A stretch of 64,000 nucleotides of DNA, taken from assembly GCF_016862075.1 (NCBI RefSeq), contig NZ_BOMG01000044.1:62001-126000 (forward strand). Reading direction: 5' to 3'. Both the position numbers and the translations under genes were made by a program. Positions 1 through 64,000 of this stretch are shown in pieces. Within the stretch, counting starts at the first letter, position 1. Every line of letters begins with the position of its first letter. The notes under the pieces were generated by a model. It worked only from the letters and a program-made list of their open reading frames with translations. It was not told where the DNA came from and did not search any database. The DNA comes from Actinoplanes couchii. Its GTDB lineage: Bacteria > Actinomycetota > Actinomycetes > Mycobacteriales > Micromonosporaceae.

Positions 1-489
1 GGACACCGGGACGCCGGTGTCGGTGACGCCAGTGACGAAGGTGTGGTCGGCGTACAGCGTGCCGGTCGAGTAGTACTTGGCGCCCTCGACCACGTACTCG
101 TCACCGTCCGGCGTGAACGTCGTCGACTTGCCGTAGTCGCCGGCGTGTTTGGCGCCCAGTTCGTTGTTGCCGTTGCCGAACAGCTCACCGGCGGCCACCC
201 GGGCGATCCAGCGCTGCCGTCGCGGCGAGTCGGGCCAGGTCAGGATGTCCTCGACCGTGCCGAAGTGGGCGCGCAGCAGGTGGCCGATGTTGGAGTCGGC
301 GTGGCTCAGGCGTACCACCAGGTCGAAGAGATCCCGCACACTCGCACCGGCACCACCCTCGGCGACCGGCAGCCGGTGGGCGCCCAGCCGGGCCTGTTTG
401 ATCCAGGCGATCTGCTCGAACGGGGCGATGCCCTCGGCCTCGCGGTGGGCGGCGCCCTCGGCGATCCGGGCGATCAGGGCGGCGGTCAC
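1..489 (-). CDS. Acyl-CoA dehydrogenase-fold flavoprotein (SfnB/DszC-like), 3' end outside window
   Basis: The first 163 codons are visible; the rest lies left of the window. The GTG start overlaps the TGA of the upstream hydrolase gene as GTGA. The N-terminal half is clearly related to the protein at 1393-2577: both carry the ADSN motif followed by an LRAHF-type segment, and later a KxYSTGTLYAD signature. That pattern fits the flavin-dependent monooxygenase branch of the acyl-CoA dehydrogenase fold (SfnB, DszC, dibenzothiophene monooxygenase types), which uses reduced FMN and oxygen rather than oxidising acyl-CoA. The substrate cannot be told from sequence. It is probably co-transcribed with the hydrolase and the second flavoprotein. 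Confidence 0.85.
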   Translation of the reverse strand, partial: MTAALIARIAEGAAHREAEGIAPFEQIAWIKQARLGAHRLPVAEGGAGASVRDLFDLVVRLSHADSNIGHLLRAHFGTVEDILTWPDSPRRQRWIARVAAGELFGNGNNELGAKHAGDYGKSTTFTPDGDEYVVEGAKYYSTGTLYADHTFVTGVTDTGVPVS

Positions 490-1379
490 TTCCCGGCCCG
501 CTCGATCAGCTCCAGCACGGCGTCGGCCAGCTTCTGCGGCTCCTCCTCCTGCACGAAGTGCACCGCGGCACCACCGGCGTGCACCTCGATGTTCGCCACG
601 TTCGCCCGGATCCAGGCCTCGATCGTGGGCGTGAGCAGGAAGCCGGGCTCGTAGGTGAGCAGCGTCTTCGGGACGTCCGCCGACGTCTTCAGCCACTGTT
701 CGCTCCGGGCCAGGAACTCCACGCTGGAGGCGGGGACACCGTCGATCGGCAGGTTGCGCGGGAACCGGATCAGGTGCGCGCGGGACTCCGGCGTCGGGAA
801 CGGCGCCTGGTAGACGGCCAGATCCTCGTCCGCGAGCGGCTGCAGGAACGCGCCGGGAAAGACCTGGGTCAGGAAACCGTTCTCCTCCACCACGAACTTC
901 TCACCAGCGCCTGGCGTACGGATGAGCTGCTGCGCGCCGACGAAGGCCGCCGGCAGTGCCGCGGACTCGATGTCGCGGATGACCGGCTCGGCCAGCAGCA
1001 CCGCGCGGACCCGATCGGGGTGGCGGGCGGCCCAGGAGACACCGAAGGCCGCGCCGTAGTCCTGCAGCACCAGGGTCACGTCGCGCAGGTCGAGGGCCTC
1101 GAACCAGGCGTCCAGGTAGCGCTCGTGGTCGGCCAGTTCGTAGGCGATGTCCGGGCGGCCGGAGTCGCCGAAACCGATCAGGTCGGGGGCCAGCAGGCGA
1201 CCCTTGCCGGTCAGCTTCGGGAAGACGTGCCGGTACAGGTACGAGCTGGTCGGGCTGCCGTGCAGGAACACGATCGGCGCGCCCGAGCCCTGCTCGACGT
1301 GGTGCAGGAACGAGTCGAGCACGGGGACCTCGACACTCTTCGCGTCCGGTCCGAACGCTGCTGCTTCAATGGCGGTCAC
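486..1379 (-). CDS. Haloalkane dehalogenase-like alpha/beta hydrolase
   Basis: A 297-residue cytosolic alpha/beta hydrolase. The HGSPTSSYLYR oxyanion segment lies near residue 40. The nucleophile motif is LQDYGA with Asp about 107, as in haloalkane dehalogenases rather than the Ser of esterases. A Glu follows in LLAEP near residue 130, and the catalytic His sits in VHFVQEEEP near the C-terminus. This Asp-Glu-His arrangement matches the HLD-II (DhaA-like) subfamily, which hydrolyses carbon-halogen bonds to alcohols. Natural substrates of many such enzymes are unknown. The gene lies 13 bp after one flavoprotein gene and overlaps the next by 4 bp, so the three are likely one transcript. Confidence 0.85.
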   Translation of the reverse strand: MTAIEAAAFGPDAKSVEVPVLDSFLHHVEQGSGAPIVFLHGSPTSSYLYRHVFPKLTGKGRLLAPDLIGFGDSGRPDIAYELADHERYLDAWFEALDLRDVTLVLQDYGAAFGVSWAARHPDRVRAVLLAEPVIRDIESAALPAAFVGAQQLIRTPGAGEKFVVEENGFLTQVFPGAFLQPLADEDLAVYQAPFPTPESRAHLIRFPRNLPIDGVPASSVEFLARSEQWLKTSADVPKTLLTYEPGFLLTPTIEAWIRANVANIEVHAGGAAVHFVQEEEPQKLADAVLELIERAGK

Positions 1380-1392
1380 TGGTGCTCCTGGC

Positions 1393-2577
1393 TCAGAAGT
1401 AGGTGTTGTCGGGCAGGTCGGAACCGTTGATCACGTGGTCGCCGATGACCCGCGCCTTGATCCGGGTGGAGTTGTGCGAGGCGAGCGTGCGGATGTTGCG
1501 CCAGTGCCGGTCCAGGTTCGCGCCCGCGCGGGTGGCGGACGCGCCGCCGACCTCGAACAGGGCGGTCGCGGCGTCCAGGGCCAGGCGCTCGACCGAGATC
1601 TTCGCCTCGGCCACCCGGCGGCCCGCCTCCTGTGCGGCGGTCCCGTCCAGCTCACCGGCGTGCAGCCGGGCGTCGACGTCGTCGAGCAGCGAGGCCGCGT
1701 CCAGGACGATCACCCGGGCCGCGTACGCCTTGCTCGCGATGTCACCGACCTGCTGCAACAGCACCGGGTCGTGGCGCGGCAGCTCGGTGGTGCCGTGGGT
1801 GATGCCCCGGCGGCGCCCGCGCAACAGGGTCTGCGCGTCGTTGCTAGCCGCCTCCAGGTTGCCCACCACCACGGCGGTGAGCCAGAGCTGCAGGAACGCG
1901 CCGATGGCCAGGCGGGGCGGCGGCTCGGAACCGGCGACGACCACCTCGTCCGTGGTGGCCGGCGTACCCGCGAAGTGAGTGGTGCCGCTGCCGCTGGCAC
2001 GCTGGCCGAAACCGTCCCAGTCGTCGACGACCGTGATGCCGGGGCGGTCCAGCGGGATCAGCGCGCTGGCCGGGACGCCCTGCTCGGTGACGCCCCACAC
2101 CCAGACGCGGTCGGCGTACAGCGTGCCGGTGGAGTAGAACTTGGTGCCGGTGATCGTCCAGCCGTCGCCGGTCCTGGTGAAAACGGTCGACAGGCCGGCA
2201 AAATCGCCCGCGGCCGCGCCGGTGGGCTCGGTGATCGCGTTACCGATCACACTGCCGTCGGTGATGGCTTGGAAGGCGCCGGACGGGGCGAACCGTAGCC
2301 CTTCGACGTAGGCGAAGTGCGCGCGCAGGGCCTGGGCCACGTTGGAGTCGGCCCGGGCGACGTCGATCAGCGCCTCGAAGACCCGGCGCAGGCTCGCGTC
2401 CGCCCCGCCGTGAGCACGCGGCACCCGTAGCGCCAGGAAGCCGGTGCCGCGCAGCCGGTCGACCACGTCGTGCGGACGCTCCGGCGCGGACTCACGCTCG
2501 GCGGAGCCGGCCTCCAGCTCGCTCAGCACGTCCTTCCACGGCTTCATTTGCATCATGAAAATGAACGCTACCAGCAT
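1393..2577 (-). CDS. Acyl-CoA dehydrogenase-fold flavoprotein (SfnB/DszC-like)
   Basis: About 384-394 residues, complete. It has an N-terminal helical domain with ADSN near residue 100, a central beta domain with TGTKFYSTGTLYAD, and a C-terminal helical bundle that keeps an ARAGANLDRHWRNIRTLASHN stretch typical of flavin-dependent monooxygenases of the acyl-CoA dehydrogenase fold. It is paralogous to the partial gene at the left edge. The start is uncertain. ATG at 2577 directly follows AGGAG, which is too close. ATG codons at 2556 or 2547 (MKPWKDV) are alternatives, but 2547 falls inside the inverted repeat. First gene of the three-gene unit, divergent from a MarR gene. Confidence 0.85.
   Translation of the reverse strand: MLVAFIFMMQMKPWKDVLSELEAGSAERESAPERPHDVVDRLRGTGFLALRVPRAHGGADASLRRVFEALIDVARADSNVAQALRAHFAYVEGLRFAPSGAFQAITDGSVIGNAITEPTGAAAGDFAGLSTVFTRTGDGWTITGTKFYSTGTLYADRVWVWGVTEQGVPASALIPLDRPGITVVDDWDGFGQRASGSGTTHFAGTPATTDEVVVAGSEPPPRLAIGAFLQLWLTAVVVGNLEAASNDAQTLLRGRRRGITHGTTELPRHDPVLLQQVGDIASKAYAARVIVLDAASLLDDVDARLHAGELDGTAAQEAGRRVAEAKISVERLALDAATALFEVGGASATRAGANLDRHWRNIRTLASHNSTRIKARVIGDHVINGSDLPDNTYF
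2543..2565. promoter_or_regulatory. Inverted repeat, candidate MarR operator
   Basis: TTCATTT and AAATGAA form a perfect 7-bp inverted repeat with a 9-bp spacer. It overlaps the 5' end of the flavoprotein gene, about 100 bp upstream of the divergent MarR start. MarR dimers bind palindromes of this size, so local repression of the catabolic unit is a reasonable inference. No experimental site is known to me. Confidence 0.45.
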
Positions 2578-2662
2578 CTCCTACAAAATCAATATGCTTA
2601 CTGGGTACGAATGGCGAAGGGCTCTGCGGCAGTGCCTGAGCAAGGTCGGGCACGATGGCAGC

Positions 2663-3157
2663 ATGGGAACGTCGGCCGACTCCGAGCTCGCCCGCATCCA
2701 GGAATCCATCGCCTGGCTCATCCGCCTCGGCGAATTCCACCGCTTCCACCGCGGCGAGGCAGGCGGCGGCCCGATGCTCGACCGCACCGCCTTCCTGCTG
2801 CTGTCCCGGCTGTCCGACGGCACCCCGCTCACCATGGGCGAGATCGCCGAACAGCTCGACATCACGCCGTCCACCGCCACCCGCCGTGTCGCCCCACTCG
2901 CCGACGCCGGCCTGGTCCGCCGGGACCGCCACCCCGACGAACACCGCACCGTGCACATCACCATCACCGAGGCCGGCCTGACCCGCGTCGAGGCGGTCCG
3001 CCAGGCCCGCGTCGAAACCTTGCGTCAAACGTTCCGGGACTGGTCCCCGCAGGACCTGAGCACCCTGGCGTCGACCATCGACCGCCTGACCAGAACCCTC
3101 GCCGTGGAACTGACCCACGACGACGACTTCGCCGAACGCCACCTACGCACAACCTGA
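2663..3157 (+). CDS. MarR-family transcriptional regulator
   Basis: A 164-residue winged-helix protein. The DNA-binding core has the order LTMGEIAEQLDITPSTATRRV (recognition helix), followed by the wing DRHPDEHRTVHITITEAG, the standard MarR layout. Long helices on both sides would form the dimer interface. ATG at 2663 is preferred because upstream in-frame codons run into the intergenic inverted repeat; there is no strong Shine-Dalgarno sequence. The gene is divergent from the flavoprotein/dehalogenase unit, which it probably controls in response to a small aromatic or halogenated ligand (inference). Confidence 0.9.
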   Translation: MGTSADSELARIQESIAWLIRLGEFHRFHRGEAGGGPMLDRTAFLLLSRLSDGTPLTMGEIAEQLDITPSTATRRVAPLADAGLVRRDRHPDEHRTVHITITEAGLTRVEAVRQARVETLRQTFRDWSPQDLSTLASTIDRLTRTLAVELTHDDDFAERHLRTT

Positions 3158-3183
3158 CGCCCGACGCCTGGCCCGCAGACCGC

Positions 3184-3453
3184 CTATCGGTCCCGGTAGT
3201 GGTAACGACAGGAGAGGATCTCCACCTCACCCGCCGAACCCTCCGTCTCCGCCATCCGGCGGCGCAACTCGCGCCCGTTGGCCCCACGAGACAGATACTC
3301 GGCCTCTTTCCAGGCGTCGTAGTCGCTCTTCGGCATGATCACCATGGGCTCGTGGCCGCTACGAGTGACAACAAGGTGCCCGGCATCGCTCTCGATGGCG
3401 TCGAAGACATTCGCGAGATTCGCCCGCAGATCAGAAGCGGTGATGACCTTCAC
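3184..3453 (-). CDS. YefM/Phd-family antitoxin apparently fused to a YoeB toxin C-terminus
   Basis: 89 residues with a GTG start. Residues 1-72 are a normal YefM/Phd antitoxin: MKVITASDLRANLANVFDAI, then VVTRSGHEPMVIM and SDYDAWKEAEYL. After RRRMAETEGSAG the protein ends EVEILSCRYHYRDR. Escherichia coli YoeB ends in LLIAACRYHY, so the last 14-16 residues look like a toxin tail, not an antitoxin tail. The simplest reading is an in-frame deletion that removed the antitoxin end and most of yoeB. No other toxin gene is adjacent. The start overlaps the stop of a WD40 scrap as GTGA. It may still be expressed, but a functional toxin-antitoxin pair is absent. Confidence 0.75.
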   Translation of the reverse strand: MKVITASDLRANLANVFDAIESDAGHLVVTRSGHEPMVIMPKSDYDAWKEAEYLSRGANGRELRRRMAETEGSAGEVEILSCRYHYRDR

Positions 3454-3545
3454 AAATCCCGGCCGGTGCGAACGTCCCAGAGGTGGACGGTGCCGTCGCT
3501 GGTGGCCAGGAGTGACCCGTCCCCCAGGGGTCTACCCGGCGCCGC
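3450..3545 (-). pseudogene. WD40-repeat gene remnant
   Basis: On the minus strand this stretch encodes GDGSLLATSDGTVHLWDVRTGRDL with a stop at 3450-3452. It contains the diagnostic GTVHLWD of a WD40 blade. Sequence before it shows no further blades and merges into the 75-bp repeat array, so only the last blade of a former beta-propeller gene survives. Confidence 0.6.
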
Positions 3546-3610
3546 CATCCCGAACGGACGGCCGGAACCTGAACCCACCCGACAACAGCGCAGAGTCGCC
3601 GGTGAGGCAC

Positions 3611-3823
3611 GGATCGATCCACCCGACCGCGAGTGGCAATGATGCGGGGCTTCCGGGGGATCGGCACCCGGAGTCGTCGAGGCAAGGATCGAACCACCCG
3701 ACCGTAGCGGTCGTGATGCGGAGCCTCTGAGGGCTCGCCACCCGGAAGTCGTCGAGGCGCGGATCATTCCACCCGACCGTGAGCGGTCGTATTGCGGGGC
3801 TTCCGGGGGATCGGCACCCGGAG
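3611..3823. repeat. Three tandem copies of a 75-bp repeat
   Basis: Units begin at 3611, 3686 and 3761, a period of exactly 75 bp; the third is cut at about 3823. Each begins GGATC(G/A)..CCACCCGACCG, continues with a GATGCGG or ATTGCGG core and ends with CACCCGGA. Units 1 and 3 share a 30-bp block without change. A diverged single copy (TGATGCGGGG...GAGGGCTCG...CCGGAG) lies at about 22212-22246, in the same place beside the second tRNA block. No coding potential is evident. Confidence 0.8.
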
Positions 3824-3837
3824 CAGAAAAGACGAGT

Positions 3838-3871
3838 GGCCGCGGCCCGCGCTTTCCGCGGACACACGGCC
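3838..3871 (-). terminator. Hairpin downstream of tRNA block 1
   Basis: GGCCGCGGCCCGCG and CGCGGACACACGGCC form an imperfect 14-15 bp stem with a five-base loop, 12 bp past the 3' end of tRNA-Val. It occupies the same place as the much better stem after the second tRNA block, so it is probably the terminator of this operon. It lacks a strong U tract. Confidence 0.5.
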
Positions 3872-3882
3872 CCTGTCACACG

Positions 3883-3954
3883 TGGGCGATACTGGGATCG
3901 AACCAGTGACCTCTTCCGTGTCAGGGAAGCGCGCTCCCGCTGCGCCAATCGCCC
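3883..3954 (-). tRNA. tRNA-Val (anticodon GAC)
   Basis: 72 nt with a full cloverleaf. The acceptor is GGGCGAT paired with ATCGCCC, discriminator A. The anticodon stem CTTCC/GGAAG encloses loop CTGACAC, and the T arm has GGTTCGATCC. CCA is not encoded. Last gene of the Gly-Cys-Val operon. Confidence 0.97.
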
Positions 3955-3980
3955 TTGCTCTTGCCCCTTACGAGGCAGCG

Positions 3981-4051
3981 AGGTGGAGACGGGATTTGAA
4001 CCCGTGTACACGGCTTTGCAGGCCGTTGCCTCGCCTCTCGGCCACTCCACC
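3981..4051 (-). tRNA. tRNA-Cys (anticodon GCA)
   Basis: 71 nt. The acceptor GGTGGAG pairs with CTCCACC, and the discriminator is U, as expected for tRNA-Cys. The anticodon stem ACGGC/GCCGT encloses CTGCAAA. The T arm has GGTTCAAATCC. CCA is not encoded. Confidence 0.97.
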
Positions 4052-4089
4052 GAGGCGGCCGATGCAAGGATCAGCAACAGCCTTCTCCG

Positions 4090-4161
4090 AGCGGAAGACG
4101 GGATTCGAACCCGCGACCCTCACCTTGGCAAGGTGATGCGCTACCACTGCGCCACTTCCGC
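4090..4161 (-). tRNA. tRNA-Gly (anticodon GCC)
   Basis: 72 nt. The acceptor GCGGAAG pairs with CTTCCGC, discriminator U. The anticodon stem CACCT/AGGTG encloses a loop with GCC. The T arm is GGGTTCGAATCCC. First gene of the operon, read leftwards. Confidence 0.97.
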
Positions 4162-4197
4162 ATTTCTCGCCGCCCGGTTTCCCTGGCGACGGATGAA

Positions 4198-4227
4198 ACA
4201 TTAGCCGAGCCTCCGAGCGGGTGCCAA
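4198..4227 (-). promoter_or_regulatory. Predicted promoter of tRNA block 1
   Basis: On the minus strand TTGGCA (4227-4222) and TAATGT (4203-4198) are 18 bp apart and end 36 bp before tRNA-Gly. The second tRNA block has TTGGCG-18 bp-TAAAGT at the equivalent place, which supports both predictions. Confidence 0.65.
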
Positions 4228-4268
4228 AGCACCCCCCGACTTCTCTGCTCCGCCGCAGGTCAGAGCAC

Positions 4269-4454
4269 TTACGACGACTCCATCAGGCGACGGATCTCGG
4301 CGAGCAGCTGGGCCTGGAACGCGGCGACACTGCCGTCGGCCACCCCCACCCGGTAGTCGGGTCCGGTCTCCGGGTCGGTCGACCGCACCAGACTGCGGAC
4401 CCCGGCCTCACCGTCGGCGTGGCCGGCCGCGTACGCGGCGAATGCCTCTTCCAT
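4269..4454 (-). CDS. Small uncharacterised protein (61 residues)
   Basis: ATG at 4454 is preceded by GAGGGAGGT with suitable spacing, so the start is well supported; longer in-frame extensions with a TTG start are unlikely. The protein begins MEEAFAAYAAGHADGEAG, has a polar middle (TDPETGPDYRVG) and ends in a helix, FQAQLLAEIRRLMESS. No membrane segment or known domain is visible. It is a single gene read leftwards, towards the tRNA operon. Confidence 0.7.
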   Translation of the reverse strand: MEEAFAAYAAGHADGEAGVRSLVRSTDPETGPDYRVGVADGSVAAFQAQLLAEIRRLMESS

Positions 4455-4776
4455 GGGTACCTCCCTCTCGAACACGCGACAATCTCGCACGCCGGAGCCC
4501 TGCCGCAGTACGGCCGCGCGTCGCAGGAAACCCACCCGAAAGGGCAAAACCCTAAGGTGCCGGGCACGTCAGCCGAAAGGTCAAAACCCCCAAATCTCGG
4601 ACACCCTTTCGCGTACGGGGTCACCTCCGGGATCCGACCCGGACCGCCTCGACCTGGGTGTCTGTGAAGGTGTTCAGCGGACAGTTCCGGTTGACAGAGG
4701 TTTCCTGATTCGGACACAGAGTTCGCACAAGGTGGCTCCGCACGATGGTCTTCGCCGACCTGCCTAGGAGCACTCG
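4455..4776. other. Intergenic region, possible promoter
   Basis: About 320 bp between two divergent genes with no gene seen. TTGACA at 4691-4696 could be a -35 element for the gene at 4777, but the -10 region 17 bp later (ACACAGAG) is poor. TAGGAG precedes the ATG at 4777. Confidence 0.3.
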
Positions 4777-5640
4777 ATGACGAAGAACGACCAGCTCACC
4801 ACCACCGCCGCCCTCACTCCCGCGCATGCCGGCGCGGAAGCGCCCACCGAGGCACGTGATCCATGGGCCGAGACCGCCGGCCCCGCCACCACGGCCACCG
4901 AGGTCATCACCTCGGGCGGGGGTGACGCCTTCCGCAACGAGGACTCCTTCCGGAAGGACTACGCCCTCCTCACGGACGACACCAGGCACGACATCAAGGA
5001 CGACAGGAGGGACGACACCCTTCTTCAGGAGAACGTCCTCCCCAAGAACGACACCGCGATCATCACGCCGATGCCAGCAAGCCCGTTCCCGGCCGCCGCG
5101 GTCACACCCGTGACCGCGCTTCCGGCTGACTCAGGGGCGGCTGGGTCGGGGGCCTCGACGGTTGCGGAGGTGCCGGCCGCTGGGCTGCCGGGGGTTGGGC
5201 CGCTTCCGGTGGGCGGTGGGGAGAGCGGGACCGCCGGTGGGTCGGCGGGTGGGCCTACCGCGGGGCCGCCGCCTCAGCAGTGGCAGGTTCCGCCGCCCGC
5301 CACCGGTAGACCGAAGATCGCCAAGAGTCCGAAGCTGGTTCTGGTCGCTGCCGTTCTGGTCACCGCGATCGCCAGTTCGGGGATCACCGCGGGGATCATG
5401 TCGGCGCTCGGCGGGTCCACTCCGGCGGTGGCCACCCAGGACGGCACCAGCCAGCAGGGTGGGCCGGGCGGCGGCTTCGGCGGCGGGCCCGGCGGTGGCG
5501 GAATGCCGGGTGGCGGCGGGATGCAGGGCGGCCCCGGCGGCGGAATGCAGCAGGATTCGTCCGGCACAGATCAAGGCACAGACCAGGGCACGGGCCAAGG
5601 CACCGACCAGGGAACCCAGCAGAGCACGACCGGCACCTGA
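4777..5640 (+). CDS. Membrane-anchored protein with low-complexity Gly/Gln-rich C-terminus
   Basis: 287 residues, not recognised as a named family. An N-terminal polar region of about 180 residues is rich in Thr, Ala, Asp and Pro and ends in a Gly/Pro-rich stretch (PPPQQWQVPPP). One hydrophobic segment follows at about 186-210 (KLVLVAAVLVTAIASSGITAGIM). The last 75 residues are low complexity: GGPGGGF-type glycine runs, then DQGT/GQGT repeats. The layout suggests a single-pass protein with a disordered outer tail. RBS TAGGAG is 7 bp before ATG. It could be a truncated HtrA-like leader region, but no protease or PDZ domain is present. Confidence 0.75.
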   Translation: MTKNDQLTTTAALTPAHAGAEAPTEARDPWAETAGPATTATEVITSGGGDAFRNEDSFRKDYALLTDDTRHDIKDDRRDDTLLQENVLPKNDTAIITPMPASPFPAAAVTPVTALPADSGAAGSGASTVAEVPAAGLPGVGPLPVGGGESGTAGGSAGGPTAGPPPQQWQVPPPATGRPKIAKSPKLVLVAAVLVTAIASSGITAGIMSALGGSTPAVATQDGTSQQGGPGGGFGGGPGGGGMPGGGGMQGGPGGGMQQDSSGTDQGTDQGTGQGTDQGTQQSTTGT

Positions 5641-5777
5641 CCAACGTCAGCGCGGCGGCACCGACTCAAAAAGCGGCCCCACCGCCCGAAACGCCCCGCG
5701 GACCGAAACGGCCCGCGGACCGAACGCGGCAGGGACGGTCGGCCGCGGGGCGAGTGACTGAAAACGGCAGGGACCGT

Positions 5778-5807
5778 GGCCGGAGCGTTCGCACGGACGC
5801 TCCGGCC
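5778..5807. terminator. Perfect 11-bp hairpin after the Gly/Gln-rich gene
   Basis: GGCCGGAGCGT and ACGCTCCGGCC pair perfectly around an 8-nt loop. It lies 140 bp after the stop and 82 bp before the GGDEF-EAL gene. No U tract follows, as is common in high-GC actinobacteria. A second small stem, GTTTGC/GCAAAC, lies just downstream. Confidence 0.55.
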
Positions 5808-5889
5808 GCGGTGTTTGCACTGGGGCAAACAAGACAGATCCGGCAGGGATTTCGATAAGGCACCACGGACCGGCGCCGATAAAGGGCCC

Positions 5890-8184
5890 ATGACCCACGT
5901 CCCAGCCCTCGATCAGGCGCATGAGAACCGGACACCCTCCGAGTTCTGGGTGCACCTCGGGCTCAACGCGGCACTGATCACGGTTCTGCTGACCGGCCCG
6001 GGCTGGGCCGCCGCCCCGGCCATGGCCCTGTGCCTCGTTCTGGGAGTGACCGCGATCCATCGGGGACCGCGCCGTCACCAACCGAGCGACGATGTTCCGT
6101 GGCGGCACATCCGTACCGCCTCCTGGTTCTTCATCATCAGTAGCCTGATGCGGATCGTCCGGGAGTCGGGTGGGCTGCCGGACTGGCTGCGCCTGCTGCC
6201 GGATCTGGTCACCGTTCCGGCGTATCTGCTGGTCGGCATGGGTTTCGCCGGGATGCTGCGGCGCCGCCGGGCGTTCGAGGACGACACGGCACGGATCGAC
6301 GCGCTGATGGTCGGGCTGGCCACCGCCTTCCTGACCTGGACGTTCCTGATCGCCCCGAACGTGAGCGCGGTCCTGACCGGCCCGCAGGTGGTGAACGTCC
6401 TCTTCCCGGTCTTCGACGTCAGCATCCTGGTGCTGGCGGCCCGGATGCTGCTGTCCCGCGGTGGCCGGCAGCCGGCACTGTGGATGATGATCTTCGCAAG
6501 CGTCGCCCTGTTCATCGGTGATCTTCTCTACTGCCTGCGGGTGGCCCTGCTGGTCGCGGTGCCGGAGCAGGCGATCAACGTCTTCCTGCTGCTGATGTTC
6601 GCCCTGCTGACCGGCGCGTCGCTGCATCCGTCGATGCGGGAGCTCACCGAGCCGCAGCAGGGTGGCGAGCAGCGGGATCTGACCCGTCTGCGGACCGTGC
6701 TGATCGGGGTCATGGTGATCGTCCCGGTGGCGCTGACCGCCCTCGTGCCGGACGGGTCGACCGCGAGCAACCTGATGCGGGCCGCCCTCTGTGTCTCGCT
6801 GGTGCTGACCGTGCTGGCCCGGGTGATCCGGTCGAACAATCTGCAGGCGCGGGCCGAGCGGATCAGCCGCCGCCGGGTCACCCACGACACGCTCACCGAT
6901 CTGCCGAGCCGGGAGCTGCTGACCGAGACGGTGGACCGCTGGATCGCCCGGACCGGCGCCGAGCGGACCGAGGTCGGCCTGCTCTTCATCGGCCTGGACC
7001 GGTTCAAGATGGTCAACGACAACTGGGGGCACCCGGTCGGTGACGAGATGCTGCGTGCGGTCGGGGTGCGGCTGACCGAGCTGGTCCGCGCGGAGGACAT
7101 GGTGGGCCGGGTCGGCGGCGACAAGTTCGTGATCGCGGTGGCCGGGCCGGCGCACGAGCGGCTGGCCGAGTCGCTGGCCGAGCGGCTGCTGTCCGCGTTC
7201 ACCAGGCCGTTCCCGCTCTCCATCGGCGAGGTCGTCAACTCGGTGTCGATCGGGGTGGCGAAGTCGGGCGGTGGCACCAGCGGCCGGGAGCTGATCCGGG
7301 ACGCGGACACCGCGATGTACAAGGCGAAGACCGACGGCCGCAACACGTACGCGATGTTCGACGTCTCGATGCACGCCCAGGTCGCCGGCCGGGTACGGAT
7401 GGAGCAGGCGCTGCGCGGGGCGGTGGGCCGGGGCGAGCTGGCCGCGCACTTCCAGCCGATCATCGACCTGGCCTCCGGCGAGCTGGACGGGTTCGAGGCG
7501 CTGATGCGCTGGCGTTCGCCGGAGCTGGGTAACGTGTCGCCGGTGGAGTTCATCCCGATCGCCGAGGAGACCGGCATGATCGAGGAGATGGGCGCGTGGC
7601 TGCTGCGGGAGTCGGTCCGTCAGCTGGGTGAGTGGACCGCCCAGCGGGGGCCGGACGCCCGCCCGTTGCACGTGTCGGTGAACGTCGCGGTGCGTCAACT
7701 TCGGGACGGTTCGCTGGTACGCCTGGTCGACGACGCGCTCCGGGAGAACGCTCTGCCCCCGGAGGCGCTGTGGCTGGAGATCACCGAGTCGGGTGTGATG
7801 GAGGACCTGGAGTCGGCCCTGCTCACCCTGAACGCGCTGCGGACGATGGGTGTCACGCTCTGCATCGACGACTTCGGCACCGGCTATTCGTCGCTGAGCT
7901 ACCTGAACCGGCTGCCGGTCGGCATCGTGAAGATCGACCGCTCGTTCATCAACGAGGTCGGCGAGAACGGTGTGAACGAGCCGATCGTCCGCGCGGTCCT
8001 GGCGATGACCCGGGCGATGGGGCACCGGGTGGTGGCCGAGGGTGTGGAGACCGAGGTGCAGCGGGACTGGCTGCGGGAGCAGGGATGCGACCTGGTGCAG
8101 GGCTGGTACTACGGCAAGGCGGACCTTCCGGCGAACCTGACCGGCTGGATCGAGCGGAGGTCACCGGCTCTGGCGGAGGCGTAG
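5890..8184 (+). CDS. Membrane GGDEF-EAL protein, probable c-di-GMP phosphodiesterase
   Basis: 764 residues from ATG 5890. Residues 15-310 hold about eight hydrophobic segments, a membrane sensor module. A GGDEF domain follows (HDTLTDLPSRE near 331; signature RVGGDKF near 407). An EAL domain completes it: FEALMRW near 535, DDFGTGYSSL near 660, KIDRSF and AEGVET after that. The EAL motifs look intact. The GGDEF signature has Lys in place of Glu, which usually abolishes cyclase activity, so net c-di-GMP breakdown is the better prediction, with the GGDEF domain perhaps binding GTP as an allosteric site. The SARP-type gene starts 22 bp downstream. Confidence 0.9.
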   Translation: MTHVPALDQAHENRTPSEFWVHLGLNAALITVLLTGPGWAAAPAMALCLVLGVTAIHRGPRRHQPSDDVPWRHIRTASWFFIISSLMRIVRESGGLPDWLRLLPDLVTVPAYLLVGMGFAGMLRRRRAFEDDTARIDALMVGLATAFLTWTFLIAPNVSAVLTGPQVVNVLFPVFDVSILVLAARMLLSRGGRQPALWMMIFASVALFIGDLLYCLRVALLVAVPEQAINVFLLLMFALLTGASLHPSMRELTEPQQGGEQRDLTRLRTVLIGVMVIVPVALTALVPDGSTASNLMRAALCVSLVLTVLARVIRSNNLQARAERISRRRVTHDTLTDLPSRELLTETVDRWIARTGAERTEVGLLFIGLDRFKMVNDNWGHPVGDEMLRAVGVRLTELVRAEDMVGRVGGDKFVIAVAGPAHERLAESLAERLLSAFTRPFPLSIGEVVNSVSIGVAKSGGGTSGRELIRDADTAMYKAKTDGRNTYAMFDVSMHAQVAGRVRMEQALRGAVGRGELAAHFQPIIDLASGELDGFEALMRWRSPELGNVSPVEFIPIAEETGMIEEMGAWLLRESVRQLGEWTAQRGPDARPLHVSVNVAVRQLRDGSLVRLVDDALRENALPPEALWLEITESGVMEDLESALLTLNALRTMGVTLCIDDFGTGYSSLSYLNRLPVGIVKIDRSFINEVGENGVNEPIVRAVLAMTRAMGHRVVAEGVETEVQRDWLREQGCDLVQGWYYGKADLPANLTGWIERRSPALAEA

Positions 8185-8206
8185 CGGGCGCATCTAATGT
8201 GGAGCT

Positions 8207-11200
8207 GTGCGTTTCCGGCTGCTGGGCCCGGTCGAGGCTTCCGAGCAGCTGGGCGCGCTCAAGCAGCGGCACCTGCTCGCCGCGCTGCTCTTCGACGGCG
8301 GGCATCCGGTCACCTTCGAGACCCTGATCGACAGGTTGTGGGGTGACGATCCGCCGGCCGACGCCCGCGGCGCCCTCTACGGTTACGTGGCCCGCCTGCG
8401 CCGGGTCGTCAAGGACAGCACCGGGGTCACCCTGGTCCGCTGGTCCGGCGGTTACACGCTGCGGGTTCCGGACGGGGCGGTGGACCTGTTCCGGTTCCGG
8501 GAGCTGCTGGAGACGGCCCGGAGCGCCGGGCCGGACGAGCGCCTCGCCGCCCTGGACGAGGCGCTCGGCCTGTGGCGGGGTGAGGCGCTGGCCGGGCTGC
8601 CCGGCGCGTGGGCGCAGCGCACCCGGGAGAGTCTGGAGCACAGCAGGCTGGCGGCACTGGCCGACTGGGCGACCGTCGCGCTGTCCCGGGGCCGGCAGGC
8701 CGAGGCCACCGAGCGGCTGGCCGCCGCCCTGGCGCAGGACCCGTTGAGCGAACCCCTGATCGCGGCGCTGATGCGGGCGCTGCACTCGTCCGGACGTACG
8801 GCCGAAGCCCTTGATCTGTTCGCTCGAAGCCGCAACCGGATCGCCGAGGAGCTGGGCGCCGAACCCGGGCCGTTGGTGCGCGAGGCGCACACCAGCGTGT
8901 TGCGCGACCCGGTCGCACCCGTCCGGACGGCCGCGCCGTTCCTGTTGCCGCCCGACCTGCCGGACTACACCGGGTTCGCCGGGCCGGCCGCCGGCGCCGT
9001 CACCGAGCTGCGCGGTTCGGCGACCAGCCCGGTGGTGGTCGTGTCCGGGCCGGGTGGGGCGGGCAAGACGGCGTTCGCGGTGCACGTGGCGCACGCGGTG
9101 CGCGAGCGGTACCCGGACGGGCTGCTGTTCCTCAACGTGGGTGGCGCCGACCCGCTGGAGCCGGCCGAGGCGCTGAGCCGGCTGCTGCGGATGCTGGGTG
9201 TCACCGACGCGGACGCGCAGGGCAACGCCGACCTGCGGGAACGGGAGGCGCGGTACCGGGCGGCGCTGGCCGGCCGCCGGGTGCTGGTGGTGGTCGACGA
9301 CGCGGTGGGGGCCCGGCAGATCCATCCGTTCCTGCCCGGTGACGCCGGTTCGGCGCTGCTGGTGACGAGCCGGAACCGGCTGGTGACGCTGCCCGCGACC
9401 CATCGGGTGGAGCTGGGCACGATGTCCGTCGGCGAGGCCCGGGAGCTGCTCACCCGGGTGATCGGCGTGGGCCGGGCGGACGCCGATCCGGCGCAGACCC
9501 ACCGCCTGATCCGGCTCTGCGCCCGGCTGCCGCTGGCGGTCCGGGTGGCCGGGGCCCGGCTGGCGGCCCGGCCGCACTGGTCGGTGGCGCAGCTCGCCGA
9601 CCGGCTGGACGACGAACGGCGGCGCCTCGACGAGCTGGCCGTCGACGACCTGGAGGTGCGGGCCGGCATCGCGGTCGGTTACCGCGGGCTGAGTCCGCGG
9701 GCGCAGGCCGCGTTCCGGGCGCTGGGCTGCCTGGATCCGCCGGTGGTCACCGCGCTGACCCTGGCCGCGCTGCTGGACACCACTCTGGACGAGGCCGACG
9801 ACCTGGCCGAGGAGATCACCGACGCGCGGCTGCTGGACGTGGTCGGCGCCGACGGGCAGTGCACCCGCTACCGGATGCACGATCTGGTCCGGCTCTACGC
9901 CGGGGAGCTGGCCGACGGCGCCCGGGACACCGTCACCGGCGCGGTCGCCGCCCAGTTGCGGCTGGTCGAGCATCTCGCGCACCAGCTGCCGGTGGCCACC
10001 CCGCGGCTCTACCACCCGGACGGGCTGCCCGAGCCGCGTGACCACTGGACGGCGACGATCGCCCGGCTCGACCTGCGCGAGTGGTTCGACGCCGAGGAGC
10101 CGGCCCTGATCGCCGCCGTCGAACGGGCCGCCGCGCTGGACCTGGTGGCCCCGGCGTGCGGGCTGGCCGACGCGCTGGTGTTCGCCTCGTTCGCGGCCCG
10201 CAACAACTTCGACGGCTGGGAGCGCACGCACACCGCGGCGAGCGCCGCCGCCCGCCGGGCCGGGGACCGGCTGGCCGAGGCGGCGATGGAGTGCGGGATC
10301 GGTCAGCTGCGGTACGCCCAGGACCGGTTCCCCGAGTCGCGCCGGCACTTCTCCCGGGCCGCCGCCCTGTTCGAGTCGGCCGGTCACGACCGGGGTCAGG
10401 CGGTGGCGCTGAACGGTCTCGGCACGGTCGGCCGGGAACTCGGCGAGCACGCGGTGGCGCTGCCGCAGATCAACCGGGCGCGGGACATGCTGGACCGGCT
10501 CGGTGACGTGGCCGGGGTGGCGCACGCCCACTACAGCCTCGGGTTCGCGCACCGGGAACTGGGCGACGACGAGATCGCGCTAGGGCATCTCGGCGCCGCG
10601 CTGGACCGGTACCGGCGGCTCGGCCACCGGCGCGGCGAGCTGGTCGCGATCCGCGGCATGGGGCTGGTGCACCGGGCCCGCGGCGAACTGGACGAGGCGG
10701 CCGAACTCTGCGGCGCCGCGCACGTCATCGCCACCGGGATCGGCGACACGCATCTGGCCGCGTACACCGCGCAGGCGCTGGCGAAGGTGTGGATCCGGCA
10801 GGGTGATCCGGAGCGCGGGCGGGAGCCGTTGCGGGTGGCGCTGGCGGCCACCACCGGACGGCACGACGGGCACGGGACGGCGCTGGTCACCCGTACCATC
10901 GGCGAACTGCATCTGGCCGCGGGCCGGGTCGCGGACGCCGCCGGATTGCTGGAGTCGGCCGCCGGGCAGTGGCAGGCGATCGGGATGCGGCTGCCCCGGG
11001 CCCGGACGCTGCGGGATCTCGGCGCGGCCCGGTGCGCGACGGGCGACCACGAGACCGCGCATCGACACTGGGCCGCTGCCGCGGAGACCTTTCACGCCCT
11101 CGGCGTACGCGAGAAGGACGAGCTGACGTCGTGGCGGGCCGGCTTCGGTTGTGACTGCCCCGACTCGGCGGTCCGCAGCACCCGCAGCACGTTGCCGCCG

Positions 11201-11266
11201 GCCAGCGCGGCCAGTTCGGCGTCCGACCACCGGCGGGCGGCCAGCTCCCCGAACAGTCTCGGGTAA
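8207..11266 (+). CDS. SARP/AfsR-type regulator with NB-ARC and TPR domains
   Basis: 1019 residues from GTG 8207. Residues 1-95 form an OmpR-like winged helix (MRFRLLGPVEA, DRLWGDDPP, YVARLRRVV). Residues 95-240 form the bacterial transcriptional activation domain (EALGLWRGEALAGLPG). An NB-ARC ATPase follows, with P-loop GPGGAGKT at about 280-287 and Walker B VLVVVDDA near 360. The C-terminal third is TPR-like repeats (GLGTVGRELGEHA, HYSLGFAHRELGD). This is the AfsR architecture: an ATP-dependent activator of antibiotic or developmental genes. The last 58 codons overlap the dipeptidase gene on the other strand, and the tail SSASDHRRAASSPNSLG looks like run-on translation. Confidence 0.9.
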   Translation: MRFRLLGPVEASEQLGALKQRHLLAALLFDGGHPVTFETLIDRLWGDDPPADARGALYGYVARLRRVVKDSTGVTLVRWSGGYTLRVPDGAVDLFRFRELLETARSAGPDERLAALDEALGLWRGEALAGLPGAWAQRTRESLEHSRLAALADWATVALSRGRQAEATERLAAALAQDPLSEPLIAALMRALHSSGRTAEALDLFARSRNRIAEELGAEPGPLVREAHTSVLRDPVAPVRTAAPFLLPPDLPDYTGFAGPAAGAVTELRGSATSPVVVVSGPGGAGKTAFAVHVAHAVRERYPDGLLFLNVGGADPLEPAEALSRLLRMLGVTDADAQGNADLREREARYRAALAGRRVLVVVDDAVGARQIHPFLPGDAGSALLVTSRNRLVTLPATHRVELGTMSVGEARELLTRVIGVGRADADPAQTHRLIRLCARLPLAVRVAGARLAARPHWSVAQLADRLDDERRRLDELAVDDLEVRAGIAVGYRGLSPRAQAAFRALGCLDPPVVTALTLAALLDTTLDEADDLAEEITDARLLDVVGADGQCTRYRMHDLVRLYAGELADGARDTVTGAVAAQLRLVEHLAHQLPVATPRLYHPDGLPEPRDHWTATIARLDLREWFDAEEPALIAAVERAAALDLVAPACGLADALVFASFAARNNFDGWERTHTAASAAARRAGDRLAEAAMECGIGQLRYAQDRFPESRRHFSRAAALFESAGHDRGQAVALNGLGTVGRELGEHAVALPQINRARDMLDRLGDVAGVAHAHYSLGFAHRELGDDEIALGHLGAALDRYRRLGHRRGELVAIRGMGLVHRARGELDEAAELCGAAHVIATGIGDTHLAAYTAQALAKVWIRQGDPERGREPLRVALAATTGRHDGHGTALVTRTIGELHLAAGRVADAAGLLESAAGQWQAIGMRLPRARTLRDLGAARCATGDHETAHRHWAAAAETFHALGVREKDELTSWRAGFGCDCPDSAVRSTRSTLPPASAASSASDHRRAASSPNSLG

Positions 11267-12207
11267 CCGGTCACGTCGTCCAGCCCGGCCGGCATCTCCC
11301 CGCAGCCGTCGAAGTCGCCGCCCAGCCCGACGTGCTCGACCCCGGCCACCTCCCGGACGTGTTCGACGTGGTCGGCGACGTGTTCCACGGTCACCGGCGG
11401 GACCGGGCCGGTGCGGTGCCGTTCCCAGGCCCAGCGCTCCGCCGACAGGAACGCCGGCACGAACGTCACCATGCACACCCCGCCGTTGCCGGGCAGCCGG
11501 GCCAGCACGTCGTCCGGCACGTTGCGCGGGTGGCCGCAGATCGCCCGCGCCGACGAATGACTGAAGATCACCGGGGCGCGGGTGGCGTCCAGGGCGGCAC
11601 GCATAGTGGTGTCGGCGACGTGCGACAGGTCGACGAGCATGCCGATCCGGTTCATCTCGGCCACCACCTCGCGGCCGAAGTCGCTGAGCCCGCCGACCCG
11701 GGGCACGTCGGTGGCGCTGTCCGCCCAGCCGGCGTTCTGGTTGTGGGTCAGGGTCAGGTAGCGGACGCCCAGCTCGTACAGCATCCGCAGGACGGCCAGC
11801 GAGTCGCAGATGCTGTGCCCGCCCTCGGCCCCGATCAGGCCGGCGATCCGGCCGGCCCGGAACGCCGACTCCAGTCCGCCGGCGGTCGTCACCAGCTCCA
11901 GCCGGTCCGGGAACCGGCGGTGCATCTCCCGGACCAGGTCGATCTGCTGCAGCGTGCGCACCACGGCCGCCGCCGGGGGCAGGTCACCCGGCACGTAGAC
12001 GGACCAGAACTGGGCGCCGACCCGCCCCGCCGCCAGCCGGGGCAGATCGGTGCGGGTCAGCGGCTGGTGCCGGTCCAGCGCGAACTTCTCCAGCGCGGCC
12101 GGCGACACCGCCTCCCCGGCCAGGACCCGTAACGCGTCCGGCAGGTCGTTGTGCCCGTCGATCAGTGGACTCCCGGTCAGCAGCCGGGTGATCCGGTTAC
12201 TCCACAT
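11092..12207 (-). CDS. Membrane dipeptidase (peptidase M19, renal dipeptidase family)
   Basis: About 371 residues. The zinc-site signature LIDGHNDLPDAL is at the N-terminus, a second metal-ligand Glu lies in GAEGGH, and His ligands lie in LTLTHNQNAGW and VDLSHVAD. IFSHSSARAICGHPRNVPDD and GLGGDFDG complete the M19 pattern. The enzyme cleaves dipeptides; some relatives act on D-amino acids or N-acyl-D-amino acids. ATG 12207 is chosen because GGGG lies 6 bp upstream; ATG 12213 is an alternative. The family core ends at GGNVLRVLR, and a further 26 residues overlap the SARP gene. No signal peptide is seen. Confidence 0.9.
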   Translation of the reverse strand: MWSNRITRLLTGSPLIDGHNDLPDALRVLAGEAVSPAALEKFALDRHQPLTRTDLPRLAAGRVGAQFWSVYVPGDLPPAAAVVRTLQQIDLVREMHRRFPDRLELVTTAGGLESAFRAGRIAGLIGAEGGHSICDSLAVLRMLYELGVRYLTLTHNQNAGWADSATDVPRVGGLSDFGREVVAEMNRIGMLVDLSHVADTTMRAALDATRAPVIFSHSSARAICGHPRNVPDDVLARLPGNGGVCMVTFVPAFLSAERWAWERHRTGPVPPVTVEHVADHVEHVREVAGVEHVGLGGDFDGCGEMPAGLDDVTGYPRLFGELAARRWSDAELAALAGGNVLRVLRTAESGQSQPKPARHDVSSSFSRTPRA

Positions 12208-12235
12208 GCTCATCCCCGTGCGGTCTGCGTAGGCA

Positions 12236-12291
12236 GGACGCGGAAGGTGCGGGATCCCCCCTTGACTGCCGATCCCGCACTTCCCGCGTCC
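12236..12291 (-). promoter_or_regulatory. Long inverted repeat in the dipeptidase leader
   Basis: Two 21-nt arms (12236-12256 and 12271-12291) match at 19 of 21 positions around a 14-nt loop, ending about 22-30 nt before the start codon. The Shine-Dalgarno sequence is outside the stem. It could be an operator, an attenuator, or a terminator for transcription from the right. Confidence 0.5.
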
Positions 12292-12431
12292 TACGGCCAG
12301 CCTGCCAGCCCCTTCTACCAACTTTCTGGCACGTTTCTGTCAGAGCGCGTCAGGGTCGGCGCCCCAGCTGCGGAACTGGGCCCGGGCGTGGCGTTCGGAG
12401 CGGATCAGTAGGCGGGCGCGGCCGCCGGGGC

Positions 12432-13970
12432 TCACCGCGGATCTGCTGGTGCCGGGCCTGGTACCAGATCCGTCAGGACGCTGACCAGGCGCTCGTCCTC
12501 GCGCACGCTGCGGCTGGGGAACGGGCGGCGCGGGTCGTCGCGCAGCGCGGTCAGGGCGGGCAGGTGCGGCCGGATCAGGTCGCCGGTCCCGGCCAGCCAG
12601 GCGAGTTCCCGCAGGCCTCCGGCCAGCACGAGGAAGCGGTTCATCAGGTCCGCGGCGAGTTGCGGGTCGCGGTCCCCCGACAACCACCGGAGCCTGCTGC
12701 GGTACGCCGTGACCGCCCCGTCCGCGAGCCCCTTCGGAATCGGCAGGGGCGGATCCTGCTCGGCCAGGTACCGCTGCGCGACCGGGTGATCGAACTCGGC
12801 CATCAGCACGGCCACCGCTTCGTCCACAGTGCTGCCGCACCGCAGCAGGGCCACGGCCGCCTGGATCCGGCGTACCCGATCATTCGTGGTGTCCCGCATC
12901 TCGGTGACCAGCAGCTCTTCCGCCGCGACCACCGCCGGCCCGATCCCGGCGAGGATCTCCGTGATCGCGTTCTGTTCCACACCGGCGGCGTGCAGATCGA
13001 CGAGCGCCGGGATCAGCGGCGCCGCGGTCGCACCCCATCGCCGCCGCAGCGCGTGGAGGATCGCCGGCACCTCCCGCCGGGCGCGCAGGTGACCGGCCAC
13101 GTCGTCGGCGATCTCGGCGGCGCACCAGGTGGCGTCCTCCAGATACCCCTGCACCGAGCCGAAGGGGTGCGGCGCGGCGAGGAACTCGCGCAGCGCTTCG
13201 ACGGCTTCCGGCCGCCGGCCGGCGATCAGGGTGGCCAGCGCCGACGAACTGCCGGTCGCCCGGTAGAAGTCGCTGATCACGTCGAGATGATCGCCGGTCG
13301 CCGCGCCGGCCGAACGGAGCGCGTTCATGGCCGCCGGGCGCACCCCGATCGGCGCTTCGGTCAGGAGGGCGGCCAGCACCGGGGCGAACCGCGCCGGGGC
13401 GGGCCGCCAGTCCTCGATGATCCGCCGGCACTCGCCGAGGTTCCGGGACCGGACGGCCGGGGCCCGGTCCGGCCCGATCGCGGCCAGGAACATCGGGATC
13501 TGATCCGGTCGCCCGTCCATGGCCCGGCGGATGACCGTGCGCTGCAGGTAGCCGGTGGTCCCGTCGGCCAGGAACTCACCGAAGACCTCCGCACCGCGGC
13601 CGGAGCAGACCGCCGCCGCGAGCCGCAGCTCCGGATCGGGGCTGGTCAGGAACTCGGCGCCGATCGGCGGGTGCGGGCCGGGCGGGTCCAGGGCGTGCAC
13701 CCGGTAGAGCGCCCGCACCCCGGCCTCGCCGCCGTGCCGGACGGCCGCCCGGGCCACCGCCTGGGCGAAATCGGTCACGGTCTGCCGGTCCGGCCAGTCG
13801 ACGGACTCCTCGAGCAACTCCAGGGCCAGGGCGGCGACGCCGAGCCCGCCCGGGTCCGTCGCGCACCACTCGGCGAGCCGGGGCAGGACCGTGCGGCCGC
13901 GCCGGACGACGAGGAACCGGACGCGGCTGCGCCCGGCTCCCCGCAGTTCGTTCAGGAGATCATCGGTCAT
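12432..13970 (-). CDS. Uncharacterised helical-repeat (HEAT-like) protein
   Basis: 512 residues with no family I can name. The sequence is almost entirely alpha-helical with repeated pairs of hydrophobic helices (PVLAALLTEAPIGVRPAAMNALRSAG, AVEALREFLAAPHP), which resembles HEAT or ARM solenoids that act as scaffolds. No catalytic motif, signal peptide or membrane segment is visible. It begins 27 bp after the secreted beta-helix gene and on the same strand, so it may be the fourth gene of the DUF4956-VTC operon, but it could have its own promoter. Confidence 0.65.
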   Translation of the reverse strand: MTDDLLNELRGAGRSRVRFLVVRRGRTVLPRLAEWCATDPGGLGVAALALELLEESVDWPDRQTVTDFAQAVARAAVRHGGEAGVRALYRVHALDPPGPHPPIGAEFLTSPDPELRLAAAVCSGRGAEVFGEFLADGTTGYLQRTVIRRAMDGRPDQIPMFLAAIGPDRAPAVRSRNLGECRRIIEDWRPAPARFAPVLAALLTEAPIGVRPAAMNALRSAGAATGDHLDVISDFYRATGSSSALATLIAGRRPEAVEALREFLAAPHPFGSVQGYLEDATWCAAEIADDVAGHLRARREVPAILHALRRRWGATAAPLIPALVDLHAAGVEQNAITEILAGIGPAVVAAEELLVTEMRDTTNDRVRRIQAAVALLRCGSTVDEAVAVLMAEFDHPVAQRYLAEQDPPLPIPKGLADGAVTAYRSRLRWLSGDRDPQLAADLMNRFLVLAGGLRELAWLAGTGDLIRPHLPALTALRDDPRRPFPSRSVREDERLVSVLTDLVPGPAPADPR

Positions 13971-13997
13971 CAGGCGCCGACGATCCCACGGTCCGGC

Positions 13998-15647
13998 TCA
14001 GCGGGTTCCGGCGACCACCGTCGCGACCTGGGTGCCGGAGAGGGTGCCGCCGGTGTAGAGGCCGCCGCCGACCGCCGTGCCGGAGACCGATCCACCGGTG
14101 CGTACCGCATAGGTGGTGCCCCGGGTGATCTGGCTGGAGCTGAAGACGACGTGCTTGAACGCCTTCGTCGACTGGTAGGTGGCGATCTGTGTCCCGGACG
14201 TGGTGGCCAGGTGCACGATCGTGCCGGCCGGCTGGTTGGCGCTGAACGTGTACGACACCCAGCCCTGCCCGGAGCTGGGCAGCGTGCTGGTGCTGGCGCT
14301 GATCCCGGTGGAGTAGACGACACCGCCGGTGATGGTCAGCGCGCCGTTGGAGTCCAGCCCGCCCTCGCCGCCGCCCCGGGTCGGCGAGCCGGCGACGACC
14401 ACGGTTCCGCCGCTGAGGGTGAGCGCCCCGTTGGAGTCCAGCCCGTCGGTGCCGCCGCTCACCACGACGGTGCCGCCGGAGACGCTGATCAGGGCGTTCG
14501 GCGAGTTCTGCATCTCGCCGTAGGCCGGGTCGGAGGCGTTGACCGCGTCATCGGTGGCGGTCGCCGAAACGTTGCCCCCGGTGATCAGGACCTTCAGGCC
14601 TTCGATTCCCTCGTACGAACCGGTCACGTTGACCGTGCCCGCGGAGATCGCCACGTTCGTCTCGGCGTGCACGCCGTCGTCCCCGCTGGCGATGGTGGTG
14701 GTCCCGCCGTCGACGGTGATGTTGCCGTCCGAGTGCAGGCCGTCGTCGGCGGCGTTGACCCCGACGGTCCCGTCGCTGACCACGGTGAGCACGCCGGCCT
14801 TGAGGCCCTTGGCGGAGCCGGTGCCGGTGGCCCGGGCGGTGATCGCGCCGCCGTTGACGATCACGTCGGTCGCGCCGGTGAGGGCGTCACCGACCGACGT
14901 GACGTTCACGGTTCCGCCGGTGACCGCGACGTACCCGCGGGTGGTGTCGGTGTCGTTGTCGGACTTGAGGCCGTCGCCGCCGGCGGTCGCGGTGATCGTG
15001 CCGCCGCTGACGATGACGTAGTCCTGACCGCGGATCGCGTCGTCGGGCGCCGTCACGGTGATGGTGCCGCCGGCGATGGCCAGGCCGTCCTTGGCGTTGA
15101 TGCCGTCGTTGGCGTTGCCGGTGACGACGAGCGCGCCGGTGCCGGCGATGGTCAGATCGGCGGCCGAGGCGATCGGGCCGTCCGCGGAGGCGGTGCCGTC
15201 GGTGAGCCGGTTGGTGGTGCCGGCCTGCAGGAACAGCAGGACCTCGCCGGCGGCGACCACGTTGATCGCGCCGGTGCCGCCGGTGATCGTGACACCGTTG
15301 AGGATGATCCGGACCAGGCCGGAACCGGTGCTGTTGACCACGATCTGGCCGCTGGTGAGCGAGCCGCTGAACCGGTAGGTGCCGGCCGCCGTCACCGTCA
15401 CCGTGCTGCCGGAGACGGTCACGTTCGAGCTGGTGGTGGTGGCGCTGGTGCCGGTCAGGGTGACCGCGGCCACCTCCGACTCGTTCCAGGTCAGGTCGGC
15501 CGCCTGCAGATGGGTGGCCTGGTTGGCGGCGATCGCGGCGGCGGCAGCGGGGCCTGCGGCCAGCGCGGGAGAGGCGGGGGCCACCAGCACGGCGAGTGCG
15601 GTGGCGGTCAGCGCCGCGGGAGCGACGAGACGGGGGATGCGAGGCAT
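13998..15647 (-). CDS. Secreted carbohydrate-binding-like beta-helix protein (DUF4353 type)
   Basis: 549 residues from ATG 15647, preceded by AGAGGA. Residues 1-32 are a Sec signal peptide (basic start, hydrophobic core, cleavage after ALAAG). The mature part is a series of about 20-residue GGT-x-hydrophobic repeats with ADDG/DDGI turns (DDGLHSDGNI, DDAIRGQDYV, GGDGLKSDND), typical of DUF4353 carbohydrate-binding-domain proteins and of right-handed beta-helices that bind calcium at Asp-rich turns. Such genes regularly sit beside VTC and DUF4956 genes. The exact ligand is unknown. It directly follows the VTC gene with no gap. Confidence 0.85.
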   Translation of the reverse strand: MPRIPRLVAPAALTATALAVLVAPASPALAAGPAAAAAIAANQATHLQAADLTWNESEVAAVTLTGTSATTTSSNVTVSGSTVTVTAAGTYRFSGSLTSGQIVVNSTGSGLVRIILNGVTITGGTGAINVVAAGEVLLFLQAGTTNRLTDGTASADGPIASAADLTIAGTGALVVTGNANDGINAKDGLAIAGGTITVTAPDDAIRGQDYVIVSGGTITATAGGDGLKSDNDTDTTRGYVAVTGGTVNVTSVGDALTGATDVIVNGGAITARATGTGSAKGLKAGVLTVVSDGTVGVNAADDGLHSDGNITVDGGTTTIASGDDGVHAETNVAISAGTVNVTGSYEGIEGLKVLITGGNVSATATDDAVNASDPAYGEMQNSPNALISVSGGTVVVSGGTDGLDSNGALTLSGGTVVVAGSPTRGGGEGGLDSNGALTITGGVVYSTGISASTSTLPSSGQGWVSYTFSANQPAGTIVHLATTSGTQIATYQSTKAFKHVVFSSSQITRGTTYAVRTGGSVSGTAVGGGLYTGGTLSGTQVATVVAGTR

Positions 15648-15649
15648 GT

Positions 15650-16402
15650 TCAGTCCTCTGTGACGGGGGTGAAGTGACGGCGCTTGAGTCGCCGCCACCT
15701 GACATCGGGCAGGCCGGGCTGCAAGGCGGTGAGCCCGGTGGCGTACTTGGAGATGCTGGTGGGCCGGTGCCCGGAGGCCCACAGCAGACGGTCGGCCGGG
15801 GAGGCGGCCGATCCGGTCTTGGTCTCGACCACCGCGACGTTCGGCACGCCCAGCTCCCGGCCGTCCACGCCGGCCCAGACCAGGTCGACGTCGACGGTCA
15901 GCCGCGAGTCGCCGGAGGCCTGGCAGAACGTGGTGCGCCGGTAGTGGGTGAGCAGGGTCGGCGCGAGGTCCCGGCGGTCGTCGTGCGCACCGAGGATGTC
16001 GTCGACGAACCAGCGGCCCGGTTCGACGGTGTCCTGGTCCTCGATCCGGTAGGGGAGCCGGTCCTTGACGGTGCCGCCGCGGTAGCCCTCGGTCTTGACC
16101 TCCAGCCAGCACAGCGACGAGTCCAGGTAGGTGCGGGTGCGCACCTTGAACCGCCGCCGCCGCTTGTAGGCGGTGAGCCGGAAACTGACCAGGTCGGGGG
16201 TGTCGAAGTAGACCGAGCGGTAGCGGAACGTGCGTTCGCCGTCGATCTCCAGCACCCGGGTGCCCGGGTCGAGGCGGGACATCAGGGCCTCGGCCTCGGC
16301 GAGCGGCAGCACGTACTTGCGGTCCACCCGGGTCTGCAGCTCGGCCGTCTCGGTGAGTTCGGTGAGCGTGATCGGGTCGAAGTGCGCGGTGGTCACGGTC
16401 AC
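15650..16402 (-). CDS. VTC-domain protein (polyphosphate polymerase family)
   Basis: 250 residues forming a single triphosphate-tunnel-type VTC domain. Basic motifs line the expected tunnel: RVDRKYVLP near 25, RYRSVYFDT near 60, the KRRRRFKVRTRTY cluster near 80, then LEVKTE near 100 and VVETKTG near 205. The yeast homologue VTC4 makes polyphosphate from ATP. Bacterial VTC proteins with DUF4956 partners are poorly studied, so the product could be polyphosphate or another phosphorylated polymer. The ATG overlaps the DUF4956 stop by 4 bp, indicating coupled translation. Confidence 0.85.
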   Translation of the reverse strand: MTVTTAHFDPITLTELTETAELQTRVDRKYVLPLAEAEALMSRLDPGTRVLEIDGERTFRYRSVYFDTPDLVSFRLTAYKRRRRFKVRTRTYLDSSLCWLEVKTEGYRGGTVKDRLPYRIEDQDTVEPGRWFVDDILGAHDDRRDLAPTLLTHYRRTTFCQASGDSRLTVDVDLVWAGVDGRELGVPNVAVVETKTGSAASPADRLLWASGHRPTSISKYATGLTALQPGLPDVRWRRLKRRHFTPVTED

Positions 16403-16983
16403 CGGCTCGCCCCCTCCAGGAGACGGGCCTTCTGGCTGTACGAGTACCGCACCTCGACCACGGTGGTCTCGTTGACGAGATCGACCCGTTCCACGGTGGC
16501 CTTGTGCACCCGGGCGCCGAGGATCCGTTCCAGCTGGGCGACCAGTGCGACCCGGTCGACGACCGCGTTGTCCAGCACCATGACCTGCCGCTGGTAGGAG
16601 CGGAACAGCCGGGGATGGTCGCCGAGATAGATGACGAGCAGGATCAGCGCCATCAGCGACGGGGCCAGCCAGACCGAGCCGCCGCTGAGTGGCCCGAGGA
16701 TGCCGAGCGCCAGGGCCGAGAAGTAGTAGGCGACCTCGTGCTGGTCCAGTTCGGTGGACCGGAGCCGGATGATCGACAGGACGCCGAACAGGCCCAGTCC
16801 GAGGCCGGCGCCGACGGTGCTGGAGCTGAGTGATCCGGCCACCGCGAGAACGCCCACATTGACGCCGAGATAGGCGACCACCAGGTCCCGGCGCCGATGC
16901 CGGGGGAAGTAGAGCGCGAAGACGAGAACGCTCACAGCTACCAGATCTAGCGCGAAAAGCGCAAGCCGGGGCATAGTTGGCAC
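16399..16983 (-). CDS. DUF4956 integral membrane protein
   Basis: 194 residues. Four or five membrane helices occupy residues 5-125 (LALFALDLVAVSVLVFALYF; VLAVAGSLSSS; GLGLGLFGVLSIIRLRSTEL; YFSALALGILGPL; LAPSLMALILLVIYL), followed by a soluble alpha/beta domain of about 70 residues. The SIIRLRSTE segment is characteristic of DUF4956. The family is genetically linked to VTC polymerases and is thought to act with them at the membrane. The start is GTG 16983 or ATG 16974; AGAGG lies upstream of both. First gene of the operon. Confidence 0.85.
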   Translation of the reverse strand: MPTMPRLALFALDLVAVSVLVFALYFPRHRRRDLVVAYLGVNVGVLAVAGSLSSSTVGAGLGLGLFGVLSIIRLRSTELDQHEVAYYFSALALGILGPLSGGSVWLAPSLMALILLVIYLGDHPRLFRSYQRQVMVLDNAVVDRVALVAQLERILGARVHKATVERVDLVNETTVVEVRYSYSQKARLLEGASR

Positions 16984-16998
16984 GACCTCTCAGTGCGC

Positions 16999-17033
16999 CC
17001 GGCCGGAGCCCCCAGTGAACCCCATCCGGCCGG
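16999..17033 (-). promoter_or_regulatory. Hairpin in the DUF4956 leader
   Basis: CCGGCCGGA and TCCGGCCGG pair perfectly around a 17-nt loop, ending 16 bp before the GTG start. It could be attenuating or simply a short structural element. Confidence 0.35.
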
Positions 17034-17100
17034 CGGGTTACGTATCGATGAACTTCGATCTAACCCTAGTTGGCACATAGGTGTTTATCTATCGAACAGA

Positions 17101-17122
17101 ACCTCAGAGCTACCTCAGAGCC
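17101..17122. promoter_or_regulatory. Two 11-bp direct repeats in the divergent promoter region
   Basis: ACCTCAGAGCT and ACCTCAGAGCC lie head to tail between the DUF4956 and ArsR genes, in an unusually AT-rich stretch (17040-17170). A spacing of one helical turn suggests tandem binding of a response regulator. The sequence does not match the PhoP-box consensus I know. Confidence 0.4.
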
Positions 17123-17154
17123 TGCTATGGCCCGGCTATGAGTTCTACGTTTCT

Positions 17155-17166
17155 ACGTAATTACGT
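17155..17166. promoter_or_regulatory. Perfect 12-bp palindrome before the ArsR-type gene
   Basis: ACGTAATTACGT is self-complementary and lies 13 bp before the GTG start at 17179. A TCTACG direct repeat precedes it. This is a plausible autoregulatory operator of the ArsR-like protein. Confidence 0.5.
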
Positions 17167-17178
17167 TATGGTTGAGGG

Positions 17179-17667
17179 GTGAGCGACACCGACCGCCTGG
17201 CCGCGCTGGAAGCCCGCGTGGCCGCTCTGGAAGCGCGTGACCAGGCACCGAACACCCCCGACGCGGACACGTTCTGGGCTCTCGAAGGCATGCTCGACCG
17301 GATCGAGGCGCCCGGCGCCGTCATGATCACCGGGCATGTGACGCTGCCCGACGAGCGGATCGCCCGCTGGCAGGAGACCGCCGGCACCGCGAGCCTGCTC
17401 GACGGCGACTGGTCCGCGCAGGTCACCGTCCTCACCGCCCTGGCCCACCCGACCCGCATCCGGCTGCTGCAGGAGGTGCTGCGCGGCGCCCGCAGCGCCG
17501 CCGACCTGGGGAAACTCGACGGGATGGGCACGAGTGGGCAGGTCTATCACCATCTGCGCCAACTGGTCGCCGCCGGCTGGCTGCACACCGTCGGCGGCGG
17601 GCGTTACGAGGTGCCCGCCGCCCGTGTCATCCCCCTGTTGACGACCCTACTGGGAGCCCGCCGATGA
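17179..17667 (+). CDS. ArsR-type winged-helix regulator
   Basis: 162 residues, GTG start. An N-terminal LAALEARVAALEAR heptad pattern predicts a short coiled coil. The winged helix spans about residues 85-150: VTVLTALAHPTRIRLLQEVL, then the SAADLGKLDGMGTSGQVYHHLRQL helix-turn-helix and a YEVPAARV wing. No metal-binding cysteines are present, so it is not a classical metal sensor. The TGA overlaps the ATG of the M23 peptidase gene (ATGA), so the two products are probably made together. This pairing of regulator and LytM-like protein suggests control linked to cell-wall state (inference). Confidence 0.85.
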   Translation: MSDTDRLAALEARVAALEARDQAPNTPDADTFWALEGMLDRIEAPGAVMITGHVTLPDERIARWQETAGTASLLDGDWSAQVTVLTALAHPTRIRLLQEVLRGARSAADLGKLDGMGTSGQVYHHLRQLVAAGWLHTVGGGRYEVPAARVIPLLTTLLGARR

Positions 17668-18515
17668 AACGCGCCGTCGCCCGTCACCAGACCCTGTGGA
17701 TGCGCCTCTTCGTGGTGACCGTGCTCGCCCTGACATTCCTGCCGATCCCGGTCCCGTTCCTGTGGGACTGGGCGCTCACGCTGGGCCTGCTGACCCTGGC
17801 CATGGTCCGGGCGCCCCGCTCCACCACCCCCGCGGTCACCCTCGCCCCGCCGGTGGAGGGCCGCTGGGTGGCCATCAACAGCCCCGGCACCGCGGTCCCC
17901 AGCCACGGCATCCGGGCGTACGGCCAGACCTACGCCGTCGACCTGCTGATGCCCTCCGCCGAGGCCCCGTCGAAGATCAGCTGGTCCGTCAAGACCAAGG
18001 CCCCTTCGTCGTACGCCTGCTTCGGCGCTCCGGTCCTGGCCATGGCACCCGGCCGGGTGGTCCGGGCGGTGGGCACCCAGCGCGACCACCGCTCCCGCGA
18101 CACGTGGCCGTCGCTGATCTGGATGATGACCGCGGAGGCGTTCGCCCGGGAGCTGGCCGGCGCCCACCGCATCCTCGGCAACCACGTGATCGTCGAACAC
18201 GACGACGGCACTTTCGCGACGTACGCCCATCTCCGGAAGTCGTCTCTGAAAGTCGCCGAAGGCGATCGGGTGACCGAGGGCCAGCAGCTGGCCGAGGTCG
18301 GCAACACCGGCAACACCTCCGAGCCGCACCTGCACGTCCAGCTGACGGACAGCCCGCACCCGACCGCGACGGCGGGCATCCCGATGCACTGGCCCACCCT
18401 GGAGCCCGGGCCGGAGAAGGACCCCCGCTGGACCACCGGAGCCCCGAAACCCACCGCCCTGCCCGGCTTCCCGGAGAACGGCGAGGTCTTCACCGCCGAC
18501 CGGGTCCGGAACTGA
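17664..18515 (+). CDS. Membrane-anchored M23 (LytM-like) peptidase
   Basis: 283 residues. Two hydrophobic segments at about 12-50 place the domain outside the membrane. The M23 domain covers about residues 75-240: SHGIRAYGQTYAVDLL supplies the first zinc His and Asp in a spaced form, NHVIVEHDDGTFATYAHL follows, and SEPHLHVQL carries the HxH motif. Active members cut peptidoglycan cross-links; the altered first motif leaves activity uncertain. It is translationally coupled to the ArsR-type gene. Confidence 0.85.
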   Translation: MKRAVARHQTLWMRLFVVTVLALTFLPIPVPFLWDWALTLGLLTLAMVRAPRSTTPAVTLAPPVEGRWVAINSPGTAVPSHGIRAYGQTYAVDLLMPSAEAPSKISWSVKTKAPSSYACFGAPVLAMAPGRVVRAVGTQRDHRSRDTWPSLIWMMTAEAFARELAGAHRILGNHVIVEHDDGTFATYAHLRKSSLKVAEGDRVTEGQQLAEVGNTGNTSEPHLHVQLTDSPHPTATAGIPMHWPTLEPGPEKDPRWTTGAPKPTALPGFPENGEVFTADRVRN

Positions 18516-18551
18516 CCCGGTCGGCAGCTTGACGTCCGACCCGCCGACAGG

Positions 18552-19349
18552 TCAGCTCCGGACCGCTCCGAAGATCGAGTCGACCCACTCCGGGTGATCG
18601 ACGAACGGGTTCCGGTTGTGCTGGTAACGGTCGAAGATGATCTGGTTGCGCCGGCGTTCGAACTGGTCCGGCAGGTCCTGCCGGTTCCACTTCAGCAAGG
18701 CTGACACCCGGCCCATCCGCGGCTCACCACCGCGGCTGGTCCGGTCGTCGACCTCGAGATCGGCGAAGGTGTCGCCGCCCTCGTACCGCACCGCCATGTA
18801 GAAGATCATGCGAGCCACGTCGCCTTTGACCTCGTCCCGCGGTTCCCAGGAGTCGCGATCCATGCGGTTCTTCGTAGCGATCTCGACGGCGCTTCCGCCG
18901 TTGTCGAAGTCCAGATTGCCCCGGGTGCTGTTCACCGTCACGTCTTCGGGTCGCAGATGATGCAGGTCGGTTCCGGCCCCGGTACGGGTTCCGAACTGGC
19001 CGTGGGACTTGGCCCAGACGTGCTCACGGTTCCAGTCGCCCCGCCCTCCCCCGTTCCGCGCCTTGGACCGGCTGGTTCCGGAGTACAACAGGATCACGTT
19101 CGACGGATTCGCCGGGTCCTCGTCGGTCTCCTTGAGCGCCGCCCACACGCCCGCATATGGCAGTGCGGTCGCCCCGGTGGAGATGATCCCGTGCAGCGCG
19201 GTCTTCAGCCGCTCACCGGACAGTCCGGCGGCCGCCGCGTAGTAGTCGTCGTCGCGAGTGGTCGCCGCCGAGGCGCTGACCGGAAGCACGAGCGCGGCCA
19301 GTCCCACCAAGGTGGTGAGCGCACGTGCGGTGGTCGGAAAATTGATCAC
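18552..19349 (-). CDS. Secreted endonuclease I family nuclease
   Basis: 265 residues. A signal peptide covers about residues 1-29 (ALTTLVGLAALVLPVSASA). The nuclease core carries NREHVWAKSHGQFG and DLHHLRP, then NSTRGNLDFDNGG, the conserved His/Asn pattern of the endonuclease I (EndA/NucM/BsuNucB-like) superfamily, a Mg-dependent non-specific DNase/RNase fold. Such enzymes are secreted to scavenge nucleotides or degrade extracellular DNA. It ends 36 bp from the M23 stop, convergent. Confidence 0.9.
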   Translation of the reverse strand: MINFPTTARALTTLVGLAALVLPVSASAATTRDDDYYAAAAGLSGERLKTALHGIISTGATALPYAGVWAALKETDEDPANPSNVILLYSGTSRSKARNGGGRGDWNREHVWAKSHGQFGTRTGAGTDLHHLRPEDVTVNSTRGNLDFDNGGSAVEIATKNRMDRDSWEPRDEVKGDVARMIFYMAVRYEGGDTFADLEVDDRTSRGGEPRMGRVSALLKWNRQDLPDQFERRRNQIIFDRYQHNRNPFVDHPEWVDSIFGAVRS

Positions 19350-19438
19350 GCCGGGAAGATATCAGTCATAAACCTTTTAAACGCCAAGATCATACTAAAG
19401 GGGTATATTACGTCTAATGCGGACAAAGGGAGTGCGAG

Positions 19439-21673
19439 ATGCCGTCGTCGGCCAGGGTCACCGAGCTACGGGTGCACGGGGTGGGTGGCACCACGCCCGA
19501 CGCACTGCTCGGGACGACAGCCCACCAGCAGATCTGGGGTGACCGGATCGCCGGGTTCTACGCCGCCGACACCGATCAGCGGGGGCGCCGGGTCGAGGCG
19601 TACTGCTGGGGTGGGATGACCTCGCGCAGCAGCACCCGGGTGCTGTGGGTGCTGCTGTTCCCGTTCATGCTGGCGAACCTGGCCGGCTGGACCTGCTCGG
19701 CCCGGACCCGGGCGGACCGCTGGGCGTTCGCGGCGCATCGGGCGTGCGGGCGGCTGGCCGCGTTCGGCATCACCCTCAACCTGCTGCTGCTCGCCACGCT
19801 GGCGGCCATCGACATCTGGGCCTTCCAGTTCGGGCGGAACCCCGACCAGTCGTCCCGCTGGAGGCGGATCGCGAACGCCCCGCTCGGTGCCCTCGACCCC
19901 GGACCGCGGACGGTGGCCGGCGCCGCGCTGGTCGCCGTACTGCTCCTCACGCTGTGGCTGCTGTCGCGACAGGCCCTGCACCGCTACGAGGAGGTCGCCC
20001 CGGCCGATCCCGATCCCGAACGGTTCCGTGGAAGCGCCGCGGCCCGCCCGGACAGCGTCGCCGACCCACGGTTCTTCAACGGCGCGGAAACCGTGCACCG
20101 GCTGGGCCTCCTGCACCTGGCCGGCGGGCTCGCCTGGCTGGCCTGTGTGCTGTCCTGGCTGGCCGCAGGTCCGATCTGGCTGCCGCTGGAGATCACCGCC
20201 GCCGTACTCCTTTGCGGCACTCTCCTGCTGCTCGCCACCGAGACCGCCGGGAGCCGGCTGATCCTGCCGCTCGTCGTGGCGGCCGCGCTCCTGGTCTGCG
20301 TCGCCGCCGGATTCGCCTGGCAGTCCCACCCGGTGGCCGACGCCGACGGCAACATCCGGTACATGCGCGGCATCGCGATCGAGACCTTCTGGCTGATCGT
20401 CGTCCTGGTGATGGCCCGGCTGCCGGTCCTGGCCACGATCGCCCTGCTGCGGCGGGCCGGCATCCGGCGCGGCGCACCGGCCGCGACCGTGCGACGCGAC
20501 GGCCCGCGCTGGTCGGCGGCCCCACTGATCGTCGCGGTGCTCGGCATGGTCAGCGTCAACGCCGCCGGCCTGGGCACCCTGGTCGGCATCGCGAGCTCGC
20601 TCGACCTGCCCGAGCGAGCGGTCTTCGATACGTTGCGCTGGCAGATCCCCTGGCTCGTCCTGGCGCCCGCCGCCCTGACCGTCGTCTTCCTGCTCGTCGA
20701 GCTGATCCGGTACGCCGCGGCGGGCGGCCGCCGGAACACCGCGCCGATCCTGGCCGAATACGCCGGCCGCACCGACGCCACACCCGCACCGGAACCGCCC
20801 TGGGACGCCTGGCGGTGCAACGCGCTACCCGTCGACGGCATCTGCGACGGCGAACTCCGGCGCCGGATGCGCTGGGCCCGCTCGGTCGCCCGCAGCCGGA
20901 GACTGGCCGGCTTCGCCCCCGACATCCGCTACCTGCTGGCCGGTCTCGTACTGGTCGGCACGGTGGTCATCGCCGGAATCCAGAACTCGATCGCCGGCGG
21001 CACCCCCTGGTCACCGGCGTTCGCCGTCACGCTGGCCGGGCTGATCCCGGTGGCCGGGGTGGCGCTGCTGCGCTGGGGCTGGGGCCAGCCGGACGCCCGC
21101 CGGTGGCTCGGGGTGCTCTGGGACGTGGGCACGTTCTGGCCGCGCTCGTTCCACCCGTTCGCCCCACCCTGCTACGCCGAACGCGCCGTACCCGACCTGC
21201 AACGCCGCATCCGCTGGCTGAACGACAACGGCGACCGGGTGGTAGTGGTCGCCCACAGCCAGGGCAGTGTGCTCGCCGCGTTGGCACTCGCCCAGCAGCC
21301 GGCCGGACAGCCGGCCCTGGCCACCTTCGGATCACCGTTGCGCAAGCTGTACGGGTGGGCGTTCCCCGCCTACATCCACGACGGCGTGCTGGCCCGCCTG
21401 CAGGAGTGGCGCAATTTCTCCTACCCGACCGACTACATCGGCGGCCCGGTAGGCCGTGACGACGTGGACGTTCCGCTACCGGACCCGGAGTCGTCCTGGT
21501 ACACGGCGGGCGAGCCGATGCCCCCGCTACGCCGCCACACCGGTTACTGGTCCGACGAGGCCATGTGGACCCAGATCGACAGACTGGCCCAGCCGACCTC
21601 TCCCCAGCCGACCTGCCCCCAGCCGACCTCTCCCCAGCCGGCCGAGCTCACACCCACCCGGGAACCCCACTAG
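19439..21673 (+). CDS. Polytopic membrane protein with alpha/beta-hydrolase motif
   Basis: 744 residues. The N-terminus ELRVHGVGGTTPDALL contains an HGVGGT oxyanion-like motif. About eight membrane helices lie between residues 65 and 540. The cytosolic or outer C-terminal part has VVVVAHSQGSVLAALALA near residue 600, a nucleophile elbow with Ser, and ATFGSPLRKLYGWAFP after it. It therefore looks like a lipase-type hydrolase whose two halves are separated by a membrane domain. The tail ends in TSPQP/TCPQP repeats. RBS GGGAG precedes the ATG. Substrate unknown. Confidence 0.75.
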   Translation: MPSSARVTELRVHGVGGTTPDALLGTTAHQQIWGDRIAGFYAADTDQRGRRVEAYCWGGMTSRSSTRVLWVLLFPFMLANLAGWTCSARTRADRWAFAAHRACGRLAAFGITLNLLLLATLAAIDIWAFQFGRNPDQSSRWRRIANAPLGALDPGPRTVAGAALVAVLLLTLWLLSRQALHRYEEVAPADPDPERFRGSAAARPDSVADPRFFNGAETVHRLGLLHLAGGLAWLACVLSWLAAGPIWLPLEITAAVLLCGTLLLLATETAGSRLILPLVVAAALLVCVAAGFAWQSHPVADADGNIRYMRGIAIETFWLIVVLVMARLPVLATIALLRRAGIRRGAPAATVRRDGPRWSAAPLIVAVLGMVSVNAAGLGTLVGIASSLDLPERAVFDTLRWQIPWLVLAPAALTVVFLLVELIRYAAAGGRRNTAPILAEYAGRTDATPAPEPPWDAWRCNALPVDGICDGELRRRMRWARSVARSRRLAGFAPDIRYLLAGLVLVGTVVIAGIQNSIAGGTPWSPAFAVTLAGLIPVAGVALLRWGWGQPDARRWLGVLWDVGTFWPRSFHPFAPPCYAERAVPDLQRRIRWLNDNGDRVVVVAHSQGSVLAALALAQQPAGQPALATFGSPLRKLYGWAFPAYIHDGVLARLQEWRNFSYPTDYIGGPVGRDDVDVPLPDPESSWYTAGEPMPPLRRHTGYWSDEAMWTQIDRLAQPTSPQPTCPQPTSPQPAELTPTREPH

Positions 21674-21686
21674 GCGAACCATCTCA

Positions 21687-22151
21687 TCACCAAAGCCATG
21701 GTCCTGCGCCCGACCTTGCGAAAGCTCTGCCTACTTCGACACCGACCGCCCGATCCGGATGATCGGTCACTTCGCCTGCCTCGATGTTCCAGCGATCCAG
21801 CCGGATCAGGCGGCGCTGGTAATCAGTCAAAGGCTCGTCGACGATCCGGATCCGGGTCATCGGCCGCCCCGCCGTGGTGTGCCGGCGAACCAGTACGTAC
21901 CAATCGGCCAGACCGGGATCGTTCTCCGGTTCCGGACCGGTCGGCTCAGCGTCGGATGGATTCCCAGCCGGACGTCGCCGAGCCCGACCGCCGATGGGAG
22001 ACGGTCGAGCTGTGGTCGCATCACACTGGGCCAGAAACCTTCGGCTACGCAGCAGGCACTCGTCGGACCTCTTGCTGGTGTCGTAGAGGTAACGAACGCT
22101 GGGCTGCCGTTCGGCGGGCGCGGCGTCGATGCCCTCGACACCGCCATACAT
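21687..22151 (-). pseudogene. DUF6879-like protein relic
   Basis: An open frame of about 154 codons whose second half reads LADWYVLVRRHTTAG, then RIRIVDEPLTDYQRRLIRL and NIEAGEV. This is the core of DUF6879 proteins, which usually accompany DUF397 and XRE regulators in actinomycetes. The expected start motif and the usual DFWLFD ending are missing and the N-terminal part is not recognisable. I take it as a truncated remnant, but a diverged real gene cannot be excluded. Confidence 0.45.
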
Positions 22152-22256
22152 CTCAGGCGCCTGCTCCAGTAGGGCAGAGACGTTATGACGGGACGCCAGC
22201 CGCGCCCACCGTGATGCGGGGGTGCCCGAGGGCTCGGCCCCGGAGGGGAATAGAAC

Positions 22257-22299
22257 GAAGGGCAGTGCGTCCGCACTTTCCGCGGATGCACTGCCCTTC
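22257..22299 (-). terminator. Terminator of tRNA block 2
   Basis: An 18-bp stem (GAAGGGCAGTGC...CCGC with its complement, one mismatch) encloses a 7-nt loop, 8 bp past the 3' end of tRNA-Val. On the minus strand it is followed by a GTTCTATT tract. Confidence 0.85.
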
Positions 22300-22307
22300 G
22301 TCACTCG

Positions 22308-22379
22308 TGGGCGATACTGGGATCGAACCAGTGACCTCTTCCGTGTCAGGGAAGCGCGCTCCCGCTGCGCCAATCGCCC
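22308..22379 (-). tRNA. tRNA-Val (anticodon GAC), second copy
   Basis: Identical in sequence to the gene at 3883-3954, including the spacer to tRNA-Cys. Last gene of the second Gly-Cys-Val operon. Confidence 0.97.
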
Positions 22380-22405
22380 TTGCTCTTGCCCCTTACGAGG
22401 CAGCG

Positions 22406-22476
22406 AGGTGGAGACGGGATTTGAACCCGTGTACACGGCTTTGCAGGCCGTTGCCTCGCCTCTCGGCCACTCCACC
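22406..22476 (-). tRNA. tRNA-Cys (anticodon GCA), second copy
   Basis: Identical in sequence to the gene at 3981-4051. The identity between the two blocks stops a few bases before this gene's 5' end. Confidence 0.97.
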
Positions 22477-22507
22477 GAGGTAGCCCCGTGTAGAAGGCCT
22501 ATCTCCG

Positions 22508-22579
22508 AGCGGAAGACGGGATTCGAACCCGCGACCCTCACCTTGGCAAGGTGATGCGCTACCACTGCGCCACTTCCGC
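22508..22579 (-). tRNA. tRNA-Gly (anticodon GCC), second copy
   Basis: Identical to the gene at 4090-4161, but the spacer to tRNA-Cys (31 bp here, 38 bp in block 1) is unrelated except next to the genes. Confidence 0.97.
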
Positions 22580-22609
22580 ACCCCCGGCGTTTCCCCCGGC
22601 TACGACAGA

Positions 22610-22639
22610 ACTTTATCCGGTCCCCCCGCCCCACGCCAA
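22610..22639 (-). promoter_or_regulatory. Predicted promoter of tRNA block 2
   Basis: TTGGCG (22639-22634) and TAAAGT (22615-22610) on the minus strand, 18 bp apart, 31 bp before tRNA-Gly. Same spacing and near-identical hexamers as in block 1. Confidence 0.6.
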
Positions 22640-22830
22640 ACCGGGGTGCCCCGCGTGTCCCGCGAACCACTCGACAACGACCAGCCAAAACCCACAAAGT
22701 GGTACATATAGCCACACCGGTAGCGGCCCAGATCACTTCCAACCCCACTATTTTGTACGCCCGACCAAAGCCCCGTGGCCACCACGCAAGGCAGGCGACC
22801 CGCCCGAACCGCCCGGCGACCGCCGGGCGT

Positions 22831-23535
22831 GTGCGTCCGTCCCAGCAGGTCGCCGCGCCTCCGGGAGGTTCGGTGAACCAGGGCCGGGAGGTTCGGTGGC
22901 CGGGGCTGGGAGGTTCGGTGGCCGTGGCTAGGGGCCACCGGGGTTGAAGTCGAAGGCCGCGGCCACGGGCCAGGCCGGGAGGTGTCCGGGGCCGGAGGGT
23001 TCCGCGGACCGGAGCCAGGGCCGCGGCCGTGGAAGCAGGACCGGGACCAGGGCCCGGACCGGGACCAGGACCAGGACCGCGACCGGGACCGGGGCCGGGA
23101 CCGGGACCGGGCCAGGACCAGGACCGGGGCCGGGGCCGGGACCGGGCCAGGACCGGGCCAGGACCGGGCCAGGACCAGGACCGGGGCCGGGACCGGGACC
23201 AGGACCAGGACCAGCCCTGGCCCCAGGTTTCCTGGAGTTTCCGTGGGCCGCGGTTGGGAGGTCCCGTGGGCCGGGCCTGGCGGCTACCGAGGTTGAAGTC
23301 AAAGGCCACGGCCATGGGCCGGGCCGGAAGGTGTCCGGGGACGGAGGGTTCGGTGGGCCGGAGCCAGGACCGGGGCCGTGGCCGTGGCCGGGCCAGGAGG
23401 TTTCCGGGATCCGGGACATTCCGTGGGCCGAGGCAAGAGCTGGGCCGGAAAGGTCCGGAAGAGCGGAAAGGTCCGGAAGAGCGGAAGGGTCCGGACGACC
23501 GGAACGGTCCGAACGACCGGAAGGGTTCGGGGGTC
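22831..23535. repeat. GC-rich low-complexity array (GGGACC-type and longer repeats)
   Basis: The 960 bp between tRNA-Gly and apbE carry no credible gene. From about 22831 there are three GGGAGGTTCGGTG units. From 23027 to 23220 there is a run of GGGACC, AGGACC and GGGGCC hexamers. Blocks of about 90 bp flank this run as a direct repeat (22949-23030 and 23299-23385; both contain GGTGTCCGGGG and CCGGAGCCAGG). An 18-bp GGTCCGGAAGAGCGGAAA series fills 23450-23530. All six frames are open by composition only. Confidence 0.85.
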
Positions 23536-23540
23536 GGGGA

Positions 23541-24290
23541 TTACTCGGCGATCGGTAGGCCGGGGGACGTGAATGCGCGGCCGTCGTCGGTGACCGCTGC
23601 TGACTCGTAGCCGTCGCCGGAGAGTTTGGCCAGCCAGGACAAGCCGGTTACGCCCATCGCCAGCGCCGCTGTGGCATACGCGTCGGCGACCGCGAGGTCA
23701 GGGCCGGTCACCGTGACCGAGCGTAAGCCCTTGGCCGGGGCCCCGGCCACCGGATTCCACACGTGGGCGCCCCGCTCGTACGTCCCGGAGGTGGCCACCG
23801 CCCCGTCGGTGACCGCGAGCACCCAGGCGAGTTTGTCGGCCTCCCACGGGTGCCGCACCCCGACTCGCCACGGGCGGCCGCCGGGGCCGGGGCCACGCAT
23901 CCGGATGTCGCCGCCGGCGCCGATGTAGTGCCTGGTGGAGCCGGCTTCGGCGAGCCGCTGGGAGGCCACTTCGACGGACCAGCCCTTGACGTAGCCGGAC
24001 GGGTCGAGGGGCCCTCCGGCGTAGGCGTCGAAGTAGCCGCCGGTCTCCCGCCACAGGTCGGCGCAGCGGTCGAGCACGTGCCGCAGATCGTCGGAGCATT
24101 CAGCGAGCGGAATCTCGCCGCGCCGGAACCGGCAGACCTCGCTGTCGTCCTTGTACGTGCTGAACCGCGCGTCCACCTCGTGCAGCCACGCGCAGGTGCT
24201 GTCGACCAGTTCCCGTAGGCGGGGCTCAGGCAGGTCGTCGGCCAACTCGATGCTGACGACCGTACCCATGACCTCTTCGACGTGGCGCAC
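23541..24290 (-). CDS. apbE: FAD:protein FMN transferase (ApbE)
   Basis: 249 residues, short for the family but with all landmarks: MGTVVSIEL at the start, VDARFSTYKDDSEV near 38, the LDPSGYVKGWSVE segment near 95, GAGGDIRMRG near 122 and the metal-site region VADAYATAALAMG near 205. ApbE transfers FMN from FAD to a Thr in a D-x-x-SGAT/S site of a partner protein. The neighbouring FMN-binding protein carries such a site, so it is the likely substrate. No lipoprotein signal is visible, so it is probably cytosolic or exported by another route. Its stop codon directly abuts the low-complexity array. Confidence 0.9.
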   Translation of the reverse strand: MRHVEEVMGTVVSIELADDLPEPRLRELVDSTCAWLHEVDARFSTYKDDSEVCRFRRGEIPLAECSDDLRHVLDRCADLWRETGGYFDAYAGGPLDPSGYVKGWSVEVASQRLAEAGSTRHYIGAGGDIRMRGPGPGGRPWRVGVRHPWEADKLAWVLAVTDGAVATSGTYERGAHVWNPVAGAPAKGLRSVTVTGPDLAVADAYATAALAMGVTGLSWLAKLSGDGYESAAVTDDGRAFTSPGLPIAE

Positions 24291-24301
24291 GAACCTGGAC
24301 C

Positions 24302-24841
24302 TTACGCGCCGGCCTTGTCCAGGGCGCTCTGCAGTGAGGTGACGTACGACTGGCTGGTGAACGTCGCCCCGGAGACGGCGTCGACGTCCTTGGCGGTCGC
24401 GGCCTTGAGCGCGGACGCGTTGAGGGTCTTCACCGCGTTCGGGTTGATCGTGCCGCTGAAGCCGTCGGTGGGGTACGTCGAGTCCGCGGCCGTGACCTTG
24501 CCGCCGCTGACCTTGATGGTGACCTGCATGGTGCCGTACGCGTTCTGCACGGCCTTGCCCTTGTAGGTGCCGGCCTTGAGCCCGGCCTCCTCCTTCTCGG
24601 GCGCTTTCGAGGACTCCTTGGAGCCGGACTCCTTGTTGCCGGAGCCCTTCGCGCCGGTGCCGCCGGTGGCCTCGGGGGCGGCTGTCGAGTCGGAGGCCTC
24701 GTCGATCTCCGGCTCCTCGGCGACACTGCTGCCCGCGGCGGCGTTCACCGGGACGGCCTGCGGCTGCACGCTCAGGCGAACGCCCAGGATGAGGGCTGCT
24801 CCGGTGAGGGTGCCGACGGCTGCTGCGGTACTACGACGCAT
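24302..24841 (-). CDS. Secreted FMN-binding-domain protein
   Basis: 179 residues. An N-terminal hydrophobic segment (about 6-26) acts as signal or anchor. A linker of about 60 residues rich in Ser, Lys, Glu and Gly follows. The FMN-binding domain covers about 95-179 and contains DAVSGATFTSQSY; the Thr of SGAT is the expected covalent flavin site. The family passes electrons across or outside the membrane in Rnf/Nqr and ferric-reductase systems. It lies between the flavocytochrome gene and apbE, 11 and 32 bp away. Confidence 0.9.
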   Translation of the reverse strand: MRRSTAAAVGTLTGAALILGVRLSVQPQAVPVNAAAGSSVAEEPEIDEASDSTAAPEATGGTGAKGSGNKESGSKESSKAPEKEEAGLKAGTYKGKAVQNAYGTMQVTIKVSGGKVTAADSTYPTDGFSGTINPNAVKTLNASALKAATAKDVDAVSGATFTSQSYVTSLQSALDKAGA

Positions 24842-24873
24842 GGCGGTACTCCAAGATCCGTTAGGGGGACGGG

Positions 24874-26487
24874 TCAGAATTCGAAGGGGTCCTGGTGGAG
24901 CTGGCTGTCCGGGACGTCGAGCTCCTTGAGCGTCTCGACGGCCGCGTTGACCAGTCCGGGCGGGCCGCAGAGGTACACGTCACGCCGGTTCACGTCGGGG
25001 ACCAGGCCGCGGAGCCCGTCCGGGGTGAACAGCCGGCGCGGGCCCGGGTCGTTGCGGCCGCCGACGATGTAGCGCACCCAGGCGTCCCGCTCCTCGGCCA
25101 GTTCCTCCAGCTCGGTGCGGAAGACCAGCTCGTCGGGGCGGCTCGCCCGGTAGATCACGATCGTGTCCGCCGGCATGTCCTCGAGCAGGGCCCGGATCGG
25201 GGCGATGCCGCTGCCGCCGGCGATCAACAGGGCCCGGCGGCGCGTACGGCGACCGGCGGTGAAGGTTCCGAAGGGGCCTTCGGCCCAGATCGGTGTGCCG
25301 GGGCGCATGGTGGCGAGCTTGCGGGTGTGGCCGCCGGCGATCGTCACGGTCAGGCGCAGCCACTTCGGGTTCGGGGCCGCCGACAGCGAGAACGGGTGCG
25401 ACTGCCACCAGCCGTTCGCGGTCAGGAAGCGCCAGCGCATGAACTGACCGGCCTGCACCGGCAGCTTCTCCAGGCGCTTGCCCTCGATGTAGATCGAGAA
25501 CGTGTTGGCGCCCTCGCCGACCACCTCGGCCACGGTGAAGCGGTGCCGCGAGTTGAGCCACAGCGGCTCGACGACGCGGCCCCAGAACAGGGCGGCGATG
25601 GTGATGCAGCCGAGCGCCGGCCAGAAGATCGAGGCGAATCGGCCGTTCATGTCGGCGCCGGCCGCGATCTGGTGGCCGTAACCGAGCAGCAGGACGCCGT
25701 ACGCGGTCAGGTGGATCAGGTGCCAGAGCTCGTAGTTGAGCACGCTGCGGATGGCCCGGATCGAGATCAGCGAGATGAAGACCAGCAGGCCGGTCGCGAT
25801 CGTCGCGCTGATCATGTCCGGGAACGTGGTGATCACGGTCCAGCCCTGCTCGACGACGCCGGTGCCGGCGGTGAGCGCGTAGCCGTAGACGATGAAGACG
25901 ATGTGCGCGACCACGAAGGTCAGCAGCGAGGTGCCCAGCCAGCGGTGCCAGCGCAGCAGGTCGCGGGAGCCGACCCACTCCTCCAGCCAGGAGACCCGGC
26001 TCATCATCAGCAGCTGGATGAAGAGCAGGTAGCCGCCGATCAGCCCGGTGACCCGGCCGGCCGCGATCATCGCGGTGGCGGTGTTGCTGATCGCGCCGGG
26101 CTGGGTGTTGAACAGCCAGAGCGCGATGCTGGTGCCCAGGCCGGAGAAGAACAGCATCACGGTGAAGAGCCGGTTGCCGCTTGTCGACTCGCCGGGCGGG
26201 CGCTCGTCCTGGATCGGGACGCCGGTGCCGGCCTTCCAGCCGCTGGCATCGGTCATCGACACCTCGGCGACCTCGCCGCGGCGGTAGTTGTCCGGCTGGT
26301 TGTAGGGCTGCCCGTACTGCGGTTGCGCGTACTCCTGCGGCCCGTACTGTTGCTGCTGTTGGGGCCAGCTCGGCATGGACGGGTTGTCCCAGCTCGGCCG
26401 TGCGTCGTCGCGCAGCCCGGCGAAGTACCCGTCGTCGTCGGGGACCTCACGCTGATCCCGGAAGGCCGGAATAGTCAACGTCCTCAC
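24874..26487 (-). CDS. Ferric-reductase-like flavocytochrome with FAD/NAD-binding domains
   Basis: About 537 residues from GTG 26487, or 500 from ATG 26376; neither has a clear RBS. The first 90 residues are Gln/Tyr/Pro rich (QQQQQYGPQEYAQPQYGQPY). Six membrane helices then form a ferric-reductase-like haem domain with His in HRWLG and HLIHLTAYG. An FAD-binding domain has HPFSLSAAP, and an NAD-binding domain has GGSGIAPIRALL and YLCGPPGLV. It resembles flavocytochromes that move electrons from NAD(P)H outward. With the FMN-binding protein and ApbE it makes a complete transmembrane electron-transfer set. Confidence 0.85.
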   Translation of the reverse strand: MRTLTIPAFRDQREVPDDDGYFAGLRDDARPSWDNPSMPSWPQQQQQYGPQEYAQPQYGQPYNQPDNYRRGEVAEVSMTDASGWKAGTGVPIQDERPPGESTSGNRLFTVMLFFSGLGTSIALWLFNTQPGAISNTATAMIAAGRVTGLIGGYLLFIQLLMMSRVSWLEEWVGSRDLLRWHRWLGTSLLTFVVAHIVFIVYGYALTAGTGVVEQGWTVITTFPDMISATIATGLLVFISLISIRAIRSVLNYELWHLIHLTAYGVLLLGYGHQIAAGADMNGRFASIFWPALGCITIAALFWGRVVEPLWLNSRHRFTVAEVVGEGANTFSIYIEGKRLEKLPVQAGQFMRWRFLTANGWWQSHPFSLSAAPNPKWLRLTVTIAGGHTRKLATMRPGTPIWAEGPFGTFTAGRRTRRRALLIAGGSGIAPIRALLEDMPADTIVIYRASRPDELVFRTELEELAEERDAWVRYIVGGRNDPGPRRLFTPDGLRGLVPDVNRRDVYLCGPPGLVNAAVETLKELDVPDSQLHQDPFEF

Positions 26488-26533
26488 CTGCTCAGCAGTC
26501 GTCTCACGGCGCCTGCCACCCCATGCGGCCGAC

Positions 26534-26564
26534 GTGACAGTCCCGTCCGCGAAGGGACCGTCAC
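26534..26564. promoter_or_regulatory. Inverted repeat between the redox operon and cobL
   Basis: GTGACAGTCCC and GGGACCGTCAC pair at 10 of 11 positions across a 9-nt loop in the 147-bp divergent region. It is a candidate operator for either side. It does not contain cobalamin-riboswitch box sequences. Confidence 0.4.
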
Positions 26565-26634
26565 AGAGGGGTACGCGCGTCACGCCGATCCGGCTCAACA
26601 AGATCTGAAAATTCCCACGGGTTAGGTTCAGCGC

Positions 26635-27843
26635 ATGCGTACGGAACACCCGGTCACCGTGATCGGCATCGGAGCCGGTGGGTGGCCTGATCTTCCCGGC
26701 CCGGCACAGCGGGCGCTGCTCGGGGCGGATGTCGTCCTCGGTGGCCCGCGTCAGCTCGATCTGCTGCCCGCCGAGGTGGCCGGCCGCCGGGTTCCGTGGC
26801 CGTCGCCGCTGGTCCCGGCCCTGCCCGGCCTGATCGAGGCGGAGCGCGGGCGGCGGGTGTGCGTGCTCGCCAGCGGCGACCCGATGTTCCACGGCATCGG
26901 CACCACATTGACCAGGGTGATCGGCGCCGACCGGCTGCGTGTGCTGCCGCATCCGTCGTCGGTGTCGCTGGCCGCGGCCCGGCTGGGCTGGGATCTCACC
27001 GGCGTCGACGTCGTGACCTTGATCACCGCGCCGGTGGAGAGCCTGAACCGGGTGATCAATCCCGGCCGCCGGATCCTGGTCCTGTCCGCCGGTCCGCAGA
27101 CCCCGGCGGCTGTCGCCGCACTTCTTTCCGGGCGCGGGTACGGGGACAGCCTGCTCACCGTTCTGGAACAACTCGGCGGCCCCGGCGAACGTGTCGTCAC
27201 CGGAACCGCGGACGGGTGGGTGCTGCCGCCCGGCGATCCGCTCAACGTGGTCGCGATCGACTGCGCCGGCGGGCCGGAACTGCCCGTGGTGCCCGGACTG
27301 GACGACGCGGCCTATCAGGGCGACGGGCAGCTGACCAAACGGGAGGTGCGGGCGGTGACGCTGGCGGCGCTCGCTCCCGCGCCGGGGCGGCTGCTGTGGG
27401 ACGTCGGCGCCGGCTCCGGCAGCATCGGCATCGAGTGGATGCGCGCGCACCCGTCCTGCCGGGCGATCGCGATCGAGTCGTCGGCCGACCGGGGCGCCAC
27501 GATCACCGCCAACGCGGGCGCGCTCGGCGTCCCCGGGTTGCGGGTGGTGCACGGCCGCGCCCCGGACGCCCTCGACGGGCTACCGCAACCGGACACGATC
27601 TTCATAGGAGGCGGCTTGACCCGCGACGGCGTCCTGGACCGTTGCCTGACCGCGCTGCGCCCCGGCGGCCGCCTGGTGGCGAACGCGGTCACCGTCGAAT
27701 CGGAGGCGGTGCTGGCCGCGGCGTACGCGAAGGTCGGTGGGGAACTGACCCGGCTCACCGTGCAGCGTGGCTCGCCGGTCGGCGGGTTCACCGGGTGGCG
27801 TTCGTTCATGCCGGTGACGATCTGGTCGGTGGTGCCGCGATGA
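26635..27843 (+). CDS. cobL: Precorrin-6Y C5,15-methyltransferase (decarboxylating)
   Basis: 402 residues, the CbiE-CbiT fusion typical of the aerobic cobalamin pathway. The N-terminal CbiE half starts VTVIGIGAGGWPDLP and has VLASGDPMFHGIGTTL near 80. The CbiT half has the SAM-binding DVGAGSGSIGIEW at about 255 and DTIFIGGGLTRDG near 320. It methylates C5 and C15 and removes the C12 acetate carboxyl group, giving precorrin-8. The TGA overlaps the cobM ATG (ATGA). Confidence 0.95.
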   Translation: MRTEHPVTVIGIGAGGWPDLPGPAQRALLGADVVLGGPRQLDLLPAEVAGRRVPWPSPLVPALPGLIEAERGRRVCVLASGDPMFHGIGTTLTRVIGADRLRVLPHPSSVSLAAARLGWDLTGVDVVTLITAPVESLNRVINPGRRILVLSAGPQTPAAVAALLSGRGYGDSLLTVLEQLGGPGERVVTGTADGWVLPPGDPLNVVAIDCAGGPELPVVPGLDDAAYQGDGQLTKREVRAVTLAALAPAPGRLLWDVGAGSGSIGIEWMRAHPSCRAIAIESSADRGATITANAGALGVPGLRVVHGRAPDALDGLPQPDTIFIGGGLTRDGVLDRCLTALRPGGRLVANAVTVESEAVLAAAYAKVGGELTRLTVQRGSPVGGFTGWRSFMPVTIWSVVPR

Positions 27844-28619
27844 CCGTCCACTTCATCGGCGCCGGGCCGGGTGCGGCCGACCTGATCACGCTGCGCGGGC
27901 ACCGGATCCTCGCGGCGTCGCCGGTCTGCCTCTACGCCGGCAGTCTCGTGCCCGCCGAACTCCTGGACGCCTGCCCGCCCGGCGCCCGGAGGATCGACAC
28001 CGCGAACCTGAACCTCGACGAGATCATCGCCGAGATGGTGGCCGCGCACACCGCCGGGCAGGACGTAGCCCGGCTGCACTCCGGCGACCCGTCGGTGTTC
28101 AGCGCCGTCGCCGAGCAGATGCGGCGACTGGACGCGGCCGGGGTTCCCTACGACGTGACGCCCGGTGTGCCCGCGTTCGCCGCCGCGGCCGCGGCGCTGG
28201 CCCGCGAGTTCACCGTCCCCGAGGTGGCGCAGACGGTCATCCTCACCCGCACCGCCGAACGTGCCACCGCCATGCCGCCCGGCGAGGACCTGGCCACCCT
28301 CGGCGCCAGCCGCGCCACCATGGTCCTGCACCTGGCCGTTCAGCGGATCGAGGCGGTGGTGGCCGAGCTGGTCGGCAACTACGGCGCGGACTGCCCGGTC
28401 GCGGTGGTGGCCCGGGCCTCCCGCCCCGACGAGCTGATCCTGCGAGGCACTCTTCAGGACATCACTGCGAAGGTCAGATCCGCCGGCGTACGCCGGACCG
28501 CGGTGATCGTGGTCGGCGCCGCCCTGACCGCGGGCCAGTTCCCGGACAGCCACCTGTATTCGACAGCCCGCTGCCGGACCGACCCGATCGATCCGCCCGT
28601 TGAGCCGGGCCGCTCGTGA
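27840..28619 (+). CDS. cobM: Precorrin-4 C11-methyltransferase
   Basis: 259 residues with the tetrapyrrole methylase fold: TVHFIGAGPGAADLITLRG at the start, ARLHSGDPSVFSAVAEQM near 75 and TPGVPAFAAAAAAL near 105. CobM methylates C11 of precorrin-4 using SAM, giving precorrin-5. ATG 27840 overlaps the cobL stop, and the stop overlaps the cobK GTG, so the three genes are translationally coupled. Confidence 0.95.
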   Translation: MTVHFIGAGPGAADLITLRGHRILAASPVCLYAGSLVPAELLDACPPGARRIDTANLNLDEIIAEMVAAHTAGQDVARLHSGDPSVFSAVAEQMRRLDAAGVPYDVTPGVPAFAAAAAALAREFTVPEVAQTVILTRTAERATAMPPGEDLATLGASRATMVLHLAVQRIEAVVAELVGNYGADCPVAVVARASRPDELILRGTLQDITAKVRSAGVRRTAVIVVGAALTAGQFPDSHLYSTARCRTDPIDPPVEPGRS

Positions 28620-29341
28620 CGGTTCTGATCCTCGGTGGGACCACTGAGGCGCGGCGGCTGGCCGGGCTGGCGCACGGGGAGTTCGCCGTCGTCAGTTCGC
28701 TGGCCGGGCGGACCAGTGCTCCGCTGTTGCCCGCCGGGGAGGTGCGGATCGGCGGGTTCGGCGGGGTCGACGGGCTGGCCGGATATCTGCGGGACGCCGG
28801 GATCGGGGCGGTGGTCGACGCCACCCATCCGTTCGCGGCGACGATCAGTGCGAACGCGTTCGAGGCGTGCGCCCGATCCGGCGTACCGCTGGTGATCCTG
28901 CGCAGGCCCGGCTGGAGCGCCGGGCCGGGCGACCAGTGGCACCGCGTCGCGTCCCTGGACGAGGCCGCCGCCGCGCTGCCCCGCCTCGGCCGCCGGGTCT
29001 TCCTGACCACCGGCCGGCAGGGGCTCGCCGTCTTCGCCGGGCTGGACGGGTGCTGGTTCCTGTCCCGCTCGGTCGAACCGCCCGCCGGTGACGTCCCCCG
29101 TCATCTGGAGGTGTTGCTCGACCGGGGCCCGTTCACCGTCGAGGGGGAACGTGCCGTCCTGACCGGGCAGCGCATCGACGTCCTGGTGACCAAGGACAGC
29201 GGTGGCTCCCCCGCGAAGCTCGTCGCCGCCCGTGAGCTGGGGATTCCGGTCCTGATGGTGAATCGTCCGCCCGTCCCGCCGGCGCCTGTGGTGTCCACAC
29301 CGGACGAGGCGATGAGCTGGCTCCGGACCCGGGCAGGCTGA
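28616..29341 (+). CDS. cobK: Precorrin-6A reductase
   Basis: 241 residues from GTG 28616. The N-terminus VLILGGTTEARRLAG is the NADPH-binding signature of CobK/CbiJ, followed by VVDATHPFAATISANA near 66 and VTKDSGGSPAKLVAA near 195. It reduces precorrin-6A to 6B before CobL acts. The order cobL-cobM-cobK is common in actinomycetes; the remaining cob genes are not in this window. Confidence 0.95.
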   Translation: MTVLILGGTTEARRLAGLAHGEFAVVSSLAGRTSAPLLPAGEVRIGGFGGVDGLAGYLRDAGIGAVVDATHPFAATISANAFEACARSGVPLVILRRPGWSAGPGDQWHRVASLDEAAAALPRLGRRVFLTTGRQGLAVFAGLDGCWFLSRSVEPPAGDVPRHLEVLLDRGPFTVEGERAVLTGQRIDVLVTKDSGGSPAKLVAARELGIPVLMVNRPPVPPAPVVSTPDEAMSWLRTRAG

Positions 29342-29383
29342 AACACGACAGCCTCGGAGCCGAGGTGATGCGACGCTCGACGG

Positions 29384-30142
29384 ATGTCAGGTCGTGTCCC
29401 TTACGCCGAACTGAACGCCGTCCGCGCGCTCGTGGCCGACACCCTGGCCGAGTTGACCGCGGCCGGCGACATCAGCCACCTCTGGATCCGTGCCGCGTGC
29501 ACCCGATTGTCCGCCTTGGACGCCGCGCTGACCGAGGCGGCCGGTGTGCTGGCGGCCCCGGTCCAGGTCCTGGCGGCCACCACGGTGACGTTCCTGCTGG
29601 TGTTCCTGTCCACCACCGTGGGTTCCGCGGTGGGCCTGTCGACGGCCGGGCTGGTGGTCACGGCAGCCGTGACCGTCCTGCTGACCGCCGCCGTGACCCC
29701 GTGGGTCTCCCGCCGGACGGCAGCGGCGCTGGGCCGCCACCGCCTGTCCCGGTCGCCGCTCCCCCACGGCATCGAGCGCCCACACCTCGGCACCGGAAGA
29801 CTCGCCGACCCGGGTCTTCGATTCCCGTCCGGGACGAACGACGAAGCCCACGGCAAAGGGCGGATCGGTGGCTCGCGTGGTCCGCTGACCGGTGATCGGG
29901 CCGGGCCGGGGCCGGCGGCGATTCCGGATCGGCTCCTGGATGCCCGGGTCCGGCTCGTTTCGGTGGCGATGCGGCAGGCCGGGCCCGCCGACTGGTCGGC
30001 GCCACTGCTGCGCCGGGCCATCCGGACCGATCCGGTGATCCGGCGGCTCGCCCGTGCCGACCAGCTTCTCTGCCAGGCCGTCGACTGCGTCGAACGCCAC
30101 CTGGACGATCTGCCGGCCCGCCCTGGGGAGGACATGCCGTGA
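29384..30142 (+). CDS. Uncharacterised two-helix membrane protein
   Basis: 252 residues. A polar helical N-terminus of about 55 residues precedes two membrane helices at about 58-112 (PVQVLAATTVTFLLVFL; GLVVTAAVTVLLTAAV). A low-complexity basic linker follows, then a helical C-terminal part (IRRLARADQLLCQAVDCVERHL). No family recognised. The stop overlaps the GTG of the next gene. The RBS is weak, so the start is moderately certain. It lies 43 bp after cobK with a small CCTCGG/CCGAGG stem between, so it is probably separate from the cobalamin genes. Confidence 0.65.
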   Translation: MSGRVPYAELNAVRALVADTLAELTAAGDISHLWIRAACTRLSALDAALTEAAGVLAAPVQVLAATTVTFLLVFLSTTVGSAVGLSTAGLVVTAAVTVLLTAAVTPWVSRRTAAALGRHRLSRSPLPHGIERPHLGTGRLADPGLRFPSGTNDEAHGKGRIGGSRGPLTGDRAGPGPAAIPDRLLDARVRLVSVAMRQAGPADWSAPLLRRAIRTDPVIRRLARADQLLCQAVDCVERHLDDLPARPGEDMP

Positions 30143-30726
30143 AGAGGCGGCTTTCGGTGCGGGAGGATCCGTTCTCCGGGGAAGCCCGGCCCCGGCTGGG
30201 ACGGATCGCCCGGGATCTCGATGCGGTGGTCACCGATGCGCAGAGCCGGGACTGGGTTGCCGACCGGGCCGATCGGCTGGGGTTCGCCCGGCTCGGTCAG
30301 GTTCGGCAACAGGTCCGGGTCGCCGCGGGGCGGGGAAGAACACTGCCGGGGGCCGAAGTGGATCCGGTGGCGGTTCTGCTCGGTGGCACGGCCGGGGTCC
30401 TGGTGGCGGGGGCGGTTCTGTGGGGACTGGGCGGCGCTGTGGTCGGGCCGCTGCTGTTGGCGCTGGTCAGTGTGGTGGGGCTCTGGGGTGGGCTGATCTC
30501 GGTGGTGGTCCTCCGGCGGCTGCGGCGGCGGTGGGATCGGGTGGATCCCGGCGGGCCCGCGGCCATCGACGATCCCTATCGGTACGCCGCCTTTCGCCGG
30601 CGCATCGAGGCGTGTGCGGCTGCCGCCCGGGGGCACCGTTCCCGTCGCCGGCGGGCCACCGCGATCGATCTCGAGCACGCCCTCGACTGGCTGTCCGCGG
30701 CCCAGACCGAACTGCCCCGCCGCTGA
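30139..30726 (+). CDS. Uncharacterised two-helix membrane protein, partner of the preceding gene
   Basis: 195 residues, GTG start with GGGGAGG upstream. The layout mirrors the preceding protein: a polar helical N-terminus of about 70 residues, two adjacent membrane helices at about 77-130 (VDPVAVLLGGTAGVLVAGAVLWGLGG; LLLALVSVVGLWGGLISVVVL), and a basic C-terminal helix region (RYAAFRRRIEACAAAARGHRSRRRR). The shared plan suggests an ancient duplication and a heteromeric membrane complex (inference). Function unknown. Confidence 0.65.
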   Translation: MKRRLSVREDPFSGEARPRLGRIARDLDAVVTDAQSRDWVADRADRLGFARLGQVRQQVRVAAGRGRTLPGAEVDPVAVLLGGTAGVLVAGAVLWGLGGAVVGPLLLALVSVVGLWGGLISVVVLRRLRRRWDRVDPGGPAAIDDPYRYAAFRRRIEACAAAARGHRSRRRRATAIDLEHALDWLSAAQTELPRR

Positions 30727-30889
30727 CGGGACCGGCGCAGGAGCCGCGCGGGGACGGGCGGTGTAGCCGGTGTGGGCCGCATCCGGCCCGGCGGTCGCCG
30801 GGCGGTCCGTCAGTGGCGCGGACCTCGCGGGCGGGGCGGGATCTGCCGGTGCGGTCGGGGGCCACGTCGATCCCGTACCGGCAGAAGGG

Positions 30890-31840
30890 TCAGGGTTTGG
30901 CTTTGAAGGTGCTCCGGTAGTTCTGGGGTGTCGTCGACAGGCGCTGGGTGAAGTGGTGCCGCAACGTCTGGGCGCTGCCGAAACCCGCGCGGGTGGCGAT
31001 CGCGTCGATGCCCAGGTCGGTGTCCTCGAGCAGGCGGCGGGCCAGCAGGACCCGCTGGTTGGTGAGCCAGTCGTGCGGGGTGGCGCCGGTCTCCGAGCGG
31101 AAGCGGCGGGCGAACGTGCGCGGGGCCATGTGCACCAGATCGGCCATCGTGTCGACGGTGTGCGTCTCGTCCAGGGTCTCCAGCATGTGAGTGAGCAGCG
31201 GCTGGATCGTCTCGCAGTCGACCGACGAATGGATCGGCACCTCGATGAACTGGGCCTGGCCGCCGTCGCGGTGCGGTGGCATGACCATCCGGCGGGCGAG
31301 CTGGGCGGCGACCGCGGACCCCTGCTCCTCGCGGACCAGGTGCAGGCCGGCGTCGATGGCCGCGGCCGTCCCGGCACTGGTCAGGACGTTGCCGTCGACG
31401 ACGTAGAGGACGCCGGGGTCGACCTTGGCGCGCGGGAACTCGGCGGCCAGCCGGTCGGTGTGCCGCCAGTGGGTGGTGCAGCGGCGGTCGTCGAGCAGCC
31501 CGGCCCGGCCGAGGGTGAACGCGCCGGTGCAGACGCTCATCACCCAGGCGCCGCGGTCGTGCGCCCGGCGCAGCATGTCGAGCACCTCGGGCGGGGCCTC
31601 GCGGGTGTCGTTGGGGGCGATCGCGACCAGGTCGGCGGTCTCCGCGAACGACAGGTCGAACGACGGGGTGACGGTGAAACCGGCGTGGGTGGTGACCGGG
31701 GCGCCACCGACACTGCACACCGCGAACTCGTAGGCGGGCAGGCCCTCGGCGGTGCGGTCGTAGCCGAACAGCTCGCAGAGCACGCCCATCTCGAAGACGG
31801 CGACCTCGTCCATGGCGATCACGGCGACGCTTCTCAACAT
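30890..31840 (-). CDS. GlxA-type AraC regulator with DJ-1/PfpI domain
   Basis: 316 residues. Residues 1-175 form a DJ-1/PfpI-like sensor domain with the nucleophile-elbow-like VMSVCTGAFTLG near 105. Residues 215-316 form an AraC DNA-binding domain with two helix-turn-helix units (TMADLVHMAPRTFARRF and IDAIATRAGFGSAQTLRHHF). The family controls amino-acid, carnitine or aldehyde metabolism. The 93-bp region to the divergent 40-residue gene contains TGGCAG and CTGCCA arms, a possible operator, so that small gene may be a target. Confidence 0.9.
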   Translation of the reverse strand: MLRSVAVIAMDEVAVFEMGVLCELFGYDRTAEGLPAYEFAVCSVGGAPVTTHAGFTVTPSFDLSFAETADLVAIAPNDTREAPPEVLDMLRRAHDRGAWVMSVCTGAFTLGRAGLLDDRRCTTHWRHTDRLAAEFPRAKVDPGVLYVVDGNVLTSAGTAAAIDAGLHLVREEQGSAVAAQLARRMVMPPHRDGGQAQFIEVPIHSSVDCETIQPLLTHMLETLDETHTVDTMADLVHMAPRTFARRFRSETGATPHDWLTNQRVLLARRLLEDTDLGIDAIATRAGFGSAQTLRHHFTQRLSTTPQNYRSTFKAKP

Positions 31841-31933
31841 GCGGTCACCCTACCCGCAGGTTGGCAGCTTCTTGAAGATGTATGGCATTCCTGCCACTGT
31901 TCCGGGGCGCAGAACAGGACCACGCTGGTACGC

Positions 31934-32056
31934 ATGGGAATCACACTTGTTGTCTTCTTCGCCCTGGTATTGATCGCTTCGTTCGCCGGACTGACCAAGG
32001 ACAGTCACGACAGCGCCGACTGGAAGCCCAGCCGGGAAGGACGCCGCGCCGCGTGA
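31934..32056 (+). CDS. Small membrane protein (40 residues)
   Basis: ATG 31934 opens a 40-codon frame. Residues 2-19 (GITLVVFFALVLIASFAGL) are one membrane helix and the remaining 20 are polar and charged (KDSHDSADWKPSREGRRAA). The frame is closed just before the peptidase gene. Divergent from the GlxA-type regulator. The composition and position support a real gene, although there is no strong RBS. Confidence 0.55.
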   Translation: MGITLVVFFALVLIASFAGLTKDSHDSADWKPSREGRRAA

Positions 32057-32079
32057 CGGCCCGGCGTCCCCCCTGACGA

Positions 32080-33018
32080 TCAGCGAGTGCCGGTGAGGAC
32101 CGACACGGGCTGCGGCGCCACGACGGGCGGCAGCTTCTTACCGGGCGTGGCCGCCGACATCGTCGACAGGTCGGCGCCCGGGTCCGGCTCCTCACCGGCC
32201 GACAGCGGCTCGGTGAACGGCTGGTGGTCGGCCTTGCACTTGGTGCCGGCCGCCGGAACCTTGCCGGTCAGCAGGTAACGGTCGATGGCGCCGGTCGCGC
32301 AGGCACCCGTGCCGTACGCGGTGTGCCCCCAGTTGTCGCTGGTCAGCAGACGCGAGTTCGGCGTCAGCTTGCTCGCCGACACGGACGCGGCGTAGTTGGT
32401 CGCCGGATCCCAGTAGTTGCCGACGATCAGCACCGGGGCCTTGGTCCGCTTGTTGAACGGGCCACGGTAGGCGTCCTCGTCCCGCACCGTCCACGTCTTG
32501 CTCGCGCACTGGACGCTCAGCCAGCCCCAGACCCGGCCGAAGTACGGCGCCTGCAGGTCACGCGCCGCGGTGTAGGCCGGCCAGCCACTGGCGTTCTTCG
32601 GGTGCTTGCCGTCGGTGCAGATGACCGCGCTCTGCGCCTCGAAGCTGTTGTCGTACGGGAAGTCGTAACCGGCCTTGCGCCCGGCGTCGTACCGCTTGCG
32701 CAGCGCCACCTTCGCCGACGCCGCCGCGGCGCCACCGGCCTGCATCGCGGCCACCTCGGAGATCAGCGAGGTGACGACCTCACCGGCGTACGGCGAGTAC
32801 ATGTAGCTCAGCAGCCCGCCGACGAAGTCCGCGTAGGTGAGGGTGAACGTGCCGGTCTCGTCCTCGATGACGAGCGGCTTGGCCCGCAGCTTCGCCGCCA
32901 CCGACTTGAAGTTGGTGATCGGGTTGCCGGCGGCGAACGAGCAGTACTCCTCGCCCGCGACGTCACAGCGCTTGAGGATCTCCCACAGCGCCTTGGTGGC
33001 GCCGTCAGCCGACTTCAT
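32080..33018 (-). CDS. S33 tripeptidyl aminopeptidase-like protein, C-terminal half
   Basis: 312 residues from ATG 33018, which overlaps the TGA of the N-terminal half (ATGA). It contains the lid region and the two remaining catalytic residues: Asp in VLIVGNYWDPATNYA near 210 and His in LLTSDNWGHTAYGTG near 240. The C-terminal tail resembles the SlpD/SlpE type of secreted mycelium peptidases. In homologues both halves are one polypeptide, so this half alone would lack the signal peptide and the nucleophile Ser. Either the gene is broken by a one-base change or a split enzyme is made by reinitiation. Confidence 0.8.
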   Translation of the reverse strand: MKSADGATKALWEILKRCDVAGEEYCSFAAGNPITNFKSVAAKLRAKPLVIEDETGTFTLTYADFVGGLLSYMYSPYAGEVVTSLISEVAAMQAGGAAAASAKVALRKRYDAGRKAGYDFPYDNSFEAQSAVICTDGKHPKNASGWPAYTAARDLQAPYFGRVWGWLSVQCASKTWTVRDEDAYRGPFNKRTKAPVLIVGNYWDPATNYAASVSASKLTPNSRLLTSDNWGHTAYGTGACATGAIDRYLLTGKVPAAGTKCKADHQPFTEPLSAGEEPDPGADLSTMSAATPGKKLPPVVAPQPVSVLTGTR

Positions 33019-33833
33019 CCGGCGTCCAGGATCTGGTTGCCGCTGGAGCCGGTGCCGGCCCACTGCCGCGGGTCGATGTTGCCGTCGATCGCGATCGCGC
33101 GGAACCGGTCCGGGAACAGGTTCGCGTAGTACTGGCCGAGCGCGGTGCCGTAGCTGAAGCCCAGGTAGGTCAGCTTCTTGTCACCGACGGCGCGGCGCAT
33201 CAGTTCCATGTCGCGGGCCACCTCGGAGGTGGACATCGCGCCGGCCAGGGTCTTGCCGGTGGTGGAGCACGCCTTGCCGAACGACTGGGCGCCGCTGATG
33301 TACCGCTGCTCCTGCGTCTTGCCGAGCGGGAACGCCACGTTCATTCTGTTGAAGACGGCGGTCTGGTCCTTGACCGACTTGAAGCACTTGATGTTGGCGC
33401 TGGCGCCGATGCCGCGCGGGTCGACCCCGACGACGTCGAACTTCTCCAGCACCGCGTCGCTCAGGAACAGCGGGGCGTCGGCCGCCATCGCGGTGGCCGA
33501 GCCACCCGGGCCGCCCGGGTTGACGAACAGGCTGCCGATCTTGGCCTTCTGGTTCTTCGCCTTCACCCGCAGGACCGCGATCTCGGTCTTCGCGCCCTTG
33601 GGCTTGTCGTAGTCGAGCGGCACCTTGACGGTGGCGCACTCGGCGGTGCCGTAACACTTGTACCAGCCGAGCTTCGGGGTCGGCAGTTTGTCCAGTCTGC
33701 GGCGTTCGGCCGCGCTGGTGGTCGCGGTCTTACCAGCCGCCTGGGCGGTTGCGGGCACCGCGACAGCGCCCGCTACGGCAACCGCGGCGCTGAGCACCCC
33801 GGCAGCCAGGAGACGTGATCGTGTAATCGGCAT
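33015..33833 (-). CDS. S33 tripeptidyl aminopeptidase-like protein, N-terminal half
   Basis: 272 residues from ATG 33833 with AAGGGGGA upstream. A signal peptide spans about residues 1-32. An alpha/beta-hydrolase core follows: VNPGGPGGSATAM near 112 (oxyanion hole), VGVDPRGIGAS near 137 and the nucleophile elbow LGFSYGTALGQYY with Ser about 227. The frame ends at a TGA right after SSGNQILDAG, where homologues continue. Translation resumes in another frame at the overlapping ATG. It would be secreted without the Asp and His of the triad. Confidence 0.8.
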   Translation of the reverse strand: MPITRSRLLAAGVLSAAVAVAGAVAVPATAQAAGKTATTSAAERRRLDKLPTPKLGWYKCYGTAECATVKVPLDYDKPKGAKTEIAVLRVKAKNQKAKIGSLFVNPGGPGGSATAMAADAPLFLSDAVLEKFDVVGVDPRGIGASANIKCFKSVKDQTAVFNRMNVAFPLGKTQEQRYISGAQSFGKACSTTGKTLAGAMSTSEVARDMELMRRAVGDKKLTYLGFSYGTALGQYYANLFPDRFRAIAIDGNIDPRQWAGTGSSGNQILDAG

Positions 33834-33839
33834 ACAGAT

Positions 33840-33874
33840 CCCCCTTGATCGATGACGCTCGCATCGTAGGGGGG
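33840..33874 (-). promoter_or_regulatory. Hairpin overlapping the peptidase ribosome-binding site
   Basis: In the minus-strand leader, CGATG/CATCG form an inner stem and CCCCC/GGGGG an outer one; the GGGGG belongs to the Shine-Dalgarno sequence AAGGGGGA. The structure would partly hide the site. Confidence 0.35.
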
Positions 33875-33911
33875 CGATGCCAGTGCGCCGACAATTTGGC
33901 ACAGTGGACGA

Positions 33912-35060
33912 ATGCTGAGCAACGTCGACCTGCCCGCCCCCGGACTCCTCTGGACCCGCTGGGCGACGCTGAGCGCCACCTACGCGGCGCTCGGCCGGCC
34001 CGGCATCTGGGCGGTCGACGACCTCGGCGCCGGCCGACAGGACGAGGACGGCAGCTGGGCCCGGTTCGCGCTGCTCGACGGGCGGCGGGCGGTGCTCTGG
34101 GGGCACCGCCGCGACCTCGACCCGTCCCTCGATCTGCTGACCGGCGCCCCCGACTGGCTGCCCTGGGACACCCTGTCCCCGCTCGCCGAACGCGACCGGC
34201 TCGGCTTCGTGATCTGGCGCGAGAGCGGCCGCTGGAGCCGGGTCCGCTACCCGGACGGGTTCACCGACGGGATGACCGACATGACCGGGCCGCTGCTCAC
34301 CGCGGAGAGCACCGTCGTCGCGCTCAGCCGGTTCGGCCCCCGGCAGGCCGCCGAGAAACTGCTCGCCGCCGCGGTCCGGGCCGAGATCACCGCCGGCCAC
34401 TTCACCGACCTGCTCACCGAGATCCTCACCGACACCCCGCCGGACGTCGACGCCGCCCTCGACGGCGCCCGCCGCGGTGGCCTGCTGCCCGGCAGTGCCG
34501 CGCCCCGGATCCGGCCCGGCCGGCGCCCGCCGATGCGCCGGATCCGGCAGCTCAGCCAGGGCGAACACGACCGGCTCGTCTGGTCGGCGATGCAGGACGC
34601 GCCCGAACTGTCCCGGCCCGCGCCGCCCACCACCGGCGAACTCGACACCCTGGTCGGCTGGCTGCAGGACCGCGCGCCACACGGGGACGGCAGGTGTTCG
34701 CTGCTGGCCTACGCCGACGCCACCAGCTTCAGCGCGCAGCCCGGCGAGAACCCACCCGCCGACCGGCCCGACGAGGAACGCTACGCGGCGTTCCGCCGGC
34801 TGACCGAGCTGGTCCGGGCGTTACGGCGGGCCGAATCCGATCCGCGGTACGGCAGGTGGCTCTTCCTCCGCGTCGAGACCAGCGCCACCGGCGTCAACGT
34901 GGAACGCCGCTACGACTCCTGGCCGACCTGGTGGCACGACGACGGCGTGTCCGGCCCGTGGCGCACCAACCTGCAGGAGGAGATGGACGGCCGGCTGCCC
35001 GCGTACCGCCCGTCCTGGGTGACCCTGCTCGACCCGTCGATCGCGTACCGCCCGCTGTGA
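33912..35060 (+). CDS. Uncharacterised cytosolic protein
   Basis: 382 residues; no signal peptide, membrane segment or family I recognise. The N-terminal 100 residues are Trp and Asp rich (WARFALLDGRRAVLWGHRRDLDP). The middle is helical with an Arg/Pro-rich loop. The last 80 residues (VNVERRYDSWPTWWHDDG, SWVTLLDPSIAYRP) resemble the ending of small stress or immunity-type proteins with a YDxWPxWW motif, but this is a weak resemblance. Divergent from the peptidase gene, and ends 3 bp from the convergent YdeI-type gene. Confidence 0.65.
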   Translation: MLSNVDLPAPGLLWTRWATLSATYAALGRPGIWAVDDLGAGRQDEDGSWARFALLDGRRAVLWGHRRDLDPSLDLLTGAPDWLPWDTLSPLAERDRLGFVIWRESGRWSRVRYPDGFTDGMTDMTGPLLTAESTVVALSRFGPRQAAEKLLAAAVRAEITAGHFTDLLTEILTDTPPDVDAALDGARRGGLLPGSAAPRIRPGRRPPMRRIRQLSQGEHDRLVWSAMQDAPELSRPAPPTTGELDTLVGWLQDRAPHGDGRCSLLAYADATSFSAQPGENPPADRPDEERYAAFRRLTELVRALRRAESDPRYGRWLFLRVETSATGVNVERRYDSWPTWWHDDGVSGPWRTNLQEEMDGRLPAYRPSWVTLLDPSIAYRPL

Positions 35061-35063
35061 CCG

Positions 35064-35513
35064 TCAGCGGGCCTTGCCCGCACGCAGCAGGTCGAGCGAT
35101 TTCGCCAGGCGGCGGGCGCGGGTCTCGGCGGTCTTCGCCGCGGTCAGCTGCTCGGCGTGCCACCGCTGATTGCTGAAGGAGACGGTGTCCCAGAACGCTT
35201 TGGTGTCCGGTTCCGAGGCCAGGGCGGCAGCAAGATCCTCAGGCACTTCGACGGTACGGGGAGCCTCGTCCAGCACGATCGTGAGGTCGTAGACCTGCCC
35301 ACCTTCGAGCCCACCGGCAGCCCGGCGCTCAGCACTGACCCCGAGCCAGTAGACCCCACCCATCTTGGCAATCGACGACCGGAACTCGAAGTCCCCGACG
35401 GCGACGACAACTTTGGGCCGCCCACCCCCACCGAGCCCACTCACCAGTTCGTCAGAAATCTGAAAGCCGGTGGTGTTCCCCCCGGTCTTCCGCAACTCAC
35501 CCCGGTACTCCAT
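35064..35513 (-). CDS. DUF1905/YdeI-type small protein
   Basis: 149 residues in two parts. Residues 1-95 are a DUF1905 beta-barrel (GGNTTGFQISDELVSGLG, SIAKMGGVYWLGVSAERR, YDLTIVLDEAPRTVEVPEDL). Residues 95-149 are a YdeI/OmpD-associated helical tail with FWDTVSFSNQRWHAEQLTAAK followed by RARRLAKSL. Such proteins are widespread and of unknown function, with some linked to stress resistance. Single gene. Confidence 0.85.
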   Translation of the reverse strand: MEYRGELRKTGGNTTGFQISDELVSGLGGGGRPKVVVAVGDFEFRSSIAKMGGVYWLGVSAERRAAGGLEGGQVYDLTIVLDEAPRTVEVPEDLAAALASEPDTKAFWDTVSFSNQRWHAEQLTAAKTAETRARRLAKSLDLLRAGKAR

Positions 35514-35538
35514 GCCGGAACGATAACCACCCTTGATG

Positions 35539-36816
35539 TCAGGTAAAGGTCGTTCCGAGGAAGACTGCCTGATGCACGGGCTGCTCGGCGACAGCCTGCT
35601 CGATCCCGTGACGCGTGTCGACCGGAAGCCGGGTCAGGATGGCCGCCCGGCGGTCGGGACCGATCTGGTTCAGCGCCTCGGCTGCGCGCCCGACGGACAG
35701 ATAGGTCAGAAGCGTCGCGGCTCTCTCGATGGTTCCGGTCGTCAGCAGATCCGGCACACCCGCGACGGGAAGCTCACCCAGAATCCGGGCGACCTTGATG
35801 TCCGGCATTTCCATCAGGATGCACTTCACCTGTGCTGCGGACAAACCCCGGAGGACTTTGCCGGCCTCGTGGGACGCCAGGGCCGACAACAGCCCCACGA
35901 TTCGCGAGGTCTCGGCACTTTCGAGCACCCGGCTCCGCTGTCCGCGTTGCATGGTCAGGAGCAAGTCCGCCGCCATCGCTACCGGTACCACCTCGTTCAG
36001 CACCACTGCGCTGGTCCAGGCCATCGGCATTCGCGACACCAGAACCTTGGCATCGTGCCGGGGCATGTTCCCCAGGATGGACGATGTCGTCGCAGTAGGG
36101 ATCAACGGCAGAACCTGCCGGGCTATGTGGAAGTCCAGGAGTTGAAGATGCTCCGCGGCCATCGCCGGGTCCTCGGCCTCCAACAGGATGGCCGCCAATC
36201 CCCGGTCCAGGAACTCCAGTGCCCATGCGCCACGCTGTGGGGCCAGAAGATGCAGGCAGGCGGCAGCGGCAGCCGGCGGCATCAGCTCGAGATGTTCAGC
36301 GCATTCCTCTGGTGACATAGCCTCGAGAACCTTGTCGAGATCAGCGGTGACACCGTTGGGCGATCGGGACTCCACCGCCCTCCGAGCCAACTGAAGAGGA
36401 GCATCACCGGAGGATTCGGCCAGGCGTCGGGCCACCTCTCCGACCAAGGCGTAATCGGGGTCGCGACGACGATTACGCACGGCATGAGCCAGCCGGTTGC
36501 GGGCCTCTGTCCAGACGGCAAGCTGCTCCTCGGCGACTCCGCACCCCTTGGCGAAGGCGTAGACGACTCGCGCACGAGGCAGAATGCGACCGGACTCGGC
36601 GTTACCCAGCGTGCTGCGTGGAATCCCGGTGCTCCGGGACAACTCGCGAAGCGTGAGCGGCTCATGAGCGGGCGTGGGGCGGGGCGCATTCAGCCGCATC
36701 AGCGTCAACTGCCGGCCCAGTTCCGCCACCGTTGTCACCATGTCTGGATCAAGCGGGCCGACAAAATTCGTATCTGTAGCGTTCTCTGCGGTCAACACCG
36801 TCCCATCGTGGCCCAT
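35539..36816 (-). CDS. HTH protein with MgtE_N/FliG-like helical repeats
   Basis: 425 residues from ATG 36816; start uncertain because no RBS is obvious and further ATGs lie downstream. Residues 25-115 are an XRE-like DNA-binding domain (LTLRELSRSTGIPRSTLGNAESGR). Residues 165-425 consist of repeated about 30-residue units of the MgtE N-domain/FliG type: LEAMSPEECAEHLELMPPAAAA, ILGNMPRHDAKVLVSRMP, ILMEMPDIKVARILGELP, LNQIGPDRRAAILTRLP. In MgtE these helices sense cytosolic Mg ions; here they are joined to a DNA-binding head and no channel. A ligand- or protein-sensing regulator is inferred. Confidence 0.75.
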   Translation of the reverse strand: MGHDGTVLTAENATDTNFVGPLDPDMVTTVAELGRQLTLMRLNAPRPTPAHEPLTLRELSRSTGIPRSTLGNAESGRILPRARVVYAFAKGCGVAEEQLAVWTEARNRLAHAVRNRRRDPDYALVGEVARRLAESSGDAPLQLARRAVESRSPNGVTADLDKVLEAMSPEECAEHLELMPPAAAAACLHLLAPQRGAWALEFLDRGLAAILLEAEDPAMAAEHLQLLDFHIARQVLPLIPTATTSSILGNMPRHDAKVLVSRMPMAWTSAVVLNEVVPVAMAADLLLTMQRGQRSRVLESAETSRIVGLLSALASHEAGKVLRGLSAAQVKCILMEMPDIKVARILGELPVAGVPDLLTTGTIERAATLLTYLSVGRAAEALNQIGPDRRAAILTRLPVDTRHGIEQAVAEQPVHQAVFLGTTFT

Positions 36817-37144
36817 TGAAGGACAATGTTGTCCGACTTTCCCTCTAGCGGGTATGCACCCATTAGAACGAAACTTCAGCGGATAGCAAACCTTGAATCT
36901 TGCCCGCCCTGACCGGCCCCTACCTGGGACCTCATGTGAAATCACGATCACTGAAGGCGCTCAAGGCCATGCCGGACAACAAGTCCGCCATTCTTATCGC
37001 GCCTACATCAAGGTGGGCGCTGGGTCTAAATTGGCAGGGGTCATCACTACCAATGTGGACCGAACAAGAAGGGGCGACGGCCGGTGCAACGGCCATCGCC
37101 CCCAAAACCCTCCCACATCGCTTGGGCACGAGTAAGGAGTTCTT
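36817..37144. other. Intergenic region with a strong hairpin at 37071-37102
   Basis: 328 bp between divergent genes, less GC-rich than the surroundings. No credible gene. GGGGCGACGGCC and GGCCATCGCCCC pair at 11 of 12 positions around an 8-nt loop. On the minus strand the stem is followed by TTCTTGTT, so it can terminate leftward transcription. On the plus strand it lies in the leader of the 59-residue gene. Confidence 0.5.
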
Positions 37145-37324
37145 ATGGACAATAGCCGCTACCACGAGTCGACGACACCCAAGTCGCCCCCTCAGGGTGA
37201 GAAGAACACAGCCGATCCCCGCCACAGGCCATGGCGTAAGCCGAGCCGACGAACGGTTCTGGTGGTGATCGAAATCCTTGGTCTGGCGGTCGCGGTAATC
37301 GCGCTGGTGAGGGGCTGGAACTAA
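37145..37324 (+). CDS. Small membrane protein (59 residues)
   Basis: ATG 37145 is preceded by AAGGAG at good spacing. The first 36 residues are polar and basic (SPPQGEKNTADPRHRPWRKP), and residues 38-55 form one membrane helix (VLVVIEILGLAVAVIALV). No family recognised. Divergent from the HTH/MgtE_N-repeat gene, which may regulate it. A perfect 13-bp terminator hairpin follows 25 bp after the stop. Confidence 0.75.
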   Translation: MDNSRYHESTTPKSPPQGEKNTADPRHRPWRKPSRRTVLVVIEILGLAVAVIALVRGWN

Positions 37325-37348
37325 CGGGACGGATCCGGCTCACGGCTC

Positions 37349-37387
37349 GATACGAGACCAGTTTGCCCACGCATCTGGTCTCGTATC
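37349..37387. terminator. Bidirectional terminator hairpin
   Basis: GATACGAGACCAG and CTGGTCTCGTATC pair perfectly (13 bp) around a 13-nt loop, between the convergent 59-residue gene and the last siderophore gene. Confidence 0.85.
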
Positions 37388-37414
37388 AAGGCCCATCCCC
37401 CGATCGAGGATCGC

Positions 37415-37969
37415 CTACTTGCCCGATCCTTCGAAACGGTGGCGATCGAGGAATGTCAGTTGGGCCCGTTTGTGGCCCAGGTCGATGATCGGGCCCAGGG
37501 TGAAGCCCTCTCGCTGTAAGCGGGTGATCATTCGGGTGTTGTGGATATCTGGTTCGGCGATTATTCGGGAGTGGGACCTGTCCGTGAACAGGTGGCGTAG
37601 CAGGGCCGGGAAGACCTTGCTCGTCATGTGGGGGAGGTTCTTGTCGCCGGCGTCCAGGAGCAGGTGCAGGCCGAAGTCGCCGGGCTGGACCTGGTAGCAC
37701 TCGGACACCGGGTCCTCGGCGGGCTCGTATGTCTGGAAGATGCCGATCGCGTGGTCGTCCAGCAGGAGCAGGTAGGCGTGGTGGCTGTCCAGGCCGTCGA
37801 CGAAGGTGTAGATCTCGGACACCTTCTCCACACTGTGGCCTGCCATGCCCCAGAAACGGTTGCGGTCCTTCGTCACCCAGGAGTGCACCAGGGGGGCGTG
37901 GGCCACCGGGTCCAACCGGATCATCACCAGCTCGCCCAGGCCGGGCAGCTTCTCCGTGAAGACGATCAT
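37415..37969 (-). CDS. GNAT acyltransferase of hydroxamate siderophore synthesis, stand-alone
   Basis: 184 residues from ATG 37969, overlapping the preceding stop (ATGA). The siderophore-type acetyltransferase pattern is clear: RLDPVAHAPLVHSWVTKDRNRFWGM at the N-terminus, VQPGDFGLHLLLDAG near 92 and RIIAEPDIHNTRMITRLQREGF near 138. Family members (IucB, RhbD, DesC) acylate an N-hydroxydiamine with acetyl- or succinyl-CoA to make a hydroxamate. It is homologous to the N-terminal domain of the fusion protein at 39756-41960, so the operon has two acyltransferases of possibly different acyl choice. Confidence 0.9.
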   Translation of the reverse strand: MIVFTEKLPGLGELVMIRLDPVAHAPLVHSWVTKDRNRFWGMAGHSVEKVSEIYTFVDGLDSHHAYLLLLDDHAIGIFQTYEPAEDPVSECYQVQPGDFGLHLLLDAGDKNLPHMTSKVFPALLRHLFTDRSHSRIIAEPDIHNTRMITRLQREGFTLGPIIDLGHKRAQLTFLDRHRFEGSGK

Positions 37970-39759
37970 GAGAGGGTTCCGTCCGGTGACAGCCGGTCCC
38001 AGTCGGTGACCAGCGGGATGAGGGAACCTGCTGCCCACAGTGGCAACTGGTCCAGGAAGTGGGGCGACTCCGGGTCGCCGGAGGCGCCGAACGGGACGAT
38101 CCAGCGGCTGCGCGAACGGTCGGCCAGGTCCCACACGTAGCGGGCCACCGGGCCGCGCCAGCACAGGTCGCTGACGCCGGGCACGCTGGCGGTGTTCAGG
38201 ACACACGCCGCCGAGCCGCTCAACCGCACCGGCGGCACGTCGGCGTCGAGCCCGGGCAGCTGGATCGGGTGCAGCAGGTGCCGGTCACCCCAGGCGCCGG
38301 TCTCCCCGGGGCCGGACACGAGCGTGGCCGGATCCAGGCCGAGACCGTCGAGCACCCCGTCCAAGGCGACGCCGATGCGGCCGCGCGGGTCGGTCCACGG
38401 GGCGAAGATCGGGTCGTGGCCGCTGGGTGCGAAAAGCGGCTGGAGTTCGGGGAGTCCACAGACCGCCCGAGCCACCGCCGCCTGCCGCGCCATCCGCTGC
38501 CCAGCCTGATCCGAATCGGACGGCACGTCGGTGTCCATGTGGATCAACTCGTGCGGCACACCGTGGGAGAGCAGGTGGCGGATCCGGTCGGCCCGGCCGG
38601 GCGGTGCGAAATCCACCCCGTAGGGCTCGGTATCGGGTCGCCGGTCGTTGGCGTTGACCGCCGAGGTGACCGGCGACCGGTACATGGGCTCCCACCCGGG
38701 TTCCCACTGGTACCGGGCCTCCCACGCGGGCACCGGCACCAGCCGGTTCCGCTCGTCGCGCTGCGGCACCCGCCCGACCGTCAACTGCAGGGTACGCCCG
38801 GTGGAATCGCTGGTCAGAACGCTGTTGACCGGTTCCACCCACCGCGACAGCGCGTCCGCCACATCGTCCACCGTCGTCGCGTGCAACAACGGCAGAAGGG
38901 CGTCGAAACCCAGATCAAAGGCGACCCTGGCCGGCGTACGCATACTCAGCGCCCCGTCGACGACGGGCCCCCGGGCCGTCTCCACGACATCGACGACGAC
39001 CGGTTCGGAATCCCGTACCAGAATCGTCTCCTGGTGTGCGTCCACCGGCTCCCAGCCGTCCGGGCCGCGCGCCGAGCCGTCCCGCAGTTCCTCGATGAAC
39101 AGGTCCTGATAGTCGGCCATCGCGTTGGTGATCGCCCAGGCCACCGACCCGGTGTGCCCGAAGTGCTGTACCCCGGGGACGCCGGGGAAGGTGAGCCCGG
39201 CGACGTCGAACGACGGGCAGGCGAGACGGATCTGCTGGTAGACGCCGGGCAGCTCGATCAGCCGATGTGGATCCCCGGCGATCTCTCCACCGTTCGTCCA
39301 GGCGTTGCTGCCGGATCCGCCCGGCCCCTCGACGGCGAACCAGGAGACGGCGGCCGGGCCGAGCGTCCGCTCGACGTGCGCCCGCCACATCTTGTTGCCG
39401 ACCGTCCCGAACAGGATCTGCTGCACGAGGAAGACGCCGTACGACGACCACGGATGCCACTCGACGCCGCCGGCCCGGACGCCGTCGGTATAAGCCGCAA
39501 CCCACTCCTGTGTCGATATATCCAAATTTTCGTAGCAGCGACGCGCGGTGTCGTCCAACCGCACCCGCCGCGCGAACCGATCCCACGGCAGCTCGTCAAT
39601 CCCGGCCACCTCGGCGAGCCGCCCCTCGGACCGCCGCTTCTCCACCGAGATCTGGCGGCCCCGATCAAGAGCGGTCACCCGCCCCTGCAAAAAGGCCAGG
39701 TCAAGGACCGAGCCGGCCCGCAGGTGCGGGATCCCATAAGAGTCGCGGTAGAGCTTCAT
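37966..39759 (-). CDS. Penicillin acylase-like Ntn hydrolase of the siderophore operon
   Basis: 597 residues, no signal peptide. It starts MKLYRDSYGIPHLRA, the usual alpha-chain beginning. The autocleavage site is GGSG-SNAW, with Ser about 151 becoming the N-terminal nucleophile of the beta chain; VNAN near 350 matches the conserved oxyanion Asn region. Family members hydrolyse or form amide bonds of acylated amines. Similar genes accompany desferrioxamine clusters in some actinomycetes. Trimming or acyl exchange on the siderophore or a precursor is inferred. Coupled to both neighbours by 4-bp overlaps. Confidence 0.85.
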   Translation of the reverse strand: MKLYRDSYGIPHLRAGSVLDLAFLQGRVTALDRGRQISVEKRRSEGRLAEVAGIDELPWDRFARRVRLDDTARRCYENLDISTQEWVAAYTDGVRAGGVEWHPWSSYGVFLVQQILFGTVGNKMWRAHVERTLGPAAVSWFAVEGPGGSGSNAWTNGGEIAGDPHRLIELPGVYQQIRLACPSFDVAGLTFPGVPGVQHFGHTGSVAWAITNAMADYQDLFIEELRDGSARGPDGWEPVDAHQETILVRDSEPVVVDVVETARGPVVDGALSMRTPARVAFDLGFDALLPLLHATTVDDVADALSRWVEPVNSVLTSDSTGRTLQLTVGRVPQRDERNRLVPVPAWEARYQWEPGWEPMYRSPVTSAVNANDRRPDTEPYGVDFAPPGRADRIRHLLSHGVPHELIHMDTDVPSDSDQAGQRMARQAAVARAVCGLPELQPLFAPSGHDPIFAPWTDPRGRIGVALDGVLDGLGLDPATLVSGPGETGAWGDRHLLHPIQLPGLDADVPPVRLSGSAACVLNTASVPGVSDLCWRGPVARYVWDLADRSRSRWIVPFGASGDPESPHFLDQLPLWAAGSLIPLVTDWDRLSPDGTLS

Positions 39760-41960
39760 GAAGCGATCGGGTTCTCCAGCTCACCGGCGAAGATCAGCGA
39801 GCTGGCCTGATCGGTGAGGTCGACCATCTGCAGCGTGTTGCGCAGCTGCAGCCGGTTCAGGCAGGAGTGTGCGAACGTGGGCCGCAGCAGGTCGAGCCGC
39901 CCGGCCAGATCCGGGTGGTCCTTGGCGTGTTCGCGGACGCAGTCGCCGGCCAGTGACCAGAACTCGGCCGCGCTGAGCACCCCGTCGGCGTCCAGGATTC
40001 CGGCGAGGTGCCGCAGGAAACCGTCGAAGACGTCGGTGAAGATCGCCAGTTCCTTGAACTCGTCGCTGACCGCGATCCGGATCCGTTCGACCTCGGGCGG
40101 CAGTGGCTGGTCGTTCATCACCGCCACCTCCTCGCCGATGTCCTTCATGAACACCCGGGTCGGCACGTGGTTCTCCAGCACCAGGATCAGGTTCTCGCCG
40201 TGCGGCATGAACGCCAGGTCGTGCCGCAGGATGCAGTGCACGACCGGCCGCAGGTAGGCGCGCAGGTAGGTGGCCACCCACGCCGCGGGGGCCACGCCGG
40301 ACTCCCGGATCAGGGCGGTGGCCAGGCCGTTCCCGTCCCGGTCCCGGTGCAGCAGGCTGGCCATGGTGGCGAGCCGCTCCCCCTCGGCCAGGCGCGGCGC
40401 CGGGCTCTCCCGCCAGAGGGCGGCGAGCATCTTCGTGTACGCCGACGGGGTGCCGGTCCGGTGGTAGGCGTCGCCGGTGTACCCGGTCGACGCCAGCTCG
40501 CGCAGCACCCCGAACCGGCAGGCCCGCAGCTCAGCATCGGATTCGACGAGGTCCGCCACCCACTGGTTGATCGGTGGCGTGGCCTGCATGTACTTGGGTG
40601 ACAGCCCGCGCAGGAAGCCCATGTTCTGCACGGCGATCGCGGTCTTCACATAGTGCCGGTCCGGCCGGTCCAGGTTGAAGAACGTGCGGATCGACTGCTG
40701 TGCCTGATAACGATCAGGGCCGGCGTCGAGCGGGACGATCGCCCGGCGGGCCACGTCGGGGGCGAACGTGACGGTGACCTTGTGCTCCCACTGCCACGGG
40801 TGCACCGGCAGGTAGCGGTAGTCGGCCGGGTCCAGGCCGTGGCCACGCAGCTGCTGCTCGAAGTGGGACACCAGATCGGCGCCGAGTTCCGCCTCGAAGA
40901 ACGCGCGCTCTTCCCCGTCGTACACGAAAAGGCTGTTGACCTTGAGGATCGCGACCCACCGCAACCGGACCGGCCGCCCGGCCTCCGGCACGTAGGCCTC
41001 GTGGTCGCGCAGTCCGTAACCGATCCGCCCGTTGTTGGCGACAAAACCGGGGTGCCCCTCGGTCATCGCGGCCTCGATGGTCTGGAAGCTCGCGTGCACC
41101 AGGTCGTCGGCGGTCTCCCGGCGGTGCGCGAACTTCCAGGCGGTCCCGGCCAGGGTCGCCGAGATCTCCTCCAGGTACGTGCCGAGCAGCTTCTCCGGGA
41201 TGCCGAGGGTCTCGCGCAGGCCGGCGATGAAGTCGAGCGCGTCGAGCGGCCCGTCGATCGAGTCGGGGTCGATCACCCAGTGTTCGAGCGGGTAGCGCTT
41301 GGCGTTGAAGGTGTGCTCGCCGAACCGGTACTGCGCGTTGCCGTCGTCCAGGACCGGCGTGATCAGGCGTTCGTGGCTGAACTCGGCGATGGCCTTGGCG
41401 ATCAGCCGCCGGTGCGCGAACTCGATGGCCTCCGGGCTCAGGTGCGGGACGCTCATCTCGTACGCGATCCGGGTGCAGAAGCTGAGCCGCCCGGTCTTGC
41501 CGTGCAGGGGCACGTCATGGTCGACGACGAAGCCGACCTCGGCGTTCTTGCGGTGGATCGCCTCGTTGCGGACGTCCGGCTCGACCACCACCCGTTCGAT
41601 CCGGGAGTCGGCGAAGCAGTGGTCCATCACCGCGCGCATCACCGCGGAGGTGACCCCGGAGCGCTTCCGGGTCGGCGGCGCGACCAGCACGTGCATGCCG
41701 ATGTCGCCGGGGCGCACCTCGTAATGCGGGGCCAGCTCGCTGTGGACCGGGTCGTAGGTCTCGGCGAGGAACAGCGGGGTCTCGTCGTCGTCGAGGCCGA
41801 GCCACACGTCGTAGTGCGGGTTGTCGAGGAACCCCTGGTACTCCTCGCGCACCCGCTCGGGCGTCGCGTCCTGCAACCCCCAGTAGTGCGACCGTGGATG
41901 CGTCACCCATTCATGGAGAAGATCAAGATCACGATCAAGATCGAGCGGTACGAGTCTCAT
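39756..41960 (-). CDS. Acyltransferase-NIS synthetase fusion (GNAT + IucA/IucC)
   Basis: 734 residues from ATG 41960 with a perfect GGAGGTGA. Residues 1-175 are a siderophore GNAT domain (LLHEWVTHPRSHYWGLQ, VRPGDIGMHVLVAP, VVVEPDVRNEAIHRKN). Residues 185-734 are an IucA/IucC domain with GHPGFVANNGRIGYG (ATP-binding region), YLPVHPWQWEH, SIRTFFNLDRPDRHYVKTAI and a FMPHGENLILVLENH segment, then a FhuF-like C-terminal part. NIS synthetases adenylate a carboxylate and join it to an amine. One chain can therefore acylate the hydroxylamine and assemble the product; in desferrioxamine clusters DesC and DesD are separate. Confidence 0.9.
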   Translation of the reverse strand: MRLVPLDLDRDLDLLHEWVTHPRSHYWGLQDATPERVREEYQGFLDNPHYDVWLGLDDDETPLFLAETYDPVHSELAPHYEVRPGDIGMHVLVAPPTRKRSGVTSAVMRAVMDHCFADSRIERVVVEPDVRNEAIHRKNAEVGFVVDHDVPLHGKTGRLSFCTRIAYEMSVPHLSPEAIEFAHRRLIAKAIAEFSHERLITPVLDDGNAQYRFGEHTFNAKRYPLEHWVIDPDSIDGPLDALDFIAGLRETLGIPEKLLGTYLEEISATLAGTAWKFAHRRETADDLVHASFQTIEAAMTEGHPGFVANNGRIGYGLRDHEAYVPEAGRPVRLRWVAILKVNSLFVYDGEERAFFEAELGADLVSHFEQQLRGHGLDPADYRYLPVHPWQWEHKVTVTFAPDVARRAIVPLDAGPDRYQAQQSIRTFFNLDRPDRHYVKTAIAVQNMGFLRGLSPKYMQATPPINQWVADLVESDAELRACRFGVLRELASTGYTGDAYHRTGTPSAYTKMLAALWRESPAPRLAEGERLATMASLLHRDRDGNGLATALIRESGVAPAAWVATYLRAYLRPVVHCILRHDLAFMPHGENLILVLENHVPTRVFMKDIGEEVAVMNDQPLPPEVERIRIAVSDEFKELAIFTDVFDGFLRHLAGILDADGVLSAAEFWSLAGDCVREHAKDHPDLAGRLDLLRPTFAHSCLNRLQLRNTLQMVDLTDQASSLIFAGELENPIAS

Positions 41961-42037
41961 CGGGTCACCTCCGCTGCGCTCCGGTGACCCGACGAGCACT
42001 CAACTGTGTCTATTGATTCGCTCGCAAGCTCGCTCAT
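41957..42037 (-). CDS. 26-codon coupling ORF between monooxygenase and synthetase genes
   Basis: ATG at 42037-42035 overlaps the monooxygenase TGA (CGATGAGC), and its TGA at 41959-41957 overlaps the synthetase ATG (CGATGAGA), so the ORF bridges the gap in frame from stop to start. The product is MSELASESID followed by TVECSSGHRSAAEVTR. It has no RBS of its own beyond upstream coding sequence. Ribosomes reading it would run through the hairpin that hides the synthetase RBS. The MSELASE-type start resembles short sequences that recur in actinomycete genomes. Function as a translational coupler is inferred. Confidence 0.55.
   Translation of the reverse strand: MSELASESIDTVECSSGHRSAAEVTR
41961..41991 (-). 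promoter_or_regulatory. Hairpin sequestering the synthetase ribosome-binding site
   Basis: CGGGTCACC and GGTGACCCG form a perfect 9-bp stem with a 13-nt loop. The synthetase Shine-Dalgarno sequence GGAGGTGA lies in the 3' arm, one base from the ATG at 41960. Without ribosomes arriving from upstream the site should be closed. Confidence 0.7.
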
Positions 42038-43317
42038 CGCTTCACCAACTGACGGGGAATGTCGGCCTTAGGGGCGCCGAACTGCTGGAACGCGATCGAC
42101 TCCTCGACCTTGAAGATCTCCCGGCCGGTGATCGCCTTGAGGATCACGCTGTTCCGGTACGGGCCCATGCCCAGATCAGGATCGGTCACGCTGTGCGTGT
42201 GCTCGGCCGCGTTCTGGACGAAGATCTCGTCCCCGGCGGTGTCCACGGCGTAGTCCGCGGTCACGTCGAACCGGCCGCGGGCGTCCCGGTTGATCCGGTC
42301 CCGGACCGGGTCCAGGAACGACGGAACCCGGTGCTGGTAACCGGTGGCCAGGACCAGCCCGTGGGTGGTCGCGGTGAACGAGTCGCCCTGCTCCTGGTGC
42401 TCCAGGGCCAGGGTCCAGCGCTCGCCGTCCCAGATCACGCCCTCCAGCGCGGTGCTGCTCAGCAGCGTGGTCGGGATCGGGCCGGTGAGGCTCTTGGCGT
42501 ACAGCGTCTCGTAGATCGTGTCGATCAGGTCGCCGCTGATGCCCTTGTAGAGGTTGCGCTGCTCCCGGCCGAGACGATCGCGCACGTCCATCGGCAGGGC
42601 CTGGTGGTACCGGATGTAGTCCGGGGACGTCATCTCCAGGGTCAGCTTCGTGTACTCCATCGGGAAGTACCGGGGCGACCGGGTGATCCAGCTCAGGTGG
42701 TAACCGAACGTCTCGATGCCGTTGAGCAGGTCGAGGTAGATCTCGGCGGCGGACTGCCCACTGCCGACGATGGTGATCGACTCCAGCGTCTGCAGCTGCT
42801 GCTTGGCGGACAGGTAGTCGGCGCTGTGCACGTACGGGCCCTGGTCCACGACGGCCGGCACCCGCGGCTCGGTGCCGATGCCGAGCACCAGCTTGCGGGC
42901 CCGGAACGTCTCACCGCCGGCGGTCTGCACCAGATAGCCGGAGCCGTCGTGGGTGACGGTGTCGACCCGGGTGTTCCACCGGATCGAGGGCAACTGCCCG
43001 GCCACCCACCTGCAGTACGCGTTGTACTCGGCACGCAGCGGGAAGAAGCTCTCCCGGATGTAGAACGGGTAGAGCCGGCCCACCTGCTTGAGGTAGTTGA
43101 GGAAGGAGAACCGGTTCGTCGGGTCGGCCATGGTGACCAGGTCGGCGAGGAACGGCACCTGGATCGTGACGCCGTCGAGCATCAGCCCGGGGTGCCAGTC
43201 GAACTCGGGCCGCTGCTCCAGGAAGATCCCGTCGACGTCCGGCAGATCCTCGGTCAGGGCGGCCAGCCCCAGGTTGAACGGGCCGACACCGATGGCCACG
43301 AAGTCGTACGTACGCAT
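42034..43317 (-). CDS. Lysine/ornithine-type N-monooxygenase of siderophore synthesis
   Basis: 427 residues from ATG 43317, overlapping the decarboxylase stop by one base (TGATG). The FAD site is FVAIGVGPFNLGLA at the N-terminus, the NADPH site is ITIVGSGQSAAEIYLDLL near 195, and the substrate-side motif LATGYQHRVPSFL lies near 340. IucD/DesB-like enzymes hydroxylate the terminal amine of a diamine (cadaverine or putrescine) or of lysine. With a decarboxylase upstream, a diamine is the likely substrate, as in desferrioxamine synthesis. Confidence 0.95.
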   Translation of the reverse strand: MRTYDFVAIGVGPFNLGLAALTEDLPDVDGIFLEQRPEFDWHPGLMLDGVTIQVPFLADLVTMADPTNRFSFLNYLKQVGRLYPFYIRESFFPLRAEYNAYCRWVAGQLPSIRWNTRVDTVTHDGSGYLVQTAGGETFRARKLVLGIGTEPRVPAVVDQGPYVHSADYLSAKQQLQTLESITIVGSGQSAAEIYLDLLNGIETFGYHLSWITRSPRYFPMEYTKLTLEMTSPDYIRYHQALPMDVRDRLGREQRNLYKGISGDLIDTIYETLYAKSLTGPIPTTLLSSTALEGVIWDGERWTLALEHQEQGDSFTATTHGLVLATGYQHRVPSFLDPVRDRINRDARGRFDVTADYAVDTAGDEIFVQNAAEHTHSVTDPDLGMGPYRNSVILKAITGREIFKVEESIAFQQFGAPKADIPRQLVKR

Positions 43318-44783
43318 CAGGCCATCACCGCCGCGGCCTCGTCGCGTTCGCCGGTCATCTCGCGCCCGATCCCGCGGATCAGGTCCAGTACGTCGCGCAG
43401 ATTGTCCATCGTGGTGTTCGGGTTGAGCAGGGTGAACTTGAGCCAGTAGTGGCCGCCGATCCTGGTGCCGGCGACGATCGCCCGCCCGCCGTAGAACAGC
43501 CGCTGCCGCAGTCTCGGCATCAGGTCGTCGCACTCGGCGACACTCAGGTGAGCCGGGCGGAAGCGGAACAGCACGGTGCTGAGCGTCGGCTCGGCCAGCG
43601 CCTCGAAGTCGGAGTCCGCCTCGATCAGCGCGTGCACGTCAGCGGCCCGGTCGATGACCGTGTCGAACATGTCGCCGATCTGGTCCGAGCCCATGGTCCG
43701 CAGCGTCATCCACAGCTTCAGCGCGTCGAAGCGCCGGGTGGTCTGCAGGCTCTTGTCGACCTGGTTCGGCAGGGCCGCGGTCCGCGGGTTGAGGTAGTCG
43801 GCGTGCACCGCGATCCGGCGCATCGTCTCGCCCCGGCGCACCACGATCGCGCTGGAGCTGACCGGCTGGAAGTAGCTCTTGTGGAAGTCGACGGTCACCG
43901 AGTCGGCACGTTCGATCCCGTCCAGCAGGTGCCGGCGGCGCGGGGAGACGAGCAGGCCGCAGCCGTACGCGGCGTCCACGTGCAACCAGATGCCCTGTCG
44001 CTCGCAGATCTCGGCGATCTCCGCGACCGGGTCGATCCGGCCCAGGTCGGTGGTGCCCGCGGTGGCGACGACGGCCATCGGGATGCCCCCGTCCCGGCGG
44101 GCGTCGTCGATCGCGACGGCCAGGGCCGTGGCGTCCATCCGGCCGGTGTGGTCGGTGGCGACACCGATCACCGCGTCGGCGTCCAGGCCGAGGATCCCGG
44201 CCGACTTGCTGACGCTGAAGTGGCTCTGGGTGGTGGCGAAGATCCGCAACCGCTCCAGGCTCGCCGCACGGTTGCGGCTCTCCAGGGCCTCTTCGCGGGC
44301 CAGCAACAGGGCCTGCAGGTTGGACTGGGTGCCGCCGCTGGTGAAGATGCCGTCGGCGCCCGGGCCGAAACCGATCCGGCCGGCCGTCCAGTCGATCAGG
44401 CGGCGTTCGATGAGGGTGCCCGCGGTGCTCTGGTCCCAGGTGTCCACCGACGAGTTGACCGCGGAGATCAGCACTTCGGCGCTGAGCGCGGGGATCGCCA
44501 CCGGACAGTTCAGGTGCGCTACGTAGGTGGGCTCGTGGAACCAGACAGCGTTGTCCAGGTAGAGCCGGGCGACTTCGTGCAGTGCCGCTCCGGTGTCACC
44601 CAGCGGCCGGTCCAGGTCGACGGCGTCGACCTGTTCCTGCAGCTCGGGGACGGTGGCGCCGGAGTACGGCTGCCGCACTGCCTTCACCCGGCCGGCCAGT
44701 AGTGCCGACGCGTGCCACACGCCCGACGTATAGGCGTCGAGTGTGGACCCGGAGAACAGATGCGGTGAATCGGACCGCTCCAA
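43317..44783 (-). CDS. Pyridoxal-phosphate-dependent decarboxylase (DesA-like)
   Basis: 488 residues with a TTG start, 6 bp after GGAGG. Group II decarboxylase fold: FTSGGTQSNLQALL near 148, HVDAAYGCGLL near 265 and the PLP-Lys in VTVDFHKSYFQP near 305. In hydroxamate siderophore operons such enzymes convert lysine to cadaverine (or ornithine to putrescine). First gene of the operon, only 13 bp from the iron box, so initiation of transcription and translation lie very close together. Confidence 0.92.
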   Translation of the reverse strand: MERSDSPHLFSGSTLDAYTSGVWHASALLAGRVKAVRQPYSGATVPELQEQVDAVDLDRPLGDTGAALHEVARLYLDNAVWFHEPTYVAHLNCPVAIPALSAEVLISAVNSSVDTWDQSTAGTLIERRLIDWTAGRIGFGPGADGIFTSGGTQSNLQALLLAREEALESRNRAASLERLRIFATTQSHFSVSKSAGILGLDADAVIGVATDHTGRMDATALAVAIDDARRDGGIPMAVVATAGTTDLGRIDPVAEIAEICERQGIWLHVDAAYGCGLLVSPRRRHLLDGIERADSVTVDFHKSYFQPVSSSAIVVRRGETMRRIAVHADYLNPRTAALPNQVDKSLQTTRRFDALKLWMTLRTMGSDQIGDMFDTVIDRAADVHALIEADSDFEALAEPTLSTVLFRFRPAHLSVAECDDLMPRLRQRLFYGGRAIVAGTRIGGHYWLKFTLLNPNTTMDNLRDVLDLIRGIGREMTGERDEAAAVMA

Positions 44784-44796
44784 CGGGGGCCTCCAA

Positions 44797-44815
44797 TAAG
44801 GTAAACCTTACCTAA
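44797..44815. promoter_or_regulatory. Iron box (IdeR/DmdR-type) of the siderophore operon
   Basis: On the minus strand TTAGGTAAGGTTTACCTTA, a 19-bp near-palindrome that fits the TTAGGTTAGGCTCACCTAA consensus of DtxR-family iron repressors. It lies immediately before the decarboxylase gene, so the operon should be repressed by iron. Confidence 0.88.
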
Positions 44816-44954
44816 CCTGAGGGGAGGCTAACCGGCCGGACACGGGAAGGAAACTTGCACGCGGCGCGACGGGGCGCTCCGCGGAGGGTCAAACGCGGCC
44901 CGGCCTGCGCAGTATTACGTAGACGACCATCGAGTGATCGTTGCCACATAGCGC

Positions 44955-44986
44955 ACGAAGCCCACTCTTTGCAGAGTGGGCTTCGT
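44955..44986. terminator. Terminator after the GH64 gene
   Basis: A perfect 14-bp stem (ACGAAGCCCACTCT with its complement) and TTGC loop, 13 bp past the GH64 stop codon. It separates the gene from the siderophore operon promoter. Confidence 0.9.
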
Positions 44987-44998
44987 CGATGTAGAAGA

Positions 44999-46633
44999 TC
45001 AGAACGGACTCAGCGTGATCCCGGCCGCGCGCGGGTCTCCGTCGTGGACCAATGACTCCTGATTCTGCACGTCGTCGAAGGCGAAGGCGTACGCCTTGCC
45101 GTCCTTCATGTTGTCGTGGACGGCCTTCGCGTAGGTGTTGGCCGGTCCGCTCTGGTAGAAGTCGGCAGCCGTACCGCCGGGCTGGGTGTCGAGGGTGCCG
45201 AGCGTGGTCCGCCACAGCGCCGCGCATAGGGTCCGGGCGATCGGGCCGACGATCTGGTCGTTCGGGGCGCTCAGGGCACCGTCGCAACCCCACACGTTCG
45301 CGGTGGACGGCTTGGTGAACGATGCCACGGTCCTGCCGGTGCCGTCGGTGAAGTTCATGACGTCCCCGGTGGTGCGCCCGGTGTACTTCACCTCGGGACG
45401 GTCACCGAACGGCACCACGGTCAAACTCTTGCCGGTGTACGCGTTCCAGGCGCTGCCGATGTACGAGTCCAGATAGGTCGGGCTCATCAGACCGGCGTCC
45501 GCGGCCTTGCCCGGGGCGAGCACCCGCAGCACGGTGCCGTCCGAACCGGTGACGATGCTCTTGGCGAAGTCCGGGTTGCCCTTGACCGCGTCGATCACCT
45601 TCTGCCGCCCGCCCGGGACGACCTCACCGGTCTTGCTGGTCCTGCCACTGCCACCGGTCACCGAGACGACGTGCGGCACCGCGAACATGTCCACCTGCGA
45701 GCTGTTCAGCCACAGACCCGAGCTGTTCAGGGTGAACTCGCTCCAGTCGAAGAGGATGTCCCGGTTCGGGTCGGCGCCCGCCCACGGGGCCGGCTGGACC
45801 AGGCCGTCGCCAGTGATCTTGAAGTCGAGCTTCTTCCCGAACGAGAAGTAGATCCGGCCGGAGATGTTCTTCAGCACCTTGATCGTGGTGCTGGAGCCGT
45901 TGGCCGGGCCGGGGATCGCCACGTCCGGGGCGGGCACCGGCACCGGGCCGCCACCGGTCCACGGGGTGAAGGCGCCTGCCGCGTTCACGTAGCCGAGCTT
46001 GCCCGTCTCCAGGTTGACGCCGAGCACGTAGACGAAGACCGGCTGGTTGCGCCCGCTGTCGTTGGTCAGCGTGACCGGGAGCAGGTCACTGGCCGGAGGG
46101 ACCGGTTCGTCCTTCTTGGTGGGCGCCGTCGTCGTGGGTGCGGCCGTCGGCGCTTCCGTGGTCGGACGGGTGGTCGGCGGCGTGGTGGCCGGAACCGTGG
46201 TCGGGACGGCCGTCGGCGGGGTCGTCACGACCACCTGGTCACTGCCCACACACGGGTTGCCGTTCAGCTTGCAGTTGACCGGCTGCGCGCCGGAGCCGAC
46301 GAAGCCGAACTTCGTGCTCGCGCCGGCCGCCAGGGTGCCGTTCCAGGAGCGGCCGGTGAAGGTGCGACGGCTGCCGGCGGTGGCCATGTCGGCCTCCCAG
46401 AAGCTGCCGATCGCGCTGCCCGCGGGCAGGTCGAACTCGACCTTCCAGGACGACATGGTGGACGATCCGTTGTTGGTGATCGTCACCTCGTTCTGCCAGC
46501 CGGTGCCCCAGTTCTCGATCGTGCGCACCGAGGCGGCGGGTTCGGCCGCCGAGGCGGGCAGGGCGATCCAGGCGGTGGCGAGTGCTCCGACCGTGGCCAC
46601 CGAGGCCAGGATCAAGCTCCTTTTACGGCGCAT
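44999..46633 (-). CDS. Secreted CBM2-GH64 endo-beta-1,3-glucanase
   Basis: 544 residues from ATG 46633 with GGAGG 10 bp upstream. Signal peptide about 1-30. A CBM2-type carbohydrate-binding domain spans about 35-140 (WGTGWQNEVTITNNGS, WKVEFDLPAG, SWNGTLAAGASTKFGFVGSG). A Thr/Pro linker follows (about 145-185), then a GH64 domain to the end, with the family ending YAFAFDDVQNQESLVHDG. GH64 enzymes cleave beta-1,3-glucan (laminarin, fungal wall glucan). Single gene with its own promoter region. Confidence 0.9.
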   Translation of the reverse strand: MRRKRSLILASVATVGALATAWIALPASAAEPAASVRTIENWGTGWQNEVTITNNGSSTMSSWKVEFDLPAGSAIGSFWEADMATAGSRRTFTGRSWNGTLAAGASTKFGFVGSGAQPVNCKLNGNPCVGSDQVVVTTPPTAVPTTVPATTPPTTRPTTEAPTAAPTTTAPTKKDEPVPPASDLLPVTLTNDSGRNQPVFVYVLGVNLETGKLGYVNAAGAFTPWTGGGPVPVPAPDVAIPGPANGSSTTIKVLKNISGRIYFSFGKKLDFKITGDGLVQPAPWAGADPNRDILFDWSEFTLNSSGLWLNSSQVDMFAVPHVVSVTGGSGRTSKTGEVVPGGRQKVIDAVKGNPDFAKSIVTGSDGTVLRVLAPGKAADAGLMSPTYLDSYIGSAWNAYTGKSLTVVPFGDRPEVKYTGRTTGDVMNFTDGTGRTVASFTKPSTANVWGCDGALSAPNDQIVGPIARTLCAALWRTTLGTLDTQPGGTAADFYQSGPANTYAKAVHDNMKDGKAYAFAFDDVQNQESLVHDGDPRAAGITLSPF

Positions 46634-46707
46634 GGGGGTGCGACCTCCGAAGGCAGACAGCAACGAACGCTCGCCATCATGACCTGCGGAAAGCCGTACC
46701 CCCAGAG

Positions 46708-46727
46708 CCTTTAAAGCTGCTTTAAGG
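46708..46727. promoter_or_regulatory. AT-rich near-palindrome upstream of the GH64 gene
   Basis: CCTTTAAAGC and GCTTTAAGG flank the centre of a 20-bp near-palindrome, 75 bp before the GH64 start. Candidate operator for glucan- or carbon-source control. Confidence 0.4.
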
Positions 46728-46771
46728 TCTATTTCCGTGACGTATTCCAGCCGCGACCGATAACACTTTTT

Positions 46772-48280
46772 CTACCGGGTGAAGCGGATCGCGCTCCAGG
46801 AGACCTTCGGCAGAGTGACTGTGACGGTGCCGCCGTCGATCGTGACGCCGTCGAAGGAACGTAGCTCGACCCGCTCCGGCGCCTCCTTGGTGTTGTAGGC
46901 GTAGACGTCGTCGTCGGCGAGGATCCAGGACTCCGCGACGGACAACTCCCCCTCGAAGGCGCTCAGGTCGACGCTGAACTCGACCGGGTTCGTCACGTCC
47001 CGGTTGACCGCGAAGACCGTCACGTCGCCGGTGGCCGGGTCGTGCGTGGCGACCGCGTCGACCAGCGGGGCCGCGCCGTACTTCGCGGTCTCGTAGGTCG
47101 GGGCGTCGATGTGCAGGCGCAGCACGTCACCCTTGGCCAGGGCGGCGGTCTTGGCGAACGGGTGGAAGATGGTCTGCTTCCAGGCCGGCCCGCCCGGCTC
47201 GGTCATGATCGGGGCGATCACGTTGACCAGCTGCGCCTGGCAGGCGGCGGTCACCCGGTCACTGTGCCGGAGCAGCGAGATCAGCAGGTTGCCGACCACG
47301 ACCGCGTCGGCCACGTTGTACCGGTCCTCGATCACCCGCGGGGCGACCTTCCACTCCTCGGGCAGCGGGGCGTTCTGGAACCGGGACAGGTACCAGACGT
47401 TCCACTCGTCGAACGAGATGTTGATCTTCTTGGTGCTCTTCAGCCGGGCCCCGACCGCGTCCGCGGTGGCCACGATGCTGTTCACGAAGAAGTCCATGTC
47501 GACCGCGGACGCCAGGAACGAGCCCAGGTCACCGTCGTGCTCCTCGTAGTACGCGTGGCAGGAGACATAGTCCACCACGTCGTACGCGTGCTCCAGCACC
47601 GTCGACTCCCAGGTGCCGAACGTCGGCATGCTGGACGACGAGCTGCCGCAGGCCACGAGTTCGAGATCGGGCTCCGCGGACCGCAGCGCCCGGGCGGTGC
47701 TGGCGGCGAGCAGGCCGTACTCCTCGGGGGTCTTGTGCCCGGTCTGCCAGGGTCCGTCCAGCTCGTTGCCGAGACACCAGAGCTTGATGCCGTACGGCTT
47801 CTCCGCCCCGTTCGCGCGGCGCTGCTCGGAGATCGCGGTGCCCTCCGGGTGGTTGACGTACTCGTGCACGTCGAGGGCCTCCTGGACACCACGGGTGCCG
47901 AGGTTGACCGCGTACATGATCTCGACGTCGGCCTTCTCCGCCCACTTGGCGAACTCGTCGATGCCGACCTCGTTGGTCTCGATGCTGCGCCAGGCCAGGT
48001 CCCGGCGGCGGGGACGCTGCTCCCGCGGGCCGACACCGTCCTCCCAGCGGTAACCGGAGACGAAGTTGCCGCCCGGGTAGCGGACCATCGAGACACCCAG
48101 TTCGCGGGCCAGCGCCAGCACGTCGGTGCGGAAGCCGTCCTCGTCGGCGAGCGGGTGGCCCGGCTCGTAGATGCCGGTGTAGACACAGCGGCCCATGTGC
48201 TCGACGAACGAGCCGAAGGTCCGGCGGCTGACCGGCGCCACGACGGCGCCCGGGTTCAATACGACACGCGCACGGAGCAT
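46772..48280 (-). CDS. GH51 alpha-L-arabinofuranosidase
   Basis: 502 residues, no signal peptide, so cytosolic. Starts with FGSFVEHMGRCVYTGIYEP; the acid/base Glu lies in WCLGNELDG (about 173) and the nucleophile Glu in ISFDEWNVWY (about 291). SMVRYPGGNFVSGYRWEDG near 65 is also typical. GH51 enzymes release arabinose from arabino-oligosaccharides. It lies 13 bp after the second permease gene, so the transported sugar is probably an arabinan or arabinoxylan fragment. Confidence 0.95.
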   Translation of the reverse strand: MLRARVVLNPGAVVAPVSRRTFGSFVEHMGRCVYTGIYEPGHPLADEDGFRTDVLALARELGVSMVRYPGGNFVSGYRWEDGVGPREQRPRRRDLAWRSIETNEVGIDEFAKWAEKADVEIMYAVNLGTRGVQEALDVHEYVNHPEGTAISEQRRANGAEKPYGIKLWCLGNELDGPWQTGHKTPEEYGLLAASTARALRSAEPDLELVACGSSSSSMPTFGTWESTVLEHAYDVVDYVSCHAYYEEHDGDLGSFLASAVDMDFFVNSIVATADAVGARLKSTKKINISFDEWNVWYLSRFQNAPLPEEWKVAPRVIEDRYNVADAVVVGNLLISLLRHSDRVTAACQAQLVNVIAPIMTEPGGPAWKQTIFHPFAKTAALAKGDVLRLHIDAPTYETAKYGAAPLVDAVATHDPATGDVTVFAVNRDVTNPVEFSVDLSAFEGELSVAESWILADDDVYAYNTKEAPERVELRSFDGVTIDGGTVTVTLPKVSWSAIRFTR

Positions 48281-48293
48281 TGTTAACCCTTAC

Positions 48294-49139
48294 TCATTTG
48301 ACGGAGCCGATGGTCAGGCCACCGCGCCAGTACCGCTGCAGCATCAGGAAGGCAGCGATCAGGGGGACGATCGCCACCAGCGCACCGGTGATGATCACGT
48401 TGAAGGTCGCCGCACCGCCGTTGCCCATGATCGCGGACATGTACCAGGCCCGGAGCCCGACGGTGAGCGGATAGAGATCGTCGTTGCTCAGCATCACCAG
48501 CGGCAGGAAGAAGTTGTTCCAGGACGCGACCATGCTGAACAGCAGGACGGTGACCAGGGCCGGCTTCATCGCCGGCAGCGCCACACTGGTGAACACCCGG
48601 AACTCGCCGGCGCCGTCGATGCGGGCCGCTTCGAGCATCTCCTCCGGGATCGAGTCGTGCACGTACACCCGCAGCAGGTAGACGCCGAACGGGTTGAGCA
48701 ACGACGGCAGGATCACCGCCCAGACCGAGTCGATCAGGTCGGCCTGCGCCATCAGCAGATAGGTGGGCAGCACCAGCGCCGTCGCGGGCACCATGATCAG
48801 GCCCAGGAGCAGGGCGAACAGGGCGTTGCGGCCGGGGAAGCGGAGCTTGGCGAAGGCGTACCCGGCCAGGGCCGAGATCGCCGTCGCGCCGACCCCGCTG
48901 ACCACCGCGTAGAACGCCGAGTTGCGCAGCCAGGTCAGGTAGATCCCGTTCTCCTGGTTGAACAGCAGCTTCAGGTTCTCGAACAGGTTGAAGTCACTGA
49001 ACCAGAGCGACGCGGACTGGAACAGGCCGTCGTTGTCCTTGGTCGCGGCCACCAGCAGCCACCAGAACGGGAGCAGGAAGTAGATCGCCATCAGGCCCAT
49101 CGCGAGGTGCGCGACGACGCTGCCCTTTTTCAGGCTCAT
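48294..49139 (-). CDS. Carbohydrate ABC transporter permease (MalG type)
   Basis: 281 residues with six membrane helices. The EAA loop, which docks the ATPase, is MLEAARIDGAGEFRVFTSVALPAMKP at about 185-210. ATG overlaps the stop of the other permease gene (ATGA). No ATPase gene is present in the operon; a shared MsiK-type ATPase elsewhere is usual in actinomycetes. Confidence 0.95.
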   Translation of the reverse strand: MSLKKGSVVAHLAMGLMAIYFLLPFWWLLVAATKDNDGLFQSASLWFSDFNLFENLKLLFNQENGIYLTWLRNSAFYAVVSGVGATAISALAGYAFAKLRFPGRNALFALLLGLIMVPATALVLPTYLLMAQADLIDSVWAVILPSLLNPFGVYLLRVYVHDSIPEEMLEAARIDGAGEFRVFTSVALPAMKPALVTVLLFSMVASWNNFFLPLVMLSNDDLYPLTVGLRAWYMSAIMGNGGAATFNVIITGALVAIVPLIAAFLMLQRYWRGGLTIGSVK

Positions 49140-50062
49140 TTCAGCGCGCTCCGCTTCCGGGTGGCGAACAGGAAGATGTAGGACCCGACGAACACCACCG
49201 CGCCGAGCAGGAACGAGATAGCGGCCGAGTAGTTGTACTGCTGGAACGAGAACGCCTGGTTGTAGGCGTAGACGTTGGGTGTGTAGTGCTGGGTGACCGC
49301 GCCCGGGTTGAGCGGCTGCAGGATCAGCGGTTCGGTGAAGAACTGCAGGGTGCCCATGATCGTGAAGAGGGTGGCCAGGACCAGCGCCGACGAGATCATC
49401 GGCGTCTTGATCCGGAGCGCGATCTGCACCTCGCTGGCGCCGTCGATCCGGGCCGACTCGTAGATCTCCCGGGGCAGGCCCTGCAGCGCCGCGTAGATGA
49501 CGATCATGTTGTAGCCGGCCCACTGCCAGGTCACGATGTTGCCCAGCGACGCCAGCACGGTGTCGCCGGAGACGAAGTCGATGCCCAGGCCGGAGAACGG
49601 GCCGATGCTGTCGCTGTAGAGGAAGCCCCACATCAGGGTGCCGATGACCACCGGGACGGCGTACGGCACGAAGGCCGCGAGCCGGAAGAACCGGGAGAAC
49701 CGCGAGGTGGTGGCGTCGATCAGCAGCGCCGCGACCAGCGCGATCCCGATCATCACCGGGGTCTGGACCAGGCCGAAGATCAGCACCCGGACCACGCCCT
49801 CACGGACCAGCGGGTCGTCGATCGCCTGCTTGTAGTTGTCGAAGAGGGCGAAGACCTCCCCCTCGATCAGCGTCGAGCGGTACAGGCTGATCTTGAATGC
49901 GTACGCCATCGGCAGCAGCAGGAACGCCACCAGCAGCACCGCGAACGGCAGCACGAACAACCAGCCGGTCGTCGCCTCCCGCCACCGGGGGCGTCCCGCC
50001 TTCTTCGCCGAGGGCCCCACGGCCGCCGGAGCGGCCGCGGGGGAAGTCTGGACCTCGGTCAT
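49136..50062 (-). CDS. Carbohydrate ABC transporter permease (MalF type)
   Basis: 308 residues with an Ala/Pro-rich N-terminal 30 residues and six membrane helices. The EAA loop is IYESARIDGASEVQIALRIKTPMIS at about 200-225. Starts within the binding-protein stop codon (TAATG). Forms the channel with the MalG-type permease. Confidence 0.95.
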   Translation of the reverse strand: MTEVQTSPAAAPAAVGPSAKKAGRPRWREATTGWLFVLPFAVLLVAFLLLPMAYAFKISLYRSTLIEGEVFALFDNYKQAIDDPLVREGVVRVLIFGLVQTPVMIGIALVAALLIDATTSRFSRFFRLAAFVPYAVPVVIGTLMWGFLYSDSIGPFSGLGIDFVSGDTVLASLGNIVTWQWAGYNMIVIYAALQGLPREIYESARIDGASEVQIALRIKTPMISSALVLATLFTIMGTLQFFTEPLILQPLNPGAVTQHYTPNVYAYNQAFSFQQYNYSAAISFLLGAVVFVGSYIFLFATRKRSALK

Positions 50063-51408
50063 TACTGAACCTTGAAGCCCTGCTGGGTGGCGTAGGTCTT
50101 GACGTTCTCCTGCGCGGCGTCCAGCGAAGCGGTCCAGGAGGACTTCTTCTCGATCGCCTGGTTCAGGCCGGTCGTCAGCTGGTTGAAGTTGTAGCTGTTG
50201 AACGGGCTCCAGGAGAACGGGCCGATCGCGTTGTACGCCGGGACGAACACCTCGTTGACCTTCTGGCCGCCGAAGAAGTCGTACTCCTTGTTCTTGAAGT
50301 CGGCCGACTCCAGGATCGGGGTGGCGGTCGGGAAGAGGAACGCCTTGTCGATGCCGATCTTCCAGGCCTCGGTGTTCTTCGCGCCGAAGATCTCCATGGC
50401 GACCTTGGCCGCGATGTCCGGGTACTTCGCCTGGTCGGTCACGGCGAACGAGGAGCCGCCCCAGTCACCCTGCTTGTTCTCGCCGGCCGCCCACTGCGGC
50501 AGCGGCGCGACCTTCCACTTGCCGGACGACGCGGCGGCGTTGGCCTGGATGTAGCCGGGGCCCCAGCCGGCCGCGATGTAGGTGGCGTACTTCTCCGAGC
50601 CGAGCCCGTTGTAGAAGTCCGTGGTGTGGAACGCGGTGGTGTCGGCGAGACCGCCGTTGACCAGGCCCTCCCAGTACGTGATGACCTTCTTGGCCTCGGC
50701 GCTGTTCAGGTTGACGCCGATGTTCGACGGGTTCGCCAGGTCGTAGGTGTACGGCTGGGCGCCGGCCTGCCAGAACAGGCCGCTCAGGAAGCCGCCGTCG
50801 TTGGCGCCGAAGTCGGTGATGAAGGACTTGCCCCCGGACGCGGCCTTCAGCTTCTCGGCCTGCGCCTTGTACTCGTCCCAGGTGGTCGGGACGGTCAGGT
50901 TGTACTTCTTGAAGATGTCGTCGCGGTACATCATCGCCATCGGGCCCGCGTCGACCGGGATCGCGTAGACCTGCTCACCGGAGCTGACCTGCTTCCACGC
51001 CCAGTCGACGTAGTCGCCCTTGACGTCGTTCGCGCCGTACTTGCCGAGGTCCACCAGGTGCTTGGTGAGCTGGAAGGTCGGGATCTCCTGCAGCTCGAGC
51101 ATCGCCACGTCGGGCGCGCCCTTGCCGGCCTTCAGCGCGGTCTGCAGCTTGGTGTACTGGTCCTGGCCGGTGCCCGCGTTGGTCCACTCGATCTTGATGT
51201 CCGAGTGGGTCTTGTTGAACAGGTCGACGACACCCTGGAACTCCGGGTACCACGCCCAGACCTTGATGGTGACCGGGCCGGTCGGCTTCTCGACCGGCTC
51301 GTCGTCGCCACCGCTGCTGCACCCGGTCAGCGCCAGCGTCGTCGCAGCGACCGCCGCCACAAGTGATCGCCGACTGACCCGCCGTGCGCTAAGTTTGCTG
51401 AGGTTCAC
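50062..51408 (-). CDS. Extracellular sugar-binding lipoprotein of the ABC transporter
   Basis: 448 residues from GTG 51408, chosen because GAGGACCCA precedes it and a proper lipoprotein signal follows (RRVSRRSLVAAVAATTLALTGC; lipobox Cys about 31). The mature part is a family 1 solute-binding protein: ITIKVWAWYPEFQGVVDLFNKTH-like start, then GAPDVAMLEL and AIPVDAGPMAMMYRDDIF. It captures oligosaccharides outside the membrane. First gene of the operon, 157 bp from the LacI-type operator. Confidence 0.93.
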   Translation of the reverse strand: MNLSKLSARRVSRRSLVAAVAATTLALTGCSSGGDDEPVEKPTGPVTIKVWAWYPEFQGVVDLFNKTHSDIKIEWTNAGTGQDQYTKLQTALKAGKGAPDVAMLELQEIPTFQLTKHLVDLGKYGANDVKGDYVDWAWKQVSSGEQVYAIPVDAGPMAMMYRDDIFKKYNLTVPTTWDEYKAQAEKLKAASGGKSFITDFGANDGGFLSGLFWQAGAQPYTYDLANPSNIGVNLNSAEAKKVITYWEGLVNGGLADTTAFHTTDFYNGLGSEKYATYIAAGWGPGYIQANAAASSGKWKVAPLPQWAAGENKQGDWGGSSFAVTDQAKYPDIAAKVAMEIFGAKNTEAWKIGIDKAFLFPTATPILESADFKNKEYDFFGGQKVNEVFVPAYNAIGPFSWSPFNSYNFNQLTTGLNQAIEKKSSWTASLDAAQENVKTYATQQGFKVQ

Positions 51409-51564
51409 TGGGTCCTCACAGTTCAAGTAGTTGCGTATCCAGTTGAGCAGTTCCGGGCCGGTCCAGGGCTCGGAAGAGCCGGCCTCCGGTGCTGGCACAC
51501 CGGGGGTCGGCCGTAAGGGCCTCACCAAACGTTTCCCTCAGTCCGGCGAGTGCTGTTGCTACGC

Positions 51565-51582
51565 TTTTGCAGCGCTGCAAAA
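51565..51582. promoter_or_regulatory. LacI-family operator
   Basis: TTTTGCAGCGCTGCAAAA is a perfect 18-bp palindrome with the central CG typical of LacI/GalR operators. It lies in the divergent region, 157 bp before the binding-protein gene and 76 bp before the regulator gene, and can serve both. Confidence 0.85.
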
Positions 51583-51657
51583 CACAGCATGCACGGACGT
51601 CTTAGCGTCGGCAAGGGGTAACCTGCCGGAAACTTGCGGCGGGCAGAGGGAGGCAGA

Positions 51658-52689
51658 ATGCGTCGAGAAGTCACTCTGCGTGACGTCGCGGAGCTGGCCG
51701 GCGTATCGAGCCGAACCGTCTCGAACGTGGTCAACGGCTACGCCAACGTCACTGAGCGTACGCGTGAGCGGGTTCAGCGCGCGGTCGACGAACTCGGATA
51801 TCGACCCAACGTCCTGGCGCGCAACCTGGCACAGGGACGGTCCGGTCAGATCGCCGTGGTGGTGCCGTACCTGGACACCCCGTACTTCTCCGAGTTGTTG
51901 CAGAGCGTCATCCGGGCGGCGCGGGTCAGCGGCTATAACGTTTTGATCGACCAGACCGACGGCGACCCGGAACACGAGCGGGCGTTCATCGCCCACGGCT
52001 CGCGCCGGCTGCTCTTCGACGGCGTCATCTTCAGCCCGCTCGGCCTCGACCAGCAGGCCCTCGCCGACCGCGACCGGACCCTGCCACTGGTCATCCTCGG
52101 CGAACGGGCCAGCGACGGCAGCTTCGACCACGTCGGCATCGACGACGTGGCGGCGTCCCGGCTGGCCACCGAGCACCTGATCGATCTCGGACGGCGGCGG
52201 ATCGCGGCGATCGGCGACCAGCCCTACGCCACCGGCGAGGCGGCGCAACGGCGCACCCGCGGCTTCCGGGAGGCGCACGCGGCCCGCGGGCTGACCCCGC
52301 GGGAAGAGCTGATCATCAGTACGCCGCGGTTCAACCGGCCGGACGGCGCCCGCGCGATGGAACACCTGCTGGACCTGGCCGAGCCACCGGACGCCGTCTT
52401 CTGCTACTCCGACCTGGTCGCGCTCGGCGCCATCCGGACCATCGTGTCGCGGGGGCTGCGGGTGCCCGAGGACATCGCGGTGATCGGCTACGACGACATC
52501 GAGGACGGGCGGTTCTCCAACCCGACGATCACCACGATCTCGCCGGACAAGGAGATGATCGCGACGACCGCGGTGGACCGGCTGTTGCTGCGCATCACCA
52601 GCGAGAGCCCGCCGCCCGGTCTCGAGCTGCGGGCTCCCTTCAAGCTGGTGGAGCGGGAGAGTACTACTGGAAGAGTTTCGCCGCGGTGA
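51658..52689 (+). CDS. LacI-family transcriptional regulator
   Basis: 343 residues from ATG 51658 with GGGAGG upstream. Residues 1-50 hold the HTH and hinge (VTLRDVAELAGVSSRTVSNVVNG, RVQRAVDELGYRPN). The rest is a periplasmic-binding-protein-like sugar sensor (IAVVVPYLDTPYFSELL, IDDVAASRLATEHLIDLGRRRIAAI). It probably represses the transporter/arabinofuranosidase operon and its own gene until sugar is present. Its 3' end overlaps the small MFS subunit gene by 26 bp on the opposite strand. Confidence 0.93.
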   Translation: MRREVTLRDVAELAGVSSRTVSNVVNGYANVTERTRERVQRAVDELGYRPNVLARNLAQGRSGQIAVVVPYLDTPYFSELLQSVIRAARVSGYNVLIDQTDGDPEHERAFIAHGSRRLLFDGVIFSPLGLDQQALADRDRTLPLVILGERASDGSFDHVGIDDVAASRLATEHLIDLGRRRIAAIGDQPYATGEAAQRRTRGFREAHAARGLTPREELIISTPRFNRPDGARAMEHLLDLAEPPDAVFCYSDLVALGAIRTIVSRGLRVPEDIAVIGYDDIEDGRFSNPTITTISPDKEMIATTAVDRLLLRITSESPPPGLELRAPFKLVERESTTGRVSPR

Positions 52690-52756
52690 TCAGCGTCTGG
52701 ACGACGCCGTAACCGAGCAGGACGGACACCAGGGCCCAAGAGATCACGAGTCTCAT
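52664..52756 (-). CDS. MFS transporter small subunit (30 residues)
   Basis: ATG 52756 overlaps the stop of the OFA-family transporter gene (ATGA). The product is a single membrane helix followed by AAKLFQ: MRLVISWALVSVLLGYGV, then VQTLITAAKLFQ. Short proteins with this helix and a KAAKLF ending are found directly after OFA-type MFS genes and are classed as a transporter small subunit. It is too short for most gene finders and overlaps the lacI 3' end. Confidence 0.8.
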   Translation of the reverse strand: MRLVISWALVSVLLGYGVVQTLITAAKLFQ

Positions 52757-54321
52757 GCCGTCGCCTCCTTCTTCTCTTCGGGAGTCTCGTCAGCCTTCGT
52801 CTCGGCCGGCTCCACGGCCTCGACCTTCGTGTCCTCGGGCTCGACGGGCGCCGCGGGCTCGGCTTCCTTCTCCACCGCCGGCGTCGCGGGCTCGGCCTTC
52901 TTCGCAGCCGGCGTCGCGGGCTCGGCCGGGGTCACCGGGGCGGCCGGCGCGGTGGCCGGCTCGTGCAGGCTCTCCGGGACCGGGCGGATCAGCAGGTTGG
53001 CGATGAAGCCGACGGCCAGCACACCGACCATGGTGAACAGAGCCGGCCGGTACGCGTCGGCGGTCAGCGTGCCCGGCTTGCCCTGCGCGTCCAGGAAGCC
53101 GTTGATGATCAGCGGCCCGGCCACACCCGCGGCCGACCAGGCGGTCAGCAGCCGGCCGTGGATCGCGCCCACCTGGTAGGTCCCGAACAGGTCCCGCAGG
53201 TAGGCCGGCACGGTCGCGAACCCGCCGCCGTAGAACGACAGGATCACCCCGGCGAGCAGCACGAACAGGGCGGTCGCGGTGTGCCCGAAGAGGGCCAGCA
53301 GGGCGTAGAACACCATGCCGACACCCAGGTACACCATGTAGATCGGCTTGCGCCCGATCGCGTCCGAGGCCGTCGACCAGGCGAACCGGCCGCCCATGTT
53401 GAAGAGCGAGAGCAGTCCGACGAAGCCGGCCGCCGCGGTGACCGCGACCGTCGAGGTGCCTCCGGTGCCCCGGAAGAAGTCCTGGATCATCGGGCTGGCC
53501 TGCTCCAGGATGCCGATGCCGGCCGTCACGTTGCAGAACAGCACGACCCAGAGCAGCCAGAACGAGCGGGTCCGGACCGCGTTGGCGGCGGACACGTTGG
53601 CCGTGGTGACCATCGGCTTGGCCTTGACCGTGGACGGATCCCAGCCCGCCGGCTTCCAGCCCTCACGCGGCACCCGGATGTTGAACACCCCGAACATCAT
53701 GATCAGGAAGTACGCGATGCCGAGGGTCAGGAACAGGGCGGTCAGAGCGCCGCCACCGGCCGTCGAGGTGGTGACGGTCGGGTCGTAGTCGGCGTCGTAG
53801 AAGGACAGCAGCTGCCGGGACAGCGGGCCGGCCACCAGGGCGCCGCCACCGAAGCCCATGATCGCCATGCCGGTGGCCAGACCCGGCCGGTCCGGGAACC
53901 ACTTGATCAGCGTGGACACCGGGGAGATGTAGCCGATGCCCAGGCCGATGCCGCCGAGGAAGCCGTATCCCAGGTAGAGCAGCCAGAGCTGACCGGTGGA
54001 GATGCCGAGGGCGCCGATCAGGAAGCCGGCGGTCCAGAACGAGGCGGACACGAACATCGCCTTGCGCGGGCCGTTGCGCTCCACCCAGGTGCCGCCGATC
54101 GCGGCGGACAGGCCGAGCATGACGATCGCGATGCTGAAGACGATGCCGATCGCGGTCTGTGACGTATCGAAGTGCTGGACGAGTGAAGTCTTGTAGACGC
54201 TCGTCGCGTACGCCTGCCCGATGCACAGGTGGACGGCGAGAGCGGCCGGCGGAATGAGCCACCGGCTGTACCCCTCCGGGGCGATGGTGTGCTCTCTATC
54301 GAGAGCGGAGAGCAGTGCCAT
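52753..54321 (-). CDS. OFA-family MFS transporter (oxalate/formate antiporter-like)
   Basis: 522 residues with twelve membrane helices in about 1-450. OFA landmarks include GQAYATSVYKTSLVQHF near 35, GGIGLGIGYISPVSTLIKWFPDRPGLATG near 125 and ASDAIGRKPIYMVYLG near 325. Substrates in the family are small carboxylates such as oxalate or formate; the actinobacterial branch is mostly unassigned. The C-terminal about 70 residues are an unusual Ala/Pro/Glu/Lys tail (PATPAAKKAEPATPAVEKEAEPAAP), absent from typical members. Co-translated with the 30-residue subunit. Confidence 0.9.
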   Translation of the reverse strand: MALLSALDREHTIAPEGYSRWLIPPAALAVHLCIGQAYATSVYKTSLVQHFDTSQTAIGIVFSIAIVMLGLSAAIGGTWVERNGPRKAMFVSASFWTAGFLIGALGISTGQLWLLYLGYGFLGGIGLGIGYISPVSTLIKWFPDRPGLATGMAIMGFGGGALVAGPLSRQLLSFYDADYDPTVTTSTAGGGALTALFLTLGIAYFLIMMFGVFNIRVPREGWKPAGWDPSTVKAKPMVTTANVSAANAVRTRSFWLLWVVLFCNVTAGIGILEQASPMIQDFFRGTGGTSTVAVTAAAGFVGLLSLFNMGGRFAWSTASDAIGRKPIYMVYLGVGMVFYALLALFGHTATALFVLLAGVILSFYGGGFATVPAYLRDLFGTYQVGAIHGRLLTAWSAAGVAGPLIINGFLDAQGKPGTLTADAYRPALFTMVGVLAVGFIANLLIRPVPESLHEPATAPAAPVTPAEPATPAAKKAEPATPAVEKEAEPAAPVEPEDTKVEAVEPAETKADETPEEKKEATA

Positions 54322-54366
54322 CGCCGGACGATATCACCGAATTTGATCAATAAAACCGATCCGAGA

Positions 54367-55455
54367 TCACCAATTGATGAAGAAGGTATGGAGTCGGAAC
54401 GGTTCGTCGCCATTGGTCAGGTACCAGGCCCCCCGCAGCTCGAAAGGGGTCTGCCAGGCGATCGCGACCAGTGGATACGGCCGCACACCGTCGACCACCA
54501 GATCGCCGGTGCCCCCGCCGCCCCGGGCCACGATCCTCTGATCGGCGATCCGGAACACCACGACCTCGAAGTCGTGGTTCGCCGTCTGGTAGCTGACCGC
54601 GACCATGGCCCCGTCCGGGGAAAGCCGGATCCCGGTGACCTGCTCGCAGTTCCCCACACCGATGTCCAGCCACTCCGACCGGACCGGTTCCCGGTTCGCG
54701 GCCAGTGGCCGGCGCAGCAGTTCGACCGAGCAACCGGTCGTCTCCTTCGGCGCCAGCACGAGCACTCCGTCGTTCACGTCGGCCGCGGTGAACGCCCCCT
54801 GCATGTTGATGAGACCGAGCTGGTACATGTTCACCACCGGCGTCTCCGTCCCGGAGGCGATGTCGTGTGCGACCAGGTCGGTCTGGCGCCACAGATACGC
54901 GGTGTCGGCCGTCGCGGTCAGCAGACTCATCCACTCCTCGTCGTGGCTGAGGTTCCGCTGCAGCCGGACCGTGCCGTCCGGCCGGGTCACCACCAGCCGG
55001 AACTCGCTCTCGTTCACCGCCACCACCGCGCCGTCCGGCAGGGCCACCGCGCGGTCCCACCGCCCGGCGCCGACCACGTCGAGCGTGTCGATCCGGCCGC
55101 TCGGCTCCAGCACTCCCATCCGGGTGGAGGCACCGAGTTCGACGGCTCGGCCGCCCTCGGCCGCCGGCTGATACCGGCCCAGGGCGCCGTTCAGCAGCAG
55201 CCGCTGCAATCCCGGCTCCGGTGGGGCGTCGTCCGCGGCCGGGAGGTCGTTCAGCCTGCTCTCCTCCCGCCGGACGATCACGCCGAACCCGGTGGCGACG
55301 ACCAGGACCACCGCGCCCACGGCAGAGAGGACGGCCTGCCGCTTACGGCGACGACGGACCCGGCGGCGCACATCGGTGAGGTCCGCGCGATAGCCCGGCG
55401 CTGCCCCGGCCGCCGCCCGGACGGCCTCGGTCACGTCTTGCGGAATCGTGTCCAT
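54367..55455 (-). CDS. Membrane-anchored partner of the SigE-type sigma factor
   Basis: 362 residues. A cytosolic head of about 40 residues (DVTEAVRAAAGAAPGYRADLTDVRRRVRRRRKRQ), one membrane helix at about 41-62, then an outer beta-rich domain resembling a WD40/PQQ-type propeller (ALPDGAVVAVNESEF, GIRLSPDGAMVAVSYQ). It lies 4 bp after the sigma gene. This layout is common for anti-sigma-like proteins beside SigE-family sigma factors, though the usual HxxxCxxC zinc motif is absent. Confidence 0.75.
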   Translation of the reverse strand: MDTIPQDVTEAVRAAAGAAPGYRADLTDVRRRVRRRRKRQAVLSAVGAVVLVVATGFGVIVRREESRLNDLPAADDAPPEPGLQRLLLNGALGRYQPAAEGGRAVELGASTRMGVLEPSGRIDTLDVVGAGRWDRAVALPDGAVVAVNESEFRLVVTRPDGTVRLQRNLSHDEEWMSLLTATADTAYLWRQTDLVAHDIASGTETPVVNMYQLGLINMQGAFTAADVNDGVLVLAPKETTGCSVELLRRPLAANREPVRSEWLDIGVGNCEQVTGIRLSPDGAMVAVSYQTANHDFEVVVFRIADQRIVARGGGGTGDLVVDGVRPYPLVAIAWQTPFELRGAWYLTNGDEPFRLHTFFINW

Positions 55456-55459
55456 CCGG

Positions 55460-55972
55460 TCAGTCCTCGCTGTTCAGCTCGTGGCGCAGGGCGGCCAGCC
55501 CGCGGGAGAGACGGCTCTTGACGGTGCCCTCGGTGATCCGCAGGGCGGCTGCCGTCTCGGCGGTGGTGAGTTCGAGCAGCACCCGGCAGGTGATCACGGC
55601 GCGCTGGGACTCCGGCAGTTTCGCCAGGGCGTCCCGGGCACCGACCGCGGTGTCCGGCGGCCGGGACCGGGGATGGTCGGCCTCGTCAGCCGGAGGGCGT
55701 TCCCGGCGAACCTTGCGCCACCACGAGGTGGCCCAGTTCAGGCCGACCCGGAAGACCCAGCCGGCCGGGTTGTCCAGGCGGCTGACCGTGGGCCAGCGGG
55801 CGCAGGCCCGGGCCATCGCCTCCGACACCGCTTCGGCTGCCAGGTCGTCGCTGCGCAGGGTGACCGCGAGCGCCCGGTACACCCGGTCGGCGTTGGCCCG
55901 GTAGAAGGCTTCGAACCCCTCGTGGGAGGAGGACGCCTCACCCAGATCGATCATCACTGCCGGAACCACCAT
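55460..55972 (-). CDS. SigE-family ECF sigma factor
   Basis: About 170 residues from ATG 55972 (ATG 55954 is an alternative; neither has a clear RBS). Region 2 is FEAFYRANADRVYRALAVTLRSDDLAAEAVSEAMARA and DNPAGWVFRVGLNWATSW; region 4 is LPESQRAVITCRVLLELTTAETAAALRITEGTVKSRLSRGL. This fits the actinobacterial SigE family of extracytoplasmic-function sigma factors. It is co-transcribed with the membrane partner. The target promoters are not known. Confidence 0.88.
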   Translation of the reverse strand: MVVPAVMIDLGEASSSHEGFEAFYRANADRVYRALAVTLRSDDLAAEAVSEAMARACARWPTVSRLDNPAGWVFRVGLNWATSWWRKVRRERPPADEADHPRSRPPDTAVGARDALAKLPESQRAVITCRVLLELTTAETAAALRITEGTVKSRLSRGLAALRHELNSED

Positions 55973-56009
55973 GTCCGGTACACGCGGCGGCGGCCCGATC
56001 GGTTCCCGG

Positions 56010-56960
56010 CTAATTCTCGGCCGGGGTCTCCAGGCCGGACCGCTCGTCACGGTCGGCCCATTCCAGGAGTGTGGTCAGCGAGTGGGAGTGGTCGTCGATG
56101 TCCGAATGCAGGTCCCCTAGCTCGGCGAAGCGCTGGGGAATCGTACGAATAGTGAAGTCCCCGGGGTTGAGATCTTGAATTTCGTCCCAGGTGACCGGGG
56201 TGCTGACGGTGGCCTCGGGGACGCCGCGGACCGAGTACGCGCTGGCGATGGTGTGGTCGCGGGCGTTCTGGTTGTAGTCGATGAACAGCGCCTTCGGGTC
56301 GCGGTCGCGGCGCCACCAGGTCGTCGTCACGTCGTCCGGGGCCCGCCGCTCCACCTCGCGGGCGAAGGCGAGCGCGGCCCGGCGGACGTCGGCGAAACCC
56401 CAGCGCGGCTCGATCCGGACGTAGACGTGCAGGCCCGAACCGCCGCTGGTCTTCGGGTACCCGGTCATCCCCAACTCGTCGAGGACCTCGCGGACCACCG
56501 GGGCGACTCTCCGCACCGTGCCGAACGGGCAGTCCGGCATCGGGTCCAGGTCGATGCGCCACTCGTCGGGGCGCTCGGTGTCGGCCCGCCGCGAGTTCCA
56601 CGGATGGAACTCCACGGTGGACATCTGCACCGCCCAGATCACGTCGGCCGGTTTGGTCACGCACAGCTCGTCGGCGTGCCTGTTGTACCGGGGGAACTTG
56701 ACCCGGACCGTCTCCAGCCAGGGCGGAGCGCCGTTCGGCACCCGTTTCTGGTGCACCTTCTCCCCGGCCAGGCCCTCCGGGAAGCGGTGCAGCATGCAGG
56801 GGCGCTCGCGCAGCGCGCGGACGATCCCGTCGCTCACCGCCAGGTAGTACTCGACCAGGTCGAGCTTGGTGGCGCCGAGCTCCGGGAAGTAGACCCGGTC
56901 CGGGTTGGAGACCCGGACCTCGTGGTCCCCGACTTCGACGATCGTGGCTTTACCGGCCAT
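56010..56960 (-). CDS. Stand-alone LigD-type polymerase/primase domain
   Basis: 316 residues matching only the polymerase domain of NHEJ ligase D: VSNPDRVYFPELGATKLDLVEYY at the start, the metal-binding pair in WRIDLDPMP near 135, SGGSGLHVYVRIEP near 175 and FIDYNQNARDHTIASAYSVRG near 225. It extends DNA ends with a preference for ribonucleotides during end joining. Neither a ligase domain nor Ku is adjacent, so it must act with partners encoded elsewhere. Confidence 0.93.
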   Translation of the reverse strand: MAGKATIVEVGDHEVRVSNPDRVYFPELGATKLDLVEYYLAVSDGIVRALRERPCMLHRFPEGLAGEKVHQKRVPNGAPPWLETVRVKFPRYNRHADELCVTKPADVIWAVQMSTVEFHPWNSRRADTERPDEWRIDLDPMPDCPFGTVRRVAPVVREVLDELGMTGYPKTSGGSGLHVYVRIEPRWGFADVRRAALAFAREVERRAPDDVTTTWWRRDRDPKALFIDYNQNARDHTIASAYSVRGVPEATVSTPVTWDEIQDLNPGDFTIRTIPQRFAELGDLHSDIDDHSHSLTTLLEWADRDERSGLETPAEN

Positions 56961-56969
56961 GCCATGACG

Positions 56970-58679
56970 CTAACCCAACCAGGCGTCGTCCATGTCCCGA
57001 AGCAGCGTGTCGCCCGAGTCGAGCAGGTCCAGCATCGGGCCGATCCGGGGCAGCTCGTGGGTGACGAAGTACCTGGCGGCCAGGCGTTTGCCCTCGTAGA
57101 AGGCGCCCTCCTTGCCCTCGGCGGCCTTCGCCTGCTCCAGCCACATCCAGGCGATCACCAGGTGGCCGGTGGCGTCCAGGTAGGCGGTGGCGTTGACCAG
57201 GGCGCTCGCCGGGTCCTGCCAGAGCCTGGCGGTGGTCGCGGCGAGCCGGTCGCATGCTTCCATCACCGGCGCGCCGTCCTTGGCCGACGCGGCTGTCTCT
57301 CTGATCCTCGTCAGCAGCAGGGCCAGGCCGGCGCCGCCGTTCTGGGTGACCTTGCGGCCGAGCAGGTCGAGGGCCTGGATGCCGTCGGTGCCCTCGTGGA
57401 TCGAGTTGAGGCGGTTGTCCCGGTAGAACTGCTCGACCGGGTACTCGCGGGTGTATCCGTAACCGCCGTGGACCTGGATGGCGTGGTCGTCGGCGAGCCG
57501 GCACCACTGCGACGGCCAGGCCTTCACGACCGGGGTGAGCACGTCCAGGAGCAGCGCGTTCTCCTCGCTCGGCTCGTCCAGCAGCTTCGCCGCCCAGAGG
57601 ACCAGAGCCAGACCGCCTTCCACGTACGACTTGGAAGCGAGCAGCATCCGGCGCACGTCCGGGTGCTTGACGATCGCCACCGGGGGTGCCGACGGGTCCT
57701 TGGCGGTCACCGGGCGGCCCTGCCGGCGCTCCCGGGCGTAGTCCAGCGCGTGCAGGTAACCGGTGTAGCCCAGGGCCACCGCGCCCGCCCCGACGCCGAT
57801 CCGGGCCTCGTTCATCATGTGGAACATGTACTGCAGGCCGCGGCCCTCCGCCCCGACCAGCTCGCCCCGGGCGTCGTCGAAGGCGAGCACCGCGTTGGTC
57901 GTACCGCGGTAGCCCATCTTGTGGTTGAGACCGGCCAGGACCACGCCGTTGCGCTCGCCGGTGGTCACGTCCTTCTTCGGCACGATGAACAGCGACAGGC
58001 CCTTGACCCCGGCGGGCGCTCCGGCGACCCGGGCCAGCACCAGGTGGACGATGTTCTCGCTCAGCTCGTGGTCACCGCCGGAGATCCACATCTTGCCGCC
58101 GGTGAGCCGGTACGTCCCGTCCTCGTCGCGGACCGCGCGGGTGGTCACGTCGCTCAGGGACGATCCGGCCTGCGGCTCGGACAGGCACATGGTCCCGGTG
58201 TAGCGCCCCTCCAGCATCGGCATCACGTACCGCTGGATCTGGTCCTCGGTGCCGTGCGTCAGGAGCAGGTGGGCGTTGGCCGAGGTGAGCATGGCGTACG
58301 CCGAGGTGGCGGTGTTGGCGGCCTGGAACCAGAGGAAACAGGCGCGCTGCAGCACGTGCGGCAGTTGCAGGCCGCCGTGCTCGGCGTCCATGCCGGCCGC
58401 GATCAGACCGGACTCGGCGAACACCGTCAGGGCCCGGCTCACCTCCGGGATGATGGTGACCCGCTCGCCGTCGAAGGTGGGCTCGGTCAGGTCGCCGGCC
58501 CGGTTGTGCGGCGCGAAGTCCCGCTCGGCGATCTGCTGGGAGACGTCGAGGAAGGCGTCGAACGTCTCCCGCGAGTGCTCGGCGAACCGGTCGCGCGTGG
58601 TCAGCGCCTCGACGTCGAGCCATTCGTAGAGCAGGAAGTCGAGGTCGCGCCGGGAGAAGACCTTGGACACCGCGGTCAC
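56970..58679 (-). CDS. Acyl-CoA dehydrogenase, FadE5-like with C-terminal extension
   Basis: About 569 residues. GTG 58679 or 58670 are the likely starts (VSKVFSRRDLDFLLYEWLDV). The core has CLSEPQAGSSLSD near 155 (FAD contact), KMWISGGDHEL near 185 and the catalytic Glu in NSIHEGTDGIQALDLLG near 450. A helical C-terminal domain of about 120 residues is typical of the long FadE5 type that oxidises medium- to long-chain acyl-CoA in beta-oxidation. Nothing nearby names a pathway. An unusual inverted repeat lies across its 5' end. Confidence 0.9.
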   Translation of the reverse strand: MTAVSKVFSRRDLDFLLYEWLDVEALTTRDRFAEHSRETFDAFLDVSQQIAERDFAPHNRAGDLTEPTFDGERVTIIPEVSRALTVFAESGLIAAGMDAEHGGLQLPHVLQRACFLWFQAANTATSAYAMLTSANAHLLLTHGTEDQIQRYVMPMLEGRYTGTMCLSEPQAGSSLSDVTTRAVRDEDGTYRLTGGKMWISGGDHELSENIVHLVLARVAGAPAGVKGLSLFIVPKKDVTTGERNGVVLAGLNHKMGYRGTTNAVLAFDDARGELVGAEGRGLQYMFHMMNEARIGVGAGAVALGYTGYLHALDYARERRQGRPVTAKDPSAPPVAIVKHPDVRRMLLASKSYVEGGLALVLWAAKLLDEPSEENALLLDVLTPVVKAWPSQWCRLADDHAIQVHGGYGYTREYPVEQFYRDNRLNSIHEGTDGIQALDLLGRKVTQNGGAGLALLLTRIRETAASAKDGAPVMEACDRLAATTARLWQDPASALVNATAYLDATGHLVIAWMWLEQAKAAEGKEGAFYEGKRLAARYFVTHELPRIGPMLDLLDSGDTLLRDMDDAWLG

Positions 58680-58696
58680 CGCCGTTCGTCGTCGTT

Positions 58697-58743
58697 CGCG
58701 GACTGAAGTTCGTGCACCCAACGTGCACCAACTTTAGTCCGCG
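58697..58743. promoter_or_regulatory. Large inverted repeat between the GGDEF and acyl-CoA dehydrogenase genes
   Basis: CGCGGACTGAAGTT and AACTTTAGTCCGCG match with one mismatch over 14 bp, around a 19-nt loop that itself holds two GTGCAC palindromes. The arms include the GGDEF gene's stop codon (58734-58736). It could be that gene's terminator, an operator for the dehydrogenase, or both. Confidence 0.55.
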
Positions 58744-60509
58744 GCGCGGTGCCTGCCTATCCGCTCCGGCATCCGGCCGGCGTGCTTGATCTCGTACATC
58801 GCGTGGTCGGCGGAACGCAGGGCCTCGTCCGGGTCGGTCGCGGCCGGGGCGAGGTGCACCCCGACGCTGGCGCCGATGGTCAGCTCATGATCGTCGATCC
58901 GGAACGGCAGGTCCAGGACGTACCGGATCCGCTCCCGCATCGCCGCGCCGGCCTCCGGGCCGTACACCCCCGGCATCAGGATGACGAACTCGTCGCCACC
59001 GACCCGGGACAGCACGTCCCCGGCCCGGATGCAGGCGCTGAGCCGGTCCGACACCTGCCGCAGCAGCGCGTCGCCGACCTCGTGCCCGTGCTCGTCGTTG
59101 ACCGGCTTGAACCCGTCCAGGTCGACGAAGAGCACGGCCACCGCGTCGGACCGCAACGACGTGCTCAGGCGGTCCTGCATCCGCCGCCGGTTGGGCAGGC
59201 CGGTCAGCGGGTCGTGCTGGGCCTCGTGCTCCAGCCGCTCCTGGAAGGCCCGGTTCTCCGAGATGTCCCGGGCGTTGACCACCACCCCGGTCAGGGCCGG
59301 GTTGTGCATCTGGTTCGAGGCGGTGAAGTCGAACCAGCGGAACTCGCCGCCGGCGGTCTGCACCCGGCACTGCAGGCGCACCACCCCGTCCGCCTCGCCG
59401 AGCAGCGCGGTCAGGCGCTCGCGCATCGTCGGCTGGTCCTCCGGGTGCACCACGTCGAAGACGCTGTGCCCGGCCAGCGAACCGGCCGGGAACCCGAGGA
59501 GCGCGGTGGTGCTCGGGCTGCTGAAGACGATCCGGCCGGACTCGTCGAGCACCGAGACCAGATCGGGGGCGTGCTGGAACAGGGCCTGGAAACGCTCGTC
59601 GGCACGACGGCGCTGGATCTGCGTGCGGTAACCGAGGGCTGTGATTCCCACCACACCGATCACCAGCATGGCTAGCAGGGTGACGGTCAGGGTACGGCTT
59701 CGGCTGTAGACGGCACCGTCGAACGAGGCCTGCGTCTGCGTACGCACGTAGGACCAGCCGCTCGGGGAGACAGCGACGATGACCGCGATCATCTCCACGC
59801 CATCGTCCTCGTACTGGACGAAGCGACTGCCGGGATGACCCAGATCGGCCCGGACCGCCGGGTCCACGTAGGTGCCGAGCCGCTCGTCGGTGCTCGCCGC
59901 GCCGACCCGGCCCGACGTGTCCACGATCAGCGTCTGGTGGGCGTCGCTGCGCAACTCCCGGATGTAACCCTGCAACGGGGTGGCGACGACCTGGTTCAAC
60001 CCGATCAGGTAACCGACGACGCCACCGTTCACCACGACCGGGATGCCCACCGCGGCCACGAACGTGTCACCGGCCGGCATCACGCCGGCGAAGCCGTACC
60101 CGTCGGTCGCCAGCGACTCCCACATCGGCGCCCAGGCCACGTCGGCGGGATCGGGCAGCCCGGCGGAACGGTTCGACGTCAGGAACTCGTGATCCAGGCC
60201 GACCGTGATCATCCCGTACTGGAAAGTGGTGCTCTTGGCACTGGCGACGGTGAGCGTGAGCCGGTCCTTCGCGTCGGCGGTCGCGAAACGCAGCGCACTC
60301 TGACCCAGCAGACGGGTCAACTCCAGGGTGGAGTTTCGTTGCAGCTGGCCGGTGAGCGTGCCGTTGTTGGTGCCCAGTGCGGTGGTGTCGTTCCGGTGCA
60401 CCGCCTCGACCGCCCGGACCGTCGACTGGTTCACCAGAATGCCGACAACCCCGGCACCGGCCAGCAAAAGCACACTGACCAGCACCGCGATCCAGTTGCG
60501 AAACCGCAT
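58734..60509 (-). CDS. Membrane sensor PAS-GGDEF diguanylate cyclase
   Basis: 591 residues from ATG 60509 with GGGAGG upstream. Two membrane helices (about 8-28 and 265-290) enclose an outer sensor domain of about 235 residues of the Cache type (FQYGMITVGLDHEFLTSNRSAG, GIPVVVNGGVVGYLIGLNQVV). A PAS domain follows (FQALFQHAPDLVSVLDESGRIVFSSP), then an intact GGDEF domain with RVGGDEF near 503 and the inhibitory-site RxxD (RAGD) five residues before. It should make c-di-GMP under product feedback, and may oppose the EAL protein at 5890-8184. Confidence 0.93.
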   Translation of the reverse strand: MRFRNWIAVLVSVLLLAGAGVVGILVNQSTVRAVEAVHRNDTTALGTNNGTLTGQLQRNSTLELTRLLGQSALRFATADAKDRLTLTVASAKSTTFQYGMITVGLDHEFLTSNRSAGLPDPADVAWAPMWESLATDGYGFAGVMPAGDTFVAAVGIPVVVNGGVVGYLIGLNQVVATPLQGYIRELRSDAHQTLIVDTSGRVGAASTDERLGTYVDPAVRADLGHPGSRFVQYEDDGVEMIAVIVAVSPSGWSYVRTQTQASFDGAVYSRSRTLTVTLLAMLVIGVVGITALGYRTQIQRRRADERFQALFQHAPDLVSVLDESGRIVFSSPSTTALLGFPAGSLAGHSVFDVVHPEDQPTMRERLTALLGEADGVVRLQCRVQTAGGEFRWFDFTASNQMHNPALTGVVVNARDISENRAFQERLEHEAQHDPLTGLPNRRRMQDRLSTSLRSDAVAVLFVDLDGFKPVNDEHGHEVGDALLRQVSDRLSACIRAGDVLSRVGGDEFVILMPGVYGPEAGAAMRERIRYVLDLPFRIDDHELTIGASVGVHLAPAATDPDEALRSADHAMYEIKHAGRMPERIGRHRAAD

Positions 60510-60681
60510 CGCGTTCCTCCCTCGCCCCCGTACATCGGCAGGAGCCAGGCGAAAACCAGGGAGAACCCGGAGGGAAATAGGGCGGCGTCCGACAGCATCG
60601 ACCCCCGATGATGGAGGGGCAACGTAGCGGGGTGGAACCGTCACCCCGCGTACGGTCCCGGCCCGACGAACGGAGCACCGG

Positions 60682-62385
60682 ATGCGCATGCAGGTGGTGA
60701 CGTCGCCGCCCATCCCCTCGCCGCGTCGCACAACCGATCATCTTCCCGCCACCGTCACCCCTCCGGCCCGCCGCCGCATCGCGTCAGCCGGCCTCAGCCT
60801 CGCCGGCGTCGCCCTGGGCGCCGTCTTCTACTGCCTCTCCTTCACCCCGTCCCTGCTGCCCCGCGTCTGGTTCCTGCAGGGCATGGTGGCCGGCGTCACC
60901 GCCGCCATGGGGTACGGCCTGGGCGCCGCGCTCGAGGCCCTGGTCCGCCGCTTCCGGGGGCCGATGCGCCCGCACATCGCCCGGATCGCCTGGGCCGTAC
61001 TGGCGATCACCGTGCCGGTCCTGGTCGCGGTCTTCCTCTGGCTCGGCAACCACTGGCAACAGGACCTGCGGATCCGGCTCGGCATGGAACCCGCGCCCGA
61101 CACCGACATCGCCCGCACCGTCAGCGTCAGCCTGCTCACCTTCACCGTGCTGCTCGTCATCGCCCGGCTGCTGCGCCTGGCCACCCACGGCTGCGCGTTC
61201 CTGTTCCGCCGGGCCGTCCCGGTGCCGGCCGCCTACTGCGCGGGCACCCTGGTGGTGGCGGTGCTCAGCTACACCGCCTTCGACGGCCTCCTCGTCGCCA
61301 ACCTGTTCGCGATGGCCGACCGGTCCGCGGCCGTCGTCAACAACGGCACCGGCAACGGCGTCACCGTCCCGGTCTCCGGGCTGCGCTCCGGCGGCCCCGG
61401 ATCGGCCGTCTCCTGGGACTCCCTCGGCCGGCAGGGCCGCGCCTTCGTCGCCGGGGCGCCCAGCACCGACGAACTCACCGCGTTCGCCGGCCGCCCGGCC
61501 GTCGAACCGATCCGTCTCTACGGCGGACTCGCCTCGGCGCTCACCGTCGAGGACCGGGCCCGGCTGGTGGTCCGCGAGATGGACCGGACCGGGGCATTCG
61601 ACCGCTCGGTCATCGCCGTCTTCACCCCCACCGGCACCGGATGGGTGGACAACAAGGTCACCCGGTCGCTGGAGTACATGTACGCCGGGGACAGCGCCCT
61701 CGTCTCCATGCAGTACTCGTACCTGCCGAGCTTCTTCGCCTTCATGGGAGACCGGTCCGAAGTGGTCGACGCGGCCGACGCCCTGATCGGCGCCGTCCGG
61801 GACCGCTGGGCGACCATGCCGGCCGGCGACCGGCCACGGCTGCTGCTGTTCGGCGAGAGCCTCGGGACGTACGGGATGGAGACGACCTTCGGTACGCCGG
61901 AGGCCCTGGTCGACGGGGCGGACGGCGCGCTGCTCCTCGGGCCCACCTTCGCCAACCCGGCACACCGCGAACTCACCGAGAACCGGGCGGCCGGCAGTCC
62001 CGTCTGGGATCCGCACTACCCGCAACTGCCGATCGAGTTCGCCGACGACGCCACCGAACTGCGCGACCTCACCGGGCCCCGGCCCAAGGTCGTCTACCTG
62101 CAGAACGCCACCGATCCGGTGGTCTGGTGGAGCTGGGACCTGCTCTGGCAGAAACCACAGTGGCTGATCGGGAAACGGGCCGCCGACGTCACCCCGGACA
62201 TGCACTGGTACCCGGGGATCACGTTCTGGCAGATCACCTGCGACCTGGTCTTCTCCAACAAGGTGCCGACCGGGCACGGGCACGTCTACAAGTCCGAGAC
62301 CGTCGACGGGTGGGCGGCCATCGCCCCGCCGCCGGGATGGACGACCCAGGACAGCCTTCGACTGCGGGCACTGCTGGACCGGTGA
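60682..62385 (+). CDS. Membrane alpha/beta-hydrolase family protein
   Basis: 567 residues. Four membrane helices lie in the first 200 residues (SAGLSLAGVALGAVFYCLSFTPSLLPR; IAWAVLAITVPVLVAVFLWLG). The outer C-terminal 350 residues form the hydrolase domain known from actinobacterial membrane proteins: VFTPTGTGWVDNKVTRSLEYMYAGD near 315, the nucleophile elbow LLFGESLGTYG near 395, and VYLQNATDPVVWWSWDLLW near 475. The substrate is unknown. RBS ACGGAGC precedes the ATG. Confidence 0.88.
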   Translation: MRMQVVTSPPIPSPRRTTDHLPATVTPPARRRIASAGLSLAGVALGAVFYCLSFTPSLLPRVWFLQGMVAGVTAAMGYGLGAALEALVRRFRGPMRPHIARIAWAVLAITVPVLVAVFLWLGNHWQQDLRIRLGMEPAPDTDIARTVSVSLLTFTVLLVIARLLRLATHGCAFLFRRAVPVPAAYCAGTLVVAVLSYTAFDGLLVANLFAMADRSAAVVNNGTGNGVTVPVSGLRSGGPGSAVSWDSLGRQGRAFVAGAPSTDELTAFAGRPAVEPIRLYGGLASALTVEDRARLVVREMDRTGAFDRSVIAVFTPTGTGWVDNKVTRSLEYMYAGDSALVSMQYSYLPSFFAFMGDRSEVVDAADALIGAVRDRWATMPAGDRPRLLLFGESLGTYGMETTFGTPEALVDGADGALLLGPTFANPAHRELTENRAAGSPVWDPHYPQLPIEFADDATELRDLTGPRPKVVYLQNATDPVVWWSWDLLWQKPQWLIGKRAADVTPDMHWYPGITFWQITCDLVFSNKVPTGHGHVYKSETVDGWAAIAPPPGWTTQDSLRLRALLDR

Positions 62386-62443
62386 TCCGGTCATCCGTCC
62401 CGTCCCGGCCTTCCTCACGCCGGGGTCCTTTCCTTCCCCACGT

Positions 62444-62484
62444 CGGGTCCCCTCCTTCCCCACGTTGAGAATGTGGGGAGGGAC
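62444..62484. terminator. Hairpin between the hydrolase and a small membrane protein gene
   Basis: TTCCCCAC and GTGGGGAG, extended by GGTCCC and GGGACC with bulges, form a stem around a 9-nt loop. CCTTCCCCACGT also occurs as a direct repeat (62431 and 62453). It ends 17 bp before the next start codon. Confidence 0.5.
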
Positions 62485-62500
62485 CGTGAGGGAGGCACTG

Positions 62501-62686
62501 ATGGTCGACGGGTTTCAGCGCGTGCCCGGGCGCCGGCAACGGCCGATCGCCCAAGGGGTCGCCGGCATGATCGCCGCCGTCCTGATCCTGGGCGGCGGGC
62601 TGCTCGCCGGGCGGCTGCTCAAGTCACCGCCACCCCTGTCCCCGTCACCGTCCCCCTCGGTTCTTCCATCGACATCAGCCACTTGA
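62501..62686 (+). CDS. Small membrane protein (61 residues)
   Basis: ATG 62501 has GGGAGG 6 bp upstream, which is the best start in the frame. A basic N-terminus (FQRVPGRRQRPIAQG) precedes one membrane helix (VAGMIAAVLILGGGLLAGRLL), and the tail is Pro/Ser rich (SPPPLSPSPSPSVLPSTSAT). No family recognised. The positive-inside rule places the tail outside. Confidence 0.65.
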   Translation: MVDGFQRVPGRRQRPIAQGVAGMIAAVLILGGGLLAGRLLKSPPPLSPSPSPSVLPSTSAT

Positions 62687-62718
62687 CCCGGTAGCCCGGG
62701 CCGGTAGTTTGGGCCACC

Positions 62719-64000
62719 ATGACATCGCATCGGAAGACATCAATGGCAGCGTTGGTCCTGGCCGTCACCCCGCTGTCCCCCGGGGCCGGCCTGTCCTGGC
62801 AGCTCACCGACACCGGGAGCACCGCCCGGTTCCGCGGGCTCGCCCCGGTCGACGCCGAGGTGGCGTGGGCCGCCGGCTCCGCCGGAACCATCCTGCGCAC
62901 CGTCGACGGCGGCCGCACCTGGGCCTCCGTCGGACCACCCGAGGCCGCCGAACTGCAGTTCCGGGACATCGAGGCCTTCGGCCCCCGGGACGCGGTGGCA
63001 CTCACCATCGGCGCCGGCACCGACTCCCGGATCTACCGCACCACCGACGGGGGCGCCACCTGGACCGAGACGTTCCGCAACGAGGACCCGGCCGCCTTCT
63101 ATGACTGCGTCACCTTCCTCGACCGGCGGCACGGCCTGGCCCTCTCCGACCCGGTGAACGGCAAGTTCCGCATCCTCGCCACCCGCGACGCCGGCCGCAC
63201 CTGGCAGGTACAACCCACCGACGGCATGCCGGCCGCCCTACCCGGCGAGTTCGCCTTCGCCGCCAGCGGCACGTGCCTGGTCGCCCCGCCCGCCCCCACC
63301 CACGCCCACACCAGCGCCTCTTCCTCCGCCGCTACCGCCTCCCCCGTCTCTTCCTCCACCGCCGCTACCACCGCCTCCGCCGCTACCACCGCCTCCGCCG
63401 TCTCTTCCTCCACCGCCGCCGCTTTCTCTGCCACCGCCGCTTCTTCCTCCTCCGCCGCCACCGCCGCTTCCTCCTTCTCCGCTGCCACCACCGCCTCCGC
63501 CGCTTTCTCCGCCGACGTCTCCGCCGCCCCGGGGGCCTCGCTCACCGGCCCGGGCCGTCCGGCGGGCTCGTCTGCGGCGACCGCCCGCACGGATGCGTCG
63601 GTCGATGCGGGCTCCTCGCCCGCTGGCGCAGACGCATCGTCCGTCAGTGCCGGTGCCTCGTCCGCCGACGCGGACGGCTCGTTGATCGGTGCGGCTGCCT
63701 CGCCCCGGGGAGTGGATGCGTCGATCGATGGCGGGCATGCCTCGCCGGGCGGCCGTAACGCCTGGTTCGCCACCGGTGGTGATTCGGTAGCCCGGGTCTT
63801 CGCCACCCGGGACGGCGGCCGGACCTGGACCGTCACCGCCACGCCGGTACCGAGCGGGGCCAGCGCCGGAATCTATTCACTCGCCTTCCGCGACGCACGA
63901 AACGGCATCGTCGTAGGCGGCGACTACAACACCGAGACGTCGGCACCGGACGGTTCGGCGGTAACCCACGACGGCGGCCGAACCTGGACCGTCTCCCGCA
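62719..64000 (+). CDS. YCF48/sialidase-like beta-propeller protein, interrupted by a low-complexity insert; 3' end outside window
   Basis: 427 codons visible from ATG 62719. Blades of the YCF48/Asp-box type are clear: ILRTVDGGRTWASVG near 56, IYRTTDGGATWTETF near 98, ILATRDAGRTWQVQP near 152, and VFATRDGGRTWTV and VTHDGGRTWTV near the right edge. Between LVAPPAPT and GGRNAWFATGG there are about 150 residues of Ser, Ala and Thr. Homologues run directly from one side to the other. The N-terminus is a poor signal peptide. These proteins are often called oxidoreductases without evidence; a surface or secreted propeller is the safer description. Confidence 0.85.
   Translation, partial: MTSHRKTSMAALVLAVTPLSPGAGLSWQLTDTGSTARFRGLAPVDAEVAWAAGSAGTILRTVDGGRTWASVGPPEAAELQFRDIEAFGPRDAVALTIGAGTDSRIYRTTDGGATWTETFRNEDPAAFYDCVTFLDRRHGLALSDPVNGKFRILATRDAGRTWQVQPTDGMPAALPGEFAFAASGTCLVAPPAPTHAHTSASSSAATASPVSSSTAATTASAATTASAVSSSTAAAFSATAASSSSAATAASSFSAATTASAAFSADVSAAPGASLTGPGRPAGSSAATARTDASVDAGSSPAGADASSVSAGASSADADGSLIGAAASPRGVDASIDGGHASPGGRNAWFATGGDSVARVFATRDGGRTWTVTATPVPSGASAGIYSLAFRDARNGIVVGGDYNTETSAPDGSAVTHDGGRTWTVSR
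63290..63745 (+). repeat. Degenerate GCC/TCC codon expansion inside the propeller gene
   Basis: About 455 bp built from GCC, TCC, ACC and CTC triplets (ACCGCCTCCGCCGCT and TCTTCCTCC motifs recur), in frame with the host gene. The first 240 bp are the purest; the rest is more diverged. The opposite strand reads as a Glu/Ala/Val repeat frame that is not a gene. Confidence 0.8.

Follow-up and report, generated by a model that had tools for sequence, protein, structure and literature searches.

A MIRU-like 77-bp element at an ATGA stop/start overlap of a probable siderophore operon of Actinoplanes couchii, and its predicted preservation of translational coupling

The short open reading frame (ORF) between the monooxygenase and synthetase genes of a probable siderophore operon in Actinoplanes couchii very probably belongs to a 77-bp mobile element, MIRU-like and apparently non-autonomous, inserted in the ATGA overlap of these desB-like and desCD-like genes with their coupling kept. 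On the sequence comparisons presented here, the best reading is that the element represents a family widespread in Actinomycetota that would preserve translational coupling at its insertion sites, its own mini-gene and RNA hairpin probably keeping the next gene translatable. Insertion into an ATGA stop/start overlap in this Actinoplanes lineage would leave ATGA at each end; the element would take over the initiation site formerly used by the downstream gene, and would supply the synthetase with a new Shine-Dalgarno sequence (SD) and with a start codon folded in a hairpin. Coupling would survive the insertion because ribosomes ending desB would start the 26-codon mini-ORF at the overlap, melt the hairpin, terminate on the synthetase start and initiate there. 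The gain would presumably be tolerance of insertion, rather than a fixed ratio of the two enzymes.

The features of the junction are given in Table 1, numbered as in the window, i.e. the whole stretch of 64,000 nucleotides that was analyzed. The preliminary description had placed an ORF between the monooxygenase and synthetase genes with an ATGA overlap at each end, and this geometry is confirmed by the coordinates: on the minus strand, the ATG of the mini-ORF (42037-42035) shares bases with the TGA stop of the monooxygenase (42036-42034), and its own TGA stop (41959-41957) lies within the ATGA (41960-41957) that forms the synthetase start. The 26-codon product is MSELASESIDTVECSSGHRSAAEVTR. 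By Des nomenclature, we take the monooxygenase to be DesB-like and the siderophore synthetase to be DesC-DesD-like. The probable operon around the junction extends over 37415-44783 (minus strand) and encodes a pyridoxal-dependent decarboxylase, the monooxygenase, the fused GNAT-IucA/IucC synthetase, a penicillin-amidase-like protein (PF01804) and a second GNAT protein that is 33% identical to the first GNAT of the operon; an acylase-like (penicillin-amidase-like) gene within a siderophore operon is judged unusual.

Table 1. Coordinates of the element and its neighbors in the window
Feature	Position	Strand	Basis or detail
Inserted 77-bp element, left ATGA included	41961..42037	-	Exact empty site in locus L063; 10 genomic core matches; R1 match 41957-42037
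Right ATGA	41957-41960	-	
26-codon mini-ORF including stop, ATGA overlap with both neighbors	41957..42037	-	Sequence
Conserved 5' module ATGAGCGAGCTTGCGAGCGAATCA	42014..42037	-	Kept among copies; relaxed form in many actinobacterial genera
Hairpin, 14 pairs	41956..41996	-	Arms 41983-41996 and 41956-41969, loop 41970-41982; folding, covariation among copies
GGAGG, Shine-Dalgarno-like, element-borne, 7 nt 5' of the synthetase ATG	41968..41972	-	Sequence
Upstream gene, L-lysine/L-ornithine monooxygenase family (DesB-like)	42034..43317	-	PF13434, E 1.2e-114, for 42037-43320
Downstream gene, GNAT + IucA/IucC + FhuF fusion (DesC-DesD-like synthetase)	39756..41960	-	PF13523, PF04183, PF06276

The element is one copy of a dispersed family. 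With up to 2 mismatches allowed, its 21-nt core is found 10 times in the genome of 11.46 Mb (6 exact), and because the reversed control yields 0 occurrences, this recurrence is not attributable to chance. Eight of these occurrences, the window copy and seven more, are full intergenic elements, and the other two share the 5' part only; in seven of the eight full copies the ORF closes on the next start, and in one (82 nt) it continues into the next gene. The eight full copies were used to build a covariance model, R1, which gives 20 matches in the same genome at E ≤ 10, comprising the eight full elements at E ≤ 8.7e-20, three partial matches at E ≤ 8.5e-4 and nine weak matches whose E values are 0.0165 or higher. 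At E ≤ 0.001 R1 matches 25 of 60 sampled relatives (the own genome counted), 23 of these 25 being among the 36 genus genomes; one congener, G021, holds 74 matches, with some neighbors in tandem at an offset of 77 bp. At E ≤ 1e-5, with up to 23 candidates scored per genome, matches occur in 127 of 200 family genomes, representing 24 of 44 genera, and in a phylum sample in only 2 of 396 genomes. R1 is therefore a family-level subfamily model, and beyond the family it is the 5' module by itself that carries the claim. An initial scan of named genomes, whose scope possibly left out the own-genome records, found 0 occurrences. For analysis of the copies a set of 117 units at 99 sites (83 single, 14 double, 2 triple) in eleven genomes was assembled, mostly from best R1 hits, which favors intact copies.

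The preliminary description also held that a perfect 9-bp stem buries the synthetase SD. A stem is indeed present; it is longer than proposed, with 10 uninterrupted Watson-Crick pairs and 14 pairs in total, one of them G.U, the outermost pair using one base past the right ATGA. The window hairpin folds at -30 kcal/mol with a z-score of -6.47 (-2.91 with more flank, 131 nt), and the 81-nt stretch at the synthetase start of the closest relative has z +0.98, i.e. no special structure. Burial of the SD is only partial, its unpaired probability in the window copy being 0.29 (0.49 without the 5' arm), and it is the start codon that is concealed more, at 0.03 (0.81 without the 5' arm). Over 108 units of 81 nt the median unpaired probability of the start codon is 0.04 with the hairpin and 0.76 without the 5' arm; that of the SD goes from 0.43 to 0.48, a small effect. 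These folding calculations predict that the hairpin conceals mainly the start codon and the SD less, and it may thereby block independent initiation of the next gene.

The stem also covaries among copies. In the first eight, 15 cells are altered on both sides, compared with 6.2 in shuffles, and 0 of 500 shuffles reach this value; two of the five measures are weak, the number of pairs altered on both sides being reached in 88 of 500 shuffles and the number of pair types in 44 of 500. Over the 117 R1 matches 91 cells are so altered, compared with 33.7 when shuffled (0 of 500), and all slid controls lie far lower; this larger alignment was fitted to R1 and is therefore biased towards the model, and its pair at columns 54-117 is unpaired in 94 rows. 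With E values up to 1 admitted, an Rfam search of 41700-42300 matched none of the described structured RNA families.

Considered alone, the geometry at 41957-42037 and the hairpin over the synthetase start codon would suit a dedicated coupler, evolved within the operon, that holds monooxygenase and synthetase in ratio. This is what the preliminary description proposed, but the comparison of junctions makes it very unlikely, and the proposal is not upheld: the same element lies dispersed at unrelated junctions, and among 60 genus genomes searched, none of the 20 besides the own genome that have a near-full-length synthetase carries it at this one. In 19 of these 20 congeners the junction is a bare 4-nt stop/start overlap, ATGA or GTGA, and in the remaining one a longer overlap. 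Since all 20 are without the element and 19 have the bare overlap, the overlap, which itself permits coupling, is older than the ORF. In the closest congener (L063, 92% identity) the same flank runs straight into ATGAGACTCGTACCGCTCGA, an exact empty site relative to which the window has 77 bp more, with ATGA at both ends.

Sites elsewhere in the operon and genome likewise alternate between filled and empty states. Copies stand at the next junction, between the synthetase and the penicillin-amidase-like gene, in L063 and in one further congener (L066), and the 19 remaining loci, with that of the window among them, are without the element there; both of these copies (L149, L155) are 80 nt long, with a broken frame and a stop just before the downstream start. 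For each of the seven further full copies in the own genome, the joined flanks were used as queries against 12 congeners and the loci then aligned. An empty site, seen as an unbroken match through xTGA, was found in at least one relative for five of the seven (L016, L017, L019, L020 and L021); L018 had no homologue in the set of aligned loci, and for L022 the alignment covered one side only. Matches that split around R1 hits place a copy at the L016 site in G021 and at the L021 site in G010; these two junctions, filled there and empty in other species, reflect either shared old insertions or repeated hits on the same target. Filled and empty sites in sister species amount to gain or loss of what is a putatively mobile unit. 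The monooxygenase/synthetase junction thus constitutes a natural experiment, in which a bare overlap and a mini-ORF with hairpin can be compared as means of coupling.

Over the whole unit set the ends and the frame are largely kept. Of the 99 sites, 93 have ATGA at both ends, and 87 are flanked on both sides, in register, by ORFs that span 50 codons or more or reach the edge; of the other 12, ten miss the upstream ORF and two the downstream one. With the unit ends of L142 and L124 set by hand and L163 left endless, 116 of the 117 units enter the frame count, and in 109 of them the frame closes on the next start, with a 4-nt overlap with the neighbors; the seven with frame-breaking lengths include L149 and L155, the two copies that lie between the synthetase and the penicillin-amidase-like gene. 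The frame is open in all 103 distinct 81-mers, compared with 91.9% expected from independently resampled columns. These counts favor the view that the frame is kept at copies elsewhere, and together with the covarying pairing they comport with the earlier suggestion of an ORF running through a hairpin, which would be melted by ribosomes translating it. The flank 5' of the element is G-rich and Shine-Dalgarno-like (98 sites), and because of this the mini-ORF seems to inherit the earlier initiation site of the downstream gene. At the same 98 sites, G (77%) and C (79%) are preferred 3' of the right ATGA, giving ATGAGC as in the first bases of the element itself; this bias reflects a target preference beyond ATGA, or merely the usual second codon.

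The 5' module has a wider distribution than R1. In relaxed form it occurs in at least 120 stretches of named genomes, with Micromonospora, Pseudonocardia, Nocardia, Nocardioides, Kitasatospora, Amycolatopsis, Saccharothrix and Mycolicibacterium among the genera matched, and also in Acidimicrobiia MAGs. The matches listed in named genomes comprise 131 units, all 131 with TGA at the start position. Among these matches, 110 of 131 units have at this position the end of an upstream ORF that spans 50 codons or more or reaches the edge, and a downstream xTGA start can be assigned in 108, leaving 23 with none, 12 of which run on as fused N-termini. Closure of the mini-ORF on the downstream start is found in 90 of these 108 listed units and fails in 18, a count in which the first fitting downstream start was taken and some short lengths (e.g. 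53), possibly misassigned, were retained against closure. Two subfamilies read one nucleotide motif in different frames, as SELASESS, with closure mostly at 78-81 nt, or as SERSERII, mostly at 84 nt. This use of two frames with closure mostly kept agrees with the prediction that selection acts on the frame rather than the peptide, which appears to be the case here; the preliminary idea that the frame counts for more than the peptide is borne out both by the closure of the Actinoplanes-derived units and by the two subfamilies.

Two further explanations bear on these data. In one, ORF and hairpin are by-products of movement, with ATGA as target and a terminal palindrome, and play no role in translation. 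Such a process would account for ATGA at both ends, tandem units, the palindrome at the element 3' end and the base bias 3' of the right ATGA, and DNA processing can make palindromes covary; movement alone does not explain closure at several lengths (mostly 78, 81 and 84 nt) in two frames, nor the excess of open 81-mers, and we consider this explanation unlikely. In the other, the mini-ORF peptide has a function of its own, to which the near-constancy of its first eight residues, MSELASES, in Actinoplanes units would point. We regard this as highly improbable, since in related elements the same nucleotides, read in a different frame, yield SERSERII, the conservation of the 5' module holds at the nucleotide level, and searches of the peptide against Pfam and NCBIfam gave no match. 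A mobile element whose mini-ORF and hairpin preserve coupling therefore remains the preferred reading.

In several loci (L246, L254, L259, L262, L272, L273, L283 and L297) the downstream protein begins with the 5' module, joined to it in frame and read as MSELASESS... or VSERASESS..., and some annotated N-termini are for this reason element-derived. At L276 (Pseudonocardia humida) and L261 (an Actinophytocola MAG) the 5' module alone forms short in-frame tandem arrays at an ORF start, in which ELASESSAQR and ERASESSTQG, respectively, are repeated. Annotation should thus allow for the small ORFs and extended N-termini (MSELASESS..., MSERSERII...) that arise from such elements.

With respect to known systems, ordinary ATGA-overlap coupling through a shared stop/start is the state seen in 19 of the 20 congeners; here, in contrast, two overlaps flank an inserted mini-ORF and hairpin. 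REP elements are short, dispersed palindromic repeats without an enzyme of their own and are associated with RAYT/Y1 transposases. The element described here is also short, dispersed, palindromic and without its own enzyme, but unlike REP/RAYT systems it keeps a bridging ORF. A Y1/RAYT transposase was considered as mobilizer and set aside: comparison of PF01797 across congeners identified no mobilizing enzyme, the family being present in 7 of the 23 congeners that carry copies and in 4 of the 13 that do not, and so not commoner in the former. Of the four genomes, besides the own one, that have the highest numbers of matches, G021, G019 and G010 have PF01797 and G025 lacks it. Apart from the MIRU literature already known, none of the open-licence papers listed describes such an element, and the two listed for an 11-base string have unrelated titles.

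The closest likeness is to mycobacterial interspersed repetitive units (MIRUs). A passage of a review (PMC12548453), which cites Supply et al. 1997 for them, describes short dispersed intergenic repeats, apparently mobile, that insert at start codons and contain an ORF coupled to the following gene at -4 nt, a layout that the element here appears to share. In the part of PMC4213456 that concerns senX3-regX3, MIRUs of 77 bp and 53 bp are placed between senX3 and regX3 and given as limited to M. leprae and the M. tuberculosis complex; the element here has a 77-bp period. Like a MIRU, it is a short dispersed repeat (8 full own-genome copies; 74 G021 matches), lies between co-directional genes (87 of 99 sites), has an internal ORF overlapping both neighbors by 4 nt (109 of 116 units) and occurs both singly and in tandem, in the proportions given above.

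A mycobacterial MIRU-like core was used as query in genus g8, which we take to be Mycobacterium, and matched 180 of 396 genomes, with 0 for the reversed control among the matches listed. The repeats so found show 53-bp spacing in several tandem arrays, and from this spacing we presume them to be MIRUs. At 25 of 30 g8 loci a frame that is open over 12 codons or more ends on the downstream start, a start codon not being demanded. They share with the element here the motif GAGCGMAGCG shortly 5' of a purine-rich SD, but R1 has no credible similarity to the 30 g8 loci (best E 0.24), and the element differs from MIRUs in sequence, host range, its own 5' module and a long stem reaching the start codon. 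Because sequence homology to the mycobacterial units was not found, the element is called MIRU-like and not a MIRU: the likeness is one of anatomy, and any common descent conjectural. MIRUs might nevertheless be one branch of an Actinomycetota-wide superfamily of mobile, ATGA-targeting couplers, with a frame-closing mini-ORF and a start-codon hairpin, that spread through operons at low cost, keeping the frame open while peptide, frame and stem vary; this wider claim draws on one 5' motif and a presumed MIRU core, and for that reason we take it seriously without quite favoring it. The anatomy in itself suggests that MIRU-type elements, which are used in tuberculosis strain typing, have architectural counterparts across actinobacteria.
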